64,000 nucleotides of DNA from Acidobacteriota bacterium (GTDB lineage: Bacteria; Acidobacteriota; Blastocatellia; Pyrinomonadales; Pyrinomonadaceae), in NCBI GenBank assembly GCA_019639135.1, contig JAHBSL010000010.1, forward strand, positions 62,001-126,000. The letters are read 5' to 3'. Positions 1-64,000 of the stretch are shown in pieces. The notes under the pieces were generated by a model. That model saw only the letters and a program-made list of their open reading frames with translations, had not been told where the DNA came from and did no database searches. A program made the position numbers and the translations under genes. Numbering within the stretch: position 1 is the first letter of the stretch; each line of letters starts with the position of its first letter.

Positions 1-2
1 TG

Positions 3-236
3 GAACGCGGCATGGGGCTTTTCTATGAAAAGGCTTTTGCCGAAGGCGGACCGGAGGTCGCCGCTCTCCGCCGCAGGGCAATTGGGAACTACAATCGGGT
101 GCTTGCGGGGTCTTATTTTCGGGCGGGGCAGTATGGGGATTTTTTGCGGACGGCGGCGAAGAGTGTTTGGTATCGTCCGGCGGGGATCGGGTATTTTGCG
201 GCGTTTCCGTTGAGGAGATTGGGGAAGACGAGCTAA
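3..236 (+). CDS. C-terminal end of a glycosyltransferase (partial)
   Basis: The reading frame is open from the window edge to a TAA at 234-236, so only the last 77 or so residues are seen. The pattern RRAIGNYNRVLAGSYFRAGQ, followed by a proline-containing turn and a basic tail, resembles the C-terminal helices of family 2 glycosyltransferases. No catalytic residues lie inside the window, so the family is inferred from this tail and from the glycosyltransferases directly downstream. The internal ATG at 12 is in the same frame but is probably not the start. The last codons and the stop lie in a 26-bp element (227-252) that recurs at 62.5 kb, so the very C-terminus of this protein is supplied by a repeat. 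Confidence 0.55.
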   Translation, partial: ERGMGLFYEKAFAEGGPEVAALRRRAIGNYNRVLAGSYFRAGQYGDFLRTAAKSVWYRPAGIGYFAAFPLRRLGKTS

Positions 237-252
237 AGCTCGCACTCTGAAC
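227..252 (+). repeat. 26-bp palindromic repeat, copy A
   Basis: A 26-bp stretch beginning GACGAGCTAAAGCTCG is identical to 62526-62551. It contains a perfect hairpin, cgagct-aa-agctcg, and a short unpaired tail (CACTCTGAAC). Here it supplies the stop codon of the partial glycosyltransferase and the whole spacer before the next ATG at 253. The identity of both copies is seen directly; membership of a wider genomic family is inference. Confidence 0.75.
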
Positions 253-1779
253 ATGCCGAGGACGCTTTATATTTGTTACTTCGGGGTGCGGGAGCCGCTG
301 GTTCAGACGCAGGTTTTGCCGTATTTGCGAGAAATCCTCAAAGGTGAAAAAGGGGAAAAGTTTAAAGGTGAAAAAGAGGGGGAGACGCGGGGACGCGGGG
401 ACGCGGGGATTGGAGAAGATGTAAAAGCTACCACCCCGTCAGCGGAGGCCGCTGCCACCCCTCCTAAACAAGGAGGGGAGCCGGACGCGGGGAATAGGGA
501 AAATGTAAAAGCTACCACCCCGTCAGCGGAAGCCGCTGCCACCCCTCCTAAACAAGGAGGGGAGCCGGACGCGGGGAATAGGGAAAATGTGATAGCTACC
601 ACCCCGTCAGCGGAAGCCGCTGCCACCCCTCCTAAACAAGGAGGGGAGCTTAAGGTCTCACTATTGACGTTTGAGCCGGAGCGGGCGGCGGGGGATATTG
701 GGGAATTTGAAAGGATAAAGGCGGAGTTTTTGGCGGAGGGGATCGAGTGGGATTGGCTGCCTTATCATAAGCGGCCCTCGGCGGCGGCGACGGCCTGGGA
801 TATCTTTCGCGGGGCTTTTTATATTTGGCGAAGGATCGGACGGTTCGATGTTTTGCATGGCCGCGTACATGTGCCGACTCTGATGGGAGCATTGGCGAGG
901 AAGTTTTCGCTACGGAAACCTAAATTGCTCTTTGATATCCGAGGATTTTTCCCGGAAGAATATACCGATGCGGGCATCTGGCCCGAAGGCGGGCTGCTTT
1001 ATCGCGGCGCGAAGCGTGTGGAGCGGTGGCTGATGAAAGAATCGGACGCCTTTGTCGTCCTGACCGAAAAAGCGAGAGAGCAACTCTTTCCCGAGTCAAA
1101 AGAAGCCGGGTACGACAAGCTCGGTCGCCCGGTGGAGGTAATACCGTGTTGCGTCGATCTGGAGAGATTTGCATCCGCAACACCGGAAACGCGGGAAAGA
1201 AAACGCGAAGAGCTCGGCATTACCGGCAAGCGGGTGATGGTCTATGTAGGCTCGTTCGGAGGGTGGTATCTTACAAAGGAGACGGCCGATATCTTTGGGG
1301 CCTTCCGCGAAAGGTATCCGAATGCTTTTGCGATGATATTGACGCAGAGCAGGCCTAAAGTGATCGAGCCGCTGCTTCGCGAGGCAGGTTACTTGGATGG
1401 CGAATATCTTATAAATCAGGTTCCTTCAGCCGAGATACCTGAATATTTGGTCGCGGCCGATGTGGCCGTTTCGTTCATTAAGCCATGCTATTCCAAGCAG
1501 GCGTCCTCGCCGACCAAGAACGCTGAATACCTCGCCTGCGGGCTGCCGATAATCGCAAATTCGGGCGTCGGTGATGTGGATCTATTGGTCGAGGGGCATG
1601 GCGTAGGGGCGTTGATCGCGAATTTCGACCGCGAGTCCTATTTCCGGGCATTTGATAGAATCGAATCGCTCGGAGATATAGCCGGCCGTTGCCGCACAGT
1701 CGCCAGCGATGAATTCGATCTGAAAACCGTCGGCGGCCGGCGATACGGTCGTATCTACAGTAGTCTCTTTTCCGCATGA
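253..1779 (+). CDS. Glycosyltransferase family 4 with in-frame repeat insertion
   Basis: This is a 508-residue cytoplasmic, probably membrane-associated, sugar transferase of the EPS locus. The N-terminal strand is MPRTLYICYFG. A GT-B donor-site half follows, with VMVYVGSFGGWYLTKE, then VAADVAVSFIKP and KNAEYLACGLPIIANSGVGD, typical of GT4 enzymes. Residues about 28-133 do not fit the family. Between YLREIL and LKVSLLTFE, where a few loop residues would be expected, about 105 residues are rich in Lys/Glu/Gly and then repeat ATTPSAEAAATPPKQGGEP three times. This block is encoded by the DNA repeat at 397-648 and keeps frame because its period is 84 bp. The start ATG at 253 lies directly after the 26-bp element. 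The stop overlaps the next gene (ATGA). The sugar donor and acceptor are unknown. Confidence 0.85.
   Translation: MPRTLYICYFGVREPLVQTQVLPYLREILKGEKGEKFKGEKEGETRGRGDAGIGEDVKATTPSAEAAATPPKQGGEPDAGNRENVKATTPSAEAAATPPKQGGEPDAGNRENVIATTPSAEAAATPPKQGGELKVSLLTFEPERAAGDIGEFERIKAEFLAEGIEWDWLPYHKRPSAAATAWDIFRGAFYIWRRIGRFDVLHGRVHVPTLMGALARKFSLRKPKLLFDIRGFFPEEYTDAGIWPEGGLLYRGAKRVERWLMKESDAFVVLTEKAREQLFPESKEAGYDKLGRPVEVIPCCVDLERFASATPETRERKREELGITGKRVMVYVGSFGGWYLTKETADIFGAFRERYPNAFAMILTQSRPKVIEPLLREAGYLDGEYLINQVPSAEIPEYLVAADVAVSFIKPCYSKQASSPTKNAEYLACGLPIIANSGVGDVDLLVEGHGVGALIANFDRESYFRAFDRIESLGDIAGRCRTVASDEFDLKTVGGRRYGRIYSSLFSA
397..648 (+). repeat. Tandem 84-bp palindromic repeat inside a coding sequence
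   Basis: There are three periods of 84 bp (30-bp spacer plus 54-bp core). Cores are at 427-480, 511-564 and 595-648, differing at one visible base. Each core has two hairpins: agcgg-(3 nt)-ccgct and cccctcct-aaaca-aggagggg. The spacers 481-510 and 565-594 differ at two positions, and a more diverged spacer lies at 397-426, preceded by short GGGGACGC iterations. Because 84 is a multiple of three, the array is read through as a 28-residue protein repeat within the glycosyltransferase. Confidence 0.9.
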
Positions 1780-2705
1780 ACGCTATGGAAGTGCAGCAAG
1801 GATCTGACGAATATGTTTGGACTGCTCAGGACTGCCCGATATGCGGAGCCACTCCGGATACGTTTGTCGGAAAGCGCGGAGGCAAGTCTCATCGCGAAGG
1901 CCTCGGCGTGGAATGCGAGGTTTGGAAGTGCTCTAGCTGTTCTTTGGTGTTTCCTAATCCAATGCCGTTTCCGAAAGGCGGGCTAGGGCAGCACTATGAC
2001 GTTGACGCCGATGACTACTTTAAAGAACACGATGTGGAGGGGCGTCTTGGCGGGGCGAGATCACTTCTTGAGGCGGCGGAACGAATACTTGGTCACAAAG
2101 GCAAGTTACTGGATGTCGGCGTTGGGCGAGGCGAAACACTTTTAGCGGCACAGGAACTTGGGTGGGATGCCGAGGGCGTAGAACCTTCAAAAACCTTCGC
2201 TGATTATGCCGAAAAACGAACCGGCTTGAAGATCTGGCGAGAGCCGATCGAGGATTCCTCGGTGCCGGACGACACCTATGATGTAGTTGTCTTGGCGGCG
2301 GTGCTTGAGCATCTTTACAATCCTGATGAGATCATCCGCCGAATTAGCAAAGCATTGAAGCCTGGCGGTATTCTTTATCTCGATGTGCCAAATGAGGCCG
2401 GCCTGTATTTTCGAGTCGGTAACGCATATCAACGGCTGCGGGGACGCGATTGGTGCGTGAATCTTGCTCCTACCTTCTCACCGTTTCATGTTTTCGGGTT
2501 CAGCCCGAAGGCATTACGAAAACTGCTAAGCAAATACGGGCTTTCACCGGTTTACTGGAATGTTTATCCGGGAACTAGCCTTGTGCCAAGTCGCGGGGGC
2601 GTTATTGGTCTAGTTGAAAGTGCTGCTTCAAAGTTCGTCACCGGAATAAGTAGCTACGGAGAAATGGGAACCTATATCGAAACCTGGGCCAGAAAGACCC
2701 AATGA
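1776..2705 (+). CDS. Class I SAM-dependent methyltransferase with N-terminal zinc ribbon
   Basis: The product has 309 residues. An N-terminal zinc-ribbon (CPICG near residue 20, then WKCSSCSLVFPNP) is followed by a Rossmann methyltransferase. Motif I is LLDVGVGRGETLLAA, and the DVVVLAAVLEHLYNPDEI and LKPGGILYLDVPNE segments are motifs II-III. This arrangement is that of Methyltransf_23-type enzymes that modify sugars or lipid-linked glycans in polysaccharide loci. The ATG overlaps the previous stop as ATGA, and its own stop overlaps the next start in the same way, so it is translationally coupled on both sides. The acceptor (probably a sugar hydroxyl) cannot be told from sequence. Confidence 0.85.
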   Translation: MNAMEVQQGSDEYVWTAQDCPICGATPDTFVGKRGGKSHREGLGVECEVWKCSSCSLVFPNPMPFPKGGLGQHYDVDADDYFKEHDVEGRLGGARSLLEAAERILGHKGKLLDVGVGRGETLLAAQELGWDAEGVEPSKTFADYAEKRTGLKIWREPIEDSSVPDDTYDVVVLAAVLEHLYNPDEIIRRISKALKPGGILYLDVPNEAGLYFRVGNAYQRLRGRDWCVNLAPTFSPFHVFGFSPKALRKLLSKYGLSPVYWNVYPGTSLVPSRGGVIGLVESAASKFVTGISSYGEMGTYIETWARKTQ

Positions 2706-3814
2706 AACCAGACATCCAGATCCGGGTAAAAGCTCTTGCCTCTTATCCTAAACAGGCGGCGGCGACGCGGTTTCGGGTCGAGCAGTTCGTTGGGCCGCTT
2801 CGGGAGCGGGGAATCGAGCTTGAGCTGAGTCCGTTCCTTTCTGCGGAGCAATTTGCCGAAATGTATAAGCCGGGCGGTTCGCTGAAAAAGGCAGCGCGGA
2901 TCGCCCGAAGTTTTTTGCGCAGAATTGCGGAGGCAACGAGGGTCGGAAAATATGATCTTCTGTTCGTCCAGCGGGAGGCGATGTTCTTCGGGCCGGAGAT
3001 ATTTGAATGGCTTTTTCAGATTGCCGGCCGGGTTCCGATGGTCCTCGACCTTGATGATGCGACCTACGTTCCATATGCGAGCCCTACGTATGGAAAACTC
3101 GGAAGTGCATTGAAGTTTTTCGGCAAAACGGACAGGCTTATCCGCCGCTCGGCCGCGGTAACCTGCGGAAACAGGTTCATTGCCGAGTATGTTTCCAAGT
3201 TGGGAACCCGGGCCGAAGTTGTTCCCACCGTTGTCGATACTGGAGTTTTTCGCCCGGTTGAGAAAGATAACAAGATCCCTGTCGTCGGCTGGGTGGGCAC
3301 ACACTCCACATTTCCTTCGCTTGAGTCTCTGTTACCTGTTCTTGAAAAACTTGCGGCGAAGCATGAGTTTGTCTTAAGGGTCGTCGGCTCGGGCCGCGAT
3401 GCGATAGAGATCCCGGGCGTTCGGGCCGAGGTCCTGAAATGGTCGCTTGAACGCGAGGTCGCGGATTTTTGCACGCTGGACGTCGGGCTTTATCCGATAG
3501 TCGTCAGCAGCTCGGCAAACGAGGAATGGCTGAAAGGCAAGTCCGGGTTCAAGGCTATTCAATATCTTGCCGCCGGTGTGCCGTTCGTTATGTCTCCGGT
3601 CGGCGTCTGTGCCGAGATCGGACGGCCCGGCGAAACGCACTTCAATGCCGAATCGGCGGAAGATTGGTATAATTCGCTTGATAAGTTGCTCGGCGACGCA
3701 GGTCTCCGCCAAAAAATGGGAGAAAGCGGCCGGGCGCACTCGCTGGAGAACTATACGGTCGAAAAACAGGCAGATAGGCTTGCCGAGGTGTTCAGAGCGG
3801 CGAGGAACAGTTAA
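2702..3814 (+). CDS. Glycosyltransferase family 4
   Basis: The product has 370 residues. The N-terminal half carries YDLLFVQREAMFFGPE and the MVLDLDDATY segment common in one GT4 subgroup. The C-terminal GT-B half has VVGWVGTHSTFPSLESL, FVLRVVGSG and KAIQYLAAGVPFVMSPVGV, followed by a Glu-containing donor loop. It starts by ATGA overlap with the methyltransferase, so it belongs to the same operon. Its stop codon (3812-3814) falls inside the first arm of the repeat cassette that separates it from the carbamoyltransferase gene. It should transfer a nucleotide-activated sugar in repeat-unit assembly; donor and linkage are unknown. Confidence 0.87.
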   Translation: MKPDIQIRVKALASYPKQAAATRFRVEQFVGPLRERGIELELSPFLSAEQFAEMYKPGGSLKKAARIARSFLRRIAEATRVGKYDLLFVQREAMFFGPEIFEWLFQIAGRVPMVLDLDDATYVPYASPTYGKLGSALKFFGKTDRLIRRSAAVTCGNRFIAEYVSKLGTRAEVVPTVVDTGVFRPVEKDNKIPVVGWVGTHSTFPSLESLLPVLEKLAAKHEFVLRVVGSGRDAIEIPGVRAEVLKWSLEREVADFCTLDVGLYPIVVSSSANEEWLKGKSGFKAIQYLAAGVPFVMSPVGVCAEIGRPGETHFNAESAEDWYNSLDKLLGDAGLRQKMGESGRAHSLENYTVEKQADRLAEVFRAARNS

Positions 3815-3957
3815 CAACGGATCTGCGCAGATTTTCGCGGATTATTTTTTGATTGTTTTGGTTGCGGGAAGCTGAGTGGAATCTGGTTTGGGGGCAAAAG
3901 ATCCAGCGGTTGTTAATGAAATGGCCGCCTAATTAATCCGTGGAATCCGCTGCAGAA
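3811..3957. repeat. Inverted-repeat module 1 of GxxExxY-associated arms
   Basis: The left arm (3811-3846) starts TTAACAACGGATCTGCGCAG and continues ATTTTCGCGGATTATT. The right arm (3931-3957) is a diverged reverse complement (AATTAATCCGTGGAATCCGC...). The arms are built from imperfect 10-11 bp units of the type GCGGATTTTC. The roughly 80 bp between them are AT-richer and hold no gene. The left arm begins at the stop codon of the upstream glycosyltransferase. Confidence 0.7.
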
Positions 3958-3961
3958 ATGG

Positions 3962-4121
3962 TTAACAACGGATTTACGCAGATTTTCGAGGATTATTTTG
4001 GGTTTATAGGTTGGTTTCGAATGCTTTTTGGATCGCGAAGAAAGGCTATTGAACCAATCTTTTGAACTTGGTCAAGTCTTTTGGATAACTGATCTGCGTG
4101 AATCGGGGTTAATCCGTTGTA
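3962..4121. repeat. Inverted-repeat module 2 of GxxExxY-associated arms
   Basis: The left arm (3962-3997) starts TTAACAACGGATTTACGCAG. The right arm (4091-4121) carries GATCTGCGTGAATCGGGGTT then AATCCGTTGTAA, the reverse complement with a few changes. It begins 4 bp after module 1, and its right arm ends 7 bp before the ATG of the GxxExxY gene. The internal sequence is unrelated to that of modules 1 and 3; only the arms are conserved. No gene is seen inside. Confidence 0.72.
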
Positions 4122-4128
4122 AAAATAT

Positions 4129-4512
4129 ATGAGTGAGGGATTGCTTCACGGTGATCTTACGTACAAGATCATCGGGATAGGGATGCAGGTTCATAGCACT
4201 CTGGGTCACGGATTCCTTGAGAAGGTCTATGAAAATTCGATGATGGTCGCTCTGCGATCGGCGGGCATCTTTTCAGAACAGCAAGTGCCGATCAAGGTCG
4301 TGTTTGAGGGAGTGATAGTCGGCGATTATTTTGCAGATATTCTTGTCGAAAAGACGGTCATCCTTGAGCTAAAAGCATGTGAGCGGATCACGGACATTCA
4401 CAAGGCTCAGGCGTTGAACTATCTGAAAGCGACGGGAATCGATCTTGCTTTGATCCTGAATTTTGGCGCAAAGAGCTTTGAACATCACCGACTGATAAAT
4501 CGGTTAAGGTAA
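4129..4512 (+). CDS. GxxExxY protein (PDDEXK_3-like nuclease fold)
   Basis: This 127-residue protein is a clear member of the GxxExxY family (TIGR04256/PF13366). The signature G28-F-L-E31-K-V-Y34 follows an N-terminal helix ending in VHSTLGHG. The PD-(D/E)XK-like core is seen as DYFAD70 and ILEL with E80 and K82, followed by the helix containing Q94 (HKAQALNYLK), so the candidate catalytic residues are all present. The biological role of this family is not established; a nucleic-acid enzyme is inferred from the fold. The gene is packed between repeat modules: the right arm of module 2 ends just before the ATG, and the left arm of module 3 begins right after the TAA. No Shine-Dalgarno sequence is visible. 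It has no evident part in polysaccharide synthesis and looks like an insertion into that operon. Confidence 0.9.
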   Translation: MSEGLLHGDLTYKIIGIGMQVHSTLGHGFLEKVYENSMMVALRSAGIFSEQQVPIKVVFEGVIVGDYFADILVEKTVILELKACERITDIHKAQALNYLKATGIDLALILNFGAKSFEHHRLINRLR

Positions 4513-4690
4513 GTAACAACGGATAAGCACGGATTTTCGCGGATTATTATATTTAGGCAGGGCATTTCTGAACCGGTAGTTGTCTTTCCTACACCTTTGG
4601 CGCTCAGGCGTTGTGACAAGAGCGTCTTGGGAAGCTCAGGTTCGCTATTCAAACAATATCAATCCGCGTAAATCTGCGATAATCTGTTGT
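4513..4690. repeat. Inverted-repeat module 3 of GxxExxY-associated arms
   Basis: The left arm (4513-4548) starts GTAACAACGGATAAGCACGG then ATTTTCGCGGATTATT. The right arm (4660-4690) reads CAATCCGCGTAAATCTGCGA then TAATCTGTTGT, its inverted counterpart. The left arm begins at the base after the GxxExxY stop codon, and the right arm ends 11 bp before the carbamoyltransferase ATG. Nothing else is recognised in the roughly 110 bp between the arms. Confidence 0.72.
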
Positions 4691-4701
4691 TTTAGATTCC
4701 T

Positions 4702-6408
4702 ATGTATATTTTGGGGCTTACAACTCTTGGCGATTCTGCGGCGGCGATCATTAGGGACGGGCAATTGATCGCTTCGGTCGAGGAAGAGCGTTTCTCGCGG
4801 CGGAAGCACCACAGCGGGTTTCCGTACAAGGCGATCGAATTTTGTTTGAAAGAGGCGGGGATCACGCTTGCCGAGGTCGAGCACGTCGGGCATTATTGGA
4901 AGCCCTGGATACTTCGCCACAAAGCGATGCAGGCGGCAAAGGCCGCTTTTATTTCGCCGGCGATGTTCAAGGCCCGGGCCGACCGGGGAGTTGCACAGGT
5001 CAGCGATAGTTATCTGGGGATGTTCAAGCATCCAAAGCGGCTCCGCGAGCATTTCGGCGAGAGCAATTTTAAGTTCCATTTTCTTGAGCACCATCAAACC
5101 CACGCGGCAAGCGCATTCTTCGTTTCGCCTTTTGAATCGGCCGCGATCCTTACCTGGGACGGCACGGGCGAAGATACGACCACGCTTTTTTGTCGGGGAA
5201 TGGGAAACAAGCTCGAGGTCCTGAAACGCATCAAGCTGCCGCATAGCCTGGGGCAGTTCTATTCGGCAGTGACGAACTTTATCGGGTTCGATATGTTCGC
5301 GGGCGATGAATGGAAGGTGATGGGCCTTGCGGCCTACGGAAAGCCTAAGTATTACGACTTTTTCCGCGAGAAAGTGCTGACGACGAACGGCAGCGGCGAC
5401 TTCCGTTTCAATATCAAGGTGCTCGACCACCATCTTGCAAAGCACTACCAGTTTCCGGACGCGATAGTTAAAGAACTCGGCCCTGGGAGAAAGCCCGGCG
5501 AGGAGCTTACCGAGCATCACTGGGACATTGCATGTTCGGCACAGAAGGCGCTCGAAGATACGGCCATCTATCTCGTCAAAAAGCTCCACGAGATGACCGG
5601 CGAAGAGAATCTCTGTCTGGCCGGCGGCGTGGCCTTCAATTCGGTAATGAACGGAAGGATCTTTCACGAGACGCCGTTCAAGCGGTTCTTTGTCCAGCCC
5701 GCCGCGGGCGATGCCGGGTGTTCGCTCGGTGCGGCGTATTACGTCTGGAACCAGAAGCTTGGTCGGCCTCGTGATTTTGTAATGCGGCATGCATATTGGG
5801 GGCCGGGTTTCTCTAATGAGGAATGCCGGGCGGCTCTCGATGCGGCCGGTTTGGTCTATGAGACTTTGCCCGATGAGGAACTGCTCCCGCGGCTTGCAAA
5901 GATGCTCAGCGAAGGGGCGATCGTCGGCTGGTTCAATGGCCGGATGGAGCTCGGGCCACGGGCACTTGGGGCAAGAAGTTTTCTTGCCGATCCGCGGCGA
6001 GCGGATATGCGCGAGATACTGAACCACAAGGTGAAGCTCCGTGAATGGTTCCGGCCGCTCGCGCCTTCAATGCATGAAGAGCACGGTCGCGAGGTCTTTG
6101 GCGTAGAGCATCATGATCCGTTCATGATCACCGTTATCGAGGTCGCCGAAGAATATAAGTCGAAAATACCGGCCGTGGTCCACGTTGACGGGACAGCCCG
6201 GCCGCAGATGGTCAGCCGCGAGACGAATCCGCGTTACTGGAACCTGATCAACGAGTTCAAGAAGCTGACCGGTATTCCGATGCTTCTCAATACATCGTTC
6301 AATGTTCAGGAGCCGATAGTCTGCACGCCGGAGAACGCGATAAATACTTTCCGCAACGCGAACTTTGACGCCCTTGTCCTTGAGAATAACCTCGTCGTCC
6401 GCCAGTAG
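4702..6408 (+). CDS. Carbamoyltransferase, NodU/CmcH/TobZ family
   Basis: This 568-residue cytoplasmic enzyme should transfer a carbamoyl group from carbamoyl phosphate to a sugar hydroxyl through a carbamoyl-adenylate. The N-terminal Kae1/ASKHA-like domain starts MYILGLTTLGDSAAAII and carries the metal-binding HHQTHAASAFF, TWDGTGE and LAGGVAFNSVMN segments. The C-terminal YrdC-like domain has VGWFNGRMELGPRALGARSF, WFRPLAPS and LNTSFN. Length and domain order match the family. The gene lies within an EPS locus, so carbamoylation of the exported glycan is the likely job. The ATG directly follows a repeat arm and has no good ribosome-binding site. The long antisense frame over this gene is a codon-bias shadow. 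Confidence 0.93.
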   Translation: MYILGLTTLGDSAAAIIRDGQLIASVEEERFSRRKHHSGFPYKAIEFCLKEAGITLAEVEHVGHYWKPWILRHKAMQAAKAAFISPAMFKARADRGVAQVSDSYLGMFKHPKRLREHFGESNFKFHFLEHHQTHAASAFFVSPFESAAILTWDGTGEDTTTLFCRGMGNKLEVLKRIKLPHSLGQFYSAVTNFIGFDMFAGDEWKVMGLAAYGKPKYYDFFREKVLTTNGSGDFRFNIKVLDHHLAKHYQFPDAIVKELGPGRKPGEELTEHHWDIACSAQKALEDTAIYLVKKLHEMTGEENLCLAGGVAFNSVMNGRIFHETPFKRFFVQPAAGDAGCSLGAAYYVWNQKLGRPRDFVMRHAYWGPGFSNEECRAALDAAGLVYETLPDEELLPRLAKMLSEGAIVGWFNGRMELGPRALGARSFLADPRRADMREILNHKVKLREWFRPLAPSMHEEHGREVFGVEHHDPFMITVIEVAEEYKSKIPAVVHVDGTARPQMVSRETNPRYWNLINEFKKLTGIPMLLNTSFNVQEPIVCTPENAINTFRNANFDALVLENNLVVRQ

Positions 6409-6417
6409 TATTATTAG

Positions 6418-7779
6418 ATGATAGCCGCGGGAAAGATCGTCTTCTTGATCACATTCTTTGCACTTGTCGTGCAGGGGCTGATCTTTTTCATTGACGATCC
6501 CGATGAGCTTACGTTTCTCCCGCTTGTTCTGATCCTGGCCGGTATTGCCGGTTACTTGCTTCGCGAACGCGGCCGCGACCCGGACGCCGTTTTTCAGTCG
6601 GACATTTTCTTTTGGGCATATTCCGTTCGGCTTTGGATGGGGATGATAATGTACGGCTGGGGCCTGAAGGACCTCTTCGGCGACGAGGATGCCTCGGGCT
6701 ACGTGGCCGGTTGGGGAATGGCCAACAACTGGTATCAGAATGGCTTTGACGGCTTTGCGGCGGACCTTGTCCGTGTTTTTGTCGAACGGCAGAATGAAGG
6801 CCAGGCATTGATCTGGGCGATCCCGACCTTTATCGCCGGCGGCGAGAGCCGAATGATCGTTTCCACGGTGAACAGCTTTGCCGGAGCATTGCTAGTCATA
6901 GTCGTTTTCCGGATGACGCGGCGGGTATTCGATTCGGAAACTGCACGCATTGCCGCGATCCTCGTTGCCTTTTGGATGTCTCACATTCTCCTTTCGGCGA
7001 CGACCGCGAAAGAGATACTGGTCATCTTTGGCGAATGGTTCGTGCTCTTTATGCTGATCCGGAATGCCAAGGGCTTTTCACCGAAAGACGCCTTTGCGGC
7101 CGTTCCAGCCTTTCTCGCGGTCTTTATAATGCGCTTCTATGCGGTCTATCTCCTTGCCGCAGCCGCGTTCTTTAGGTTTCTGGTCGCGAGCAGGCAGAAT
7201 ATTATCCGCAACGCGATCTTTGGATCCGTGATAGTTTCATCGGTGATGCTGTTCCTTGGTGCCTCGGGCGCCATTCAACGCGACTTTCAGCGGATCGAGA
7301 CGCTGAACGAGCGAGTGGATTCATGGCGCGAAGGTATGGCGGCAACGACCGGTTCAGGAGTTGAGATCTATTCGGAGATCGAGTCGCCGACGCTCGCGAT
7401 CCCGGTGGCGACCGTTTATTTCTTCTTCGCTCCTTTCCCCTGGGAGGCTTTCAGCGGATCGGCCCGGAACGCATTCGGAGCAGCCGAGAACATCTTTATA
7501 ATCGCGATCCTGATCATCGGCTTTCCGGCACTCAAAATAGTTTTCAAGGCCAAGTTCGTTGAAATGGCGCCGATCTTTGCTTTCTGTGTGCTTTATGCCG
7601 GAATGCATATCTGGGGGCTTGCGAATGTAGGTCTGGCGTGGCGGCATAAACAGACCATTATGCCGCTTTTCTTTATGCTGGTTGCGGTCGGGATTACGCA
7701 AAGACACGTCGGCTGGGATGCGATAACTGGCCGAAGCCGCCGTCGGAGAAAGGATCTGAATATCGTCCGGGCGAATTAA
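6418..7779 (+). CDS. Polytopic inner-membrane protein of the polysaccharide locus
   Basis: The product has 453 residues and roughly ten hydrophobic segments, beginning with IVFLITFFALVVQGLIFFI and ending with a basic tail (GRSRRRRKDL). A longer extracytoplasmic loop (about residues 280-325) carries QRDFQRIETLNERVDSW. No catalytic motif was recognised. Size, topology and position between the carbamoyltransferase and asparagine-synthase genes fit a Wzy-like polymerase or a membrane glycosyltransferase of the GT-C type, but no family signature was seen. It starts 9 bp after the carbamoyltransferase stop and ends 4 bp before asnB, so it is part of the operon. Confidence 0.75.
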   Translation: MIAAGKIVFLITFFALVVQGLIFFIDDPDELTFLPLVLILAGIAGYLLRERGRDPDAVFQSDIFFWAYSVRLWMGMIMYGWGLKDLFGDEDASGYVAGWGMANNWYQNGFDGFAADLVRVFVERQNEGQALIWAIPTFIAGGESRMIVSTVNSFAGALLVIVVFRMTRRVFDSETARIAAILVAFWMSHILLSATTAKEILVIFGEWFVLFMLIRNAKGFSPKDAFAAVPAFLAVFIMRFYAVYLLAAAAFFRFLVASRQNIIRNAIFGSVIVSSVMLFLGASGAIQRDFQRIETLNERVDSWREGMAATTGSGVEIYSEIESPTLAIPVATVYFFFAPFPWEAFSGSARNAFGAAENIFIIAILIIGFPALKIVFKAKFVEMAPIFAFCVLYAGMHIWGLANVGLAWRHKQTIMPLFFMLVAVGITQRHVGWDAITGRSRRRRKDLNIVRAN

Positions 7780-7783
7780 AGCA

Positions 7784-9679
7784 ATGTGCGGGATCGTTGG
7801 AATTGTGAATAATGGCGAAGGCGAGGTTAACCGAGAGGTTCTCGAGCGGATGAACCGCGCCATTCTTCACCGCGGACCGGACGACGACGGGTTTTACTTA
7901 AAAGAAAATGTCGGCCTCGCGATGCGACGGCTCTCGATCATCGACCTCGCTTCGGGCAAGCAACCGATCCATAGCCATGACGGCAATAAGTGGATCGTTT
8001 TCAACGGCGAGATCTACAACTATCGGGACCTGAGAAAAGAGCTTGAAGAGGACGGCGTCCGGCTTTACACGAATTCAGATACCGAGGCGATCGTCAATCT
8101 TTATGCTAAGTACGGCGTGGATTGCGTAAAGCATCTGCGTGGCATGTTCGCCTTTGCGATTTGGGACGAAACCGAGAAGGAACTTTTCATTGCACGCGAC
8201 CGCGTCGGTAAAAAGCCGCTGCTCTATTCCCCCCGTCCGAACGGAGACCTGATCTTCGGTTCGGAGTTCATGGCGATGCTTGAGCATCCGGAGATCTCCC
8301 GCGAGGTTGACAGCTCTGCCATCGATGCATATCTCTCATTTCTGTGCGTTCCCGCACCGCTGACCGCGTTCAAAGAGATAAGAAAACTCGAGCCCGGCCA
8401 TTGGCTGAAATGGAAAGCGGGAAAGATAGAGACCAAGCGGTATTGGCTGCCGGACTTTTCAAAGAAGATCGAGATCTCCGAGGGCGAAGCGATCGAGGAA
8501 ACGACGCGGATACTTCGCGAATCGACCCGGCTCAGAATGATCTCGGAGGTTCCGCTCGGTGCATTTCTCTCCGGCGGGGTCGATTCATCGACCGTCGTTG
8601 CATTGATGGCGGAGGAGAGTTCACAGCCGGTAAAGACCTTTTCGATCGGTTTTGAAGAGCAGGATTTCAGCGAGCTAAAATACGCCAGGCGGGTGGCCGA
8701 ACACGTAGGAGCAGAATATAACGAATTCATAGTTCGTCCGAACGCCCTTGATATATTGCCGACGCTGGTCGAGCATTACGGCGAACCATATGCTGATTCT
8801 TCTGCCATACCGACCTATTACGTCGCGAAGGAAACCCGTAAGCACGTCACTGTCGCTTTGAATGGCGACGGCGGAGATGAGAGCTTTGCCGGGTACGAGC
8901 GTTATGCGGCGATGCTCGCAGCCGAGCAATATTCGAGGATACCTGATGCATTGAGGAAGGCGTTGATCGAGTTTCCGATCGGCCTTTATCCGACATCGGA
9001 GATCAAGAAGTCGCGGGTTCGCGATGTAAAGCGGTTTCTAAAGGCTGCGGTTCTTCCGCGAAATGAGCGTTATTTCCGCTGGATGTCCACCTTCGACCGC
9101 GAGACGAAGCCTGAGCTTTATACCCGTGACTTTGCTGAGGAGCTAAATGGCACACGAGCCTCGGACACACTGGATCATTGGTTCGATTCTGCTGGTAAAT
9201 CCGGGCTTTTGGACGCGGCTTTGCTAACAGACCAAATGACATATCTGCCAAACGATTTGCTCGTGAAGGTGGATATTGCGACAATGGCGAATTCGCTGGA
9301 AGCCCGTTCGCCGTTTCTCGATCATAACCTGATCGAGTTTGCCGCAAGCCTGCCCGAAGGGCTTAAAATGTCGCGGCTGCGGCCGAAATATTTGCTCAAG
9401 AAGGTCGCCGAGCGGCTGGTTCCGCGTGAAGTGATCTACCGGCGAAAGATGGGTTTCGGCGTCCCGGTCGGGAAGTGGTTCCGCGGTGAGATGAAGGAAT
9501 TTGTTCGTGAGGCTCTACTTTCTGAACGGTCACTCGGACGAGGCATCATCAAGCCGGAGATGATCCGCAAGTATGTTGACGAGCATACGAATGGCGAACG
9601 CGACCATGCGTTTCAGATCTGGACATTACTGATGTTGGAACTCTGGTTCCAGCGGTTCATCGACCGCACAGGTCGCTGA
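7784..9679 (+). CDS. asnB: Asparagine synthase (glutamine-hydrolysing) / amidotransferase
   Basis: The product has 631 residues. It begins MCGIVGIVNN, so Cys2 is the expected N-terminal nucleophile of the class II glutaminase domain; HRGPDDDGFY, RRLSIIDLASG and FNGEIYNYRDLR follow. The synthetase half has the PP-loop FLSGGVDSSTVVALM, with SIGFEEQDFSELKYAR and NGDGGDESFAGYERY behind it. Such AsnB paralogues in polysaccharide loci often amidate a uronic-acid sugar rather than supply asparagine; that role is inferred from context. The start is unambiguous because Cys2 must follow Met1. It is 4 bp after the membrane protein gene and 12 bp before the nucleotidyltransferase gene. Confidence 0.93.
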   Translation: MCGIVGIVNNGEGEVNREVLERMNRAILHRGPDDDGFYLKENVGLAMRRLSIIDLASGKQPIHSHDGNKWIVFNGEIYNYRDLRKELEEDGVRLYTNSDTEAIVNLYAKYGVDCVKHLRGMFAFAIWDETEKELFIARDRVGKKPLLYSPRPNGDLIFGSEFMAMLEHPEISREVDSSAIDAYLSFLCVPAPLTAFKEIRKLEPGHWLKWKAGKIETKRYWLPDFSKKIEISEGEAIEETTRILRESTRLRMISEVPLGAFLSGGVDSSTVVALMAEESSQPVKTFSIGFEEQDFSELKYARRVAEHVGAEYNEFIVRPNALDILPTLVEHYGEPYADSSAIPTYYVAKETRKHVTVALNGDGGDESFAGYERYAAMLAAEQYSRIPDALRKALIEFPIGLYPTSEIKKSRVRDVKRFLKAAVLPRNERYFRWMSTFDRETKPELYTRDFAEELNGTRASDTLDHWFDSAGKSGLLDAALLTDQMTYLPNDLLVKVDIATMANSLEARSPFLDHNLIEFAASLPEGLKMSRLRPKYLLKKVAERLVPREVIYRRKMGFGVPVGKWFRGEMKEFVREALLSERSLGRGIIKPEMIRKYVDEHTNGERDHAFQIWTLLMLELWFQRFIDRTGR

Positions 9680-9691
9680 AAGAAAGGTTTT

Positions 9692-10438
9692 ATGAAGGGT
9701 GTAATACTTGCGGGCGGGCTTGGTTCCCGGCTTTTTCCGCTAACGAAGATAACCAACAAGCATCTTCTGCCGGTCTATGACCAGCCGATGATCTATTATC
9801 CGATCCGGACACTGATCAACGCCGGCATTGACGACATCATGATCGTTACGGGCGGAAACTCGGCAGGTGATTTTTTGAAGCTGCTCGGCAACGGAAAGGA
9901 CTTCGGCCTCAAGCATCTGAACTATACCTATCAGGAAGGCGAGGGCGGAATTGCCGATGCACTTTCGCTCGTCGAGCATTTTGCCGATGATGAACCGATC
10001 TGTGTCGTGCTCGGCGATAACATAATCGAGCGGAACATCCGGCAGGCGGCTGATGAATACCGTGCCCAAGGCCGCGGGGCAAAAATAATGCTCAAAGAGG
10101 TTCACGACCCGCAGCGTTTCGGTGTCCCCGAACTTGATCGCGACAAGGTGCTTCGTATCGAGGAGAAGCCTTCGGAACCGAAATCGAGTTACGCCGTTAT
10201 CGGCATCTATTTTTACGACAACACGGTGTTTGACGTCATCAAGACGCTCGTTCCGTCCGATCGCGGCGAACTGGAGATCACGGATGTGAACAACCACTAC
10301 ATCGAGCGGGGCGAGATGACCTGGAACGAACTTGACGGCTGGTGGACGGATGCCGGGACGTTTGAGAGCCTTTTGCGGGCCTCGAATCTGGTTGCAGAAT
10401 CGGGTGCGAACAATCTCGGTTTAGGTTTGGTAGGGTAG
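9692..10438 (+). CDS. Sugar-phosphate nucleotidyltransferase (RmlA-like, short form)
   Basis: The product has 248 residues. The nucleotide-binding signature KGVILAGGLGSRLFPLTKIT is at the N-terminus, with KHLLPVYDQPMIYYPI and VVLGDNII (metal/sugar site), and DGWWTDAGTFESLL near the end. It should make an NDP-sugar, most likely dTDP-glucose, from sugar-1-phosphate and NTP. It is about 40 residues shorter than classical RmlA, lacking the C-terminal allosteric extension, as in the short thymidylyltransferase group. RmlB and RmlD are not in the window, so the product sugar cannot be assigned. An AAGAAAGG ribosome-binding site precedes the ATG. Confidence 0.88.
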   Translation: MKGVILAGGLGSRLFPLTKITNKHLLPVYDQPMIYYPIRTLINAGIDDIMIVTGGNSAGDFLKLLGNGKDFGLKHLNYTYQEGEGGIADALSLVEHFADDEPICVVLGDNIIERNIRQAADEYRAQGRGAKIMLKEVHDPQRFGVPELDRDKVLRIEEKPSEPKSSYAVIGIYFYDNTVFDVIKTLVPSDRGELEITDVNNHYIERGEMTWNELDGWWTDAGTFESLLRASNLVAESGANNLGLGLVG

Positions 10439-10458
10439 TAGATCAATGCAAAAGAAAC

Positions 10459-10959
10459 ATGGCAGAGACAAAGAAATCAACGATAGAATTTACCGATGGT
10501 GAGATCAAGGACGTTGTCGTCTATAAGCTAAAGAAATATCACGACGACCGCGGTTGGCTTGCAGAGCTTTTCAGGCACGATGAACTACCCGAGGAGTTCT
10601 ATCCAGTGATGTCATATATTTCGTTTACAAAGCCCGGCATCGCCCGTGGCCCGCACGAACACGTCGATCAGGCCGACCTTTTCTGCTTTATCGGCCCATC
10701 GACATTCAATATGCGAATGTGGGACAATCGGCCGGATTCGCCTACGTTCAATCATATGATGTCCTTCGACGCCGGCATCGACGAGCCGTTGGCCGTCGTC
10801 GTGCCAAGGGGCGTTGTGCATGGCTATAAGAACATAGGTGATACGGATGGAATGGTCATCAACTGCCCGAACCGGCTCTATATGGGCGAGGGCAAGAAAG
10901 AACCGATAGATGAGATCCGCCATGAGGACGACCCCGAAACGCCCTATCGGATGGATTAA
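10459..10959 (+). CDS. RmlC-like cupin (dTDP-4-dehydrorhamnose 3,5-epimerase family)
   Basis: The product has 166 residues and a double-stranded beta-helix fold. It carries YHDDRGWLAELFRHDELP, the His motif RGPHEHVDQADLFCFI and the second cupin segment VVVPRGVVHGYKNIG. These match the RmlC/FdtA-like epimerase/isomerase superfamily. The usual RGLHFQ motif is replaced by RGPHEH, so the exact reaction (3,5-epimerase, 3-epimerase or 3,4-ketoisomerase) is uncertain. It lies 20 bp after the nucleotidyltransferase gene and probably acts on the sugar nucleotide that enzyme makes. Confidence 0.82.
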   Translation: MAETKKSTIEFTDGEIKDVVVYKLKKYHDDRGWLAELFRHDELPEEFYPVMSYISFTKPGIARGPHEHVDQADLFCFIGPSTFNMRMWDNRPDSPTFNHMMSFDAGIDEPLAVVVPRGVVHGYKNIGDTDGMVINCPNRLYMGEGKKEPIDEIRHEDDPETPYRMD

Positions 10960-10963
10960 GTTT

Positions 10964-11047
10964 CGGCAGCCGGCAGCGTCATCCCTACACGAACGTCTTG
11001 CCGCACCGCCTGCGAAGAAGAAGCCGCGATGCGGTTGCCGGCTGCCG
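10964..11047. repeat. Long intergenic palindrome
   Basis: Arms CGGCAGCCGGCA (10964-10975) and TGCCGGCTGCCG (11036-11047) are perfect reverse complements 60 bp apart, and an inner pair ccgca/tgcgg can extend the fold. It fills most of the 125-bp gap between the RmlC-like gene and the next glycosyltransferase. No T-tract follows, so it looks like a REP-type element or mRNA-stabilising structure rather than a terminator. Confidence 0.6.
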
Positions 11048-11084
11048 AGCCCTTAGTGAGAGCGATATTCCCAATCCCAGCTCA

Positions 11085-12308
11085 ATGAGAATTCTCCGAA
11101 TCATCGCGAGGCTTAACGTAGGCGGGCCGGCCAGGCACGTTGTTTGGCTTACGCGTGCACTAAGTGACGATGAATTCGAGTCTCGATTGATAGCCGGCAG
11201 CGTCCCCGAGGGCGAAGAGAGTATGGAATACTTCGCTGAGGAGAACGGTGTTGCACCGCTCTACATCCGCGAAATGAGCCGCGAACTTTCGCCCCGAGAT
11301 GTGGTCTCGCTCTGGAAGATCTATCGCGAGATGCGGCGGTTCAGGCCGGATCTGATTCACACGCATACGGCAAAGGCGGGAACCATCGGCAGAGCAGCGG
11401 CCTTTACTTACCGTTGGCTGACGCCTTCATTTCTGATCGGGCGGCCGCGGCGAGTGCGGGTGGTCCACACATTTCACGGGCATGTGTTTCACAGCTATTA
11501 CGGAACGGCCAAGACCTCGCTTTTTCTTTTCATAGAGCGGTTTCTCGCCCGGCTTGCGACCGACAGGATCGTCGTGATCAGCAGCCAGCAGCTTGATGAG
11601 ATCAATGGGAAGTTCGGGGTCGGTCTGGCGGAACAGTTCAGGGTAGTTCCTTTGGGGATCGATCTTGAGCCGTTCGCAAACGCTTCGATGGATCGGCAAA
11701 GGTTGCGAGCAGAATGGGGTGTTGCGGATGGCCAGCTTCTGTTCGGTTTTGTTGGCCGCTTGACCGAGATAAAGAATGTTCCGCTCCTCATTGAGGCTGT
11801 CGGGGGTTTGATGAAAGCAGATCAGGCTGCCGCCGCGAAGATGAGGTTCGTGATCGTTGGCGACGGTCATCTGCGTAAGGAGTTAGAATCACTCGCCAGG
11901 ACCAATGGGTTATATCAAGAGTTCATATTTATAGGAAATCGAGCCGACATTCCGGCAGTCTATTCTGCCCTCGACGCCGTTGTTCTGACTTCGCTCAATG
12001 AGGGGACGCCGCTATCACTCATCGAGGCGATGGCGGCCGGGAAGCCGGTCGTCTCCTCCTTGGTCGGCGGTGTGCCTGACCTGCTCGGTCCGGTTCAAGA
12101 TGAACAAGATGGTTTTCAAGTGCATGATCGAGGGCTTGGTTTTGCATCTGGTGATGCCGCAGGTCTGCAAAAGAGCTTGACCTATTTGACGAATAATGAA
12201 AAATTACGAAATGAGCTTGGCGAAAAGGGCAATGAGTTCGTCCGTTGCAGATATTCGAAAGAACGGCTGGTCGAAGACATCAAGGCTCTCTATCGTGAGC
12301 TTGTCTGA
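11085..12308 (+). CDS. Glycosyltransferase family 4
   Basis: The product has 407 residues from the ATG at 11085, which gives the canonical GT4 N-terminus MRILRIIARLNVGGPARHVV. The frame is open upstream to 10998, but those 29 residues lie in the intergenic palindrome and do not look like protein. The acceptor half contains RPDLIHTHTAKAGTIGR and RVVHTFHGHVFHSYYG. The donor half has LFGFVGRLTEIKNVPLLIEA, FVIVGDGHLRKELE and the EX7E region LNEGTPLSLIEAMAAGKPVV. It should extend the lipid-linked repeat unit. No strong Shine-Dalgarno precedes the ATG. Confidence 0.88.
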   Translation: MRILRIIARLNVGGPARHVVWLTRALSDDEFESRLIAGSVPEGEESMEYFAEENGVAPLYIREMSRELSPRDVVSLWKIYREMRRFRPDLIHTHTAKAGTIGRAAAFTYRWLTPSFLIGRPRRVRVVHTFHGHVFHSYYGTAKTSLFLFIERFLARLATDRIVVISSQQLDEINGKFGVGLAEQFRVVPLGIDLEPFANASMDRQRLRAEWGVADGQLLFGFVGRLTEIKNVPLLIEAVGGLMKADQAAAAKMRFVIVGDGHLRKELESLARTNGLYQEFIFIGNRADIPAVYSALDAVVLTSLNEGTPLSLIEAMAAGKPVVSSLVGGVPDLLGPVQDEQDGFQVHDRGLGFASGDAAGLQKSLTYLTNNEKLRNELGEKGNEFVRCRYSKERLVEDIKALYRELV

Positions 12309-12339
12309 ACGGTTCGGCGTTCAGTTGCAGTCTCTTTAA

Positions 12340-14145
12340 GTGCTCGAAATACTAGAGAATCCATTTGCTGCCGGCTTTGCCGGGTTTCTCTGCGCTCTGC
12401 TTTTTACGGCGGCGGTCCGCTCGTTCGCCTGGCGTTTCGGCTACGTTGCAAAGCCGAAATCGGACCGCTGGCACAAGCGGCCGACCGCTATGCTCGGCGG
12501 GGTGGCGATCTTCGCCGCGGTCGCATCGATCTATTTGATCGTCGTACCGTTTTCGACCGAATCTCTGGTCGTAATGGGAGCCAGTTCTTTCTTGTTTCTG
12601 GTAGGGTTCCTTGATGACCAACTGAACATCAAGCCTTACCAGAAGTTGATCGGGCAATTGATCGGAGCCTCGATCATTGTTGGTTTCGGCATGCGTTTTC
12701 CGCTGACGGGGATGGAACTCGTCGATATCTGGATAACGGTCATTTGGCTGGTCGGGATCACGAATGCGATCAATTTGCTGGACAACATGGATGGCCTCGC
12801 CGCCGGAATTGCGGCCATTGCAGCCGTCTCATTGACCTACGGGCTTGCGGCCAACGGGCAGATGGCTGAGGCTGCATTGGTTGCCATTTTCATCGGGGTA
12901 TTGGCCGGGTTCCTTGTCTTTAATTTCAACCCCGCGTCGATCTTTATGGGCGATGCCGGCTCGATGTTCGTCGGATTTTTCCTCGCGAGTTCGGTGCTCC
13001 TGAGTGAAACGGGCGGGCGTTCACGCGGGATATTCTCGATCCTTGCGGTGCCGGTGTTGATCCTTTTCGTCCCGATCTTTGATACGACATTCGTAACACT
13101 TCTCAGAAAGCTCTGGGGGCGCAAGGCCTCGCAGGGCGGCCGCGACCATACCTCGCATCGGCTGGTCGCACTCGGACTATCGGAGAGAACCGCCGTGCTG
13201 ATGCTTTGGGGATTTGCAGTGGCGGCCGGGATACTCGCCTTTCTTGTCAGTCAACTGAGCACGACGCAGAGCCTCGCCCTGATCGCCGTATTCACGATCG
13301 TCCTAACGATCATCGGCGTGTATCTCTCAAACGTAAAGGTCTATGACGAGCGGCAGGAAGAACTCGCCTCGCAGAACAACGCCGTATTTGCGTTTCTGGT
13401 CGATGTTTCATACAAGCGGCGGGTTTTCGAGGTTTTCCTCGATGCGATCCTGATAACGCTCTCTTACTATGCCGCTTACGTTTTCCTTTTCGGTAGCTTT
13501 GAAACGAGCGGTAACTGGGACATTTTCGTTGGGACGCTGCCGATGCTCGTGGTTCTTAAGCTCTTCGCGTTTCTCGTGGCAGGCGTTTACCGAGGACTCT
13601 GGCGGTACACGAGCATAGCCGATCTAATTACCTTTGCAAAGGCCGTCATCACGGGTTCTGTTTTGAGCATTCTTGCTGTGCTTTTGCTCTACCGGTTCGA
13701 GGGGTTTTCGCGGGCTGTATTCGTGCTTGACGCGATGATCCTTCTTTTCGCTCTGGTCGGAAGCAGGCTCGCTTTTCGGCTTATCCGCGAAGTGCTCCCG
13801 GTCTCGCACTCGAACGAAGGCCGTCGAGTTCTGATCTACGGGGCCGGCGACGGCGGCGAGATGGTCTTGCGTGAGTTTCGGAACAACTCGGAGCTGAAGT
13901 ACATCCCGGTCGGGTTCATCGACGATGACGACCGGAAGCACGGAAAGGTCATCAATTCATTAAAGGTGTTCGGCGACAATGGCCTGTTGGCGGATATCTG
14001 TAAAGAACTGAACGTTGAGGAGATCGTCATCTCCTTTCGCGAGTTCGAGCCGGAGAAGCTGACGGCTATCCGTGAATTTTGCCGCGACAATAATATTGCT
14101 TTGAAGCGTGCTCACATCCGCATAGACCCAGTAGAGTTCGAATAG
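12340..14145 (+). CDS. WecA/TagO-like GlcNAc-1-P transferase fused to FlaA1/CapD-like N-terminal half
   Basis: The product has 601 residues with a GTG start. Residues about 1-335 are a MraY/WecA-type polyprenyl-phosphate sugar-1-phosphate transferase. Its motifs are LGFLDDQLNIKP (the Asp pair), NAINLLDNMDGLAAGIA, NPASIFMGDAGSMFVGFF and HTSHRLVALGLS, on about ten membrane segments. Residues about 350-601 add four or five more membrane segments and a Rossmann domain (VLIYGAGDGGEMVLREF, then PVGFIDDDDRK). This matches the N-terminal half of PglF/CapD/WbpM-type nucleotide-sugar dehydratases (CoA_binding_3). The catalytic SDR half of those enzymes is absent. The protein probably starts repeat-unit synthesis on undecaprenyl phosphate; the job of the fused half is unknown. 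It starts 31 bp after the preceding gene. Confidence 0.87.
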   Translation: MLEILENPFAAGFAGFLCALLFTAAVRSFAWRFGYVAKPKSDRWHKRPTAMLGGVAIFAAVASIYLIVVPFSTESLVVMGASSFLFLVGFLDDQLNIKPYQKLIGQLIGASIIVGFGMRFPLTGMELVDIWITVIWLVGITNAINLLDNMDGLAAGIAAIAAVSLTYGLAANGQMAEAALVAIFIGVLAGFLVFNFNPASIFMGDAGSMFVGFFLASSVLLSETGGRSRGIFSILAVPVLILFVPIFDTTFVTLLRKLWGRKASQGGRDHTSHRLVALGLSERTAVLMLWGFAVAAGILAFLVSQLSTTQSLALIAVFTIVLTIIGVYLSNVKVYDERQEELASQNNAVFAFLVDVSYKRRVFEVFLDAILITLSYYAAYVFLFGSFETSGNWDIFVGTLPMLVVLKLFAFLVAGVYRGLWRYTSIADLITFAKAVITGSVLSILAVLLLYRFEGFSRAVFVLDAMILLFALVGSRLAFRLIREVLPVSHSNEGRRVLIYGAGDGGEMVLREFRNNSELKYIPVGFIDDDDRKHGKVINSLKVFGDNGLLADICKELNVEEIVISFREFEPEKLTAIREFCRDNNIALKRAHIRIDPVEFE

Positions 14146-14149
14146 CCCG

Positions 14150-15415
14150 ATGTACTCAATGCCACTTGATTCACTGTTCAAGAAACTCGCGGTCGCCGCG
14201 GGAGTTCTTATTGTTTCGGTCTTTCTTCTTTTCGGGTTTACTTGGGGCATAAGCAACTCGGCATCGACACGGACGGACAGCCGCGAGCTTGCCGAGGCAC
14301 TGGTCGGATGGTCGCCTTCTGATCCGCAAACGCATTATGCCGCTGCGGTTTTCGCCTCTCGCGACCAAAGCGACGAGGCAAGAAAGGCGTCGCTAACCGG
14401 GTTCGAAAATGCCGTCGCGCTATCGCCGCGGAGCTATTTGGTCTGGATCGAGTATGGCCGGGCATTAGAACGTGCGGGCGAGGCGGAACGAGCCTCTCTT
14501 GCCTTCGATCGGGCGGCCGAGCTCGCACCGAATTATTCATCTGTTGCATGGGCACGTGGGAATTTTCTCGTCCGGCAGGGCAGGGCGGATGCCGGGTTCA
14601 TCGAGATACGGCGGGCGATAAGAGACACTCCGTCATACGCAGCGGCCGCTGCACAGCTTGCCTGGGTAAGTTCGGGCTTAAATGCGGAACGCGCCGTTCA
14701 GTTTGCCGGGAGCGAACCAGCACTCGCGGCCGCACTTTCGCTCGTTCTGGCCAGGGCCGGCAATTTCGATCAGGCCATCGGGTTGTGGCGAGGTCTTCGG
14801 GCCGACCTCCGCAGGAAAGAGATTGAAGATACCGGCCTTCAACTTGCCCGACTTTTCTTCGAGAACGGCCGCTACCGCGACGCACAAAACATCGAGGCCA
14901 GAGCTTTCGGGAAAGAGGCTTCGGTCGGAGCGTTCACAGACCCGGGGTTTGAGGAGCCTATCTCGACCGATAACGCCGGACTGTTTGACTGGAAGCTCGG
15001 CGGGGGAACGAATCCTTCGATAAATCTGTTTGATACGGTGAAGCGATCGGGGCGGTACAGCCTGTTTTTGCGATTTGCGGGTGCGGGCGATCAGCAGTCG
15101 CTCAGGCAGCTTTCACAGGCGGTTGCGGTCGATCCCGGAGCAAGGTACCGCTTCGTTTACCGGTATAGGGCAGAACTTACAACGAACCCTGATATTCGTT
15201 GGTCGGTCGCGGCGATAGCTTTAAAGAAAACTCTTGCAGATGGACCGCCGCTAAAGATGAATTCGAATTGGACGGAGGAAGCGTTCTCGTTCAGCGTTCC
15301 CGTGGATACGGACGGGGTGGTCATCACTCTACGCCGCGATGCATGCTCCGGGACGCCTTGCAGAACCGAAGGCAATCTCTGGCTCGATGACCTTGAGCTG
15401 ATCCGCGAGAACTGA
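14150..15415 (+). CDS. Membrane-anchored TPR protein with C-terminal beta domain
   Basis: The product has 421 residues. One N-terminal membrane segment (LAVAAGVLIVSVFLLFGFTW) is followed by TPR-like helices across residues about 50-250 (WSPSDPQTHYAAAVFASRDQ, SPRSYLVWIEYGRALERAGE, AELAPNYSSVAWARGNFLV). The C-terminal 150 residues are predicted beta-rich (FDWKLGGGTNPSINLFDT and RSGRYSLFLRFAG) and resemble a carbohydrate-binding jelly roll. It sits 4 bp after the WecA fusion and 12 bp before the ligase/polymerase gene, so it is probably an accessory factor of polymer assembly at the inner membrane, facing the periplasm. The precise role is unknown. Confidence 0.78.
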   Translation: MYSMPLDSLFKKLAVAAGVLIVSVFLLFGFTWGISNSASTRTDSRELAEALVGWSPSDPQTHYAAAVFASRDQSDEARKASLTGFENAVALSPRSYLVWIEYGRALERAGEAERASLAFDRAAELAPNYSSVAWARGNFLVRQGRADAGFIEIRRAIRDTPSYAAAAAQLAWVSSGLNAERAVQFAGSEPALAAALSLVLARAGNFDQAIGLWRGLRADLRRKEIEDTGLQLARLFFENGRYRDAQNIEARAFGKEASVGAFTDPGFEEPISTDNAGLFDWKLGGGTNPSINLFDTVKRSGRYSLFLRFAGAGDQQSLRQLSQAVAVDPGARYRFVYRYRAELTTNPDIRWSVAAIALKKTLADGPPLKMNSNWTEEAFSFSVPVDTDGVVITLRRDACSGTPCRTEGNLWLDDLELIREN

Positions 15416-15427
15416 AGCGATCGATAA

Positions 15428-16822
15428 ATGAACTCACTGCCGAATACAGAAGTGTCGAATTCGCGGTACTCGCAAACTGCATTCGTAATGCTGCTCGCGG
15501 TGCCGATCCTCGCGACGATATTTTACGGAGCCGTCGATCCGGCCGCCCAGGGACTACTTGCAGTTTCGGGAATGCTGATACTTGCGTTGTGGGCACTCGA
15601 TAGTTTCAAGCGAGGCAGGATTGAATTCTCGGTTGAGCCCCTCCAAGCCCCGTTGGCCGCTTTGATCTTGCTCGGGTTTGTCCAGTTGCTGCCGCTCGGC
15701 AATTCAGGAGCACCTCCGGGGGTTCTGGGTGTTTCTCCGTCTTCGGCGCTTTCTTTCGATCCCTTTGCTACACGGATGTTCATCGTCAGGCTTGCAGCGG
15801 TGCTTATCTTTTTTGCGGCGGCTCTTGTTTTTGTTCGCGGTTCGCGGCGTGTCCGCCTTGCGGCATTGACGATCATCACCTTCGGCTCGTTGATGGCTTT
15901 TGTCGGGATTCTCCAATGGCTCGCAAAGCCCGATGCGATTTACGGCCTTCGCCCGACGCCGCAGGCGATCCCGTTCGGCTCTTTCGTGAATCAGCATCAC
16001 TTCGCGGCCTTCATGGAGATGACCATTGGACTCGGGCTGGGCATAGCCCTCGGCAGCGGACTCAAGAGAAGTATGCTTCCGCTGCTCATCACTGCCCTGG
16101 TGCTGATGACGATCGCGGTTGTGCTTACGGGATCGCGAGGTGGAATTCTCAGCCTGGGTGCGGTCGTGATAACCCTTCTTTCCGCGACATATTTTGCCCG
16201 AGGCGGTCCGGGGGCACGGGAGGGAACGCCGAGGTCCCGTCGCAGGGCGTTGACAGGGTTGCTCGGCACCTTGACCGGTGTCGTATTGCTGCTTGTGCTT
16301 GTAATCGCCTTGGGCGGTGCCGACAATCTTCTTCGCGGTGTTGGCTTTGGGTCGGCGTCCGATGACCCGACGAGCGGCCGGCTGCACTTTTGGAGAGTAG
16401 CACTCGAGATCTTCAAGGCAAATCCGCTGGTCGGTGCGGGGCTCGATGCGTTCGGTAACGCGTTTCCGCTTTACGATACGCGGAACGGCTCGTTCAGGGT
16501 CGAGCAGGCCCATAACGATTATCTTCAGATGCTGGCAGACGGAGGGCTGATCGGATTTGCCATAACGGCTGCATTCCTGGTGATGCTTGCCGGGACATGC
16601 ACTCGGTGCATCCGTTCAGCTGCGGAAGGGGTCGAGCGTTCGGTAGCTATTGGTGCGACCGCGGGCATCGTCGGAATTCTCGCACACAGCTTTGTCGATT
16701 TTCCGCTTCGAACTACCTCTAATGCTTACATTTTCTTTTTACTTATCGCGGTGATGGTCGGCGCCGGGGCCGTTTCGAAAAAGGCTCCCGGACCCGGACA
16801 CGAGCGAACTAACGTACACTGA
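15428..16822 (+). CDS. O-antigen ligase / Wzy-like polymerase family protein
   Basis: The product has 464 residues and about twelve membrane segments. The Wzy_C region is clear: LTGSRGGILSLGAVVITLLS, a large periplasmic loop with NPLVGAGLDAFGNAFPLYDT, and the family hallmark EQAHNDYLQMLADGGLIGF. Enzymes of this family join polysaccharide to lipid A (WaaL) or polymerise repeat units (Wzy); sequence alone does not decide. It is the last gene of the EPS operon. Its 3' end overlaps the convergent TPR gene by 14 bp, leaving no room for a dedicated terminator. Confidence 0.88.
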   Translation: MNSLPNTEVSNSRYSQTAFVMLLAVPILATIFYGAVDPAAQGLLAVSGMLILALWALDSFKRGRIEFSVEPLQAPLAALILLGFVQLLPLGNSGAPPGVLGVSPSSALSFDPFATRMFIVRLAAVLIFFAAALVFVRGSRRVRLAALTIITFGSLMAFVGILQWLAKPDAIYGLRPTPQAIPFGSFVNQHHFAAFMEMTIGLGLGIALGSGLKRSMLPLLITALVLMTIAVVLTGSRGGILSLGAVVITLLSATYFARGGPGAREGTPRSRRRALTGLLGTLTGVVLLLVLVIALGGADNLLRGVGFGSASDDPTSGRLHFWRVALEIFKANPLVGAGLDAFGNAFPLYDTRNGSFRVEQAHNDYLQMLADGGLIGFAITAAFLVMLAGTCTRCIRSAAEGVERSVAIGATAGIVGILAHSFVDFPLRTTSNAYIFFLLIAVMVGAGAVSKKAPGPGHERTNVH

Positions 16823-19817
16823 CGCTTATAAGCTTATCACCGCATGAGGTTGAGAAGAGGATCTGAAAGATTCCTTTGCGGTCGGTGAGCGACCTGATGA
16901 CGAAATAAGCCCTCCCCGCCATTCCGGCTATTGCGGCCTCGCGACGAACCTCGACATCATCCGGATTGCTGGAACGGGCTTCTATCGTGCCGTCGCCGCC
17001 ATCGAACGAGACAAGCAAACCGATATTTCCGCCGTTATTCATGAGCGTAACATTCTCCTGACTTACCGCTATCGTACACCGGGCGGTGTCTTCGCCGATC
17101 ACTCGGCCGGGAACTATTCGCGGTCTCCCGGTCGGGGCCGGTTCGCTCCCTGGCTTTACAGCGTCGAGATCTTTGGTTTGTTCTTCTTCTGGAGATTCGG
17201 CCGCCTTTGGGGTCGCATTCACGGCGGTAGGCGGCTCTGCTATTTCTTCACTCTTCTCAGGCTTCGATTCAGCCGGCTTTTCTTCGGACTTCGGTTCCGG
17301 AGTTTTCTCGACGTCACTATTCTTTCGGCCGACCTCGATGACGATCGGTTCGAAGATGTCTTTCGACCTCTTCGTTTCATCAGCGGTGGGCTTCGCCTCT
17401 CCGGTCGCCGGTTTCGTTTCCGGATCTGCGGCCTTCGGCTTATCTTCTGCCGGAGGTTTGGTTTCGTCGGTCTTTTTTGCCGGTGCTGCCTCAGAAGTCT
17501 CGGGCTGAGAAGCTTCCGTCTTTTCTTCCGGCTTGGCCTCGGCGGGAACTCCGGGTTTGCTCTCCACCGTTTCTGCCGTAGTATCGGAAGGTTTTTCCGT
17601 GGGTTTATCGTCGGCTGGCGCCTCTTTTTTCGTTTCGGGAGCTGAGGGCGCGTCTGACTTTTTCTCTGGTGTGTCCGCACGCGTTTCCGGTGCCTTTTCC
17701 TCAGCAGTTTTTTCCTCTTCCGGCTTTGGCACTTCGATCTCCGGTGTAACGTTTACCGCTACTTCCTTCTTTTCAGACTCAGACTCTGCGAACGGGTTCG
17801 GACCGATGCGGTCCTCGATCCCTTCGATCGAGCCCTTGACCTGCTGGTAAACGCTCTTGATCGAAGTGTATTTGAAGTAGTCCGGCCGGTTCCGATCGTA
17901 ACCGGCGATGAAGTTCTCTAGCGCTGCTTCCGCCTTGCCGTCGGCGAAAAGTGCTTCTCCGAGCCGCCATTTGCTCGAACGCCACCAGGCACTATCCGGC
18001 GGCAGAACGCTGATCGCTCTCTGGAGCCGCACGGCGGCATCGGCGTATTTACCTTCTCGGTATAATGCCCAGCCAGCGAGTTCCTCGATGCGGCCGCGCA
18101 TGATCGCCGAAAGGGTCTGCCGCGGAACGTCGGGCACTAGAAGGTACTCGTTTCGGATAAATGCTATCCGCCGGCTTTCGTAAAGCTCGCTTGCCATCAC
18201 GGCCGCGGACGGATTTGGGACACCGAGGGCAACATCCGTCTGGTCGGTCGCAGAGGCAATAAGGTCGAGGGCTTTGTCCGTACCGACTCCTTTTTCCAAC
18301 AACAGGGACGCGGCAAAAAGCTCACGGTGAACCCTCATTTTGTCGTCGCCGGCGATGAACCGGCCAAGAGCTTCATCATTCAGCGTTGCGGTAACTTCGG
18401 AGTTGAGGCCGTCGTAAAAGGCAGTCAGTGCCCCAAGCCTTGCCGCCCGCTCCGAATCCGCCGGCGAACTCGGGACAAAGATGCTTGCCCTCCGCTCGTC
18501 CTTCAAGAGTTCCGGAAGGCTCGCCGCCGAACGTTCAACGCGGCCACCAAGGCGGGTCGACACTCTTCCTTCCACGACCTCGACAACGCCGCTCATCTCT
18601 TCTGCAGCTTCACGGAAGAACCCGGCGTCCATTCTGACCAATGCGATCTCGTAATTGAGCGACGGGAAATTGCCATATTGCTTCGCACGGGCGAGTGCCT
18701 TTTCCGCCTCGATCGGCCGATTCTGAAGAGAATGGCCGCGGGCAAGTGCAATGTAGCTCCAAACGTAGCGCGGCTGTATCTCGATCGAATCCTCGGCTAA
18801 TTCGATCGCTTTTTCGGCGAGACCGTTGACTGCGTACCAATACGCGGCGGCCGTCATCAACGCGAAATTCTCCGGCGAAAGTGCGATCGCCCGGTCGAGC
18901 TCGGCCTCGGCTTCAGTCCGTTCCCCGGTCTCGTAAAGTGCTAAGGATAATCCGGCACGTGCCTGCGCGTTATTTGCGTCGCCTTCAATGATACTTCGAT
19001 AAAGCGGGATGGCCTCTTTTGCCTTCCCGTTCGCCCGCAAAAGGTCGGCGAGTTCTCGCTTGATATCAGCGGAGTCCGGTTCTATCTCCAACGCCTTTCG
19101 TTGGGCTGCTTCGGCCGATTCGATCTCAAAGTTCAACCTAAGCGCCAGTGCCAAAGCTCGAAATGCAGCCGCCGTAGGTGGTTCGATGGCGGCGGCGATT
19201 TCCGAAAGCCGTACGGCGTCGGTCCCGTTCTCGATCGAAGTATGGAACGTGACGAGTGCAAGAAGTCGGTCAACCCTTCCCGCAGCGTGCATCTCAAGCT
19301 CACGGGCGGCATCGACCGCGGCCTTGCTTTCGGATCTGAGCAGCAGGCTTCCGGGGATACGGATCAAGATCTCTGAAAACAAGCGGTCTGAGGCGGGAGC
19401 GGGAGCGTCCGTGATCGCTTTTCGGAACAGCGCTATTGCAGCTTCCTTTTCACCTGTGTCGTAGATCTGGTCCGCGAGTGCCGCCCGCGAAGCGGATGCA
19501 AGCTCAAGGGCCTGGCCTCTCACCTCGGGAGTAACGCCCTCTTCCCTTGTAAATGCATCGAGAGAATCGATCCGGGCCTTCAGATCGGTATCCGCAGCTA
19601 TCGCGGCGAAGCGTTCGGCGGTTGTCGGTGTCGGGGCCGGCGTCGGGCTTGGTGCTGCTTTCGGGTTAGGTCCTGGCGTCGGCTTCGCTCTTGGTGTCGT
19701 CGCCGGTTTTGCCGCCGTACTGGTTGCACCGTTCCTGCTGTTTGGCGGGGTTTGCCGTTGAACGGCAGCATGCCCACCGATGGTCAGAAGAAGAATAAAT
19801 ACCAAGATCCGATTCAT
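16809..19817 (-). CDS. Large secreted TPR protein with charged Pro/Glu/Lys linker
   Basis: The product has 1002 residues from the ATG at 19817, which gives a signal peptide (MNRILVFILLLTIGGHAAV). The frame stays open upstream to 20264, but that part overlaps the divergent gene at 19893 and is not protein-like. After a Pro/Thr-rich stretch (about residues 30-70), TPR motifs span residues about 80-570 (for example ALEIEPDSADIKRELADLLR and RAIALSPENFALMTAAAYWY). A 200-residue low-complexity linker of Glu, Lys, Pro, Ala and Thr (about 690-900) follows, then a compact C-terminal beta domain (CTIAVSQENVTLMNNGGNIG). It is probably periplasmic or surface-exposed and acts as a scaffold. The C-terminal domain resembles no family I can name. 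Confidence 0.8.
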   Translation of the reverse strand: MNRILVFILLLTIGGHAAVQRQTPPNSRNGATSTAAKPATTPRAKPTPGPNPKAAPSPTPAPTPTTAERFAAIAADTDLKARIDSLDAFTREEGVTPEVRGQALELASASRAALADQIYDTGEKEAAIALFRKAITDAPAPASDRLFSEILIRIPGSLLLRSESKAAVDAARELEMHAAGRVDRLLALVTFHTSIENGTDAVRLSEIAAAIEPPTAAAFRALALALRLNFEIESAEAAQRKALEIEPDSADIKRELADLLRANGKAKEAIPLYRSIIEGDANNAQARAGLSLALYETGERTEAEAELDRAIALSPENFALMTAAAYWYAVNGLAEKAIELAEDSIEIQPRYVWSYIALARGHSLQNRPIEAEKALARAKQYGNFPSLNYEIALVRMDAGFFREAAEEMSGVVEVVEGRVSTRLGGRVERSAASLPELLKDERRASIFVPSSPADSERAARLGALTAFYDGLNSEVTATLNDEALGRFIAGDDKMRVHRELFAASLLLEKGVGTDKALDLIASATDQTDVALGVPNPSAAVMASELYESRRIAFIRNEYLLVPDVPRQTLSAIMRGRIEELAGWALYREGKYADAAVRLQRAISVLPPDSAWWRSSKWRLGEALFADGKAEAALENFIAGYDRNRPDYFKYTSIKSVYQQVKGSIEGIEDRIGPNPFAESESEKKEVAVNVTPEIEVPKPEEEKTAEEKAPETRADTPEKKSDAPSAPETKKEAPADDKPTEKPSDTTAETVESKPGVPAEAKPEEKTEASQPETSEAAPAKKTDETKPPAEDKPKAADPETKPATGEAKPTADETKRSKDIFEPIVIEVGRKNSDVEKTPEPKSEEKPAESKPEKSEEIAEPPTAVNATPKAAESPEEEQTKDLDAVKPGSEPAPTGRPRIVPGRVIGEDTARCTIAVSQENVTLMNNGGNIGLLVSFDGGDGTIEARSSNPDDVEVRREAAIAGMAGRAYFVIRSLTDRKGIFQILFSTSCGDKLISVSVR

Positions 19818-19892
19818 AAAGCCCGTTGCCGGAACTTTCGATAATACCACGAAATTGCCTTTGTCCCCGGACAGTCTTATCCTCAGGTTAAC

Positions 19893-20408
19893 GTGAACGA
19901 TCTCGATATCGAATGGGAAAACCGCATTGCCGCCGCCCTTGCCGCTGCCCGTAATGCCGGGCGGGAAGAGATCGCCGATTATCTTCGTCTGCGGAGAGCG
20001 AACGATATGATCCGACGTGAGGGCATTGATTGGCTTACGGGATCGTTCATCCGGCTCGCCACAAGCCGCGACGCCGAAGCGATCGGCATCGGTGTCGAAC
20101 GCCTTGACGGCCATACATTTTCGCTTGGACGGACGAACCTGACCGGTGTTCTCGTCGAAATAAAACACGGGGTTAGATGCATCAAGGTAGAGGCCGGTTG
20201 GACGCGGGCTCCGGGCGACGGCATCATGCGCGGAGGGGCTCTCGCAATGGGACGGATAACGCATTTTGGCTTCCCGAAGTCGAACGCAGAACTCGCACTC
20301 ATCCGCGGAGAGGATTCGATCTTCTGGACCATGGCGGAAGAAGGCACCGGTACTTCAAAGCTAGATGCGGATGCGATCAATCGCCATTTCGGCCTTCTCA
20401 GAGGATAA
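19893..20408 (+). CDS. Protein of unknown function, GTG start
   Basis: The product has 171 residues, with no signal peptide or membrane segment. The first half is helical and charged (NRIAAALAAARNAGREEIAD, LRLRRANDMIRREGIDWL). The second half is predicted beta (LTGVLVEIKHGVRCIKVEAG, GALAMGRITHFGFPKSNAE). No motif I recognise is present. The GTG start is the first in frame after the divergent TPR gene; the 75 bp between the two genes must hold both promoters. Codon use matches the neighbours, supporting a real gene. It is 79 bp upstream of the Zn-ribbon gene. Confidence 0.65.
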   Translation: MNDLDIEWENRIAAALAAARNAGREEIADYLRLRRANDMIRREGIDWLTGSFIRLATSRDAEAIGIGVERLDGHTFSLGRTNLTGVLVEIKHGVRCIKVEAGWTRAPGDGIMRGGALAMGRITHFGFPKSNAELALIRGEDSIFWTMAEEGTGTSKLDADAINRHFGLLRG

Positions 20409-20487
20409 AGGCTCCTAAAGGTTTAATTATTATGGGGTTCGTATTACAATAATAAATTGCAATCATTTTCTTGGGAGATATTTTATA

Positions 20488-21219
20488 GTGAGAACAGAGT
20501 TAGAGAAGTTGATCGAATTACAGATCACCGATACGACGATCCGAAATTTGCGTAATATTTTAGGAAATGCGGAAACCAGGCGTGCTGAGCTTGAACAGGA
20601 GTTCGAACAGCACGCTTTTTCTATTCGCGAAAGACAAAATGTACTTGCCGGGTTAAAGACCGAACAAGCAACACTTGAGAAGAAGATTGCCGAAAACCGG
20701 ATATACCTTGAGAGAGCGGACCGTAACCTGAAGCATGCCCAGAATCAGAAAGAGTATGAGACGGCAATGCGCGAGATCGATTCGCTTCAAAAGCAGATAA
20801 CGACCTTTGAGACCGAGATCCTCGGGAAGCAGGGAGCTATCGAAGAAGTCGAAAAAGAGCTTTCCGAACGAGCGGACGAGATAAATACTCTGGATTCGAA
20901 ACGAGACGAAGCCCTAGCCGCTTTCGACCGCGAGATCGAAAAGGCCCGTACCGAGCTTGCCGAGGCCGAAGCGAAGCGTGGCGGCGTTTTCGATACGCTT
21001 CCGGCAAACCTTGCGGCCGTTTACAGCCGGCTTGTACAGCGAAGCCGCGACGGTATAGCCGTTGCTGAGGTTGTTAACGGATCCTGCACTGCATGCTTCA
21101 TTTCGCTTCGCCCGCAGGTGCAGGTCGAGGTACGGCGGATGGAAAGCATCATCACCTGCGAAAGCTGCACTCGAATCCTCTATGTCGTTAAGAAAGAAGC
21201 TGAAGCAACGGCGAGCTAG
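20488..21219 (+). CDS. CT398-like coiled-coil hairpin protein with C4 zinc ribbon
   Basis: The product has 243 residues and starts at GTG after GGGAG. It belongs to the COG1579 type: residues about 10-160 form a long antiparallel coiled coil rich in Glu, Arg, Lys and Gln (for example IAENRIYLERADRNLKHAQN). The C-terminus has a four-cysteine ribbon, GSCTACFISLRPQVQVEVRR with CESCTRILYV. Members are usually described as possible nucleic-acid-binding proteins, but their role is not settled. The 78 bp upstream are AT-rich, with an ATTGCAAT palindrome, and probably contain the promoter. A strong bidirectional hairpin terminator follows. Confidence 0.87.
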   Translation: MRTELEKLIELQITDTTIRNLRNILGNAETRRAELEQEFEQHAFSIRERQNVLAGLKTEQATLEKKIAENRIYLERADRNLKHAQNQKEYETAMREIDSLQKQITTFETEILGKQGAIEEVEKELSERADEINTLDSKRDEALAAFDREIEKARTELAEAEAKRGGVFDTLPANLAAVYSRLVQRSRDGIAVAEVVNGSCTACFISLRPQVQVEVRRMESIITCESCTRILYVVKKEAEATAS

Positions 21220-21238
21220 CAGAGACAGTTTCAGAGAA

Positions 21239-21280
21239 AGAAATAAAGAGCGGTGCCCGCGGGCGGCCGCTTTTTATTTT
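21239..21280. terminator. Bidirectional rho-independent terminator
   Basis: A GC-rich stem, agcgg...ccgct with an inner gcccgcgggc, is flanked by A-rich sequence on the left (AAATAAAG) and TTTTTATTTT on the right. It works on both strands. It sits between the convergent Zn-ribbon and DNA polymerase genes and overlaps the last codons of the polymerase. Confidence 0.75.
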
Positions 21281-23043
21281 GTCCAGTCAGGGCTGATCGC
21301 TAAGTTAACGTCGATAGGCACGGCCTTGACAAACTCCCGCCCAGCGGAGACCATCGCGTTCTTGAGCCTGTCTGATATGGGGGCGGCGTCATTCTGATCA
21401 CATTCGAGCACGATCTCATCGTGGACAATGTTGACCAATTTTCCGCTTGTTCCGCGAAGTTCGTCATGTATAAGCCGAAGAGCACGCTTGAGGATATCTG
21501 CTGAAGTACCCTGAATGGGCATGTTCGTCGCAAATCGCCTCGCAGCTCCGGCAGCCGCACGATCATTTTCGTCGTATCGCAGTTTCAAAAGGCGTCCCGA
21601 GGCTGTACGGGCAACCCGCGTCCTGAGAGCTGAGTCGCCGCTCTTGCGGAGATAGCCGTCGAGGTCCGGATAGGTTGCAAAATACTTGCGAAGCGTGCCC
21701 TCGGCCTCGGCCTGCGAAAGGCCTGTCATTGCGGCAAATCTTGCGGCACCAAGGCCATAAACAACGCCGAAGTTCAGCCGTTTGGCAAATGATCGCTGAT
21801 CGGGTGAGACCTCTTCCGCTTTTATGTTAAAGACCTGAGCGGCTGCGGCGGCATGGAAATCAACACCGCTCCTGAATGCACCGATAAAGTTCGTGTCACC
21901 GGAGAACTCGGCAAGTATCCGAAGCTCGATCTGCGAATAGTCCGCAATGATCAAGGTTTTGTTTTCTCCGGCGTGGAAGCACCGGCGGTACGAATTCTCG
22001 TGTGGGATCTGCTGAAGGTTCGGGTTCGAGCACGAGAAGCGCCCGGTCGGTGCCCCGATCTGCCTGAAATCCGAATGTATCCGGCCCGTCTTCGGGTGGA
22101 TGAACTCAAGGAAATTCTCGCCGAAGCTCGTGAGCGATTTCTGCCGCCCGCGGTATTCGAGCAGCTTTGCAACCGGCGGATGGTCCTCGGCAAGCGGTTC
22201 GAGCATCGAGGCCCGCGTCGATCCGGGCATCGGTATCCCGAGGTTCGAGAGCGCTTCGTGGACTTGGGCCTGCGAATCAAGATTGATCTCGGAACGCCCG
22301 AAGAGCGACGTCTGCGAGACACCCGCGGCAAGCATTTCCTGAAGTTCGTCCGCGACCCTATCGCGTTCCTCGCGGATAGCTTCGATATTCTCCCGCCAGC
22401 GGACCGCATCGAGATAAAAGCCGGTGAGTTCCATGTCGGTGACTGGCATCACGGTATCGAATTCAAGTTCCGCAACCCTCGTCAAGTCGTCCGCAGCCAA
22501 CCTTTCGGCCAACTGCGTATAAAGCGGGACGAGGATCGCAGCGTCGCGTGCGGCATATTCAAGCTGCGATTGCGAAAGTTCGCTCGCCGACCAATCGCTC
22601 ACCTGCTGGGTCTTGTCGAGTTCCGTCCCGATGAAGAACTGCACCACATCAGCAAGCGAATGCCGGCGGTCGGATTCGCCGGCGGCGATCAGTTGGCTCG
22701 CGAGGTAAGAATCGAAAATGCCGCCGACCTCACAGCCGAGGTGGTGACGGACCCATTTAGCATCGAACTTCGAGTTGTGTGCCACCTTTATCGTCTTCGT
22801 CGATCGAATAAGGTTGCGGAGCGGTTCAAGCGTCGTGTTCGTTGCCGGATCTTTTCCGAACTGGCGAATATCTATGATGACCGAACGTTTGCCCGTACTG
22901 AACTGCACAAGCCGAAGTTCGCCCAAGTAAGGGTCAAGTTCGGTCGTTTCGGTATCAAAACCGAGAACGGGCTCCTTCGATAGCTGTTCGCAGACGGCCC
23001 TTAGGGCATCTGCTTCACTGATGAGTTCAAAAAAGACTTCCAT
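21274..23043 (-). CDS. Compact family-A DNA polymerase (3'-5' exonuclease + polymerase, no 5' nuclease)
   Basis: The product has 589 residues from the ATG at 23043. The frame extends upstream, but MEVFFELISEADAL starts the exonuclease domain properly. Exo motifs are FDTETTELD (D30, E32), KVAHNSKFDAKW and LEYAARDAAI, so proofreading looks intact. Polymerase motif A is IIADYSQIELRILAEFSGD, motif B is RSFAKRLNFGVVYGLG and motif C is VNIVHDEIVLE. The roughly 300-residue N-terminal 5' nuclease of classical Pol I is absent. This layout is known from Aquificales-type and phage-like Pol A enzymes. It probably acts in repair or gap filling; whether the genome has a full-length polA as well cannot be seen here. 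Confidence 0.9.
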   Translation of the reverse strand: MEVFFELISEADALRAVCEQLSKEPVLGFDTETTELDPYLGELRLVQFSTGKRSVIIDIRQFGKDPATNTTLEPLRNLIRSTKTIKVAHNSKFDAKWVRHHLGCEVGGIFDSYLASQLIAAGESDRRHSLADVVQFFIGTELDKTQQVSDWSASELSQSQLEYAARDAAILVPLYTQLAERLAADDLTRVAELEFDTVMPVTDMELTGFYLDAVRWRENIEAIREERDRVADELQEMLAAGVSQTSLFGRSEINLDSQAQVHEALSNLGIPMPGSTRASMLEPLAEDHPPVAKLLEYRGRQKSLTSFGENFLEFIHPKTGRIHSDFRQIGAPTGRFSCSNPNLQQIPHENSYRRCFHAGENKTLIIADYSQIELRILAEFSGDTNFIGAFRSGVDFHAAAAAQVFNIKAEEVSPDQRSFAKRLNFGVVYGLGAARFAAMTGLSQAEAEGTLRKYFATYPDLDGYLRKSGDSALRTRVARTASGRLLKLRYDENDRAAAGAARRFATNMPIQGTSADILKRALRLIHDELRGTSGKLVNIVHDEIVLECDQNDAAPISDRLKNAMVSAGREFVKAVPIDVNLAISPDWTK

Positions 23044-23209
23044 ATTTCGCTGCCGGTGAAATCCAATTCTATCTGCCGAACGCCTATTTTCAAACGGCCC
23101 GAAGTATTCCTCGACGCGAGATTTACCAATACAGACTTTTCGTCTATACTCTTTTGGTATGTTTGATGGCACGGGCACGGTTCCGGGCATTTGTCGGACA
23201 GCAAAAGTT

Positions 23210-23215
23210 TATAAT
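23210..23215 (+). promoter_or_regulatory. Candidate -10 box upstream of rne
   Basis: A perfect TATAAT lies about 290 bp before the RNase E/G start and just before a small open frame. No good -35 sequence is present at 16-18 bp; TTGTCG at 23191-23196 is 13 bp away. Treat it as a candidate only. Confidence 0.3.
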
Positions 23216-23217
23216 TT

Positions 23218-23370
23218 GTGCCCCTTTGCGGACACCCAAAAGGATCGAAAGTTTCGGTAGAGCGCTTCCTCGAAAAGGCAGAGTCGCTCCCGGCCGCCGA
23301 AGAAGTTCTTCGGCGATTGAAAGAGTTTCTAAGTGAAAGATATATCTATTTGCTTCCGCTTGCCGGCTAG
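23218..23370 (+). CDS. Possible 50-residue small protein in the rne leader
   Basis: A GTG-started frame of 51 codons encodes a protein with a plausible amphipathic helix: VERFLEKAESLPAAEEVLRR followed by LKEFLSERYIYLLPLAG. The GTG directly follows the TATAAT at 23210, so translation would be nearly leaderless. The frame ends inside a hairpin at 23356-23374 (gcttgcc-ggcta-ggcgagc). The composition looks coding, but no family is recognised and no ribosome-binding site is visible. It could be a small protein, a leader peptide or chance. Confidence 0.3.
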   Translation: MPLCGHPKGSKVSVERFLEKAESLPAAEEVLRRLKEFLSERYIYLLPLAG

Positions 23371-23507
23371 GCGAGCCTGCAGCAAAACTCCGGTCTATCC
23401 TAATTCCTTTGCCCCGGCGAAGGGCCTAACTAACTCATTCAACACTTCCAAACCTTCTTTCACCCTTTGTCCGTTGTCCGCACTCGGCATTTTACAAAGG
23501 AAAATCT
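23371..23507 (+). promoter_or_regulatory. Leader region of the RNase E/G gene
   Basis: These 137 bp hold no gene of their own. They are rich in CTTTC/AACT runs and end with the ribosome-binding site AAAGGA 7 bp before ATG 23508. Together with the hairpin at 23356-23374 they form a long 5' leader, the kind of region through which E. coli RNase E is known to autoregulate; that parallel is inference. Confidence 0.3.
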
Positions 23508-26177
23508 ATGTCTAAAGAGATGATCATCAGCGTCAATGGACGCGAACGGAAGATCGCCATCATTGAGAACGGCAAGGTCTCCGAGTATTACATCGAACGC
23601 GGTGAAGAGAATTCAGGCATCGCGGGAAATATCTACAAAGGAAGGGTTCAGCGTGTGCTTCCCGGAATGCAATCCGCATTCGTCGCGATCGGTCTTGAGC
23701 GAGACGCATTTCTCTACGTTTCCGACTTCTTCGATGAAGAAGAAGAGATCGAGCGGATCGTGATGGAAAAGGGCAAGAAGGGATCGCAGCACGAGGCCAA
23801 ACGTGAGGCGAATGACCGCATCGAGCGGGCAAGGGCCGAACGCGAGAAGCAGATGGAATCTGCTCAGGAGATTGCCGAACCGCTAGGTGAAACCGCCGAA
23901 CCGAAAGATGAAGAGGCGTCTGAACCCACCGCTGAACGAAAGGGCCGCGGTCGCCGAGACAGAAAGGACCGACGCGAACGGCCCCACGAAGCCGAAGCGG
24001 TCGAGGCCCGAGAATCAGCAGAAGAGGAAGACCTTGGTTATGTTGACGCTTCGGAGGTCGAGATCGAGATCGATGACACCGGCTTCGAGCGGATCGTTGA
24101 TGAAGATGCCGAAACCGGTGAGATGTTCAAGGACGCCTATATGCAGGAGGCGATCGTCGATCGTGTCCGGGCGGTCGAATTCGATATGGAATCTACCGAC
24201 GAGGCTGAGGTTGGATCGTTGCTTGACGACCTGACTGCCGATGCCCCAGGATTCGAGCGCATTGCCGACGAGGACGAGGAAGAGATTCCGGCTGCTAAGG
24301 CCAAGCCGGCAGCACGCTCGCGGGCAAAGAAGGGCACTAAGAAAAACGCAGGTGATGCGGGCGAGGCCGCTGAGGCCGCTGCAGAAAAGGAAGAGAAACC
24401 AAAGAAACGCACTTCCCGCACAACAAAAACCGCAAAGGCAAAGGACGAAAAGGAAAAACCCGCGAAGGCACGATCGACCCGCTCGAAAAAAAATGCAAGC
24501 ACCTCGGATGAGCCGCTCGAAGATGCGGAAGCAAGCATAAAGGCTCCGGAAGAAAAGGCCGAGATGGCCGTTCGCCGGGGCGGACGCGGACGTCGCCGTG
24601 GAGGCCGGCCGAAGGGTCAGGAGGCCGATGGCAAATCCTCCGATCTGCTCGGATTTGAGGACGTAGACCCCGAACGCGATGTGCCAGCGGAGAATACGAG
24701 ATCGGCTGCTGACGACCATACGGATGACGCCCCCGCAAATGATAAGGCCGAGCGGAAATCCACCGATATACAGACCGAGGGTGACCCGACAGATGCTTCT
24801 TTGGGCCAGGATCGGAACGGTCGGAGTCGTCGCCGACGCGGGCGCGGACGAGGCCAGCAGCGAGACGACGGGCCGCAGGACAACACGACCGATTCGCGGC
24901 CTTCAAGGCCCGACCGGCCTGAAAGATCGGACCGCGGCGACAAGGGAGACCGGAGGCAGCCGACGATCTCCGACCTGCTCCGCGAAGGCCAGGAAGTTCT
25001 GGTGCAGATCGCTAAGGAGCCGATCGCCAAGAAGGGGGCCCGTATCACGTCCCATATCGCACTTCCCGGCCGGTTTCTGGTCTATATGCCGACGGTCGAG
25101 CATCTCGGTGTTTCGCGAAAGATCGAGTCGTCGAGCGAACGCGGCCGGCTTCGTACACTGATACAACGAATCAAGGCTGAGGAAGATGTCCCCACGGGCG
25201 GGTTCATCGTTCGCACCGCCGGTATTGGCATTTCCGAAGAAGACCTGCGACAGGATGCCCGTTACCTTGTGCGAACCTGGCTCGACATCAAGAAGGCTTC
25301 CGAAAAAGCAAAGTCGCCGGCATTGGTCCATCAGGACCTCGACATTATCCAGCGGCTGCTTCGCGATCAGCTTTCGGACGATTTCACAGCCATCCGCGTT
25401 GATAGCGAGGAGGAATATCTCAGGACGGTCGAGTTCATTAACCGCATCCAGCCGAAGATGGTCAATCGCGTCAAGCTCTACACGCGGGACCAACCGATCC
25501 TTGAGGCATACGGCGTTCAGGAAGAGATCGATAAAGCGCTCAAGCCGCGTGTGTGGCTCAAATCGGGCGGATATCTTGTGATCAACCAAACCGAAGCCCT
25601 AGTGGCGATCGACGTCAATACCGGCAAGTTCGTCGGCAAGGGAAATGCCCGGCTTGAGGACACGATCACAAAGACGAACATGGAGGCCGTTGATGAGATC
25701 GCCCGACAGATAAGGCTCCGTGACCTTGGAGGCATCATTGTCCTCGATCTTATCGATATGGAAGACCGCCGCAACCGCCATAAGGTCTCGCAGGCCCTTC
25801 AGGCGGCACTGGCTAGCGACAAGTCGCCGACGAAGGTACTCTCTTTTAATGACTTCGGCCTGATCATTATGACCCGCAAACGAGTAAAGCAATCGCTTGA
25901 ACGGACAATGTGCTCGCCGTGTGAGTATTGCGAAGGAGCGGGTTGGGTCAAATCTCCGCAAACCGTCTGCTACGAGATACTCGCCGAAGCCCGCAGGCTT
26001 TCGAAAGAAATGGATGATGTTCGTGAAACAGCTCTTCGCGTTCACCCTGAGGTTGCAAACGCGCTTCGCACTACTGAGCGTTCGGTGCTTGAGGAGATCG
26101 AAGCGTATCTCGGCTACGTCGATCTTACCTCGGACCCGCATGTCCATCAGGCACAATTCGATTTTGCGTTCATTTGA
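23508..26177 (+). CDS. rng: Ribonuclease E/G family endoribonuclease with split S1 domain
   Basis: The product has 889 residues. The N-terminal S1 domain begins normally (IAGNIYKGRVQRVLPGMQSA, then AFLYVSDFF). It is interrupted from about residue 80 to 490 by an extremely charged Glu/Arg/Lys/Ala region with RGRRRGG-type patches. It resumes at VLVQIAKEPIAKKGARIT and ALPGRFLVYMP. The catalytic DNase-I-like subdomain has VAIDVNTGKFVGKG (Asp702) and GGIIVLDLIDMEDRRNR (Asp747/Asp750). A zinc-link CSPCEYC follows near residue 800. It should cleave single-stranded 5'-monophosphate RNA in mRNA decay and rRNA processing. In E. coli RNase E the disordered scaffold is C-terminal; here the comparable low-complexity segment is inside the S1 domain. 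A strong terminator follows. Confidence 0.92.
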   Translation: MSKEMIISVNGRERKIAIIENGKVSEYYIERGEENSGIAGNIYKGRVQRVLPGMQSAFVAIGLERDAFLYVSDFFDEEEEIERIVMEKGKKGSQHEAKREANDRIERARAEREKQMESAQEIAEPLGETAEPKDEEASEPTAERKGRGRRDRKDRRERPHEAEAVEARESAEEEDLGYVDASEVEIEIDDTGFERIVDEDAETGEMFKDAYMQEAIVDRVRAVEFDMESTDEAEVGSLLDDLTADAPGFERIADEDEEEIPAAKAKPAARSRAKKGTKKNAGDAGEAAEAAAEKEEKPKKRTSRTTKTAKAKDEKEKPAKARSTRSKKNASTSDEPLEDAEASIKAPEEKAEMAVRRGGRGRRRGGRPKGQEADGKSSDLLGFEDVDPERDVPAENTRSAADDHTDDAPANDKAERKSTDIQTEGDPTDASLGQDRNGRSRRRRGRGRGQQRDDGPQDNTTDSRPSRPDRPERSDRGDKGDRRQPTISDLLREGQEVLVQIAKEPIAKKGARITSHIALPGRFLVYMPTVEHLGVSRKIESSSERGRLRTLIQRIKAEEDVPTGGFIVRTAGIGISEEDLRQDARYLVRTWLDIKKASEKAKSPALVHQDLDIIQRLLRDQLSDDFTAIRVDSEEEYLRTVEFINRIQPKMVNRVKLYTRDQPILEAYGVQEEIDKALKPRVWLKSGGYLVINQTEALVAIDVNTGKFVGKGNARLEDTITKTNMEAVDEIARQIRLRDLGGIIVLDLIDMEDRRNRHKVSQALQAALASDKSPTKVLSFNDFGLIIMTRKRVKQSLERTMCSPCEYCEGAGWVKSPQTVCYEILAEARRLSKEMDDVRETALRVHPEVANALRTTERSVLEEIEAYLGYVDLTSDPHVHQAQFDFAFI

Positions 26178-26204
26178 TCGCATCACGAAGACATCTCCTC
26201 AATG

Positions 26205-26233
26205 AAAAAGCGGCCCATTGCGGCCGCTTTTTT
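26205..26233 (+). terminator. Rho-independent terminator of the RNase E/G gene
   Basis: The stem aagcggcc / ggccgctt (8 bp, extended by A-T pairs) has a 6-nt loop CATTGC and is followed by TTTTTT. It begins 28 bp after the stop codon. Confidence 0.85.
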
Positions 26234-26279
26234 GACACTTTTCAATATGGTATTCCCGAACGTTACAGTTTACTTCTGA

Positions 26280-27074
26280 TCACAACTGTAAGCTCTTTTT
26301 TAGGTCTTTTGCAGTTGGGGGTTTGGTGAAGTAGTTGTCCGGGATTCGGGTATTGAACTCGACGGATTCGTAGTTGATGCGCGAGGTTTGAACGCCGTTC
26401 GTTACGCGGTCAATGATGAACGGTGAGCGGATGCCTCCGTTCTCGATGAATTGGGCGTATCGGTCCTCTTCTGTGATCTCCTCGCCGTCCGGGTTCAGTC
26501 GCTTCGATATCGCCTTCATTGGGGTGCCGTCGTCAGCGATCTCAAATTCGACGACGAACCCGTCATCATAAGTCAGCCGAAGAACGTCGTTGCGTTTGCC
26601 GAGCGAGGCTGGCCGTCGCCCGGCGTATTCGAGTTTGGCCTTTCCGCGCCAGTGTCCACGAAGCAGGCCGTCAAGGCTAACGCGCATTCCGCGTTTGAAG
26701 TTGGCGATCTGAATCTCGGTCTGTTCACGAATTGCCTCCTTATTCCCGTCATAGAGCCAGCCCGAATCGCCGACATTGGTCTGAACGGTCACGACCTTGC
26801 CCGCCTTGAACTCGGTGCGTTCGGTATCTGGAAAAACGATGACGTCATGAAAGGACTGGAAGGAGATGACCGCACCGTCGCGAAGTACGCTGAACTTGCC
26901 GCGGCCCACTTGGTTCTTTACATTCAGATACTTCTCGCCGCCAACGAAATCGATCGCCTTGCGAAGTATAGTTTCTGCATCGGCGGCCTCCGGTGACTGC
27001 CCCAGCGTTTGGGCAGGAATCGAAAACAAGCTAAAAAGTGCAAGGAAAAGTAAGCGGGTTCTAACTGCGAACAT
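26280..27074 (-). CDS. Secreted LolA-like / outer-membrane lipoprotein-sorting-like protein
   Basis: The product has 264 residues with a signal peptide (MFAVRTRLLFLALFSLFSIP...). The mature part starts with a helix (ADAETILRKAIDFVGGEKYL) and continues in beta strands typical of the LolA/LolB half-barrel (QVGRGKFSVLRDGAVISFQS, GDSGWLYDGN, LRLTYDDGFVVEFEI). It ends with a conserved-looking RIPDNYFTKP. The fold assignment is by pattern; a role in lipid or lipoprotein handling is inferred. It is 6 bp downstream of the TonB-domain gene, and both are on the minus strand, so they probably form an operon. Confidence 0.7.
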   Translation of the reverse strand: MFAVRTRLLFLALFSLFSIPAQTLGQSPEAADAETILRKAIDFVGGEKYLNVKNQVGRGKFSVLRDGAVISFQSFHDVIVFPDTERTEFKAGKVVTVQTNVGDSGWLYDGNKEAIREQTEIQIANFKRGMRVSLDGLLRGHWRGKAKLEYAGRRPASLGKRNDVLRLTYDDGFVVEFEIADDGTPMKAISKRLNPDGEEITEEDRYAQFIENGGIRSPFIIDRVTNGVQTSRINYESVEFNTRIPDNYFTKPPTAKDLKKSLQL

Positions 27075-27080
27075 AACTTT

Positions 27081-27725
27081 CTAAATGACGTATTCGATCA
27101 CCATTGTAACGCCCGTCTTCCGGCCATTCTTCAAAACGGCCGGTTTGAACTTCACCTCGCTGACCGCAGTGTCGAGTTTGCGTTTAAGCTCCGCGGGCAG
27201 TTCTGTGATGTAGTGAAAAACATAGACCTGGCCCTCGGGCCCGAGGAAGATCTCGACCTTGATGCGTCCGTTTGCCGCTTGCGGAAGTTCGCTGCGCTTG
27301 ATCGCCGGCCGCGGCATCAAAGTGATCTGTGCCCGTGTCTGGATGTCAGGATCAGAGTTCGCGTAGTAGAGCGAAAAGCGATAGTTGACCGTTACGGTGA
27401 CATCGACCGGTACACCGTCGATCGTCTTCGGCCGGAAGCGAAGCCTGCGAGCTGATGAAATGGCCTGTTCCGTTAAACCATGCGGAAGGGTCGAAAGCGG
27501 CGTGATCTCGCCGACGGTTCCATTCGCTTTCAATTCGACCTGAAGGCTAACGATGCCTTGCACCTCGTTCTCGCGAGCCTGAAAGGTATAAGGAGCCCGC
27601 GGAGTGTCGAGTATCTGATGTTCGCGTATCCGTGGAGCGGTCGCTGAGGGCGTTTGGGCTCCCGCAGTCAGAACGAAACCGGAAGCGAACAAAAATCCGA
27701 ATGCAATGACGAAAGACAATCTCAT
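27081..27725 (-). CDS. Secreted protein with two TonB C-terminal-like domains
   Basis: The product has 214 residues and a signal peptide (MRLSFVIAFGFLFASGFVLT, cleavage after GAQ). Two TonB_C-like units follow. The first has VQGIVSLQVELKANGTVGEI and ISSARRLRFRPKTIDGVPVD; the second has GRIKVEIFLGPEGQVYV and VSEVKFKPAVLKNGRKTG. The second unit is degenerate. Without a Pro-rich periplasm-spanning linker or retained membrane anchor it is unlikely to be an energy transducer; soluble TonB-domain proteins are common in Acidobacteriota. It is upstream of, and probably co-transcribed with, the LolA-like gene. Confidence 0.75.
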   Translation of the reverse strand: MRLSFVIAFGFLFASGFVLTAGAQTPSATAPRIREHQILDTPRAPYTFQARENEVQGIVSLQVELKANGTVGEITPLSTLPHGLTEQAISSARRLRFRPKTIDGVPVDVTVTVNYRFSLYYANSDPDIQTRAQITLMPRPAIKRSELPQAANGRIKVEIFLGPEGQVYVFHYITELPAELKRKLDTAVSEVKFKPAVLKNGRKTGVTMVIEYVI

Positions 27726-27764
27726 AACGATAAAGAGTCAAAAAAAACAGCCAAATAAATCAAA

Positions 27765-27795
27765 CGGCCCTGGTGGCATGTTACCATCAGGGCCG
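27765..27795 (-). terminator. Hairpin terminator downstream of the clpA-like gene
   Basis: A 12-bp stem, cggccctggtgg / ccatcagggccg with one G-T pair, has a 7-nt loop. On the minus strand it is followed by a T-rich run (TTTGATTTATTTGGCTG then a T tract). It lies 25 bp after the clpA-like stop codon. Confidence 0.7.
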
Positions 27796-27819
27796 CTTTA
27801 TATCGAAACTGTGTTCCGA

Positions 27820-30105
27820 TCAGTTCAGGCTGAATCCATCGGTCGCCCGTACCGTTATCTCGCCGTTCTCGGCATCGACCCGGAAACGCATACCTGTCTT
27901 CCAAATGTTCGTGATCGGAAGCTTCACCTTCTGATCGATATGCCGCTTGAGGAAGCGAGCTCCGTACGCGGGGCTGTAACCATTTTCGGTCAAAAGGTTG
28001 ACCGCGGCTTCGGTCACCTCGACCAACTTGCCCTGCCGCTCCATGTGCCGCTGCATCTTGCTCAGATAAAGGCGAGCGATCTCACGCACTTCGTCCATCG
28101 TCAGCGGCGAGAAAACGATGATCTCGTCGATGCGATTTCTGAACTCGGGTGTGAATCGCGTCTCGGCTGCCTTCATTACCTCGCCTTTTATCGCCTTCAC
28201 CTCGCCGACCGACTTCATTCCGAACCCGAGAGGCTTCTCATACTTCTTAAAATTCTCTGAGCCGAGGTTCGAGGTCATTATAACGATCGCGTCCGAAAGA
28301 TAGACCTTCTTCCCGCGGCCATCGGTGATCCAGCCTTCATCGAAAGCCTGAAGGAACAGGTTCATCAAATACGGGGAAGCCTTTTCGACCTCATCCAGAA
28401 GCAGCACCGTATATGGGTTGTCCCTAAGCTGTTCGGTCAGAATGCCGCCGCGCTCCGAGCCGACAATGCCACGAGGCATGCCGATCAGTTTCTCGATCCC
28501 GACCGTTCCGTCGCCGTACTCGGAAAGGTCGATCCTGATCATCTTGCCCTCATCGCCGAACATGAATTCGGCAACCGCCTTTGCAAGTTCCGTCTTGCCA
28601 ACGCCGGTCGGGCCGAGGAAAAGCAATACACCGTCCGGAGCATAGAAGTTCTCTTTGAGCGGGCCCTTGTTCAGCCGGAGCCTTTCGGCAACTGCCTGGA
28701 CGGCCTCTTTTTGTCCGATCACGCGCTTTCCAAGTTCCGGCTCCATCGTCGCGAAGCGATCCGAGGTATCCCGATAGATCATATCCTTCGGAATTCGCGA
28801 TTCCTGCGAGATCACGTCGATGATGTGCTCGGGCTGGACAATGTGGTCCTCTGATTCATTTATCTCAACCTTAACGGAAGCAGTGTCGAGCCAGCCGATC
28901 GCCTTATCCGGCAGATGTAGATGACGGATGTAACGCGGCGACATCTCAAGAGCGGTGTTGATGGCTTCCTCCGAGATAGTGACCGAGTAATTCTTTTCAA
29001 GCCGCGGCTTAATGCCCATGAGGATACGGCGGGTCTCGTCGATCGTCGGCTCATCAACCTTGACCAGCCGGAACCGCCGCGAGAGGGCCTCGTCCTCGGC
29101 GATGAACTCCTTGTATTCGGTCATCGTCGTTGCCCCGATTATCCGGAGTTCACCGCGGGCTAGGGCCGACTTGAACATATTTGCGGCATCGGAAGTCGTG
29201 CCCATTGCCGCTCCGGCACCGATGATGGTATGAGCCTCGTCGATGAACAGAATGATATTGTCCTTTTCTTTGACCTCGTCGATGATGCCCTTGATCCGCT
29301 CTTCAAACATTCCTCGGAGCATTGTCCCGGCGACGATGCCGCCCATCTGAAGCTGGACGATATGCGAATCGCGAAGCCGTGCGGGCACCTTGTCCGGTTC
29401 GAGTTCGATCAAGCGGGCAAGTCCCTCGACCACGGCTGTTTTGCCAACGCCGGGCTCGCCGACCAACATCGGTGAATTCGAGCGCTCGCGGTGAGCGAGG
29501 ATCTCGATCATCTGCCGGATCTCTTTCTCGCGACCGATGGTCGGCGGGATCTTGTCCTGCCGGGCAAGTTTGTTCATCGAGACGCCAAAGTGGCGAAGGA
29601 AGTTTGGAAGTTCGTATTTCTGCCGTACTCTCTCTTCCTCTTTCTCCCTCTTTCTAATCCGGGTACGGGCCGTTTGAGCCACCTCCTCGCCGGGAACACC
29701 GAGGTTTTGCAAAAGATCGATGAGCACGCTGCGGTCGTCATTTGAAAGAACGTAAAAAAGATCGGTGCCGTCGATCACTCTACGACCCTGCGAACGGGCA
29801 CGATCCATTGCCCGCTTAAAAAGCTCGGTGGTTTCCGGTGCGATACGGAAACCATTACCGGTGTGCTGGCGACCGTTATCGAGTCGGCGTTCGATAAGCA
29901 GCTTTACCGACCTCGGGTCAACCGCGAGGTCACGCATCGTTGCTGTAAAAAGCTCTTCCTCTTCATTCGAGAGCGCGTGAAGCACATGCTCGACCGCAAC
30001 GTAGTTTTGATCCCGCCTTCGAGAAGCATCCAATGCGGATTCAAGGATCCTGCGGCCGGTCTCGCTAAATTTATCTTTATAAGCGTCTATATCTGCCATA
30101 TCCAT
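27820..30105 (-). CDS. ClpA/ClpC-like AAA+ unfoldase
   Basis: The product has 761 residues. The start is taken at MDMADIDAYKDKF (30105), which has GAGAG upstream; 30099 is an alternative. An N-terminal Clp_N repeat domain spans about 1-150. AAA+ D1 carries Walker [14 protein letters not shown] and Walker B IILFIDEAHT. D2 has [13 protein letters not shown] and VLLLDEVEKA, then the ClpB_D2-small C-terminus. There is no coiled-coil M domain between D1 and D2, unlike ClpB. The D2 loop contains KPLGFGMK, an LGF tripeptide equivalent to the IGF/IGL/VGF loops that dock on ClpP. It is therefore probably a ClpP-dependent unfoldase; clpP itself is not in the window. The neighbours grpE, clpB and hsp20 place it in a stress cluster. 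Confidence 0.88.
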   Translation of the reverse strand: MDMADIDAYKDKFSETGRRILESALDASRRRDQNYVAVEHVLHALSNEEEELFTATMRDLAVDPRSVKLLIERRLDNGRQHTGNGFRIAPETTELFKRAMDRARSQGRRVIDGTDLFYVLSNDDRSVLIDLLQNLGVPGEEVAQTARTRIRKREKEEERVRQKYELPNFLRHFGVSMNKLARQDKIPPTIGREKEIRQMIEILAHRERSNSPMLVGEPGVGKTAVVEGLARLIELEPDKVPARLRDSHIVQLQMGGIVAGTMLRGMFEERIKGIIDEVKEKDNIILFIDEAHTIIGAGAAMGTTSDAANMFKSALARGELRIIGATTMTEYKEFIAEDEALSRRFRLVKVDEPTIDETRRILMGIKPRLEKNYSVTISEEAINTALEMSPRYIRHLHLPDKAIGWLDTASVKVEINESEDHIVQPEHIIDVISQESRIPKDMIYRDTSDRFATMEPELGKRVIGQKEAVQAVAERLRLNKGPLKENFYAPDGVLLFLGPTGVGKTELAKAVAEFMFGDEGKMIRIDLSEYGDGTVGIEKLIGMPRGIVGSERGGILTEQLRDNPYTVLLLDEVEKASPYLMNLFLQAFDEGWITDGRGKKVYLSDAIVIMTSNLGSENFKKYEKPLGFGMKSVGEVKAIKGEVMKAAETRFTPEFRNRIDEIIVFSPLTMDEVREIARLYLSKMQRHMERQGKLVEVTEAAVNLLTENGYSPAYGARFLKRHIDQKVKLPITNIWKTGMRFRVDAENGEITVRATDGFSLN

Positions 30106-30217
30106 TTCACTCTCGACGAGACGTTTGAGGGCAGGCATTGGCGGAAATGCCTAACCCTATGATACCACCCGGAACCTGCTACTAGCCAAGAAAATTCCGT
30201 GAACAAACTTTGGAGAA

Positions 30218-30895
30218 CTACCCTCCGGCTTCGCGAGCGACAGCCTTTCCAACCTGAACCCGTGCCGGGCGAAGTAATCTGTCGCCAAAACGATAGCCTC
30301 GCTGATATTCGGCCGTTACCTTCCCATCTTGTTCGCCCTCGACCGGAAGCATATCAACGGCTTCGTGGATCTCGGGATCGAAATTGACCCCGACAGATGC
30401 CACCGGCTCAACACCGACGCTGACCAATGCCTGCTCGAATGAACGAGCTACGCCGCGAACGCCATCGCGAAGATTCTCGACCGAGGCATCAGATTCGCTT
30501 GCGGAAACTGCCAAGTTCAGGTTATCAAGCACCGGCAATAGCGTCTGCAGGAAATTGAACTTACTCTGACTTGCCCGGTCCTCAAGCGTTTTCATCAGGC
30601 GGGCACGCATCTCTGATGTTTCTTTCTCAAGATCGGCCTTTGCCTGCTCAAACTTCGCCTGTACGCCGACGAGCTTGGATTCGGCGGCTTCACGTCTATC
30701 GGTTTCAGCTTTTAGCCGTGCCTCAAGCTCTATTTCCCGTGGAGACTTTTGCGGTTCCTTGGGGGCAGGAGTCTCTTCAGCCGCTTCGGTCGTTTTGCGT
30801 TCGCCGCTTTCGTCGAATCGGCGCTTGTCGTTTATTGGTATCTTCAAATCTTCGCCTTCTTGGGATTCAAGTTCTTCAAGCTCTCGATCTTTCAT
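30218..30895 (-). CDS. grpE: GrpE nucleotide exchange factor, copy 1
   Basis: The product has 225 residues from the ATG at 30895; a GTG start at 30913 would add six residues. An acidic, Glu-rich N-terminus and a long coiled coil (about 65-125: ELEARLKAETDRREAAESKL) precede the GrpE core. The core has FNFLQTLLPVLDNLNLAVSA, VSVGVEPVASVGVNFDPEIH and the beta-domain pattern VTAEYQRGYRFGDRLLRPAR. It should release ADP from DnaK. This copy is separated from dnaK and lies between the clpA-like and clpB genes; the second copy sits in the hrcA-dnaK operon. The two are clearly different in sequence, so they are not a recent duplication. Confidence 0.9.
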   Translation of the reverse strand: MKDRELEELESQEGEDLKIPINDKRRFDESGERKTTEAAEETPAPKEPQKSPREIELEARLKAETDRREAAESKLVGVQAKFEQAKADLEKETSEMRARLMKTLEDRASQSKFNFLQTLLPVLDNLNLAVSASESDASVENLRDGVRGVARSFEQALVSVGVEPVASVGVNFDPEIHEAVDMLPVEGEQDGKVTAEYQRGYRFGDRLLRPARVQVGKAVAREAGG

Positions 30896-31053
30896 TTTCT
30901 GTCTCTTGAACACAATATAAAATTCTAAGCGTTTGGGCCTGCTATTGAAAGCCCGCGTCCTTACATCTGCGGTCCATGATTATGGCCCAAAGGGCCGTTG
31001 CCGGGCTTCAACTGAGCGACAAAGGCCCTCTCGGTACAATGTTTACGCGGCGA

Positions 31054-33666
31054 TCAGTTCTGTCCGGCCGCTTTCTCCCCACCGCTCGGGACGAACTTTA
31101 GTTCGCCGTTTTCCGCCGTCACCTTTACGGTCTGACCGGCGGCGATCTCACCATTGAGGAGTTTGACGGCGAGCGGATTCTGAACCAGCGACTGTATCGC
31201 TCGCTTAAGCGGTCGTGCACCGTAAACCGGATCGTAGCCCTCAGTGATCAGAAGATCACGAGCAGAAGCGTCCAGCTCGATCGCGACGTTTCGTTCGGCA
31301 AGCATCGATTTAAGCTTGCCGAGCTGAATATCGATGATCGAAGCGATCTCTTCTTTCCCAAGCTGATGGAACACGACGATGTCGTCGATCCGGTTCAGGA
31401 ACTCCGGCTTGAAATGGTCGCGAAGCACCTGCAGAACGTTTGCGCGAATGTCGCGGTCGGCCAACGGGTTCTCGGCCGAGGCCTGTATCTCTCGCGAACC
31501 GAGGTTCGAGGTCATTATCAGGACCGTATTCTTGAAATCCACTACCCGGCCCTTGCTGTCTGTCAACCGGCCATCATCAAGGATCTGGAGCAAGACGTTG
31601 AACACATCCGGGTGAGCCTTTTCGATCTCGTCGAAAAGCACTACTGAATATGGCCGACGTCTTACGGCCTCCGTTAGCTGCCCGCCTTCCTCATAACCGA
31701 CATAGCCCGGAGGAGCACCGATCATTCTTGCAACGGCGTGCTTCTCCATATATTCGGACATATCGAGCCGGACCATCGCTCGCTCGTCATCGAAGAGAAA
31801 TTCCGCGAGAGCACGGGCGGTTTCCGTCTTACCAACGCCCGTCGGGCCAAGGAAAATGAACGATCCGACAGGACGGTTCGGGTCCTGTAAACCGGCCCTC
31901 GCACGGCGAACGGCATTTGCCACTGCCGAAAGGGCTTCGTCCTGCCCGATAACGCGATGGCGAAGGTTGTCCTCCATCGCCACGAGCTTCTGCATCTCGC
32001 TTTGAAGCATCTTTGAAACCGGCACGCCGGTCCATTTCGCGACGACCTCCGCCACGTCCTCTTCATCGACCTCTTCTTTTAGGAAAACTCCTTCCTTCTG
32101 AAGTTCCTCAAGCCGTGCCTGCTCGGTCTCAAGCTGCTTTTCGAGTTCGGGAATGCGCCCGTATTGAAGCTCGGCGGCTTTGTTCAGGTCCCCGGCCTGG
32201 CGGGCGTGCTCAAGCTCGAGCTTGGCTTCCTCAAGCTGTTCCTTGCCCTTCCGCATCTTCTCGATCTCTTCTTTTTCCGACTGCCACTTGGCCTTCATCG
32301 CCGATGACCGTTCCTTGAGATCCGCAATGCGTTTCTCGATATCGCCGAGCCGCTCTTTCGACTTCTCGTCGGTTTCGCGACCGAGTGCCTGCCGCTCGAT
32401 CTCAAGCTGCAGGATCTCGCGCTCAAGTTCATCGATCTCCTGAGGAAGCGAGTCGATCTCGATGCGGATCCGCGATGCCGCCTCGTCGATCAGGTCGATC
32501 GCTTTATCCGGCAAAAATCTGTCCGTAATGTAGCGGTTCGAAAGCATCGCCGCCGCAACGATCGCCGCATCTTTGATCCGGACGCCATGGTGAACCTCGT
32601 AACGTTCCTTCAGCCCGCGAAGGATCGCGATGGTGTCCTCAACGTTCGGCTCGCCAATATATACCTGCTGAAACCGCCGTTCGAGTGCCTTATCTTTTTC
32701 GATGTACTTCTGATACTCGTTGAGCGTCGTCGCACCGACAGCCCGCAATGTGCCGCGGGCAAGAGCCGGCTTGAGCATGTTCGAGGCATCGATGGCTCCT
32801 TCCGAAGCTCCGGCCCCGACAAGGGTATGAAGCTCATCGATGAATAGAATTATCTGGCCCTCGGCCTTTTCTATCTCCTTAAGTACGGCCTTTAGCCGGT
32901 CTTCAAACTCACCGCGATACTTTGCACCGGCGAGCATCGCACCAAGGTCGAGTGAGACAAGCCGCTTGTTCTTGAGCGTTTCCGGGACGTCGCCTGAAAC
33001 GATCCGCTGGGCAAGCCCCTCGACGATCGCCGTTTTGCCGACGCCGGGTTCTCCGATCAGCACCGGATTGTTCTTTGTCCGCCGCGAGAGTATCTGGATC
33101 GTCCGCCTGATCTCATCGTCGCGGCCAATTACGGGATCGAGCTTGCCTTTCCGGGCACGCTCCGTCAGGTCCTGAGCGTATTTCTCAAGTGCCTGAAAAT
33201 TCTCTTCGGCATTTTGATCCGTGATCCGCGACCCGCCCCGCATTTCCGTGATCACTGTTTCTAGGTCTTCGCGGGTTACGCCGTTCGAGCGAAGAATACG
33301 GCCGGCATCGCCGTCCTTTTCCGAGGCGATCGAAAGCAGCAGATGCTCCGTCGAGACGTACTCGTCCTGCATCTTTTCTGCAATTTTCTGCACCTCTTGA
33401 AAAAGCGTGTTCGTGCGCGAACTAAAGTACTGCTGCCCGCCGGTGACCTTCGGCATCTTGTCGATCGAGACCTGCAGGTCGGCGGCGATTGCTGTCGTAT
33501 TGGCACCGATCTTTCCAAGGATCGGCTTCAGCACGCCTTCCTTTTGCTCAAGCATCGCCGCCAGAATATGTTCCGGCTCGACCTGCTGGTTCTGCTGCTT
33601 TTCCGCAATGCCGATCGCCGCCTGAACGGCCTCTTGCCCGCGGATCGTGAATCTGTCGAATCTCAT
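31054..33666 (-). CDS. clpB: Disaggregase chaperone ClpB
   Basis: The product has 870 residues, the usual ClpB length. It starts [20 protein letters not shown]. The Clp_N domain is followed by D1 with [13 protein letters not shown] and [13 protein letters not shown]. The long coiled-coil middle domain spans about residues 400-525 ([20 protein letters not shown]). D2 has [13 protein letters not shown] and [15 protein letters not shown], and the C-terminal domain completes it. The M domain and the absence of a ClpP-docking tripeptide mark it as the aggregate-solubilising ClpB that works with DnaK/DnaJ/GrpE. No Shine-Dalgarno is obvious. The 91-bp gap to hsp20 contains a perfect 13-bp-arm hairpin. 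Confidence 0.95.
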
Positions 33667-33692
33667 GTCGCTATTTTACCCTAAAGACGGTG

Positions 33693-33730
33693 CGACGCAG
33701 AGAGCTTTTTGTGCAGTGCTCTCTGCGTCG
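33693..33730 (-). promoter_or_regulatory. Strong hairpin between hsp20 and clpB
   Basis: Arms CGACGCAGAGAGC and GCTCTCTGCGTCG are perfect 13-bp complements with a 12-nt loop. On the minus strand it lies just after the hsp20 stop and 27 bp before the clpB ATG. No T-tract follows in the direction of transcription, so an attenuator, processing site or 5' leader structure is as likely as a terminator. Confidence 0.55.
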
Positions 33731-33757
33731 GATCGTCGTCCCAACACACTTAGGGAA

Positions 33758-34249
33758 CTATACTTTCGCTGACTTGCTTTCCGTCTCGATCGCCTTGGCT
33801 TCGGAACCCGAAGCGTTAATCTCGATCTTGCGAGCCTTTGTCTCTTCACGCTTCGGAAGAGCTACTCGGAGAACGCCGTTCTCAAAGTCTGCGGTCGCAC
33901 CTTCGGCCGTGATCGTCTGCGGAAGCGTGAACTGCCGCGTGAATGAACCATAGGCTCGTTCGACACGATGGTAGTTGTCGCCCTCGGTCTTTTTCTCGAA
34001 CTTGCGCTCGCCCTTGAGCGTAAGCACGTTATTCTCGACCGAAATCTCGAAATCATCGCGGTTCATTCCCGGAAGTTCAGCCTCCACGAAGAGCCGATTC
34101 TCGTCTTCATAAATATCCACATTCGGGCTCCACGAACCGCGGGCAAATTCACCGCGTTCAACCGAAGCCGGTACCGCGCTAAAAAGGCGGTTCATTTCGT
34201 CGTTGAGCGTCCGAAGTTCGCGAAATGGGTCAAATTTGATCATGTTCAT
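33758..34249 (-). CDS. Hsp20/alpha-crystallin small heat shock protein
   Basis: The product has 163 residues. The start is chosen at ATG 34249 (MNMIKFDPFRELRTLNDEMN), 8 bp after GGAGG; two more ATGs just upstream are too close to it. The alpha-crystallin domain spans about 45-135, with WSPNVDIYEDENRLFVEAEL, PGMNRDDFEISVENNVLTLK and GSFTRQFTLPQTI. The C-terminal part holds ENGVLRVALPKREE. It is an ATP-independent holdase in the cytoplasm. A good promoter and a palindrome lie upstream, and clpB follows, consistent with a stress-induced unit. Confidence 0.93.
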   Translation of the reverse strand: MNMIKFDPFRELRTLNDEMNRLFSAVPASVERGEFARGSWSPNVDIYEDENRLFVEAELPGMNRDDFEISVENNVLTLKGERKFEKKTEGDNYHRVERAYGSFTRQFTLPQTITAEGATADFENGVLRVALPKREETKARKIEINASGSEAKAIETESKSAKV

Positions 34250-34290
34250 AATCATATCCTCCAAAAAGGTACTGGTTGATTGGGTTCAAT

Positions 34291-34306
34291 GACTAAATAA
34301 TTAGTC
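34291..34306. promoter_or_regulatory. Palindromic operator candidate at the hsp20 start site
   Basis: GACTAA-ATAA-TTAGTC is a perfect 6+4+6 inverted repeat lying just downstream of the hsp20 -10 box, where transcription should begin. The position suits a repressor. The sequence is not the CIRCE element bound by HrcA. Confidence 0.5.
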
Positions 34307-34313
34307 TGAGTAA

Positions 34314-34342
34314 ATAATAAAACCTGAGTCGAATTCTGTCAA
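34314..34342 (-). promoter_or_regulatory. Sigma-70-type promoter of hsp20
   Basis: On the minus strand TTGACA (34337-34342) and TATTAT (34314-34319) are 17 bp apart, a near-consensus vegetative promoter. It lies 65 bp upstream of the hsp20 start codon. Confidence 0.7.
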
Positions 34343-34505
34343 GTCCATTTTTTTCACTAAAGACGACGCAAAATAGTCCGGTTTTCTATCGCCGATAAGG
34401 TGACACAATCGCCTTTTTTCGGTTATATTTAGGAACGTTCGAGAACAACCGAAAGACAGGAACTCTCGTTTCCCCTTGCCCACTTTTTCGGACCAGCCGG
34501 CGCAT

Positions 34506-35570
34506 ATGAACATTTTTCGTGAGGTCCTTTGGCCGCTTCTTGCTGTCATATTGGCGTTCGTTGTCGGCGCCGTGATCATTTTGTTGCTCGGCGATGATCC
34601 GATCAACGCTTACGCCTGGTTGCTGTCTTCCTCGTTCGGATCGATCCGCGACATCGGCTGGACCTTGCACTATGCCACGCCGCTTATCTTCACCGGGCTC
34701 GCAGTTGCGGTCGCTTTCCGGTGCGGGTTGCTGAACATCGGCGCTGAAGGGCAGCTCTACATGGCTGCGTTCGCGACTGCCTGGGTCGGCATCACGCTGG
34801 GCGGGACGTCGGTTGCGGGCGAAAGTTGGGCATGGACGAGTTTACCGTCGTTCCTATTAGTGCCTTTGTGCGTTTTGGCGGCTGTATTGGTAGGAGGATT
34901 TTGGGGAGCGATACCAGGATTTCTCAAGGCCCGTTTCGGTTCGCATGAGGTGATCAATACGATCATGCTCAACTTCATCGCGATCGCCCTGGTAAGTTAC
35001 CTTACGCAATATCATTACAAGAACCCCGGCCCGATCCTTGAAACGCCGCCGGTTGGCGAAGCCGCAACGATTCCGCGTCTCAATGAAATTTTCGGTTTCA
35101 TATCGCCGGACGTTCCGCTCAACATCGCGTTCTTCATCGCCCTTTTGATGTGCGTCCTCGTTTACATTTTTCTTTGGAAGACCAAATGGGGGTATGAGCT
35201 GCGAGCCGTCGGCGAAAATCCTTCGGCTGCCGAGTATGGGGGCATCTCTCCGAAGAAACAGATCGTTCTCGCGATGACCATCTCGGGAGCACTCGCCGGA
35301 ATGGTCGCGATCGGCGAGGTGATGGGTACGCGCTATAACTACTACCACGACTTTTCCGCACAATGGGGATTCCTCGGGATCGCGGTCGCACTCCTGGGGC
35401 GCAACCATCCGCTTGGCGTTTTGATCGCGGCGATCTTCTTCGGAGTTCTGCTTCGCGGAGAGATCTTCGTTGATGCATTTACCCGTTATGTTTCTAAGGA
35501 TCTTGGATTCGTGCTGCAGGCGATCATGATCCTGTTCGTTGCTTGCTTCCAGAGGTACACACGCCGGTAG
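34506..35570 (+). CDS. ABC transporter permease, nucleoside (BmpABC/NupP-Q) type, subunit 1
   Basis: The product has 354 residues from ATG 34506; an in-frame TTG at 34476 is an alternative. There are about nine membrane segments, first PLLAVILAFVVGAVIILL. BPD_transp_2 family features are LIFTGLAVAVAFRCGLLNIG followed by AEGQLYMAAF, FGSHEVINTIMLNFIAIALV and ELRAVGENPSAAEYGGISPK. This subfamily imports nucleosides in firmicutes and other bacteria. The gene begins the operon with a second permease, PNP, uridine kinase and cytidine deaminase, which supports nucleoside uptake. No ATPase or substrate-binding protein gene is next to it. Confidence 0.85.
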   Translation: MNIFREVLWPLLAVILAFVVGAVIILLLGDDPINAYAWLLSSSFGSIRDIGWTLHYATPLIFTGLAVAVAFRCGLLNIGAEGQLYMAAFATAWVGITLGGTSVAGESWAWTSLPSFLLVPLCVLAAVLVGGFWGAIPGFLKARFGSHEVINTIMLNFIAIALVSYLTQYHYKNPGPILETPPVGEAATIPRLNEIFGFISPDVPLNIAFFIALLMCVLVYIFLWKTKWGYELRAVGENPSAAEYGGISPKKQIVLAMTISGALAGMVAIGEVMGTRYNYYHDFSAQWGFLGIAVALLGRNHPLGVLIAAIFFGVLLRGEIFVDAFTRYVSKDLGFVLQAIMILFVACFQRYTRR

Positions 35571-35581
35571 GGGTTTGAGCT

Positions 35582-36493
35582 ATGCAGGATATCCTAAACT
35601 GGGGCTTCTTTTTCTCGGGACTGACGGCGGCGACGCCGCTGATCTTCGCGGCTCTCGGCGGACTTTTTTCGGAACGTTCCGGTGTGATCAACATCGCTCT
35701 CGAAGGCCTTTTGCTCTCCGGTGCATTCACCGCCGCGGTCGTAACGTATCAAACCGGCAATCCTTATCTCGGCCTTCTATGCGGCATTGGTGCCGGCATC
35801 GTGACGGCGGCCGTCTATGCCATCGCGGTGCTGGAGTTCGAGGCCGATCAGGTCGTTGCCGGGATGGCGATAAATTTCCTGATGCTTGGGCTGCCCGCAT
35901 TGATCAGCGGGGTGATATATGATTCGACCGGTTCAACGCCGCAGATCGACAAAGCACAAAAGATACCGGTTATCTTCGGCGGACTTTCATATGCGACGAT
36001 ACTTGCACTTTTCACAGTAGCCATCGCGTGGTATGCCCTCTATAAGACGCCGTTTGGCTTGCGGCTTCGGGCCGTCGGTGAAAACCCGGAAGCGGCCGAC
36101 GCTGCGGGTATAAATGTTAAGCTGCTTCGGTATGCGGCGGTCATTATTTCAGGCGTTCTCGCGGCGATCGGCGGGGCATTTCTGGCAACCGGCCAATCGT
36201 CGCTGTTCACCCGTGGTATGTCGGCGGGCCGCGGCTTTATCGCTTTGGCAGCATTGATCCTGGCGAAGTGGAAGCCGGTGCCGGTCTTATTCGCGTGCTT
36301 GTTCTTTGGGTTCACGGAGGCTCTTACGATACAGATTCAAGGGGCACCGTGGGCAAAGATCAACGGAGAACCTATCCCGATCCAGTTCATTGAAATGATC
36401 CCGTATGTCCTTACGATCATAGTGCTCGCCGGATTTATCGGATTGAGTCGTGCTCCAAAGGCACTTGGCCAGCCGTACCGAAAGGAGAAGTAG
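35582..36493 (+). CDS. ABC transporter permease, nucleoside type, subunit 2
   Basis: The product has 303 residues and eight or nine membrane segments. It pairs with the preceding permease: TAATPLIFAALGGLFSERSG, INIALEGLLLSGAF, ADQVVAGMAINFLMLGLPAL and LRLRAVGENPEAADAAGINV are hallmarks of the smaller partner in BmpABC/NupPQ transporters. It starts 11 bp after subunit 1 and ends 12 bp before the PNP gene, so the permease dimer is co-expressed with the salvage enzymes. It still needs an ATPase and a binding lipoprotein from elsewhere in the genome. Confidence 0.86.
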   Translation: MQDILNWGFFFSGLTAATPLIFAALGGLFSERSGVINIALEGLLLSGAFTAAVVTYQTGNPYLGLLCGIGAGIVTAAVYAIAVLEFEADQVVAGMAINFLMLGLPALISGVIYDSTGSTPQIDKAQKIPVIFGGLSYATILALFTVAIAWYALYKTPFGLRLRAVGENPEAADAAGINVKLLRYAAVIISGVLAAIGGAFLATGQSSLFTRGMSAGRGFIALAALILAKWKPVPVLFACLFFGFTEALTIQIQGAPWAKINGEPIPIQFIEMIPYVLTIIVLAGFIGLSRAPKALGQPYRKEK

Positions 36494-36505
36494 TTACTGA
36501 ACAAA

Positions 36506-37360
36506 ATGACTTTCGAGAATGCGGCTGAGGCCGCCGAGTTCATTAAGCAGAAAACCGACCACCGGCCGCGGATCGCGATAGTGCTCGGGAGCGGATTGGG
36601 CGCATTCGGGGACGAACTGAATGACGCGGTGGCGATCCCTTATGAGGAAATACCTCATTTTGTCCGTTCCACGGTCGAGGGGCACGCGGGAAGTTTGGTC
36701 ATCGGAACGAGCGGTGATGTCCCACTGATCGTACAGCAGGGACGTTTTCATTATTACGAAGGCTATTCGATGGAGCAGGTGATGTTCCCGATGCGGGTCT
36801 TTGGGCGGATGGGTATCGAGGCTGTCGTCCTGACCAACGCGGCCGGAAGCCTGAAAGCCGGAATGCGGCCGGGCGACCTGATGCTGATCGCAGACCACAT
36901 AAATATGATGGGCGTTAATCCGCTTCGCGGCCCTAATGACGCACGATTCGGTCCGCGATTTCCGGATATGACCGAGGTTTATGACCGCGAACTCCAGCGT
37001 TCGATCGACGAGGAGGCGAACGGAATCGCAAAGGAAAGGGCCGAGGCCGGCAAAGATAAGACCTTCAAAGATTTTCTTCACCGCGGCATCTATTGTGCAC
37101 TCTCCGGGCCGACCTATGAAACTCCGGCCGAGATCAGGCTTTACCGCACGCTCGGGGCAGATGCCGTCGGGATGTCCACGGTTCCGGAGGCGATCGCCGC
37201 CCGCCATCAGGGTACGCGGGTCGCCGGTATTTCTTGCATTACGAATTTTGCAGCCGGAATGACGGACGACATCATACACCATGAAGAGGTCATGGAGGTC
37301 GGTGCCCGCGTTTCGGAGATTTTCAAGGAATTGCTGCGCAGGGTAATCAAGCGAATATGA
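36506..37360 (+). CDS. punA: Purine nucleoside phosphorylase (trimeric, PunA type)
   Basis: The product has 284 residues. It splits purine nucleosides with phosphate into base and ribose-1-phosphate. Seen are the phosphate-binding IAIVLGSGLGAFGDELND, the EGHAGSLVIG segment, VVLTNAAGSLKAGMRPGDLM and GPTYETPAEIRLYRTLGADA. GMSTVPEAIAARH and ISCITNFAAG follow. The Asn in CITNFAAG is the base-contacting residue of 6-oxopurine-specific enzymes, so inosine/guanosine are likely substrates. The stop overlaps the uridine kinase ATG (ATGA), giving tight coupling. Confidence 0.93.
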   Translation: MTFENAAEAAEFIKQKTDHRPRIAIVLGSGLGAFGDELNDAVAIPYEEIPHFVRSTVEGHAGSLVIGTSGDVPLIVQQGRFHYYEGYSMEQVMFPMRVFGRMGIEAVVLTNAAGSLKAGMRPGDLMLIADHINMMGVNPLRGPNDARFGPRFPDMTEVYDRELQRSIDEEANGIAKERAEAGKDKTFKDFLHRGIYCALSGPTYETPAEIRLYRTLGADAVGMSTVPEAIAARHQGTRVAGISCITNFAAGMTDDIIHHEEVMEVGARVSEIFKELLRRVIKRI

Positions 37361-37986
37361 TCATTGGTATCTGTGGAGGAACGGGTTCGGGGAAGACGAC
37401 CATCGCTCGGGCGATAGTCGATGCCGTCGGCCGCGAAAATGTGGTCCTTGTCGAGCAGGACAGTTACTATCGCAACCTCGCTGACATGCCTCTCGACGAA
37501 CGGCATCAGGCAAACTTCGACCATCCGGATTCGATCGACAGCGACATGCTCGTCAATCATCTTATCCGGCTTAAGCAGGGACTGGTGGTCGAAATGCCGC
37601 TGTATGACTTCAAGACCCACACGCGGAGCGACGAGATAGAGATCATTCGGCCTAAACAGGTCGTGATCGTTGAGGGTATATTGATCTTTGCCGAGCCGCG
37701 CGTTCTTGATCTGCTCGATATGCGTGTTTTTGTCGATACGCCGGATGACATCAGGTTCATTCGACGCCTTCGTCGCGATATAGCCGAACGTGGGCGGACG
37801 GTCGATTCGGTGATCGACCAGTACTACCGTACGGTAAGGCCGATGCATTTTGAGTTCGTCGAGCCCTCAAAGCGGCACGCTGATATAATCATCCCCGAGG
37901 GGTCGAACACCGGGATCAGCGTCGAACTGCTTTGCAGCCTTGTCCGGGAAGAGTTAAAGAAGGAATCGACAGCAGCCGTGACTTAA
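37357..37986 (+). CDS. udk: Uridine kinase
   Basis: The product has 209 residues. It phosphorylates uridine or cytidine to UMP or CMP. The P-loop is IGICGGTGSGKTTIARAI. LVEQDSYYRNLADMPLDERH follows and NFDHPDSIDSDMLVNHL is the nucleoside-site segment. EGILIFAEPRVLDLLDMRVF and FIRRLRRDIAERGRTVDSVI are the lid and base-contact regions. Length and motif order are typical. It starts by overlap with the PNP gene and is followed directly by cdd with no spacer, completing the pyrimidine arm of the salvage operon. Confidence 0.95.
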   Translation: MIIGICGGTGSGKTTIARAIVDAVGRENVVLVEQDSYYRNLADMPLDERHQANFDHPDSIDSDMLVNHLIRLKQGLVVEMPLYDFKTHTRSDEIEIIRPKQVVIVEGILIFAEPRVLDLLDMRVFVDTPDDIRFIRRLRRDIAERGRTVDSVIDQYYRTVRPMHFEFVEPSKRHADIIIPEGSNTGISVELLCSLVREELKKESTAAVT

Positions 37987-38385
37987 ATGGACAAATCGGT
38001 AGAAAAATTGCTCGCCGCCGCCCGCGAATGCCGTGAACGTGCCTTTGCCCCATACTCTGGATTCAAGGTCGGGGCCGCGGTCGAGACCGAAGACGGAACG
38101 ATCTTTGCCGGTTGCAATGTCGAATCGGCAAGCTACGGGCTGACGATGTGTGCCGAACGCGTGGCGATCTTTACGGCGGTCGCCGCGGGCCGGAAACGCA
38201 TCAAACGCATTTCGGTCGTGGCCGAGAGCGATGAGTTGACCGCACCATGCGGGGCGTGCCGCCAGGTGATCTGGGAGTTCGGTGGAGATATACCGGTGCT
38301 CATCGTGAATACAAACGGCGAGTCGGTCGAGCGCCAAATGTCCGAGCTCCTGCCCATGGCTTTTGATTCGAGTTTTCTGAAATGA
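37987..38385 (+). CDS. cdd: Cytidine deaminase
   Basis: The product has 132 residues, the size of the tetrameric, small type. Zinc ligands and the catalytic Glu are visible in SYGLTMCAERVAIF and APCGACRQVIWEF; substrate-binding residues are in FAPYSGFKVGAAV and NVESASYG. It turns cytidine and deoxycytidine into uridine and deoxyuridine. The ATG directly follows the udk stop. Confidence 0.95.
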   Translation: MDKSVEKLLAAARECRERAFAPYSGFKVGAAVETEDGTIFAGCNVESASYGLTMCAERVAIFTAVAAGRKRIKRISVVAESDELTAPCGACRQVIWEFGGDIPVLIVNTNGESVERQMSELLPMAFDSSFLK

Positions 38386-38389
38386 CCGT

Positions 38390-39790
38390 ATGAAGAACAT
38401 TTTTACCTCGTTAGTATTGATCGCATCGATGGTGCTTCCGGCATTCGGGTCGGCAGCCTCCGCGGAAACGGCTGACCTCATCATTTCTGGCGGGAAGGTC
38501 GTTACGATGGATGCCGGACGCCGGGTGATAGAAGACGGCGCCGTTGCTGTTCGCGAAGGCACGATCGTTGCTGTCGGGACGAGGGCAGAGGTGGTGCGAG
38601 GCTTTCGTGCCCGGCGAACGATCAACGCGGCCGGTAAGGTGGTCGTTCCCGGCCTTATCAACACGCACACACACGTTCCAATGACGCTTTTTCGCGGCAT
38701 CGCTGACGATATGGACCTCCAGGAGTGGCTGACCAAGTTCATCTTTCCTGCTGAGGCAAAGAACGTCGATGAACCGTTCGTCCGGGCCGGAACTCGGCTT
38801 GGCCTGGCAGAAATGATCCGCGGCGGGACGACCACCTATTGCGACATGTACTACTTTGAGGACGCCATCGCCGACGAGACCTCAAAGGCGGGTGTCCGAG
38901 GCGTTCTCGGGCAGACGATAATCGATTTTCCGGTGCCGGACGCCAAGACCTTCGCCGATGGGCTTGAACTTACCGAGCGGTTCATTAAAAAGTGGCAGGG
39001 CCATCCGCTGATCGTTCCGGCTGTTGCACCGCACGCCCCATATACGGTTTCGGAAAACAACCTTACCGATGCCCGGGCGCTTTCGGACCGGCTCGGAGCA
39101 CCGCTTGTTATCCATCTTGCCGAAGCGAACACAGAGACTGAGTTCATTCAGCAGAAGCATGAGGGAATGCGGCCGATCGTGTTCATGGAGAAGATCAACT
39201 TTTTCAACGGGCGGACGATCGCTGCTCACGTAATTCAGGCCAATGCCGAAGAGTTGGATATTCTAAAGCGGCACAACGTCGGGACCGCCCATAACCCACA
39301 ATCGAACATGAAGCTCGCCGCCGGAGTTGCTCCGGTGCCGATGATGCTGGCCAAAGAAATGAACGTGGGCTTGGGGACGGACGGACCCGCTTCGAACAAC
39401 GACCTTTCGCTTTGGGAAGAGATGGACACCGCGGCAAAGCTGCACAAGGTCTTCTCAGGTGACCCGAAGGTCGTGTCGGCCGAGCAGGTGTTCGCAATGG
39501 CGACCATCGGCGGAGCCAGGGCTCTTCACATGGGCGAGAAGATCGGATCGCTTGAGGTCGGAAAGCTCGCCGACATCGTCATCGTTGACATCGACGGCCT
39601 GCACCAAACGCCAATGTTCAACATATATTCGCACCTCGTCTATGCTACCAAGTCGTCCGACGTTCGTACGGTCGTCATCAATGGACGCATTGTGATGCAG
39701 GACCGGCGTTTGCTCACGTTAAACGAAAATGCTATAAAAACGGAAGCAATCGCATATCGCAAAAAGATCGTCGAGAGCTTGAAAAACTAG
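38390..39790 (+). CDS. Exported MTA/SAH-deaminase-like amidohydrolase
   Basis: The product has 466 residues of the MtaD/SsnA-like amidohydrolase group. Metal ligands are in NTHTHVPMTLFRG, LVIHLAEANTE and IAAHVIQA, with the Asp in GTDGPASNNDLSLWEEMD. GTAHNPQSNMKLAAG is typical of adenosine-type (MTA/SAH) deaminases. Unusually, the protein starts with a Sec signal peptide (MKNIFTSLVLIASMVLPAFG, Ala-rich cleavage site), so it should act in the periplasm. It lies 4 bp after cdd, ending the nucleoside operon, and would convert an adenosine-type nucleoside to the inosine type before uptake. Substrate is inferred. A terminator follows. Confidence 0.87.
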   Translation: MKNIFTSLVLIASMVLPAFGSAASAETADLIISGGKVVTMDAGRRVIEDGAVAVREGTIVAVGTRAEVVRGFRARRTINAAGKVVVPGLINTHTHVPMTLFRGIADDMDLQEWLTKFIFPAEAKNVDEPFVRAGTRLGLAEMIRGGTTTYCDMYYFEDAIADETSKAGVRGVLGQTIIDFPVPDAKTFADGLELTERFIKKWQGHPLIVPAVAPHAPYTVSENNLTDARALSDRLGAPLVIHLAEANTETEFIQQKHEGMRPIVFMEKINFFNGRTIAAHVIQANAEELDILKRHNVGTAHNPQSNMKLAAGVAPVPMMLAKEMNVGLGTDGPASNNDLSLWEEMDTAAKLHKVFSGDPKVVSAEQVFAMATIGGARALHMGEKIGSLEVGKLADIVIVDIDGLHQTPMFNIYSHLVYATKSSDVRTVVINGRIVMQDRRLLTLNENAIKTEAIAYRKKIVESLKN

Positions 39791-39793
39791 CCT

Positions 39794-39825
39794 GCGGGCA
39801 TTTAGTTGCCCGCTTCGTCGTTTTT
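39794..39825 (+). terminator. Terminator of the nucleoside salvage operon
   Basis: The stem gcgggca / tgcccgc (7 bp) has loop TTTAGT and is followed by TTCGTCGTTTTT. It lies just after the amidohydrolase stop. Confidence 0.7.
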
Positions 39826-39917
39826 GGGGTATCGATTGCTTAGGTCGTTGAAAGTGAGCCATCCCCGCAGTTCGCTTGGCCTTTATACGGAGACGTAAGT
39901 CAGAAAGGAGGACTGAA

Positions 39918-41138
39918 ATGCCGTTAAACGTCAACAGGGTATTGCTATCGGCCGCGGTGACCATTCTATTTTCTAACGCCATAATTTTTGCCCAGTCACC
40001 GCAGCCGGCCGGACCCTCAGGAGAGACCAAACCGACACAGCAGCCCGCAAGCGAGACGCCCGAAGAGGCGATGCGCGACCGAATTGCCAATGCGCGCGCT
40101 CAGCTTGCCGTCCGCAATCATACATCCGCGATCTTTGAGCTCGAGAGTATCCGTAAAGAAACCGGAGATCTCGCCATCCATTCGGTCGTCAACGTGATGC
40201 TGATGCACGGCTATCTGGAGCAGGGAAACTACCGTAAGGCTAAGGAGTTTCTCGAAACTCACTTTACCGATTACAAGAACAAGAATGAGGTCGCCTCGAC
40301 CCTCTATCCGCCGATTGCAGGGCAGGTGATCAAAGGAGCACGTTCGCAAGCCGAACGGTATCGGGCCCTCGGCCTGCAGATAAACGATCGCAATCTTCCC
40401 GCGGATGCTCTAAAGGACATCGAGCAGATGCGGGTGCTTCTCGAACTCGTCATCGAGCAAGCAAAAGAAACGAGTAAGGACGAAACGTGCGCGCCGATGG
40501 CACTTCCGCTGCTTGAGGAAGCGACCTCGGCCCGGAGTCTTTATTCACGGGATGAGTACGATGCCCGCCGTTGGCGCGATGAACTGGCAGATGCCCGAGA
40601 GCAGCTTGCGGCACAACGAAGTACAGTGATGACGGCCGTTGCCGGCTCGCCGTCGCAACCCCAGTCGGTTGAACTCGTTCCGGTTCAAACCGTTGCTTCG
40701 GATTCTACTGCCGCGAAAGCTGCACCGGCAGTTCAACAACCCACCGCGGCCGTGACGGTTCCGGAAAAGCCCGCTGCGACCGAACCGACGAAAGTAGCCG
40801 AGGCATCAAAGCAGTCGGCCTCGCAGCCGGTTGCGGAAGCCACTGCGGCGTCGGCGAACGGCCCGATCGAAGTCGGCTCATTGGTTCCATTTGCGACAAA
40901 CAAACCGCAGCCGATCTATCCTGCAGCCGCAAAACAGATCCGGGCAACGGGCGTCGTTCGAGTTGAGATCGTGATAGACGAAGAAGGGCAGGTTGCCGCG
41001 GTCCAGAATACCGTCGGGCACTCGATGCTTCAGGCGGCGGCTCGCGACGCGATAATGAAATGGCGGTTCCGGCCGTTCAAGCGCGACGGCCAGCCTGTGA
41101 GGGCGACGGGTTTTGTGAACTTCAATTTCTCGCTTTGA
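39918..41138 (+). CDS. Secreted protein with C-terminal TonB domain
   Basis: The product has 406 residues from ATG 39918, preceded by AAGGAGG 6 bp upstream; the 14 extra upstream residues of the open frame are not part of it. A signal peptide (LLSAAVTILFSNAIIFAQ) leads to a helical region (about 50-210; EQGNYRKAKEFLETHFTDYK) with some TPR character. A Pro/Ala/Thr/Lys-rich linker (about 240-310) and a TonB_C domain follow (PIYPAAAKQIRATGVVRVEI, IMKWRFRPFKRDGQPVRATG). The linker and domain order recall TonB, but the anchor is a cleavable signal. Its partner is unknown. Confidence 0.8.
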   Translation: MPLNVNRVLLSAAVTILFSNAIIFAQSPQPAGPSGETKPTQQPASETPEEAMRDRIANARAQLAVRNHTSAIFELESIRKETGDLAIHSVVNVMLMHGYLEQGNYRKAKEFLETHFTDYKNKNEVASTLYPPIAGQVIKGARSQAERYRALGLQINDRNLPADALKDIEQMRVLLELVIEQAKETSKDETCAPMALPLLEEATSARSLYSRDEYDARRWRDELADAREQLAAQRSTVMTAVAGSPSQPQSVELVPVQTVASDSTAAKAAPAVQQPTAAVTVPEKPAATEPTKVAEASKQSASQPVAEATAASANGPIEVGSLVPFATNKPQPIYPAAAKQIRATGVVRVEIVIDEEGQVAAVQNTVGHSMLQAAARDAIMKWRFRPFKRDGQPVRATGFVNFNFSL

Positions 41139-41152
41139 AATTTAGGTCAAAA

Positions 41153-41175
41153 GGGCCGACGAAGGCCCGCTTATT
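41153..41175. terminator. Weak hairpin between convergent genes
   Basis: The stem gggcc / ggccc has loop GACGAA and is followed by GCTTATTATT. It lies in the 35-bp gap between the TonB-domain gene and the HD-GYP gene, which converge. The stem is short and the T-run is broken. Confidence 0.4.
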
Positions 41176-42475
41176 ATTTGTAGGCCACAAATGTAAGCGG
41201 CGAGGTCGGAGCGAGTCCGTTAAGGGCCGTTCTGACGATCGGCATCAAGCCTTCGCTTTCCATATATTCGCGGCCGAGCATCTTTCTGAAGGTCTTGTCC
41301 TTCGATTCTCCCGAGAGTTCCTTCATCATACCGCGTAGAAGCGCTGTAACAAGCTCTGGAGCAAACTGCTTACCGGTGTTTCGCTGAAGGTCCTCGAAGA
41401 CCTCAGGAGCCGACCGCCGACGGCGATAGGGCCTGTCCGATGTCATTGCGTCAAAGGCATCGGCGAGATTGACGACCTTTGCGATGTAAGGAATCTCGCG
41501 GTCGTAGAGTCCGTCCGGGTAGCCACGGCCATCGAGCCGCTCGTGGTGATATTTCGCAGCAAGCGGAACTCCAGCGTAAGGATGCCGTATCGGCTGAAGG
41601 ATCTCGAAACCGGCTCCAGGGTGTTTGTTCAGCTCGGAAGACTCCTTCGCGTTAATGCGATAAGGAGCGTTGATTATCTTGCGTTCGACCGTGATCTTGC
41701 CGATGTCGTGCAGATAGCCCGCAAAGGCCGCACCCTCGATCTCTTCCTCGCCCCATCCGAGTTCCCGGGCAATTATCTCTGAATACTTTCCGACTCGGAC
41801 CGAGTGGCCTTCGGTGTATTTATCTTTCCGGTCGATCGCGGCGGCAAAAGCCTTCACCGTGTCCTTGTAGGTCATCTTGAGGTCATCGTACAAGCGGCGA
41901 TTTTCGTCGGCACGGCGTTCGAGTTCCGCCATAAGATTCCGCTGAGAGATGGCGACCGCAATGTGCCTTCCCATCGCACAGATGATCTCTTTGTCGTACG
42001 AAGTGTATTGCTCCCCGCTTGCCTTCTCGCCGAGGAATATGCCGCCGAGTAGTTCGTCGCGAACGACCAGCGGGACGAAAAGCTCGATCTTTGCCTGCCC
42101 AATGCTTCGATCATAGACCTGAAAGAACGGTAGTACCCGAGCCTGATCACACTCGATCGGGTAAAGGCCGTTCGCAAGAAACTGCCGCTCGTCCTCATAA
42201 CAAAGTGACATCCCGAACGGAAAATCGTCGCCGAGCCCTCGGGCCGAGACCATGTTCAACTCGTTCTCAAAGCGTGTGTAACGGACAACTCCGCCCCGCA
42301 TTATCCCCAGAGAGCCAAGCACGAGGTGGAGCGATGTGCGGATCGTTTCTTGAAAATTATGCTTGTTCGAAACTTCCTGCCCGATCTCTGCAAGCGCACC
42401 AAAGGTGTGGACGAGCTTGTTGCGCTCGGCAGCAAATCGGCTGAAATTCGTGGATCGCATGTCCTGAAGTTTCAT
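41174..42475 (-). CDS. GAF-HD-GYP domain protein (probable cyclic-di-GMP phosphodiesterase)
   Basis: The product has 433 residues from ATG 42475. A GAF domain covers about 20-190 (HTFGALAEIGQEVSNKHNFQ, LFVPLVVRDELLGGIFLGEK) and a short helical linker follows. The HD-GYP domain has HSVRVGKYSEIIARELGWGE, YLHDIGK (the HD pair), KYHHERLDGRGYPDGL (the GYP signature intact) and NLADAFDAMTSDRPYR. It should hydrolyse c-di-GMP under control of a GAF ligand. The start codon is one base after the STAS gene stop, so the two are translationally coupled. Confidence 0.9.
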   Translation of the reverse strand: MKLQDMRSTNFSRFAAERNKLVHTFGALAEIGQEVSNKHNFQETIRTSLHLVLGSLGIMRGGVVRYTRFENELNMVSARGLGDDFPFGMSLCYEDERQFLANGLYPIECDQARVLPFFQVYDRSIGQAKIELFVPLVVRDELLGGIFLGEKASGEQYTSYDKEIICAMGRHIAVAISQRNLMAELERRADENRRLYDDLKMTYKDTVKAFAAAIDRKDKYTEGHSVRVGKYSEIIARELGWGEEEIEGAAFAGYLHDIGKITVERKIINAPYRINAKESSELNKHPGAGFEILQPIRHPYAGVPLAAKYHHERLDGRGYPDGLYDREIPYIAKVVNLADAFDAMTSDRPYRRRRSAPEVFEDLQRNTGKQFAPELVTALLRGMMKELSGESKDKTFRKMLGREYMESEGLMPIVRTALNGLAPTSPLTFVAYK

Positions 42476-42476
42476 C

Positions 42477-42794
42477 TTAAGCCCTGATCTCCACATGCCG
42501 TGTAAGGCCGAGCATGTCGAATAGTTCCGTCGTCATTTTATTCGGTTCGGCAAAAACGACCCTTGCACCGATTCCCGATGCCGCATCGATAACGCCCATC
42601 AGGATCGAGATGCCGATGCTGTTCACGATCTCCGTTCCGGAGAAATCGACGATTATCTCGCGGCAGCCCTCGTTCAACTTCGCCCGGCATTCGCGTTCGA
42701 TTCGCTCGCCGGAAAGCTTGTTCAGATAGTCGCCTGCAAAAACCGTAGCTGTACCCTGCGAGTCGGAGAGCACTTGGCTGCTGACTTCGGTCAT
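42477..42794 (-). CDS. STAS-domain anti-sigma factor antagonist-like protein
   Basis: The product has 105 residues from the ATG at 42794 (MTEVSSQVLSDSQ). The frame is open 30 residues further, but the region upstream is non-coding in character. STAS features are VFAGDYLNKLSGERIE, EIIVDFSGTEIVNSIGISIL (the Ser in NSIG matches the regulated Ser of SpoIIAA-type proteins) and LFDMLGLTRHVEI. It probably relays a partner-switching signal, and its coupling to the HD-GYP gene suggests that enzyme or a sigma/anti-sigma pair elsewhere as partner. Confidence 0.83.
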   Translation of the reverse strand: MTEVSSQVLSDSQGTATVFAGDYLNKLSGERIERECRAKLNEGCREIIVDFSGTEIVNSIGISILMGVIDAASGIGARVVFAEPNKMTTELFDMLGLTRHVEIRA

Positions 42795-42936
42795 GTTTAA
42801 CTTGTTGTCCTTTCGTGATTTACGCGAACTTGGATCACTTACGTGTCTTGGAAATGTTTTAACACAACGGTAACCAATAAACAATAGAAATCTTTACGAA
42901 TTGAACGCCGGGCTCGGCTCGAATAGACTTAAGGTG

Positions 42937-43386
42937 ATGAGCTTACTTGACCAAATTGTCGCGGATATAACGGCTGCCATGAAGGCAAAAGAGGCCGATC
43001 GGCTTTCTACACTCAGAATGGTGAAGGCTACTTTGATGAACCGAAAGATCGAGAAAGGCTCCGAGCTGACCGACGAGGAAGTCCAAAAAGCGCTTCAGTC
43101 GCTGGTAAAGCAAAGAAAAGATTCGATCGATCAATACGAGAAAGCCGGCCGGGCCGAGCTTGCCGCCAAGGAGGCGGCCGAGGTCGCCGTGATCGAGGAG
43201 TATCTGCCCGTTGCCGCGTCAGCCGAGGAGATCGAACAGGCCGTAGCAGATGCCGTCGCCGCAACCGGTGCTACCTCAATGAAGGACATGGGCCTCGTTA
43301 TGAAGGCGGCACTCGCTGACCTTGCGGGCAAGAACGCAGACGGAAAAGCCGTCAGCGAGGCAGTAAAAGCCAAGCTGAACGGCTGA
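42937..43386 (+). CDS. GatB/YqeY domain protein
   Basis: The product has 149 residues from ATG 42937 (MSLLDQIVADITAAMKAKEA); an upstream in-frame TTG at 42901 adds an unlikely extension. It is a single-domain YqeY protein: LSTLRMVKATLMNRKIEKGS, LVKQRKDSIDQYEKAGR and VIEEYLPVAAS in the helical first half, then MGLVMKAALADLAGKNADGK in the C-terminal helical part. The domain is the tRNA-binding tail of GatB; free-standing members have no firmly known role. It converges on dnaJ. Confidence 0.92.
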   Translation: MSLLDQIVADITAAMKAKEADRLSTLRMVKATLMNRKIEKGSELTDEEVQKALQSLVKQRKDSIDQYEKAGRAELAAKEAAEVAVIEEYLPVAASAEEIEQAVADAVAATGATSMKDMGLVMKAALADLAGKNADGKAVSEAVKAKLNG

Positions 43387-43407
43387 TGGTCTGGGGTTAT
43401 CGCGGAC

Positions 43408-44508
43408 CTATCCGAAAATGTTTCGGACCTTGTCCATAAAGGAAGCGTCGGTGAATTCGGTATCCTCGATCTCTGCGAGCTGTTCGAAGAGTTTCCGCTG
43501 GTCCTTTGAAAGCGACTTCGGCGTTATGAGCGTAACCGCGACGAAGAGGTCGCCGCGTCCGCGTCCGCCGAGAACCGGCATTCCTTTCGATCGGATCCTG
43601 AAAACGGTCCCGGTCTGCGTCCCGGCGGGAACTGTCAGCGATTCCTCTCCGTCGAGGGTCGGCACCTTGATCTCTGCTCCGAGAGCAGCTTGAGCGAAAG
43701 AGACCGGAACGGCCGCGTAAAGGTTCTCGCCCTGTCGCTCGAAGACCTCATGTTCCTTGACATGGATGATCACATATAGGTCGCCGGTCTGCCCGCCGTT
43801 CGAACCCGCTTCGCCCTCGCCGGAAACCCGCAGCCGCGATCCCGTCTCAACACCTGCCGGGATCTTGATCTCAAGTATCTTTTCCTTCTCGATCCGGCCC
43901 TGCCCGCGGCATTCCTTACACGGCGTTTTTATGACCTGGCCCTTGCCTGCGCAATTTGGGCAGGTTCGCATCACGCTGAAGAAGCCCTGCTGATAGCGTG
44001 TCTGTCCGCTGCCGCCGCAGGCGACGCAATCTTCCGGATGAGTGCCTTTTTCAGCGCCCAGACCGTCGCACACATCGCATCTCTCGAGCCGCGGTATCTT
44101 AAGCCTCTCTTCTTTCCCGATCGCAGCGTCCTCAAGCGTTATCTCGAGGTCGTACCTTAGATCGGCACCGCGCTGAACGCGGCTTCGCCTTCCGCCGCGG
44201 GAGCCGAACATATCGCCGAAGCCGAACATATCGAAGATGTCTTCGAAGTTCGAAAAGCCGGGGTCGAAGCCCGGGCCGCCGGCACCGACGCCCGAGTGGC
44301 CGAAACGGTCATATGCAGCCCGCTTTTGAGCATCGGACAAAACCGCATAGGCCTCAGCACATTCCTTGAATCGCTCCTCGGCCTGCGGATCGTCCGGGTT
44401 CTTGTCCGGGTGATACTTTACGGCGAGTGAACGATAGGCCCGCTTGATCTCACTTTCGCTCGCGTTTCGCTGAACACCAAGAATTTCGTAGTAATCGCGT
44501 TTGCTCAT
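43408..44508 (-). CDS. dnaJ: Chaperone protein DnaJ
   Basis: The product has 366 residues. The J domain (1-70) has the HPD motif in [16 protein letters not shown] region with [20 protein letters not shown] follows. The cysteine-rich domain has all four CxxCxGxG motifs ([32 protein letters not shown]), then the C-terminal substrate-binding domain. It activates the DnaK ATPase and delivers unfolded substrates. It is the last gene of hrcA-grpE-dnaK-dnaJ, 92 bp after dnaK; that gap holds an imperfect hairpin. Confidence 0.95.
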
Positions 44509-44600
44509 ACCTTATCGAGAAAACGCCAGCCTGATCGCTCAAGCTGACGCTTTTTTGATTATCACCAATCCGGGGTCCTTTTCTCAAGTTGCCATGTCGA

Positions 44601-46406
44601 TCAAGCCGCCGCCAGCATCGCCTCGGTGATCTTCGCCGCCGTTTCTTCGACCCTTGTGACGAGGACGGTTAGCTCTTCTTTTCCGGCTTCGGTTAGGCTG
44701 TCCTCGGCAGAATTGAGCGTGCCGTTGATCGCCTGCTGCTCCTCAAGCGAGAACGAGCGGCCAAACTCCGCCATCGCCTTTCGGGCGGTCTTGATCATGC
44801 TTTCGACCTTGTTTCGGAGAAGGATAAGCTCGCGTTCTTCCTTATCGCGTTCGACCGAGGTCTCCGCCTCAAGTATCAGCCGTTCGATCTCTTCGGGCGA
44901 AAGACCGGAGGACGGCATGACCTGCATCGCCTGCTCAAGCCCGGTCATCTTGTCCTGTGCAGAGACGTTTACCTGACCGTTCGCATCGATCTCGAAGGTG
45001 ACATCGATCTGCGGTACGCCGCGGGCCGCCGGCGGAATACCGACGAGTTCGAACTTCGCCAGGCTGCGATTCTCTCGGGCGATCTCGCGTTCGCCCTGCA
45101 GGATGTGGATCTGCACGGTCTGTTGATTATCGACGACCGTCGTAAATGTCATTGTATTGCGGAGCGGAATCGTCGAGTTTCGGTTAATGAGCTTAACAAA
45201 GAGCCCGCCGCGGGTCTCAAGGCCGAGGCTGAGCGGCAGTACGTCAAGCAGGACGATGTCCTTTACGTCGCCGGTGAAAACGCCGCCCTGGATCGCAGCA
45301 CCCATCGCAACGACCTCGTCCGGATTGATCTCGGAAGAGGGCTCTTTGCCGAAAACCTCTGTCACCGTCCGAGAAATGATCGGCGAACGTGTCTGTCCGC
45401 CGACGAGGATCACCTTGTCGATATCCTCTGGTTTCAGCTTCGCGTCCCAAAGAGCTTTCTGGCATGGTTCGACGGTTGATTCAACGAGGTCCAGGACAAG
45501 CTCATCGAGCTTTTCCCGCGAGAGCGTGGCATTGATGTGCTTCGGCCCGGTAGCATCCGCCGCGATAAACGGCAGACTGAGGTTCGTCTCAGTTACGCTC
45601 GAAAGTTCGCACTTTGCCCGCTCGGCTGCTTCCTTCAGCCGCTGGAGTGCAAGCCTGTCGTCCGAAAGGTCGATGCCCGATTCGCTCTTGAAGACCTCAA
45701 GCAGCCATTCAATTATCCTTTGGTCAAAATCTTCACCGCCGAGAAATGTATTTCCCGAGGTTGAGAGAACATCGAAAACACCATCCTTGATTTCAAGGAT
45801 CGAGATGTCGAACGTTCCGCCGCCGAGGTCATAGACGGCGACCTTCTCGGTCTTGTTCTTCCCAAATCCGTAGGCAAGTGCGGCGGCCGTCGGCTCGTTG
45901 ATGATCCGCTCGACCTCGAGGCCGGCGATCTTCGCCGCGTCGCGGGTCGCCTGCCGCTGCATATCGTCGAAATATGCCGGAACTGTGACTATCGCTTCCG
46001 TGATCCGGTCGCCGAGAAATTCCTCGGCCGCCTGCTTTAATCTTTGGAGCAGGATCGCCGAGATCTCCGGCGGGCTGTAAACCCGGCCGAGAACGCGAAT
46101 GTGAGCGTCGCCATTCGGAGCTTCGACGATCTCAAAAGGAACCGTCGAACGCATTTTCTCGACCTCGGGGGAATTGAACTTCCGGCCGATCAGACGCTTC
46201 ACCGCATAAAGCGTATTGGCCGAATTGGTTACGGCCTGCCGCTTGGCGATCTGTCCGACAAGGCGTTCGTCTTTATCTGTAAAGCCAACGACCGACGGGG
46301 TTGTCCGGCCGCCTTCTTTATTTGAGATTATCTGCACTGTCCCGTTTTCAAGAACGGATACACAGCAGTTGGTAGTTCCAAGGTCGATTCCGATCACTTT
46401 ACTCAT
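44601..46406 (-). CDS. dnaK: Hsp70 chaperone DnaK
   Basis: The product has 601 residues. The nucleotide-binding domain opens with [20 protein letters not shown] and includes [26 protein letters not shown] and [16 protein letters not shown]. The substrate-binding domain starts after [16 protein letters not shown], with [20 protein letters not shown]. It is about 35-40 residues shorter than typical DnaK and ends [19 protein letters not shown], lacking the disordered acidic tail. It binds exposed hydrophobic peptides and cycles with DnaJ and one or both GrpE proteins. It lies 54 bp after grpE copy 2. Confidence 0.94.
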
Positions 46407-46460
46407 ATTTGGTTACCTCAAATGGATGGAGGGAGGAGGGAAAAAGGGGGAGGACAAGAT

Positions 46461-47363
46461 CTACAGAGACTCACTCTCGGGTTCGGTCTCCTTATTTTCT
46501 TCTTCGTTTGTTGTAACTGCCTCCGGTTGGTTCGGGTTCACAGCGACCTTGACCATCGCGTGGCGGATGATGCGGTCGCCAAATCGGAATCCACGGAGCA
46601 GTTCTTCGCAAACGACATTATTTGCATATTCTTTGGTCTCAACGGTTGCGACCGCCTCATGCAGGTGCGGGTCAAACTCGCTCCCAGTGGCAGGGATCGG
46701 GTCAACACCCAATTCCGAAAGGGCCGAATTGAATTGCTCATTGACCATTTGGATGCCTTCAAAGAATTGGCCAAACTCAGGCCCTCGCTCTTCCGATAGC
46801 TGGTTCGCGGAGTCCAGTGCCCGTTCGAGGTTGTCAAGAACCGGGAGAAATCTTTCCACGAGCGAGACCGTTTGGTTTCGCAAGTTGTCCGTGCGGTCGC
46901 GTTCGTTGCGAGCCTTGAAGGCTTCGAAATCCTTGTTCCTTCGAAGCGAATTCTCAAGAATTTCCGAGCGTTCGGTCTCAAGCCGACGAACGTTCTCTCT
47001 AAGTGCCGCGTTGAATTCTTCGAGGTCACTGATCCTTTCCTCGAGTTCGGCGATCTCCTCATCAGCGTCGTCGGTTTCAACCTGCTCTTCCCGTACCTGA
47101 ACCGCAGCGGTAGGCTCGGGAGATGCAGGCTTGACGGCGACCGGCTCGGCCTTGGGATGTTGCTTAGGTTCGACAAAGAACACCGATGGATTGCCGTCAT
47201 CGAAGCCTTCTTCGATCTCTATGACGGTTGTCTCAAGGGTTATGTGCAGGTCCTTTTCCTTCTCCTCGAGCTGGCGGATGAAATCATCGACCGACTCGGA
47301 GTCGGCATCGATCATGCTCTCGGACAAAGGTTCGATATCCTTTATTTCCTCGTTTTCGTTCAT
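46461..47363 (-). CDS. grpE: GrpE nucleotide exchange factor, copy 2 (long form)
   Basis: The product has 300 residues from ATG 47363 (MNENEEIKDIEPLSESMIDA). It has a very acidic N-terminus of about 110 residues, longer than usual GrpE, then a coiled coil (EEIAELEERISDLEEFNAAL). The core carries LVERFLPVLDNLERALDSAN and LGVDPIPATGSEFDPHLHEA, followed by EELLRGFRFGDRIIRHAMVK. It sits between hrcA and dnaK in the classical operon, so it is the likely main exchange factor. It differs strongly from the 225-residue copy at 30.2-30.9 kb. Confidence 0.9.
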   Translation of the reverse strand: MNENEEIKDIEPLSESMIDADSESVDDFIRQLEEKEKDLHITLETTVIEIEEGFDDGNPSVFFVEPKQHPKAEPVAVKPASPEPTAAVQVREEQVETDDADEEIAELEERISDLEEFNAALRENVRRLETERSEILENSLRRNKDFEAFKARNERDRTDNLRNQTVSLVERFLPVLDNLERALDSANQLSEERGPEFGQFFEGIQMVNEQFNSALSELGVDPIPATGSEFDPHLHEAVATVETKEYANNVVCEELLRGFRFGDRIIRHAMVKVAVNPNQPEAVTTNEEENKETEPESESL

Positions 47364-47400
47364 TGTTTGTACGCAGGAAACTCTGCGTAAGCTGGAGATC

Positions 47401-48519
47401 CTAGTTCGATTGCTTTGCAAGCAACCTCTCAAGGACCTTTGCAAGATAGGACACGACTGCGATCATTCGTGCATATTCGATACGGGTCGGGCCAAGAACG
47501 CTTAAAGTCCCGACCGCGGTGCTGTCGCCGATCCTGTATGGAGCTGAGATCAGCGAACAATCTTGAAGGGGCGTTACCGAATTCTCACTTCCGATAACGA
47601 TCTTGACCTCGCCTTTGCCGGTCTCCTCTTTTGAGACGCACTCATTGAGGATTTGCAGCAGCTTCGATTTCTCACCTATGGTGGCAAGAAGCTCGCGAAG
47701 CCGTTCGAGGTCTGCAAAGTCGCGCTTTGAAAGAATGTTTGTCGTTCCTTCAACGTAAACTTCGCCCGAAGCCTCGCTCTCGCCCTCGATACTCTGCGAG
47801 CAGAGGATAACGGCCGTTTGCAGAAGGCGGTCAAAGAGAGCCCGATCTTCATGCATCCGCCGTAGTATCTCGTCCCTTATCTCCGAAAGGCTCTTGCCCG
47901 TAAATTCAGCATTGAGGTAATTCGAACACTTCTCGAGTTCTTCACGCGTCAATGGGTTCGTCAGTCGGATCAGGCGATTGTGGACGATGTTCGGCGGCGA
48001 GACCATGACGACCAGCACGCGATTCTCAGCGACGCTGATGAACTCGATGTGCTGAAGCCGGTCGTTAGCCAGGCTTGGCGAGACCACTATCCCGACATTA
48101 TTTGAAAGATCAGAAAGGATCTGCGAGGTCCGCTCTAGCAGCCGGTCCGGAGCTTCGATGATCGTGTCATCAAAGGAACCGAATTCGTCCGCTATCCTTT
48201 TCAGGTCCGAGTCAGAGACCTTCAGGACACCGAGCAGATTATCAACATAGAAGCGATACCCGTGGTCGGTCGGCACGCGGCCGGCTGAGGTATGGGGCTG
48301 CTCAAGAAATCCGAGTTCCTCAAGCTCGCTCATCACGCTGCGAATCGTTGCCGAACTCACCCGCGAAGAACTCGCAAAGCGTTCAGCAACCTTTTTTGAA
48401 CCTACCGGTTCACCAGTGACAAAATGTTCATCGATCACGGCAGCAAGCACCGCTTGCCCGCGCTTGTCAGGGTCAGGGCGGGCGGATTTTATGTCTCCAT
48501 TTGACTCACGAACCGCCAT
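47401..48519 (-). CDS. hrcA: Heat-inducible transcription repressor HrcA
   Basis: The product has 372 residues. The N-terminal winged helix has RGQAVLAAVIDEHFVTGEPV, SSRVSSATIRSVMSELEELG and FLEQPHTSAGRVPTDHGYRF. The central GAF-like and C-terminal domains end with GPTRIEYARMIAVVSYLAKV. HrcA normally represses groE/dnaK operons by binding CIRCE and is tuned by GroEL. It is the first gene of the hrcA-grpE-dnaK-dnaJ unit, 37 bp before grpE. No CIRCE match was found upstream, but three other inverted repeats lie there. No good Shine-Dalgarno precedes its ATG. Confidence 0.94.
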   Translation of the reverse strand: MAVRESNGDIKSARPDPDKRGQAVLAAVIDEHFVTGEPVGSKKVAERFASSSRVSSATIRSVMSELEELGFLEQPHTSAGRVPTDHGYRFYVDNLLGVLKVSDSDLKRIADEFGSFDDTIIEAPDRLLERTSQILSDLSNNVGIVVSPSLANDRLQHIEFISVAENRVLVVMVSPPNIVHNRLIRLTNPLTREELEKCSNYLNAEFTGKSLSEIRDEILRRMHEDRALFDRLLQTAVILCSQSIEGESEASGEVYVEGTTNILSKRDFADLERLRELLATIGEKSKLLQILNECVSKEETGKGEVKIVIGSENSVTPLQDCSLISAPYRIGDSTAVGTLSVLGPTRIEYARMIAVVSYLAKVLERLLAKQSN

Positions 48520-48547
48520 TTGTCACGTTGGAGGGAGAACCGCAGCG

Positions 48548-48616
48548 GGAGAGAAGTTTTCTCTCCACTTAATAGAAATAGCATCGACACGTGATATGTG
48601 TCAACGATTAATCGTT
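48548..48616. promoter_or_regulatory. hrcA promoter region with three inverted repeats
   Basis: A leader hairpin ggagagaa-(3 nt)-ttctctcc is at 48548-48566. A GACAC-(7 nt)-GTGTC repeat is at 48586-48602 and the perfect palindrome AACGATTAATCGTT at 48603-48616. On the minus strand TTGACA (48599-48604) with TATTTC (48575-48580) 18 bp away is a candidate promoter, so the GACAC repeat sits between -10 and -35 and the palindrome abuts -35. The region is shared with the divergent SprT-like gene. Confidence 0.45.
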
Positions 48617-48633
48617 AAACCAGTATTAACAAA

Positions 48634-49395
48634 GTGTCCAACATTCCCGCAATTGATGAAATAGCTGGTGTTTACCGTGATGTGATCGGGCATTACGACC
48701 CCGAGCGGAGCGGCGTTTCTGTCCATGTTTCGTTCTATCCGTACGTCGGTATCAACCAAACCATACGCGTTCGTAACGGCAGTGTTTACGTTCGGATCGC
48801 CGAGATTTGCCGGGATATGCCTATCGAGGTTCATCGAGCATTGGCTTATGTTCTTGTCGCAAAACTCTTTCGCCGGCGTGTGCCGAAGCGGGCCCGTGAC
48901 CTTTATTCCGAATACATTTCCTCGCCCGAAATGCGCGACCGTGCCGCAGCGAGCCGCCGTGAACGCGGGCGAAAGGTAATAACAGGAACGCAAGGCTCAG
49001 TTTACGACCTGGAGGAGCTTTTCTCAGATCTGAATACGAAGTACTTTTGGGGAACCCTGAGAAAGCCGAATCTTACCTGGTCTGCGAAGCCGACGTTCAG
49101 GATACTCGGCCATTTCGATTCGCACCACGACACGATTGTGATCAGTCGTTCGCTTGATTCGGCCGATGTGCCTCGCTTCGTCATCGAATACGTGATGTAT
49201 CACGAGATGCTGCACGTCTTTCACCCGACCGTTCATCACAACGGCCGCCGATACAACCACACGCCCGAGTTTCGCCGCGACGAGGAACGCTTTGAGAGGT
49301 TCGAAGAAGCGGATCGCTGGATAGAGACGAACGCCCGAAAGCTAAAGCGTAATGTAAAAAAGGGGACGTCTATTCTGCGGCGAATAGTGCGATGA
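48634..49395 (+). CDS. SprT-like zinc metalloprotease domain protein
   Basis: The product has 253 residues with a GTG start. The zinc motif HEMLH (H190, E191, H194) lies in VIEYVMYHEMLHVFHP, with further His residues (H201, H202, H209) as possible third ligands. EELFSDLNTKYFWGTL and ILGHFDSHHDTIVISRSLDS are the usual SprT-fold strands before it. SprT/Spartan proteins include proteases that cut DNA-protein crosslinks, but bacterial members of this kind are little studied. It is divergent from hrcA, with only 114 bp between them. TATTAA lies about 10 bp before the GTG, so the message may be nearly leaderless. Confidence 0.8.
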   Translation: MSNIPAIDEIAGVYRDVIGHYDPERSGVSVHVSFYPYVGINQTIRVRNGSVYVRIAEICRDMPIEVHRALAYVLVAKLFRRRVPKRARDLYSEYISSPEMRDRAAASRRERGRKVITGTQGSVYDLEELFSDLNTKYFWGTLRKPNLTWSAKPTFRILGHFDSHHDTIVISRSLDSADVPRFVIEYVMYHEMLHVFHPTVHHNGRRYNHTPEFRRDEERFERFEEADRWIETNARKLKRNVKKGTSILRRIVR

Positions 49396-51013
49396 TGCTC
49401 CCGATAATGCCGAAGTCCGAAACGCTTGTTCGCTCGATCGCTTTCTGATTGATGCGAGTTTCGGTCGTGTACCTTGCAACTATGGGCGCCTCGTTCGATC
49501 TCTTTGCCGAAAGAACGTCGGCGATCCTCCCCGAGATCTCGGAGTCGCCGCCGATCGTTATCGCCGCGGCGGTCGATGCCGCGAGGGTTTTTATGCTCAT
49601 GGGAAGTTCCGATCCGCTCGCCCGCTTTCCCGATTCGAGCGAGCGCTGAACCGCATCCGGGTTACCGATAACTACAACATCTCCGGCGATGGTCATAGCA
49701 ACATCGCCCTCAGCCGAACGCCAGACGATCGTTCCTTGCTCTGCTTCCGTCGGTTTTTCGCTACGAAGCTCTTGAGCGACGGAGTTCATCAATGTCGCAC
49801 GGTCTTTCACCCTTGCGATGACGACCTGCCGATCGCCCTCGCCGTCAAATCTTGCCGTTATCAGCTGTGTATCTACTGAGGCGAGGAACTGCTCGGCGTT
49901 GTCGATCCCATAGGGCTCGAAAAGGCTGTCCGAAAAGGCAAGAAGCAGCTTGCCGGAAAGCTCATCGGTTTGCCGCTGTGCGGTCATAAGAGCGGCTCGC
50001 CAGGCGACTCTGGGATCTTTGAGGTTGTAGCGAGTTGCCGAGACGATGGTCTCCGGAATGAATCGTTCCAGCCCGAGCGGGCCACCTTCGGCCGCTGCCA
50101 TCGATTCGCCAAGCACTGCTCCCGTTTCGTTGACTGTAGAGATGGTCAGCCGGTCCTCGATGCCGTTCTCAACCGACTGCGACGTCCATCGCACTTCAGT
50201 GACCGTGTTCCTCAGCACCTCCGGCAGTACTCTGGCGACAAAGCTCTGTACGTCGGCGTCGTCACTCGCCCGGTTCGCCAGCGAGATGCCGGAGATGTTT
50301 GCAAGCTGTGCTATGCCGTCCTTGGAAATGAAGCCCGAGATGAGGCCGGCGGGTTCGGTGAGATCGTTCCGTTTGGCTATCGAGCCAAGTTCGCCGTTCC
50401 TTGTTGCAAGGGCACGCTCGAGCGCCGATTCATCGTTGCCAAAGATGATCAGGCTGCCGAGAACCAGCGCGAACGCTTTCTGCCCATCTTGCCCGAGCCA
50501 GATGAAATATCGTCCGCCGTGCTTTTCTGAGATCTCAAGATTTGCCTCCCCGCCGTATGCTTCGCTGATGAAAAGCCCAAGTTCATTTTCAACGAACCCG
50601 AGCACCTGGAAATTCCACAGCCGGGTTTCGGCTACTGCGACGAACCTCGGTCGGAAATTGAGCACCGAGTTCGAATCGGTTACGGGCTGTTCGATGGTCT
50701 CAAAACCCGTGACCGCGACCGCCATTTCAATGCCGTCTATTGCACGAAGATCGGGCTTGTTTTCAGCCGCCTCGGCAAAACGCGGGATCTCCGTTACTGC
50801 ACGGATCAGCCGACCGAGGTCGCGGGTTTCGACAAAGATCAGGGCGTCCTCCGGTATCGCCGTTCGCGGATCGGTCGGAGGCGAGCCGCACGACGCAGCC
50901 GCCAACACAAGGGTGAAGAGCAGAACGGCCAGTTTTCGCTCGTTCCGGCCGACACGGTTTGCTAATTCGGCGAGCGGGCCAAAGCAACTCTTTGTGTTAA
51001 GATTCTTTGCCAT
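49370..51013 (-). CDS. Lipoprotein of unknown function, DUF3352-like
   Basis: The product has 547 residues from ATG 51013. A basic segment and hydrophobic helix (LAVLLFTLVLAAASCGS) give a lipobox-like AASC with Cys42 as probable lipidation site. The rest alternates strands and helices with AIPEDALIFVETRDLGRLIR, YFIWLGQDGQKAFALVLGSL and MTIAGDVVVIGNPDAVQRSL, the repeated pattern of DUF3352-type proteins. Function is unknown; it is probably periplasmic. The start shares a CATG with the start of the divergent reductase gene, so its promoter must lie inside that gene or the true start is internal. The 3' end overlaps the SprT-like gene by 26 bp. Confidence 0.72.
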   Translation of the reverse strand: MAKNLNTKSCFGPLAELANRVGRNERKLAVLLFTLVLAAASCGSPPTDPRTAIPEDALIFVETRDLGRLIRAVTEIPRFAEAAENKPDLRAIDGIEMAVAVTGFETIEQPVTDSNSVLNFRPRFVAVAETRLWNFQVLGFVENELGLFISEAYGGEANLEISEKHGGRYFIWLGQDGQKAFALVLGSLIIFGNDESALERALATRNGELGSIAKRNDLTEPAGLISGFISKDGIAQLANISGISLANRASDDADVQSFVARVLPEVLRNTVTEVRWTSQSVENGIEDRLTISTVNETGAVLGESMAAAEGGPLGLERFIPETIVSATRYNLKDPRVAWRAALMTAQRQTDELSGKLLLAFSDSLFEPYGIDNAEQFLASVDTQLITARFDGEGDRQVVIARVKDRATLMNSVAQELRSEKPTEAEQGTIVWRSAEGDVAMTIAGDVVVIGNPDAVQRSLESGKRASGSELPMSIKTLAASTAAAITIGGDSEISGRIADVLSAKRSNEAPIVARYTTETRINQKAIERTSVSDFGIIGSIIALFAAE

Positions 51014-51797
51014 GAGCGACAGCGTATTTGCAAGAGACATTTTACAGGGGAAAGTTGCGTTTGTAACAGGCGGCGGGACCGGAATAACCGGCGGTATCGC
51101 CCGGGCGATGGCCGAACACGGTGCTCGGGTTGCGATAACCAGCCGAAAGGAAGAGAACCTTGCGGCGATGAAAACGCTGATCGAGGAAGGCGGCGGGGAG
51201 TGTTTCGCGGTCGCGGCGGACGTCCGCGATTATGACGCCGTTCAAAACGCAATAGCTAAGACGGTCGAGCATTTCGGCAGGATCGATATCGTGGTCAACG
51301 GTGCCGCGGGCAATTTCCTTTGCGCGGCTGAGCAGCTTTCGGCTAATGGTTTCGGGACGGTCGTTGATATCGACACGAAAGGCACATTCAACGTTTGCCG
51401 GGCGGCATTCGAGGAGCTTAAGAAAACGCAGGGGCAGATCCTGAATATCTCGGCGACGCTCCACTACCTTGCCACGCCGATGCAAATACACGTCTCGGCG
51501 GCAAAGGCGGGTGTAGATGCAATCACACGCAATCTTTCGGTCGAATGGGGCCGCCATGGTATTCGGGTCAACGGTATCGCTCCGGGGCCGATCGAGGATA
51601 CGGAAGGGATGAAGCGGCTTTTGCCCGAACCGCTCAAAGAGAAGATCACAAAGAAGATACCGGTGGGGCGCTTCGGCCGCATCAGGGATATCGAGAATGC
51701 TGCTCTCTTTCTGACCTCGGACGCTGCGAGTTATGTGAACGGCGTAACGCTGGTCGTTGACGGCGGGCAATGGCTTCTCGGGACAAGCCTTGGTTAA
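51012..51797 (+). CDS. 2,4-dienoyl-CoA reductase-like SDR (DECR type)
   Basis: The product has 261 residues. The start is ATG 51012; the open frame upstream is antisense to the lipoprotein gene. NADPH-binding is seen in VAFVTGGGTGITGGIARAMA. The pattern VVNGAAGNFLCAAEQLS, then DIDTKGTFNVCRAAFEEL, and SAAKAGVDAITRNLSVEWG with NGIAPGPIEDTEGMKRL closely follows mitochondrial/peroxisomal DECR proteins. As in those, the usual SDR catalytic Tyr of YxxxK is absent (HVSAAK). It should reduce 2,4-dienoyl-CoA during degradation of unsaturated fatty acids. The trmB-fabG pair follows on the other strand. Confidence 0.88.
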   Translation: MSDSVFARDILQGKVAFVTGGGTGITGGIARAMAEHGARVAITSRKEENLAAMKTLIEEGGGECFAVAADVRDYDAVQNAIAKTVEHFGRIDIVVNGAAGNFLCAAEQLSANGFGTVVDIDTKGTFNVCRAAFEELKKTQGQILNISATLHYLATPMQIHVSAAKAGVDAITRNLSVEWGRHGIRVNGIAPGPIEDTEGMKRLLPEPLKEKITKKIPVGRFGRIRDIENAALFLTSDAASYVNGVTLVVDGGQWLLGTSLG

Positions 51798-52421
51798 TTA
51801 CTTTCTAACAAAGAGCCGCCGATAGACTGGCAGTTGCTTGTCTTCGACGGCTTTTTCGCGCTCGGTCTTGACCGGAAACGGGTTCTCGGACGTCGTTTGC
51901 TCGCTAAACTTTCCGCTTGCCCTGAAATATTCGAACATCTCCTCGGCCAGGAACTCGATGTCCGTTTGGACAAAGACACGGCCGCCAGTCCTAAGATGCG
52001 AGGCGATGGTCTCGACCATTTCCGGATTTACCATCCGGCGCTTTGCGTGTTTTTTCTTGAACCACGGGTCGGGGAACTGAATAGTAACTACTTCTAGAAT
52101 GTCATTTGGAAGACCTTGAAGGAGCCGTTCCAGCCAGAGCATCGCGTTGCAGAATGAGTAATGCAGGTTTGAAAGTCCGGCCTCTTCAGCTAACCGATTG
52201 GCTTCGGTAACAAGCGGTTCGCGGATCTCGGCGCCAAGGTAGTTTCGGCTCGGATCGGCCTCGGCCATCCGGAGCAGAAAGCGGCCGCGGGCACAGCCGA
52301 TGTCCAGCAGCAGCGGTCTGGCAGGGTCAGAAAAGAGATCTTTGTAAACAAGCGGTTCGGGCTCCTGCCGATAAAACGGCGAGAGTGGATTTACGTGCTG
52401 GTGAACTCGAACTCGGGGCAT
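51798..52421 (-). CDS. trmB: tRNA (guanine-N7-)-methyltransferase TrmB
   Basis: The product has 207 residues from ATG 52421 (MPRVRVHQHVNPLSPFY), which overlaps the fabG TAA by one base. The SAM-binding LLLDIGCARGRFLLRMAEAD and YLGAEIREPLVTEANRLAEE are followed by the TrmB hallmark TIQFPDPWFKKKHAKRRMVN. It methylates G46 in the tRNA variable loop. The stop is directly next to the reductase stop (convergent). Confidence 0.94.
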   Translation of the reverse strand: MPRVRVHQHVNPLSPFYRQEPEPLVYKDLFSDPARPLLLDIGCARGRFLLRMAEADPSRNYLGAEIREPLVTEANRLAEEAGLSNLHYSFCNAMLWLERLLQGLPNDILEVVTIQFPDPWFKKKHAKRRMVNPEMVETIASHLRTGGRVFVQTDIEFLAEEMFEYFRASGKFSEQTTSENPFPVKTEREKAVEDKQLPVYRRLFVRK

Positions 52422-53176
52422 TACATCGCAAGCCCGCCGTTGGCGTTGATCACTTCGCCGGTTATGTAGGCAGCGGCCGGGGAGAGCAGGAAGCAAACTA
52501 TCTCGGCGGTTTCTTGAACATTCCCGAGCCGTCCCAGCGGTATCTGCGAAAGGATCTTTTCACGATACTCGGCGTTCATTTCGCTGGCCATCTCGGTTTC
52601 GACAAGGCCGAGCGCAAGTGCATTGACCGTGATGTTGCGGCTCGCGACCTCTTTGGCGAGAGCCTTCGTCAGGCCGATCATGCCGGCCTTCGAGGCGGAG
52701 TAGTTCGTTTGCCCGAGCATTCCGACGACGCCGGAGACCGATGTGATGTTGACGATAGAGCCGCCGTTCTCGTTCTTCATCATTGGCCGAAGCACGGCCT
52801 TTGAAAAGTTCCACGCACCTTTCAGGTTTGTGTCGATGACCGAATCCCAATCGTCCTCCTTCATTCGGAGTATCAGTTGGTCGCGAGTAATGCCGGCATT
52901 GTTGACGAGGAAATCTATTGTGCCGAACTCGGCCGCTGCCGCCTTTACGAACTCTGCCGAGGCTTCCGTGTTCGCCACGTCGCACTGGGCCGCGAAGGCC
53001 CGTACATCAAGCCCTTCGATCTCCGCCTTCAGCTTTTCGGCCTCTTCTGCGCTTCGGGCGTAGTTGAATGCCACATTGCAGCCACGATGTGCCAATTCGA
53101 GCGCGATCGCTTTCCCGATGCCGCGCGTCCCGCCGGTCACGATGGCGGATCGGCCCTCAAATTGTTTGTTACTCAA
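52421..53176 (-). CDS. fabG: 3-oxoacyl-ACP reductase FabG
   Basis: The product has 251 residues from a TTG at 53176 with AAGGAG 9 bp upstream; the ATG at 53224 gives a 16-residue extension with no counterpart in the family. Rossmann motif SAIVTGGTRGIGKAIALELA, LVNNAGITRD, the catalytic Ser in NITSVSGVVG and YSASK, and the C-terminal YITGEVINANGGLAM are all canonical. It reduces 3-ketoacyl-ACP with NADPH in fatty-acid synthesis. It is coupled to trmB by a TAATG overlap. Confidence 0.92.
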   Translation of the reverse strand: MSNKQFEGRSAIVTGGTRGIGKAIALELAHRGCNVAFNYARSAEEAEKLKAEIEGLDVRAFAAQCDVANTEASAEFVKAAAAEFGTIDFLVNNAGITRDQLILRMKEDDWDSVIDTNLKGAWNFSKAVLRPMMKNENGGSIVNITSVSGVVGMLGQTNYSASKAGMIGLTKALAKEVASRNITVNALALGLVETEMASEMNAEYREKILSQIPLGRLGNVQETAEIVCFLLSPAAAYITGEVINANGGLAM

Positions 53177-53298
53177 GATATCTCTCTCCTTCAAAGTAAA
53201 CCTCGATTCTAGATTCTGCGTCACGCATCGTCAAAGCACCGCTCCGTGTCCTTTGTGCTCGCTGCATGGTTTCGCTTATGATTCGAGGGAAAACCTTT

Positions 53299-54804
53299 AT
53301 GACATCCGCACTTTTGCTTAAACGTCTCGCCTGCTTTGTCCTGTTCATTTCGATGCTTTCGACCGCTGTCTTTGCCCGGCAAGGTGCAACGCATTTTCGC
53401 GAAGTGACGGTTATTGATGGCACCGGTTCGCCACGTTACGTCGCCGATGTGACGATCCTCGGCGACCGTATAGCCAGGATCGGCAAGCCCGGCTCGGCGA
53501 AGCCGCGGGAAGGCGACCGTGTGATCGAAGGCCGCGGCCTTGTGTTGGCTCCAGGATTCATCGATATCCACAACCACAGCGAATCTGGCCTCTTGCGCGA
53601 AGGAACGGCGGCAAATCAAGTCTCGCAGGGAATAACGACGCTCATTGTCGGCCCGGACGGCGGCTCGCCGGATTCGATCGGCGGCTATCTCTCTAGCTTA
53701 CGAGGCAAGACCGCGGTCAACGTTGGTGCCTTTATCGGTCACGGTACGCTCCGAACGCTCGTAATGAAAGAAGATCTCCGCCGGCCGGCAACACAGGAAG
53801 AGATCGCCGCGATGTCCACTCTGCTTGAGAGGGCGATGAAGGAGGGAGCATTCGGGCTTTCGTCCGGGCTTGAGTATGACGCGGGTTTTTCGGCCACGAC
53901 CGAAGAGTTGATCCAGCTTTCGCGGGTTGCTGCAAAGCACGGCGGCATTTATATGACCCATATGCGCGATGAAGAAGAAGGTGTGCTCAACGCCATTCGC
54001 GAGGCGATCCGAATTGGCCGCGAGGCAAACATCCCGGTCCAGATCTCGCATATAAAGATGGGTAACAAGAGTGTTTGGGGCAGATCGGCCGATGCGGTCG
54101 CGTTGGTCAACGAGGCTCGCAAAAGCGGTCTCGATATCACTGCCGATGCATATCCTTATGTCGCCTGGGCATCGACCATCACGGTGCTCGTGCCGAGCCG
54201 AAAGCACGAAGACCCGGTCGAGGTGCAAAAGGGGATCGACGCTCTTGGAGGCCCGGACAAGGTGCTTATAACTTCCTGTAGTGCGTTTCCAGACTATGAA
54301 GGCAAAACACTTGAACAGGCCTCAGCGTTTGCCAAAAAGACTCCGGTCGAAACCTACATTGAAATAGTAAAGAACGGCGGGGCGGGCGTCGTCGGTTTCG
54401 GAATGAGTGAGAACGACGTTAAGACCTTTTATCAAACGCCATGGGTAATGGTCTCAAGCGACGGCGGGATAGGCAGTCGCCATCCTCGCGGAACGGGAAC
54501 CTTCCCGCGTGTTCTCGGGCTGTTCGTCCGCGAAAATAAATGGCTTGGGCTTGAAGAAGCGATAAAGAAAATGTCGCTGATGCCGGCCGAGAGGCTCGGC
54601 CTTCGCGACCGTGGAAGGGTCAAGAAAGGCCTTAAAGCGGACCTCGTTCTTTTCGACCCGCAAGCGGTAATCGACCGGGCTACATTCACCGAGCCGCAGC
54701 TTTTTGCCGAGGGCATCAAGACAGTCTTTGTCAATGGGGCAGAAGTCTGGGATGGGACCAAGACGACCGGGCAACTTCCGGGCGAGATCGTCAAAGGCCG
54801 ATAA
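53299..54804 (+). CDS. Secreted D-aminoacylase / N-acyl-D-amino-acid deacylase family amidohydrolase
   Basis: The product has 501 residues from ATG 53299, with GAGGG 9 bp upstream and a signal peptide (LACFVLFISMLSTAVFAR). Amidohydrolase_3-like metal sites are in APGFIDIHNHSESGLLREGT, YMTHMRDEE, IPVQISHIKMG and the Asp in MVSSDGGIGSRHPRGTGTFP. LSSGLEYDAGFSATTEELIQ is characteristic of the D-aminoacylase group. It probably removes acyl groups from D-amino acids or cleaves D-dipeptides in the periplasm. It ends one base before the convergent rph, and the adjacent murI makes D-glutamate, so a D-amino-acid theme is possible though not proven. Confidence 0.87.
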   Translation: MTSALLLKRLACFVLFISMLSTAVFARQGATHFREVTVIDGTGSPRYVADVTILGDRIARIGKPGSAKPREGDRVIEGRGLVLAPGFIDIHNHSESGLLREGTAANQVSQGITTLIVGPDGGSPDSIGGYLSSLRGKTAVNVGAFIGHGTLRTLVMKEDLRRPATQEEIAAMSTLLERAMKEGAFGLSSGLEYDAGFSATTEELIQLSRVAAKHGGIYMTHMRDEEEGVLNAIREAIRIGREANIPVQISHIKMGNKSVWGRSADAVALVNEARKSGLDITADAYPYVAWASTITVLVPSRKHEDPVEVQKGIDALGGPDKVLITSCSAFPDYEGKTLEQASAFAKKTPVETYIEIVKNGGAGVVGFGMSENDVKTFYQTPWVMVSSDGGIGSRHPRGTGTFPRVLGLFVRENKWLGLEEAIKKMSLMPAERLGLRDRGRVKKGLKADLVLFDPQAVIDRATFTEPQLFAEGIKTVFVNGAEVWDGTKTTGQLPGEIVKGR

Positions 54805-54805
54805 A

Positions 54806-55525
54806 CTAGGTCGCAAGCACTCGCCGCTGTATCTCGAATAACTGATTGATGCCTTTTTCGGCAAGGATCAGCATCTCGTCCATTTGCTCGCGTGAGAAGG
54901 GTTCTCGCTCGGCCGTGCCCTGCAGTTCGATGAACTTCCCAGAGCCCGTGCAAACCACGTTCATATCGACATCTGCCTCGGAGTCCTCGGCATAGGCGAG
55001 GTCGAGGATCGGTGTTGCTTCGATGATCCCGACGCTGACCGCCGCAACTTCGCTCAGGATCGGATTCGTCTTGATGATCCCTTGTTTCACAAGCCGCCGG
55101 CAGGCAAGGGCAAGAGCGACGTAAGCTCCCGTTATCGAGGCGCAACGCGTTCCGCCATCGGCCTGTATCACGTCGCAATCGAGATAGATCTGCCGTTCGC
55201 CAAGCAACTTTGTATCGACGACAGCCCGTAGGCTTCGCCCGATCAACCTCTGGATCTCCTGCGTCCGTCCGCTCGGCCGTTGAGTTTCCCGCTGCGTTCG
55301 CGTATTGGTCGCCCGCGGCAGCATTGCGTACTCCGCCGTAACCCATCCGAGCCCTTTGTTCCTGAGAAAAAGCGGCACTTTATCCTCGACCGAGGCCGTG
55401 CAGATCACCTTCGTACCGCCGACCTCGATCAGCGCCGAGCCCTCAGCATAAGGCGAGATGTTCGGCGTGATCTTCGTGTTGCGAAGCTGGTCGAAGGTTC
55501 TTGAATCGTTTCGTTGAAATGTCAT
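54806..55525 (-). CDS. rph: Ribonuclease PH
   Basis: The product has 239 residues. It is a phosphorolytic 3'-5' exoribonuclease that trims tRNA 3' ends. Clear motifs are [71 protein letters not shown] and [20 protein letters not shown]. Length is typical. It starts 6 bp after the murI stop, so the two are in one operon. Confidence 0.96.
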
Positions 55526-55531
55526 TTCGTA

Positions 55532-56392
55532 TTAGCTGAGTGCCGGAACCTCGATCGCCTCGAGTTTTGCGGGCTTTACGCCGAGAAAGCGTTCCGCAAC
55601 GCTGGCGAAACGTTCGGCGGCATCGGTAACAAAAAAATGGTCAAGGTCATCGCAGAGCGTTCGTGCCCCCTCGATCGTTCGCTCGCTCGCAAGCCCGCTG
55701 GACTCAAGCAGGTCTGCAACCTCTTTCGCTGTTGCTTCGCCCGAATCGACAAGTTTAACACTCGGGCCGATGGTTCGCTGAATCACCTCGCGAAGAATTG
55801 GGTAATGTGTGCAGCCAAGCACTAGTGCGTCCGGCGCAAACTCGCGCATATCCGCGAGGTAGCGTTCGGCGATCGAGGCCGTTTCGATTTCGTTTGCCCA
55901 ACCCTCTTCGGCAAGCGGAACGAAGAGCGGACAAGCGGTTTGGAAGACCGTGGCCTCGCCGCAAGACCGATGGATGGCCTCGACATATGCACCGCTTTTT
56001 ACGGTTGCTTCGGTCGCGATCACGCCGATCTTCGGAGACTCGCAATCGGCCACTTCAATCGCACGCCGCCCGCCCGGGCCGATAACGCCGACGACATCAA
56101 TGCCGATCCTTGCACGAATTGCAGGAAGTGCAAGCGCCGATGCCGTATTGCACGCAACCACGAGAACCTTGATCCCATGGTTCGCCAAAAACTGGGCATT
56201 TTCCAACGCGTACTTTTCAACCGTCGCAAGGGACTTTGTTCCATAGGGAACGCGTGCCGTATCGCCGAGGTAAACAAAGTGCTCGTTCGGCAGGCGGTCG
56301 TGCAGGGAGCGATAAACGGTCAACCCGCCGACGCCGGAATCGAATATCCCGATCGGAAGTTCAGAATTGACGTTCTCATTTAGGACGGACAT
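55532..56392 (-). CDS. murI: Glutamate racemase
   Basis: The product has 286 residues from ATG 56392 (MSVLNENVNSELPIGIFDSG); the longer open frame adds 21 atypical residues. The two catalytic cysteines are in VLVVACNTASALALPAIR and LVLGCTHYPILREV. IGIFDSGVGGLTVYR and YLGDTARVPYG are also conserved. It makes D-glutamate for peptidoglycan. It is the promoter-proximal gene of murI-rph; the 269 bp between it and the divergent protease contain a repeated GACTCCCAC and a small CGGAAGCGTCCG palindrome but no recognisable gene. Confidence 0.95.
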   Translation of the reverse strand: MSVLNENVNSELPIGIFDSGVGGLTVYRSLHDRLPNEHFVYLGDTARVPYGTKSLATVEKYALENAQFLANHGIKVLVVACNTASALALPAIRARIGIDVVGVIGPGGRRAIEVADCESPKIGVIATEATVKSGAYVEAIHRSCGEATVFQTACPLFVPLAEEGWANEIETASIAERYLADMREFAPDALVLGCTHYPILREVIQRTIGPSVKLVDSGEATAKEVADLLESSGLASERTIEGARTLCDDLDHFFVTDAAERFASVAERFLGVKPAKLEAIEVPALS

Positions 56393-56661
56393 TCCGCTGA
56401 CCGCTTCTGCGAATGAAAAGAATATTACGCGCACCCCGATTTTCAAATCCGGCATCCGGGCAAAGACGGCCTAGATGTCCAAAATTTCCTCAATGTAGCC
56501 GGCGGCCTGACCAAAATTCCCCCTTTCGGCCGGTAATGCGAATGAGTTTGCCTTGTTTTACAGTGTTTACGTTCTGGCACGCAGATTGAATTGGGATAGG
56601 GCGTCTGCGGAAGCGTCCGCCGATATTCGTAGATCTGGATTGACTCCCACCATTCCGGAAT

Positions 56662-58416
56662 ATGAGACTCCCACAAATACTCTCCCACTCGTTTGTTCTC
56701 CTTAGTTGTGGCCTGATCGCCGCGTTGGTGACGATTGCGTCCGCCAACGCGGCAATGGCCGTTGACGCCAAAGACCGCTACATTGTCCAGCTTGAGCCCG
56801 CTCAATTCTCGGGTGAACTCGGTCAGGCCGAAGTCGCGTCGCTTGGCCAGGAGATCGCGAGTCTTTCAGGAGCACGCCTTTCGCATACCTATTCGCGGAC
56901 CGTCAAGGCTGTTGTTATCGAAGGAGCAAAGATCGATCTCAAAGCTCTTGCCGGCGATCCGCGGATCAAGGCCATTCAGCCTGATGTTCCTATCTACGCG
57001 TCGTTCACCCAAACGAATGCTCCTTGGGGGCTTGACCGCGTAGATCAGCGGCTGCTGCCTCTGAGAGGAAACTATCATTACTCGGCGACCGGTGCCGGCG
57101 TAAATGTTTACGTTGTTGACAGCGGAATACGTTACACCCATTCGGAATTCATCGGCCGGACGAGCTTCGCCTTTGATGCCATCGGCGACGGGCAGAACGG
57201 AAACGACTGCTTCGGCCACGGCTCACACGTTGCCGGCACTGTCGGCGGAGCGAACTATGGCGTTGCGAAGGGCGTTCAGCTCCATTCGGTGCGGGTTCTT
57301 AACTGCAGCGGCGGCGGTTCGGTGATCGGTTTAATGGACGCTGTCGAATGGCTGACGACGAACCGGATCGACCCGGCCGTGGTCAACATCAGCGTTACGA
57401 CAAACGCATTGATCAACGTGCTTGATGAAGCGATCAATGCTTCTGTCGCATCGGGGATAACCTACGTCGTTTCCGCGTCTAACAACGGTGCCAATGCCTG
57501 CAACTATTCTCCCGCAAGGGCTTCCGCCGCGATTACCGTCGGAGCGACGACCGGCGGCGATGTCCGCCCGAGCTACTCGAACTATGGCCCGTGCGTCGAT
57601 ATCTTTGCACCGGGACATTTGATACTTTCTGCGGGCATCAGCGACGACAACGCTGCCGTTTACAAGAACGGGACCTCGATGGCCGCTCCCCACGTTGCCG
57701 GCCATGCCGCACTTTTGATCAGCACGCAGGCCGGGCTAACGCCCTCGACCGTTACGAACTTGCTCATCGAACGTTCGTCGCCCGACCTTGTCCAGAGCGC
57801 GGGCGAGGGAAGCCCGAACCGGCTTCTTTACACCGTGCTTCCCGAGGTGGACGGCACGCTTCTCTTCAACGCACTTCCGAGTGGTGGATACGTCGTCGTT
57901 GGTTCAACGCAGCCGATCACATGGTCGAACGGCGGTGACTTTAACAGCAACGTCACGATCGAGCTTTCGACCAACGGAGGGGCTTCGTACGACACGGTCA
58001 TTGCTTCCGGCATCGCAAACACGGGCTCATATGATTGGGCGGTGCCATATATTTCGACCAACAGCGGCCGCATTCGCGTACGAGAGTCCGGTTTCACCGG
58101 TGCCGAAACAACCTCGGCGACCGAATTCACGATCGGGATCGCTCCTACCTCTGCCAGCGTTCGAGTCGGCGGTAGAGTATCTGACCAGAGTGGTCGTGGG
58201 ATCGAAGGACTTCTCGTGACGATCGTTGACGCAGAAGGCGTAAGCGTCGTTTCAAGAACTAACTCGTTCGGCTTTTTTATATTCGACGAAGTACCCGCCG
58301 GCCAAACCTACATTCTTTCAATTGGACGGAAGAACGGAGTCATCGAGTCCCGGGTAGTCTCGACGACCGACGACAATATCTCTATCAATTTCGTTCTTAG
58401 CCACGATGCCGGGTAG
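56662..58416 (+). CDS. Secreted S8 subtilisin-like protease with Ig-like and CarboxypepD_reg tails
   Basis: The product has 584 residues. A signal peptide (cleavage near ANAAMA) precedes an I9-type propeptide (about 36-115; RYIVQLEPAQFSGELGQAEV). The proteinase-K-like catalytic domain has D153 (VYVVDSGIRYTHSEF), H186 (CFGHGSHVAGTVGG) and S339 (NGTSMAAPHVAGHAALL), so the triad is complete. The tail holds a beta domain (ITWSNGGDFNSNVTIELSTN) and then a carboxypeptidase-regulatory-like domain (GLLVTIVDAEGVSVVSRTNS, SFGFFIFDEVPAGQTYILSI). The same two tail domains occur in the next gene. It is probably surface-attached or released and degrades proteins. Confidence 0.92.
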   Translation: MRLPQILSHSFVLLSCGLIAALVTIASANAAMAVDAKDRYIVQLEPAQFSGELGQAEVASLGQEIASLSGARLSHTYSRTVKAVVIEGAKIDLKALAGDPRIKAIQPDVPIYASFTQTNAPWGLDRVDQRLLPLRGNYHYSATGAGVNVYVVDSGIRYTHSEFIGRTSFAFDAIGDGQNGNDCFGHGSHVAGTVGGANYGVAKGVQLHSVRVLNCSGGGSVIGLMDAVEWLTTNRIDPAVVNISVTTNALINVLDEAINASVASGITYVVSASNNGANACNYSPARASAAITVGATTGGDVRPSYSNYGPCVDIFAPGHLILSAGISDDNAAVYKNGTSMAAPHVAGHAALLISTQAGLTPSTVTNLLIERSSPDLVQSAGEGSPNRLLYTVLPEVDGTLLFNALPSGGYVVVGSTQPITWSNGGDFNSNVTIELSTNGGASYDTVIASGIANTGSYDWAVPYISTNSGRIRVRESGFTGAETTSATEFTIGIAPTSASVRVGGRVSDQSGRGIEGLLVTIVDAEGVSVVSRTNSFGFFIFDEVPAGQTYILSIGRKNGVIESRVVSTTDDNISINFVLSHDAG

Positions 58417-58567
58417 CCTCGCCGATGTCTTCGACGAATTCGCGGCGAAAAAAAACATTGAAAATCATTATAGCGGTCAGCTAGACTGGGAAAGTAGGCT
58501 CGACTCTACAGTCGATCTTCATCCTTCCTGCGAACCTCCCGTCATTCTAAATTCACGGAGCTGACCT

Positions 58568-60517
58568 ATGAGACGTCTCAGTTGCTTTTCCGCCGCGTTG
58601 CTTGTTCTAATCTTTAGTTCCTTTGGACCGCTCCCGATCCCGTTAACTGCTCAGAAAGTCGTGGAGCCAGCCGCTCCGTCGTTAAACGATCTTTCCTCCG
58701 ATAAGCAGCTTGCTGCTCTCATCAGAGGCTTTACCAATCGTTCGACAGATGGCCTCGAAAGCGTGGCATACATCGACGGTGTCGAGGTAGGGCTTCAGGG
58801 GCGATTTCAGAATGTTGTACTTGGCCGGCTCGATTCGAAAAGCGGCCTTGGAGCGGGCTGCGTCTCGAGTTTGGAAGAAGCAAACGCATTCTTTGGCCGA
58901 GATCTTGAAACCGGGAAGCTAGTTCCGAGGGGGCCATTTGCTGCCGAATCGATCGAGGCGGTGGCCGCTCGCCACGGAATGTCTGTTGATGAGTTCCGCT
59001 TTTACAGCAAGATGTTGAGCGACGCCTCTATTGCCGATGCCCTAGCGGCTCCCGCCAGTTCGTCGATAATAATTCAAAACAACAACGGCGTGAATGAGGG
59101 TTTCAACGATACCGTTGCGGCATTTGTTGTAGGCGAGGGTGGAAACGCGGGCACAACCCGCGGAGCCCAGCGTCTGAACGTCTTCAATTTTGCGGCCGCT
59201 ATTTGGAGCGGTTTTCTTGATTCGCCCGTTACGATAACGGTCGGATCGCAGTTCAATCCACTTTCGCCTTGTTCGACCTCGGGCGGCGTTCTCGGCTCTG
59301 CCGGTGCGACAACCGTACATCGGGATTTTTCGGGCGCCGAGTTCGCGGGGACGTGGTACTCACAAGCACTTGCAAACAAGCGGGCCGGGTCTGATCTTTC
59401 GCCGGCAAATCCGGATATCAATGCGACCTTCAACGTGAACATTGACAGCGGCTGTCTCGGTGCGGGGACCCGTTTCTACTATGGATTGGACAATGCCGTC
59501 CCGGCTAATCGGATCAATTTACTGGTAGTTGTTCTCCATGAGATCGGGCATGGGATGGGCTTTCAGACCTTCGCGAACGGAACTTCCGGCGTTCTTCTCA
59601 ATGGATTTCCCGATATTTATCTTCGCAGGATGTTTGACCAAAGTTCAGGCCTTTACTGGCACCAAATGACCGACGTCCAGCGTCAGGCATCGGCACTGAA
59701 CACCAACAATGTTCTCTGGGACGGTCCGAATGTGAACATCGCGTCGGGATTTCTAACGGCTGGGCGTGATGCAGCAACCGGCCGGGTCCATCTCTTCACA
59801 CCGAATCCGTTTCAGGGCGGATCGTCACTTTCGCACTTCAGCACGGCGGCTTCGCCAAATCTATTAATGGAGCCGAGCATCAACGTCGGGCTACCGATCG
59901 ATCTTGATCTCACAAGGCAGCAGATGCGCGATATCGGCTGGTTCCGCGACACTACCTCCGACAATGTTCCTGATCAGATAACGGGAGTTTTCCCGAGCGG
60001 GAACATTTTGATCTTTGGGTCGAACGTTAGTATCACCTGGACCAACACGGGCGGTTTCAATCGCAACGTGACCATCGAGCTCTCGACCAATGGCGGAACG
60101 ACTTACTCTGCGATCGCCACCAACATTGCCAACACCGGTTCCTATTCCTGGACCGTACCATCAACGCCGACGACACAAGGAAGGATCCGAGTACGAGAGG
60201 CGGGGTTCATCGATCTTGCCGGCGTCTCGTCATCGAACTTCACGATGTCGCTGGCACCATCGTCGTCCGCTGCGATTATCGCGGGCCGTGTTTTGGATCG
60301 TGAGGGTCAGAGCGTTCGCGGGGCAGTGGTTACCGCGATCGATCCAGATGGTACTGTGTTCTCTGCCGTCTCCAATTCGTTCGGATACTACAGGATCGAA
60401 GAACTGACCGCGGGCCAGAGCTACGTCCTGTCCGCACGGGCTAAGTCTTTGAACGTTTCCGGCCGTGTTGTAACGACCGAGAACGATCTTAACGTCATCG
60501 ACTTGATCGAAGAGTAG
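58568..60517 (+). CDS. Secreted zinc metalloprotease-like protein sharing the C-terminal modules
   Basis: The product has 649 residues with a signal peptide (LSCFSAALLVLIFSSFGPLP). The zinc motif HEIGHGMGF is at 324-332 (VVVLHEIGHGMGFQTF). The domain before it has VVGEGGNAGTTRGAQRLNVF and a probable disulfide pair (CSTSGG, DSGCLGAGTRF). LMEPSINVGLPIDLDLTRQQ and MRDIGW after the motif recall secreted metzincin-like peptidases. The C-terminal 190 residues repeat the neighbour's modules: ITWTNTGGFNRNVTIELSTN, NTGSYSWTVPSTPTTQGRIR and VTAIDPDGTVFSAVSNSFGY. The gene is 151 bp downstream of the S8 protease on the same strand. Family and substrate are not certain. Confidence 0.83.
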   Translation: MRRLSCFSAALLVLIFSSFGPLPIPLTAQKVVEPAAPSLNDLSSDKQLAALIRGFTNRSTDGLESVAYIDGVEVGLQGRFQNVVLGRLDSKSGLGAGCVSSLEEANAFFGRDLETGKLVPRGPFAAESIEAVAARHGMSVDEFRFYSKMLSDASIADALAAPASSSIIIQNNNGVNEGFNDTVAAFVVGEGGNAGTTRGAQRLNVFNFAAAIWSGFLDSPVTITVGSQFNPLSPCSTSGGVLGSAGATTVHRDFSGAEFAGTWYSQALANKRAGSDLSPANPDINATFNVNIDSGCLGAGTRFYYGLDNAVPANRINLLVVVLHEIGHGMGFQTFANGTSGVLLNGFPDIYLRRMFDQSSGLYWHQMTDVQRQASALNTNNVLWDGPNVNIASGFLTAGRDAATGRVHLFTPNPFQGGSSLSHFSTAASPNLLMEPSINVGLPIDLDLTRQQMRDIGWFRDTTSDNVPDQITGVFPSGNILIFGSNVSITWTNTGGFNRNVTIELSTNGGTTYSAIATNIANTGSYSWTVPSTPTTQGRIRVREAGFIDLAGVSSSNFTMSLAPSSSAAIIAGRVLDREGQSVRGAVVTAIDPDGTVFSAVSNSFGYYRIEELTAGQSYVLSARAKSLNVSGRVVTTENDLNVIDLIEE

Positions 60518-60549
60518 TCGTCGCACGATACCAGAATCAACAAGTTGAA

Positions 60550-61779
60550 TCATTTGTCGCTGCCGATCCCGTGTCGATCGGATCGCTTCGGGAAGAGCAG
60601 ATAGCTCCCGAGCCCAAGAAGAGCGAGCAATGACGCCGTTGCGAGCAACCAGTTCGCTCGCAGCCAGCTGGCCCAACTTTGAGGTTCTTCTTCGACAACA
60701 ACATCGACAGGCCGCTGCTCTGCTTCCGGCTCAGTGAGCCGAGCGGCCGAGCTTTCGAGCAGACGACGAACCCGATCTGTTGCTTCCGCTTCGACCGCCG
60801 TGCGGGCAACCCCGCCGAGTACTCCGCCGAAGGCATCCGACCTCGAACGATCTGTAAAGACGATATAGCTTTCAACTGTCTCGCCGTTCGGGATCCGGAT
60901 CAGCGCGGTCAGTGAGATCGAGGCATCCAGATACCGCGTCGAATAAACCTGCCGCGTCAAGACTAGATGCGAATCGTTTCCTGCCACACCGCTCGTAAAT
61001 GCTGCGGCGTGGGTAAGCGTAACCGTGGGGTTCAGGCCAAAATCGAAGGCCGACCAATGCAGTTCATTCTGAACTCCGGGTAAGTCAGCGGCAGGGAAAT
61101 CTGCCATATATTTCCGCAAGCCAAAGCCGAAAATATCCAGTAAGGGAAGCTCCTTGGGCAGTTCGCGGTGCGCCTCCGCCAGGTCAAGTGGTTCCCTGCG
61201 GTTAACATTCTCTCCAAGGGACGAAGCGCCTCTGATGGCATACTCCGCCGCATATTCGAGCATCATTGACCTGAAGAGTTCGGTCGCCTTTTGTCGATGG
61301 TCGGCAGCGTTCCAGTCGATCTCAGTGTTGAACCGTCCGATCCATTTTGCTGACATATTGATGTCGCAGTCGCCGATCCGGCATTTCTTGAGCTCGTCGA
61401 AATCACGGTCTTCAAGCTCAAGCGTCGCTAGGTCGGCGATGTTTGGCGGATCGGAGAACCGGCCCTTGCCTTCCATCTCTCTGTTTCCCCGCTGCGAGAA
61501 GCTCTCACGAAACTCGGCCATCGAAACCGGGGCAACCTCGGCGATCCTTACAATTCCGAACACTGCCACATCCCGTTTATCCGAGGTCTTCACTCGCTTG
61601 ACGACGACCTCGCCCTTCTCCAACGCGGCGATCTCCGGCTCGGTGAATCCGGCATATCGCACCAATTCCTCGCGAAGCTGTGCGGACGTGGCCTGTCCGA
61701 CCGGTGGTCCGGCAGCGTACAAAATAACCGCTGTTGCGGCCAAGGCGAAAAAACGCTTTCCGTTAAAGAAAACGACCAT
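60550..61779 (-). CDS. Membrane-anchored protein of unknown function
   Basis: The product has 409 residues. A signal peptide (FFALAATAVILYAAGPPVGQ) leads to a mixed domain with TSAQLREELVRYAGFTEPEI, a CRIGDCDINMSAKWIGRF segment (probable disulfide) and a beta-rich region (NPTVTLTHAAAFTSGVAGND, LTALIRIPNGETVESYIVFT). A C-terminal membrane helix (WLLATASLLALLGLGSYLLF) and a short basic tail end it. This topology puts almost the whole protein in the periplasm. No family is recognised. The stop is 32 bp from the convergent protease gene, and tmRNA lies 32 bp upstream of its start. Confidence 0.68.
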   Translation of the reverse strand: MVVFFNGKRFFALAATAVILYAAGPPVGQATSAQLREELVRYAGFTEPEIAALEKGEVVVKRVKTSDKRDVAVFGIVRIAEVAPVSMAEFRESFSQRGNREMEGKGRFSDPPNIADLATLELEDRDFDELKKCRIGDCDINMSAKWIGRFNTEIDWNAADHRQKATELFRSMMLEYAAEYAIRGASSLGENVNRREPLDLAEAHRELPKELPLLDIFGFGLRKYMADFPAADLPGVQNELHWSAFDFGLNPTVTLTHAAAFTSGVAGNDSHLVLTRQVYSTRYLDASISLTALIRIPNGETVESYIVFTDRSRSDAFGGVLGGVARTAVEAEATDRVRRLLESSAARLTEPEAEQRPVDVVVEEEPQSWASWLRANWLLATASLLALLGLGSYLLFPKRSDRHGIGSDK

Positions 61780-61811
61780 CGCCGATATTATAGATCAAAT
61801 TGAAAAAGAGA

Positions 61812-62181
61812 TGGTGGAGGCGGCGGGAATCGAACCCGCATCCAAAGGTTGCGACCAGTGAAATCTACACGCTTAGTCGGTTCACTTCATCTCGCCACTG
61901 AGGAGCAGGTGAGCCGACAAGACCTCCCCAACAGCATACCCGGCTAAATTTAAGCCGCATTCGCGGGTCGAGAATGCGTCCGAGCCTGAACTGGGTTATG
62001 CCCCAACGGGTCGCATCAGGCGAACTTCCCGCGGGACATCGCTGTAGCTAAGGTTAATTAGGCAGCGAGAGCTAATTCTTGATTAGCATTTGTGTTTTGC
62101 GTGTTTTTTTAACGAGCTAACAAGCAAGCCCGGCGTGCACTCAAAGATCTATACAAGCCCCTGTCGAAGCCTGTCGCCCCC
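61812..62181 (-). ncRNA. ssrA: Transfer-messenger RNA (tmRNA)
   Basis: About 370 nt on the minus strand. The 5' end GGGGGCG (from 62181) pairs with CGCCTCC before the 3' ACCA (ending 61812), giving a 7-bp acceptor stem with one G-U pair. The 5' part GGCTTCGACAGGGGCTTG and the T-arm GGTTCGATTCCCGCC are canonical. The tag frame (62058-62108) ends in a double stop (TAATTAA) and encodes a tag close to KNTQNTNANQELALAA, with the ALAA protease signal. Pseudoknot-like pairings lie downstream. The CCA is encoded. It rescues stalled ribosomes with SmpB. Confidence 0.95.
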
Positions 62182-62257
62182 AAAACTTTGTGGAGCCGAA
62201 ATGGCCCGCCGAACGCATCGGCGGAACGCCAGTTTACGACAATGAGATGAAAATTGG

Positions 62258-62285
62258 AAGGCCCGGGTTCGCCGCCGGGCCTTTT
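62258..62285. terminator. Hairpin terminator downstream of the M14 peptidase gene
   Basis: A 9-bp stem, aaggcccgg / ccgggcctt, has an 8-nt loop. It lies just after the peptidase stop codon (minus strand) and is followed on the minus strand by CCTTCCAATTTT; on the plus strand by TTTTCT. It separates the peptidase gene from the tmRNA promoter region. Confidence 0.7.
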
Positions 62286-62290
62286 CTGCC

Positions 62291-64000
62291 TTACTGCGAG
62301 ATGGCGTTGAAGAGCAGCGGGAAGGTCGCCAGCGACTGCCCGCGGTATTGCGGGCGGAAGCCGAAGAGCACTATCTTGCCCTTGCCCATCGTGACCTCGA
62401 CCAGTGCCGCCTTGCCGGCGATCTTCTCCTGTCCCAAAGCCCAGCCGGAGAGCAAGATGTTCTTTGGATCCGACGGATAACGGGCGATAACGCGAATGCT
62501 CGGAGTGCGCGATTCATCGCGTATCGACGAGCTAAAGCTCGCACTCTGAACGACCTCAAACACCGGCGAGTCCTCGAACCAGGCGATGGACTGCTGCGGC
62601 ATTCCCTTGGCGATCGGGTGCGAGAGGTCGAGTTCGGTGCGGAGGATCGAACCGGGGATGTAGAAGTCCTTACGGTTGAGGCCCTTTGTGATGTTCTTTA
62701 CGGGCAAGTTGAACTGCTCGATGGCAAAGTTCGACGATTCGTTCAGGAAAACAAGCGTCCCGCCCGCCTCGACGAATTTCTTTAGATTCTCAACACCCTC
62801 TTTCCCGACGCCGCCCACATACTCATCCGGCATCGAGTCCTTCGAATAACCATTCAGGATCTGATTGGCGGATTGGTCGGGGAAAATGATCGCCCGCGAT
62901 TTGAAAAAGTTATTGTTTCGGATCTGCTGATCTACGAGACTAAGGAAATTTGAGCAACTAGGTTTGTAACCCTGGCTCGGCTGAACGAGCCACCGTGTCC
63001 AGCCCTCGTCCATCGAAGGAGGATATGATTTGTAAATTAAGTAGGTCGGCGGATTAGTACATCCTCCGCCGGACCCCCTACCGTGTTGTAAGGCTGGTTC
63101 CGTAGAGAAATTCTCATAGACCGCAGTCGCGGTGACCCCCATCAGCAGTGGCAATGTATGAGCCGTGACGTCGTACGGGGCGATCGGGTTTCCTTCTGCA
63201 TCTTTCAGATCCGGATACGTCTGCTTTTCCAATATGGCCTTTGCGAAGTTCGCATAGGGCTGATCCATTCTGATCACCGCTGAGCCCTCGGGATACTCGC
63301 CCGTGCCAACCTTAAACGCCTTCGGCCGCTCTACTTCGACACCCGCCCGCTCAAGCAGCTTTATAAGTCTAATATGCTCGAAGAAGTTGTTTGCGTTCGA
63401 ATCTGAATTATCAAAGGGCAGGACAAAACCATTCAACTCCCCATCCTTCCTCGGCCGCACGGCTTCTTTCCCGATCTCGTAAAATCTCGACAGCCATTTT
63501 TCGCGGTTGTTGGCGGCGTGGTCCAGGAGGCTGAAGGCGGTGGCGGACATGTAGTTGGTGATGTCGCGGAGGCGCCAGTCGCCGCCTTTCCAGGCGGGGC
63601 CGTTGTTGGCGTCGTCTTTGTGCGGGTTGACGCCGCGGCCGCCGCGAAGTTCGTCGGCCTTAACGGTGACGGGCGTCGCGAGGCGGGCGGAGGCGGTTTC
63701 GCTCAGGATGCGGACTCCGCCGTGGTAATGCGAATATGCGCGTGCGGGCGTCCAAGCGTCGTAGGTCGTGCCTGTCGTCAGGCCCTGAAAGCCTTTCTTT
63801 CGCATATCGCCGGCGATGTAAAGCCCAAGCTCGGTGTATCCCTCAACGATCTGCTGCGGCACATTCGGCTCGACCGGCGGCATGTACGGCGGCAGGAACT
63901 GCCTCGCACCGTAGATGCCCTGCTGATGCACATCGAGCACGATCTGCGGATGCCAGACGTTGTGGATCTTATCGACGGTAAGCTGCGTTTCGACCTGCGT
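62291..64000 (-). CDS. M14-family zinc carboxypeptidase with C-terminal GATase1-like domain (5' partial)
   Basis: The frame is open to the window edge, so 569 C-terminal residues are seen and the N-terminus is missing. WHPQIVLDVHQQGIYGARQF is the M14 segment around a zinc His. The C-terminal third is a class-I-glutaminase-like fold: RAIIFPDQSANQILNGYSKD, LKKFVEAGGTLVFLNESSNF and KIVLFGFRPQYRGQSLATFP. Such proteins are common exported peptidases in Acidobacteriota and Bacteroidota. Two stretches look like inserted repeats. VQSASFSSS is encoded by the 26-bp element (62526-62551). TEPALQHGRGSGGGCTNPPT is encoded by a palindromic segment (63041-63105), just where KSYPPSMDEGWTRW resumes. Confidence 0.85.
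   Translation of the reverse strand, partial: TQVETQLTVDKIHNVWHPQIVLDVHQQGIYGARQFLPPYMPPVEPNVPQQIVEGYTELGLYIAGDMRKKGFQGLTTGTTYDAWTPARAYSHYHGGVRILSETASARLATPVTVKADELRGGRGVNPHKDDANNGPAWKGGDWRLRDITNYMSATAFSLLDHAANNREKWLSRFYEIGKEAVRPRKDGELNGFVLPFDNSDSNANNFFEHIRLIKLLERAGVEVERPKAFKVGTGEYPEGSAVIRMDQPYANFAKAILEKQTYPDLKDAEGNPIAPYDVTAHTLPLLMGVTATAVYENFSTEPALQHGRGSGGGCTNPPTYLIYKSYPPSMDEGWTRWLVQPSQGYKPSCSNFLSLVDQQIRNNNFFKSRAIIFPDQSANQILNGYSKDSMPDEYVGGVGKEGVENLKKFVEAGGTLVFLNESSNFAIEQFNLPVKNITKGLNRKDFYIPGSILRTELDLSHPIAKGMPQQSIAWFEDSPVFEVVQSASFSSSIRDESRTPSIRVIARYPSDPKNILLSGWALGQEKIAGKAALVEVTMGKGKIVLFGFRPQYRGQSLATFPLLFNAISQ
62526..62551 (+). repeat. 26-bp palindromic repeat, copy B, inside a coding sequence
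   Basis: This is identical over 26 bp to 227-252 and contains the same cgagct-aa-agctcg hairpin. Here it is read in frame on the opposite strand within the M14 peptidase gene, encoding roughly VQSASFSSS between VFEV and IRDESRTPS, in a loop between predicted strands. Confidence 0.75.
63041..63081. repeat. Palindromic element inside the M14 peptidase gene
   Basis: A perfect stem CGGCGGA / TCCGCCG (63047-63053 and 63065-63071) has an 11-nt loop. An outer stem gtagg / cctac (63041-63045, 63077-63081) extends it. The encoded protein (GRGSGGGCTNPPTYLI on the minus strand) does not look like the surrounding enzyme. A repeat origin is inferred; no second copy is in the window. Confidence 0.4.

Follow-up and report, generated by a model that had tools for sequence, protein, structure and literature searches.

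A small gene of the GxxExxY family, enclosed by its own inverted repeat arms, was found between two host genes in a 64,000-nt stretch of an Acidobacteriota genome (the whole stretch is called the window below), and the same cassette was present at that site in some relatives of the bacterium and absent in others. We consider it moderately probable that the encoded protein, a predicted nuclease, recognizes the repeated units of the arms and mobilizes the cassette as well as arm copies that lack a gene, much as a RAYT acts on its REPINs.

The cassette in the window

The cassette is situated between a glycosyltransferase gene (2702..3814, + strand) on its 5' side and a carbamoyltransferase gene (4702..6408, +) on its 3' side. 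An intact GxxExxY gene (4129..4512, +) is surrounded by six arms that pair up as three inverted modules, each arm being at the coordinates given in the original prediction. Module 1 consists of arm 1 (3811..3847, +) and arm 2 (3930..3957, −), the latter read by eye and the weakest and most divergent of the six; module 2 consists of arm 3 (3962..3998, +) and arm 4 (4087..4123, −); and module 3 consists of arm 5 (4514..4550, +) and arm 6 (4661..4691, −). As had been foreseen, the gene fills the space between modules 2 and 3, with arm 4 ending 5–8 nt before its ATG and arm 5 starting 1–2 nt past its TAA, and the outer edges reach the host genes: arm 1 overlaps the stop codon of the glycosyltransferase, and arm 6 ends about 10 nt short of the ATG of the carbamoyltransferase at 4702. 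Aligned across the gene, the inverted repeat scored 41. Elsewhere in the window, the first open reading frame (253-1779, a glycosyltransferase by eye) has, close to its N-terminus, a peptide (ATTPSAEAAATPPKQGGE...) repeated three times in tandem with near identity, apparently through an in-frame insertion of repeats.

When the arm pattern was searched through the 4.09 Mb genome with at most 3 mismatches, it occurred at 14 places, as against none for the reversed control, and the arrangement is thus more than chance. Five of the 14 places were window arms, four made up two gene-less hairpin pairs of the same CGGAT-type pattern (C1:100050 and C9:43910), and five were weak or isolated. When 464 kb were scanned, made up of the window and 20 other stretches of its genome (400 kb in all), three gene-sized brackets came to light: one without an open reading frame, one around a Y1-transposase (RAYT-like) gene, and the window cassette. 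REP palindromes carry a GTAG-type tag; read directly, all six window arms lacked GTAG internally.

The protein of 127 aa scored 136.3 bits against TIGR04256 (cut-off 35) and 130.7 against PF13366 (cut-off 22); PF13366 was the sole domain found, and a Y1 (HUH) transposase domain was absent. Its PD-(D/E)XK catalytic residues are retained, with an E80-x-K82 motif; across 77 sequences E31, Y34, D70, E80, Q94 and Y98 were invariant and K82 was kept in at least 90%. The closest solved folds were DNA nucleases (Cas4, lambda-type exonuclease and Hjc), with RNA-acting ones further down the list, and the protein is predicted to be a nuclease resembling Cas4 and lambda exonuclease. The PDB held no sequence relative (one chance match, E 1), and no match was found to RNA-family (Rfam), defence (PADLOC, 0 families) or phage profiles; the paralogue L001 gave a weak Cas4 match among the PADLOC models (E 0.0092). 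A tblastn search with the window protein matched 8 of 72,556 plasmid records and none of 50,697 phage records, so that known vehicles do not account for the spread of the family. The protein tree, in which phylum changes 18 times among 47 rows from 14 phyla, gives a weak indication that GxxExxY genes may have been transferred between phyla. Literature searches returned passing mentions of GxxExxY and no settled role for the family; a search with twelve arm strings found no relevant paper.

Brackets and arm syntax across genomes

Loci were assembled from two sets. The first drew on 60 genomes belonging to the window's genus and class, its own genome among them, and comprised, among the matches listed, 29 loci fetched as such and 110 more fetched by region. 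The second comprised 80 of 119 confirmed relatives on GTDB contigs, picked for likeness to the window protein; by their titles they belong to Acidobacteriota, Bacteroidetes, Ignavibacteria, Nitrospirae, Cloacimonadota, Chloroflexi, relatives of Geobacter and Desulfobacterales, candidate phyla and archaea. Three duplicate loci (L141, L201 and L211) were taken out, and L089 lacked one flank. A bracket was called where the upstream flank aligned to the reverse complement of the downstream flank with a score of at least 28.

By this measure a bracketing inverted repeat was present at 166 of the 223 GxxExxY loci with both flanks (74%; many bacterial phyla and a few archaea): 7 of 8 in the window's own genome, 110 of 140 in relatives and 49 of 75 in the others. 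Of six archaeal loci, two had a bracket. The remaining 57 of 223 had no bracket at that score. With one flank shuffled the count fell to 0 of 223; among control ORFs, drawn from the first 116 loci, it was 8 of 200, and among mismatched flank pairs 8.6% of 922. Arms equally common beside unrelated genes, the outcome that would have spoken against the predicted enrichment, did not occur. The window's genome (4.09 Mb in 41 contigs) has eight GxxExxY genes, seven of them bracketed by arms of one design and different sequence, with units CGCAGAG, CACAGAG, CGCAAAG and CACGAAA, and CGCGGAT/CGCAGAT in the window copy. The description of the arms as one repeat type held for that copy; generally, arm sequence is particular to each GxxExxY lineage.

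An arm is built from about 3–4 units, each some 7 nt long with the approximate form C-R-C-N-(G/A)-A-x; these are spaced 8–12 nt from start to start, most commonly 9 or 10. The extraction of units used a prior favouring C and G, and a few odd consensus units remain. Between the arms of a locus, the letters agreed in 2235 of 2347 unit positions (95.2%), in 284 of 390 free fourth positions and in 448 of 690 spacer positions (64.9%). Units were more conserved than spacers in 103 of 131 loci, tied in 14 and less conserved in 14, a count that leans toward the units since these were picked by regularity within arms and the arms by alignment. What is kept is the units themselves rather than pairing between bases, which is what sites for a protein would lead one to expect.

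The arms might alternatively act in RNA, folding in the operon mRNA so that the encoded enzyme or RNase III cuts out or trims the cassette in the manner of a 23S rRNA intervening sequence and hides the insertion from the host. In keeping with this, where a bracketed gene had a long open frame on each side, it ran in the direction of both in 106 of 140 cases, a crude count made on open frames of at least 400 nt without gene calling; and in Coxiella the intervening sequence, 428 nt long and containing the ORF of an S23 protein, is cut out by RNase III (PMC4990558). We nevertheless regard an RNA-level role as very improbable: the spacers between units are not kept complementary as the units are (64.9% against 95.2%), no Rfam family matched, and the best-ranked solved folds belong to DNA nucleases, with RNA-acting enzymes lower down.

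Inheritance, gain and loss

Covariation of arms with protein was tested on 132 of 193 loci (bracket score of at least 30 and an intact ORF), before the last 30 loci had been fetched. Across genomes, protein similarity correlated with arm similarity (Mantel rho 0.413); the maximum among 1000 within-genome shuffles of arms was 0.283, so that none of the 1000 was as high. In a paralogue test on 70 loci from multi-copy genomes, the arm of the nearest foreign protein was compared with the cognate arm and with the arms of paralogues. The cognate arm was closer in 176 of 182 comparisons, with 2 ties and 4 losses. Leaving out syntenic pairs (those with homologous outer flanks) gave 160 wins, 4 ties and 18 losses, and control DNA 450–500 nt away gave 75 wins, 35 ties and 72 losses. 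The unit's last letter changed 5 times on a tree of 110 loci, against at least 36 changes in 40 shuffles and at least 20 in 40 within-genome shuffles; the fifth letter changed 7 times on a tree of 122 loci, against at least 20 and at least 14, respectively. Taken together, the paralogue test, the Mantel correlation and the letter changes show, at the level of sequence comparison, that arm type follows the protein and not the genome, and that gene and arms have been inherited together and have changed in step. The natural reading would be that the GxxExxY protein physically recognizes its arms.

A residue-level recognition code was considered and is not claimed. Residue 23 was R or K in 34 of 38 proteins with G-ending units and N in 54 of 63 with T-ending units; the tree held 1–2 independent pairs for the unit's last letter and 4–7 for the fifth, and these independent changes are too few for proof.

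The original prediction called for empty sites among sister strains, and these were found. Of 30 loci with a glycosyltransferase match that were read, 12 had the carbamoyltransferase nearby: 2 with the cassette (the window included), 1 with two small genes, 3 with a short empty gap and 6 with other genes between. The cassette, with all its arms, stands at the junction in the window's own genome (G000) and in G031; in G019, whose glycosyltransferase is the closest at 89%, two other small genes replace it (L213:2610-3130), one a DUF2442 gene (Pfam) and the other, we presume, DUF4160-like. The junction lacks the cassette in G015 (116 nt), in G006 (263 nt) and in G016 (19 nt), the last a loose comparison because its glycosyltransferase is only 33% identical. 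The cassette is thus not fixed at this site. An ORF resembling, by eye, a small gene of the G019 junction also precedes the carbamoyltransferase in L231.

Further sites behaved similarly. Between the same carbamoyltransferase and an epimerase (identified by eye), G007 has a related cassette spanning 539 nt and G027 only 6 nt; G025 and G008 carry cassettes of 461 and about 450 nt where the window's own genome has only 20 or 2 nt; and positions 10413-10510 of the window are empty, where G002 and G033 hold GxxExxY genes with CAAAG-type arms (the G002 bracket scored 24, below the cut). A classical DD(E/D) transposon has terminal inverted repeats and a target-site duplication. The cassettes have inverted ends; at the precise empty sites, where flanks are only about 67–86% identical, no target-site duplication was seen by eye, and no intermediate was seen. 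Comparison of these orthologous sites shows gene and arms gained or lost as a block, and it is by such comparison that its mobility is shown.

Gene-less hairpins were counted for two unit pairs in 41 genomes of the genus, each hairpin giving several hits. The ACAGGAT pair gave 0 to 40 hits per genome and the CACGAAT pair 0 to 94, with 0–1 per strand for the reversed control. Genomes were scored as having a cognate gene from the fetched loci, G035 (for ACAGGAT) through an 88-aa remnant (L354), so that the inventories behind the following comparisons are incomplete. After removal of hits at GxxExxY genes, the median for ACAGGAT was 15.5 in 6 genomes with a known cognate gene and 0 in the other 35 (p 0.0017), and for CACGAAT it was 13 in 5 genomes and 4.5 in the other 36 (p 0.081); with those hits left in, p was 0.001 and 0.033, respectively. 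The link between abundance and gene holds for ACAGGAT, one of the two types tested. ACAGGAT hairpins also occurred where no cognate gene was known (40 hits in G009, 22 in G025 and 10 in the window's genome), and CACGAAT hits occurred in genomes with no PF13366 match (17 in G004 and 13 in G022).

The 400-kb sample of the window's genome yielded three more hairpins of CAGAG type that enclose no gene. The C1:100050 hairpin was also present in G031. At the spot orthologous to C9:43910, the genomes G019, G009, G033 and G061 have a different module, which in G019 is one type nested inside another; G012 has another palindrome, G031 has an unrelated insert, and G003 and G013 have nothing. By these comparisons, the solo hairpins are shown to be dispersed and to turn over at one orthologous spot. 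Four short-looped solo hairpins folded far better than shuffled sequences (z −3.7 to −8.2); in the window, the long-looped module 1 and module 2 trimmed from 3980 did not (z −1.3 and −0.1), which counts against the reading we prefer. Other hairpins, with tandem-unit arms of different kinds, were seen in the genome sample at L243:249-316, L251:15461-15530 and L254:1893-1948 (GCAGTAAGC, AGTGACGAG and AACTGTTA-like).

The dispersal of hairpins bears on the proposal that the arms are operators through which the protein represses its own transcription, the cassette spreading by horizontal transfer like any other selfish or addictive gene. Arms do lie only a few nt from the start codon, and their repeated units are conserved relative to spacers and resemble binding sites. 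We find this account improbable, however, in that an arm also follows the stop codon, in some copies abutting or overlapping the gene's 3' end, and the same arms occur as gene-less hairpins that turn over at one spot.

The bracket is shared with a second kind of gene. Genes for four-helix-bundle proteins (23S IVP; TIGR02436/PF05635) were bracketed likewise in 10 of 17 matches from the window's own genome (L262-L278) and 23 of 29 from relatives (L279-L307), against 5.4% of 812 mismatched pairs, each with its own short tandem unit. In one slot G019 and G015 have a GxxExxY gene (L155 and L200; bracket scores 28 and 25) and the window's genome has a four-helix-bundle gene (L273 1429-1863; score 31). 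The latter genome also contains a separate Y1_Tnp (RAYT-like) gene with a long inverted-repeat bracket (L258:425-1141). The claim that gene and repeats form a cassette was borne out in that the bracket is enriched at GxxExxY genes, but the architecture is not unique to them. The four-helix-bundle proteins are not known to be nucleases; a nuclease is thus not required for the architecture, and a shared external mover or a purely binding role may be involved instead. This family is the main source of doubt about the reading we prefer.

Such a mover would be host recombination, replication template switching or another element, carrying all bracketed cassettes while gene and arms travel together and the protein binds the arms for another purpose, for example silencing or protecting. 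The four-helix-bundle brackets, the slot occupied by either kind of gene, and solo hairpins in genomes with no PF13366 match all point that way. Against it, arm type tightly tracks the GxxExxY protein, whereas the protein–arm correlation at four-helix-bundle loci was weak (n=33; Mantel rho 0.087, with 108 of 1000 permutations as high), a small own-paralogue test of 25/1/1 notwithstanding; ACAGGAT solo hairpins are more abundant where a cognate gene is known; and the active site is retained. We judge movement by other machinery rather unlikely.

Mechanism and comparison with known systems

Under the reading we prefer, the GxxExxY nuclease itself would cut and move the arms. Monomers of the protein would bind successive arm units, roughly one helical turn apart; the nuclease would then cut or nick at the arms, perhaps when these are extruded as hairpins; and intergenic gaps would receive copies of the element through repair or replication. 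By inserting co-directionally, after one stop codon and before the next start codon, the element would do the host operon almost no harm. A bolder view is possible, and we offer it tentatively: GxxExxY cassettes may be a new class of minimal self-mobilizing element (about 0.45–0.9 kb), in which a single-domain Cas4-like nuclease reads a spaced, mutable code of 7-nt units in its own arms, each lineage having a private repeat language and private hairpins spread through the genome, with four-helix-bundle cassettes as a second, non-nuclease member competing for the same intergenic slots.

The arms provide a family without a settled role with a testable substrate, and they link GxxExxY proteins to hairpins that form a large family dispersed through environmental genomes. 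The paired natural variation of protein and DNA unit is also a data set for the study of a protein–DNA recognition code.

Set beside the Cas4, lambda-type exonuclease and Hjc families, the window protein differs in standing alone, with 127 aa and a glycosyltransferase and a carbamoyltransferase for neighbours; we know of no cognate inverted arms in those families. The 23S rRNA intervening sequence with its S23 protein (PMC4990558) is alike in being about 430 nt long, carrying one small gene and having been horizontally acquired; it differs in sitting within 23S rRNA, in being excised as RNA by RNase III and in encoding an unrelated protein.

The closer likeness, and one that the original prediction drew aptly, is to RAYT/REP (REPIN) systems. 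In both kinds of system (for RAYT/REP, PMC2817692 and PMC3116915) inverted repeats enclose the gene and vary together with its protein, hairpins without a gene are dispersed, and the sites are extragenic. Inverted brackets, co-evolution with the protein and gene-linked abundance are features named in the first RAYT/REP description (PMC2817692); the first two recur with GxxExxY, the third for one of the two hairpin types tested. The differences are that the GxxExxY enzyme is of PD-(D/E)XK type (PF13366) and RAYT of Y1/HUH type; that GxxExxY arms are 3–4 spaced units and REP is one palindrome; that several GxxExxY cassettes with different arms occur in one genome; that these cassettes occupy orthologous sites in only some sister species; and that the link between repeat number and gene is weaker for GxxExxY. 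The comparison suggests more than one origin for the RAYT/REPIN way of life, in unrelated proteins.
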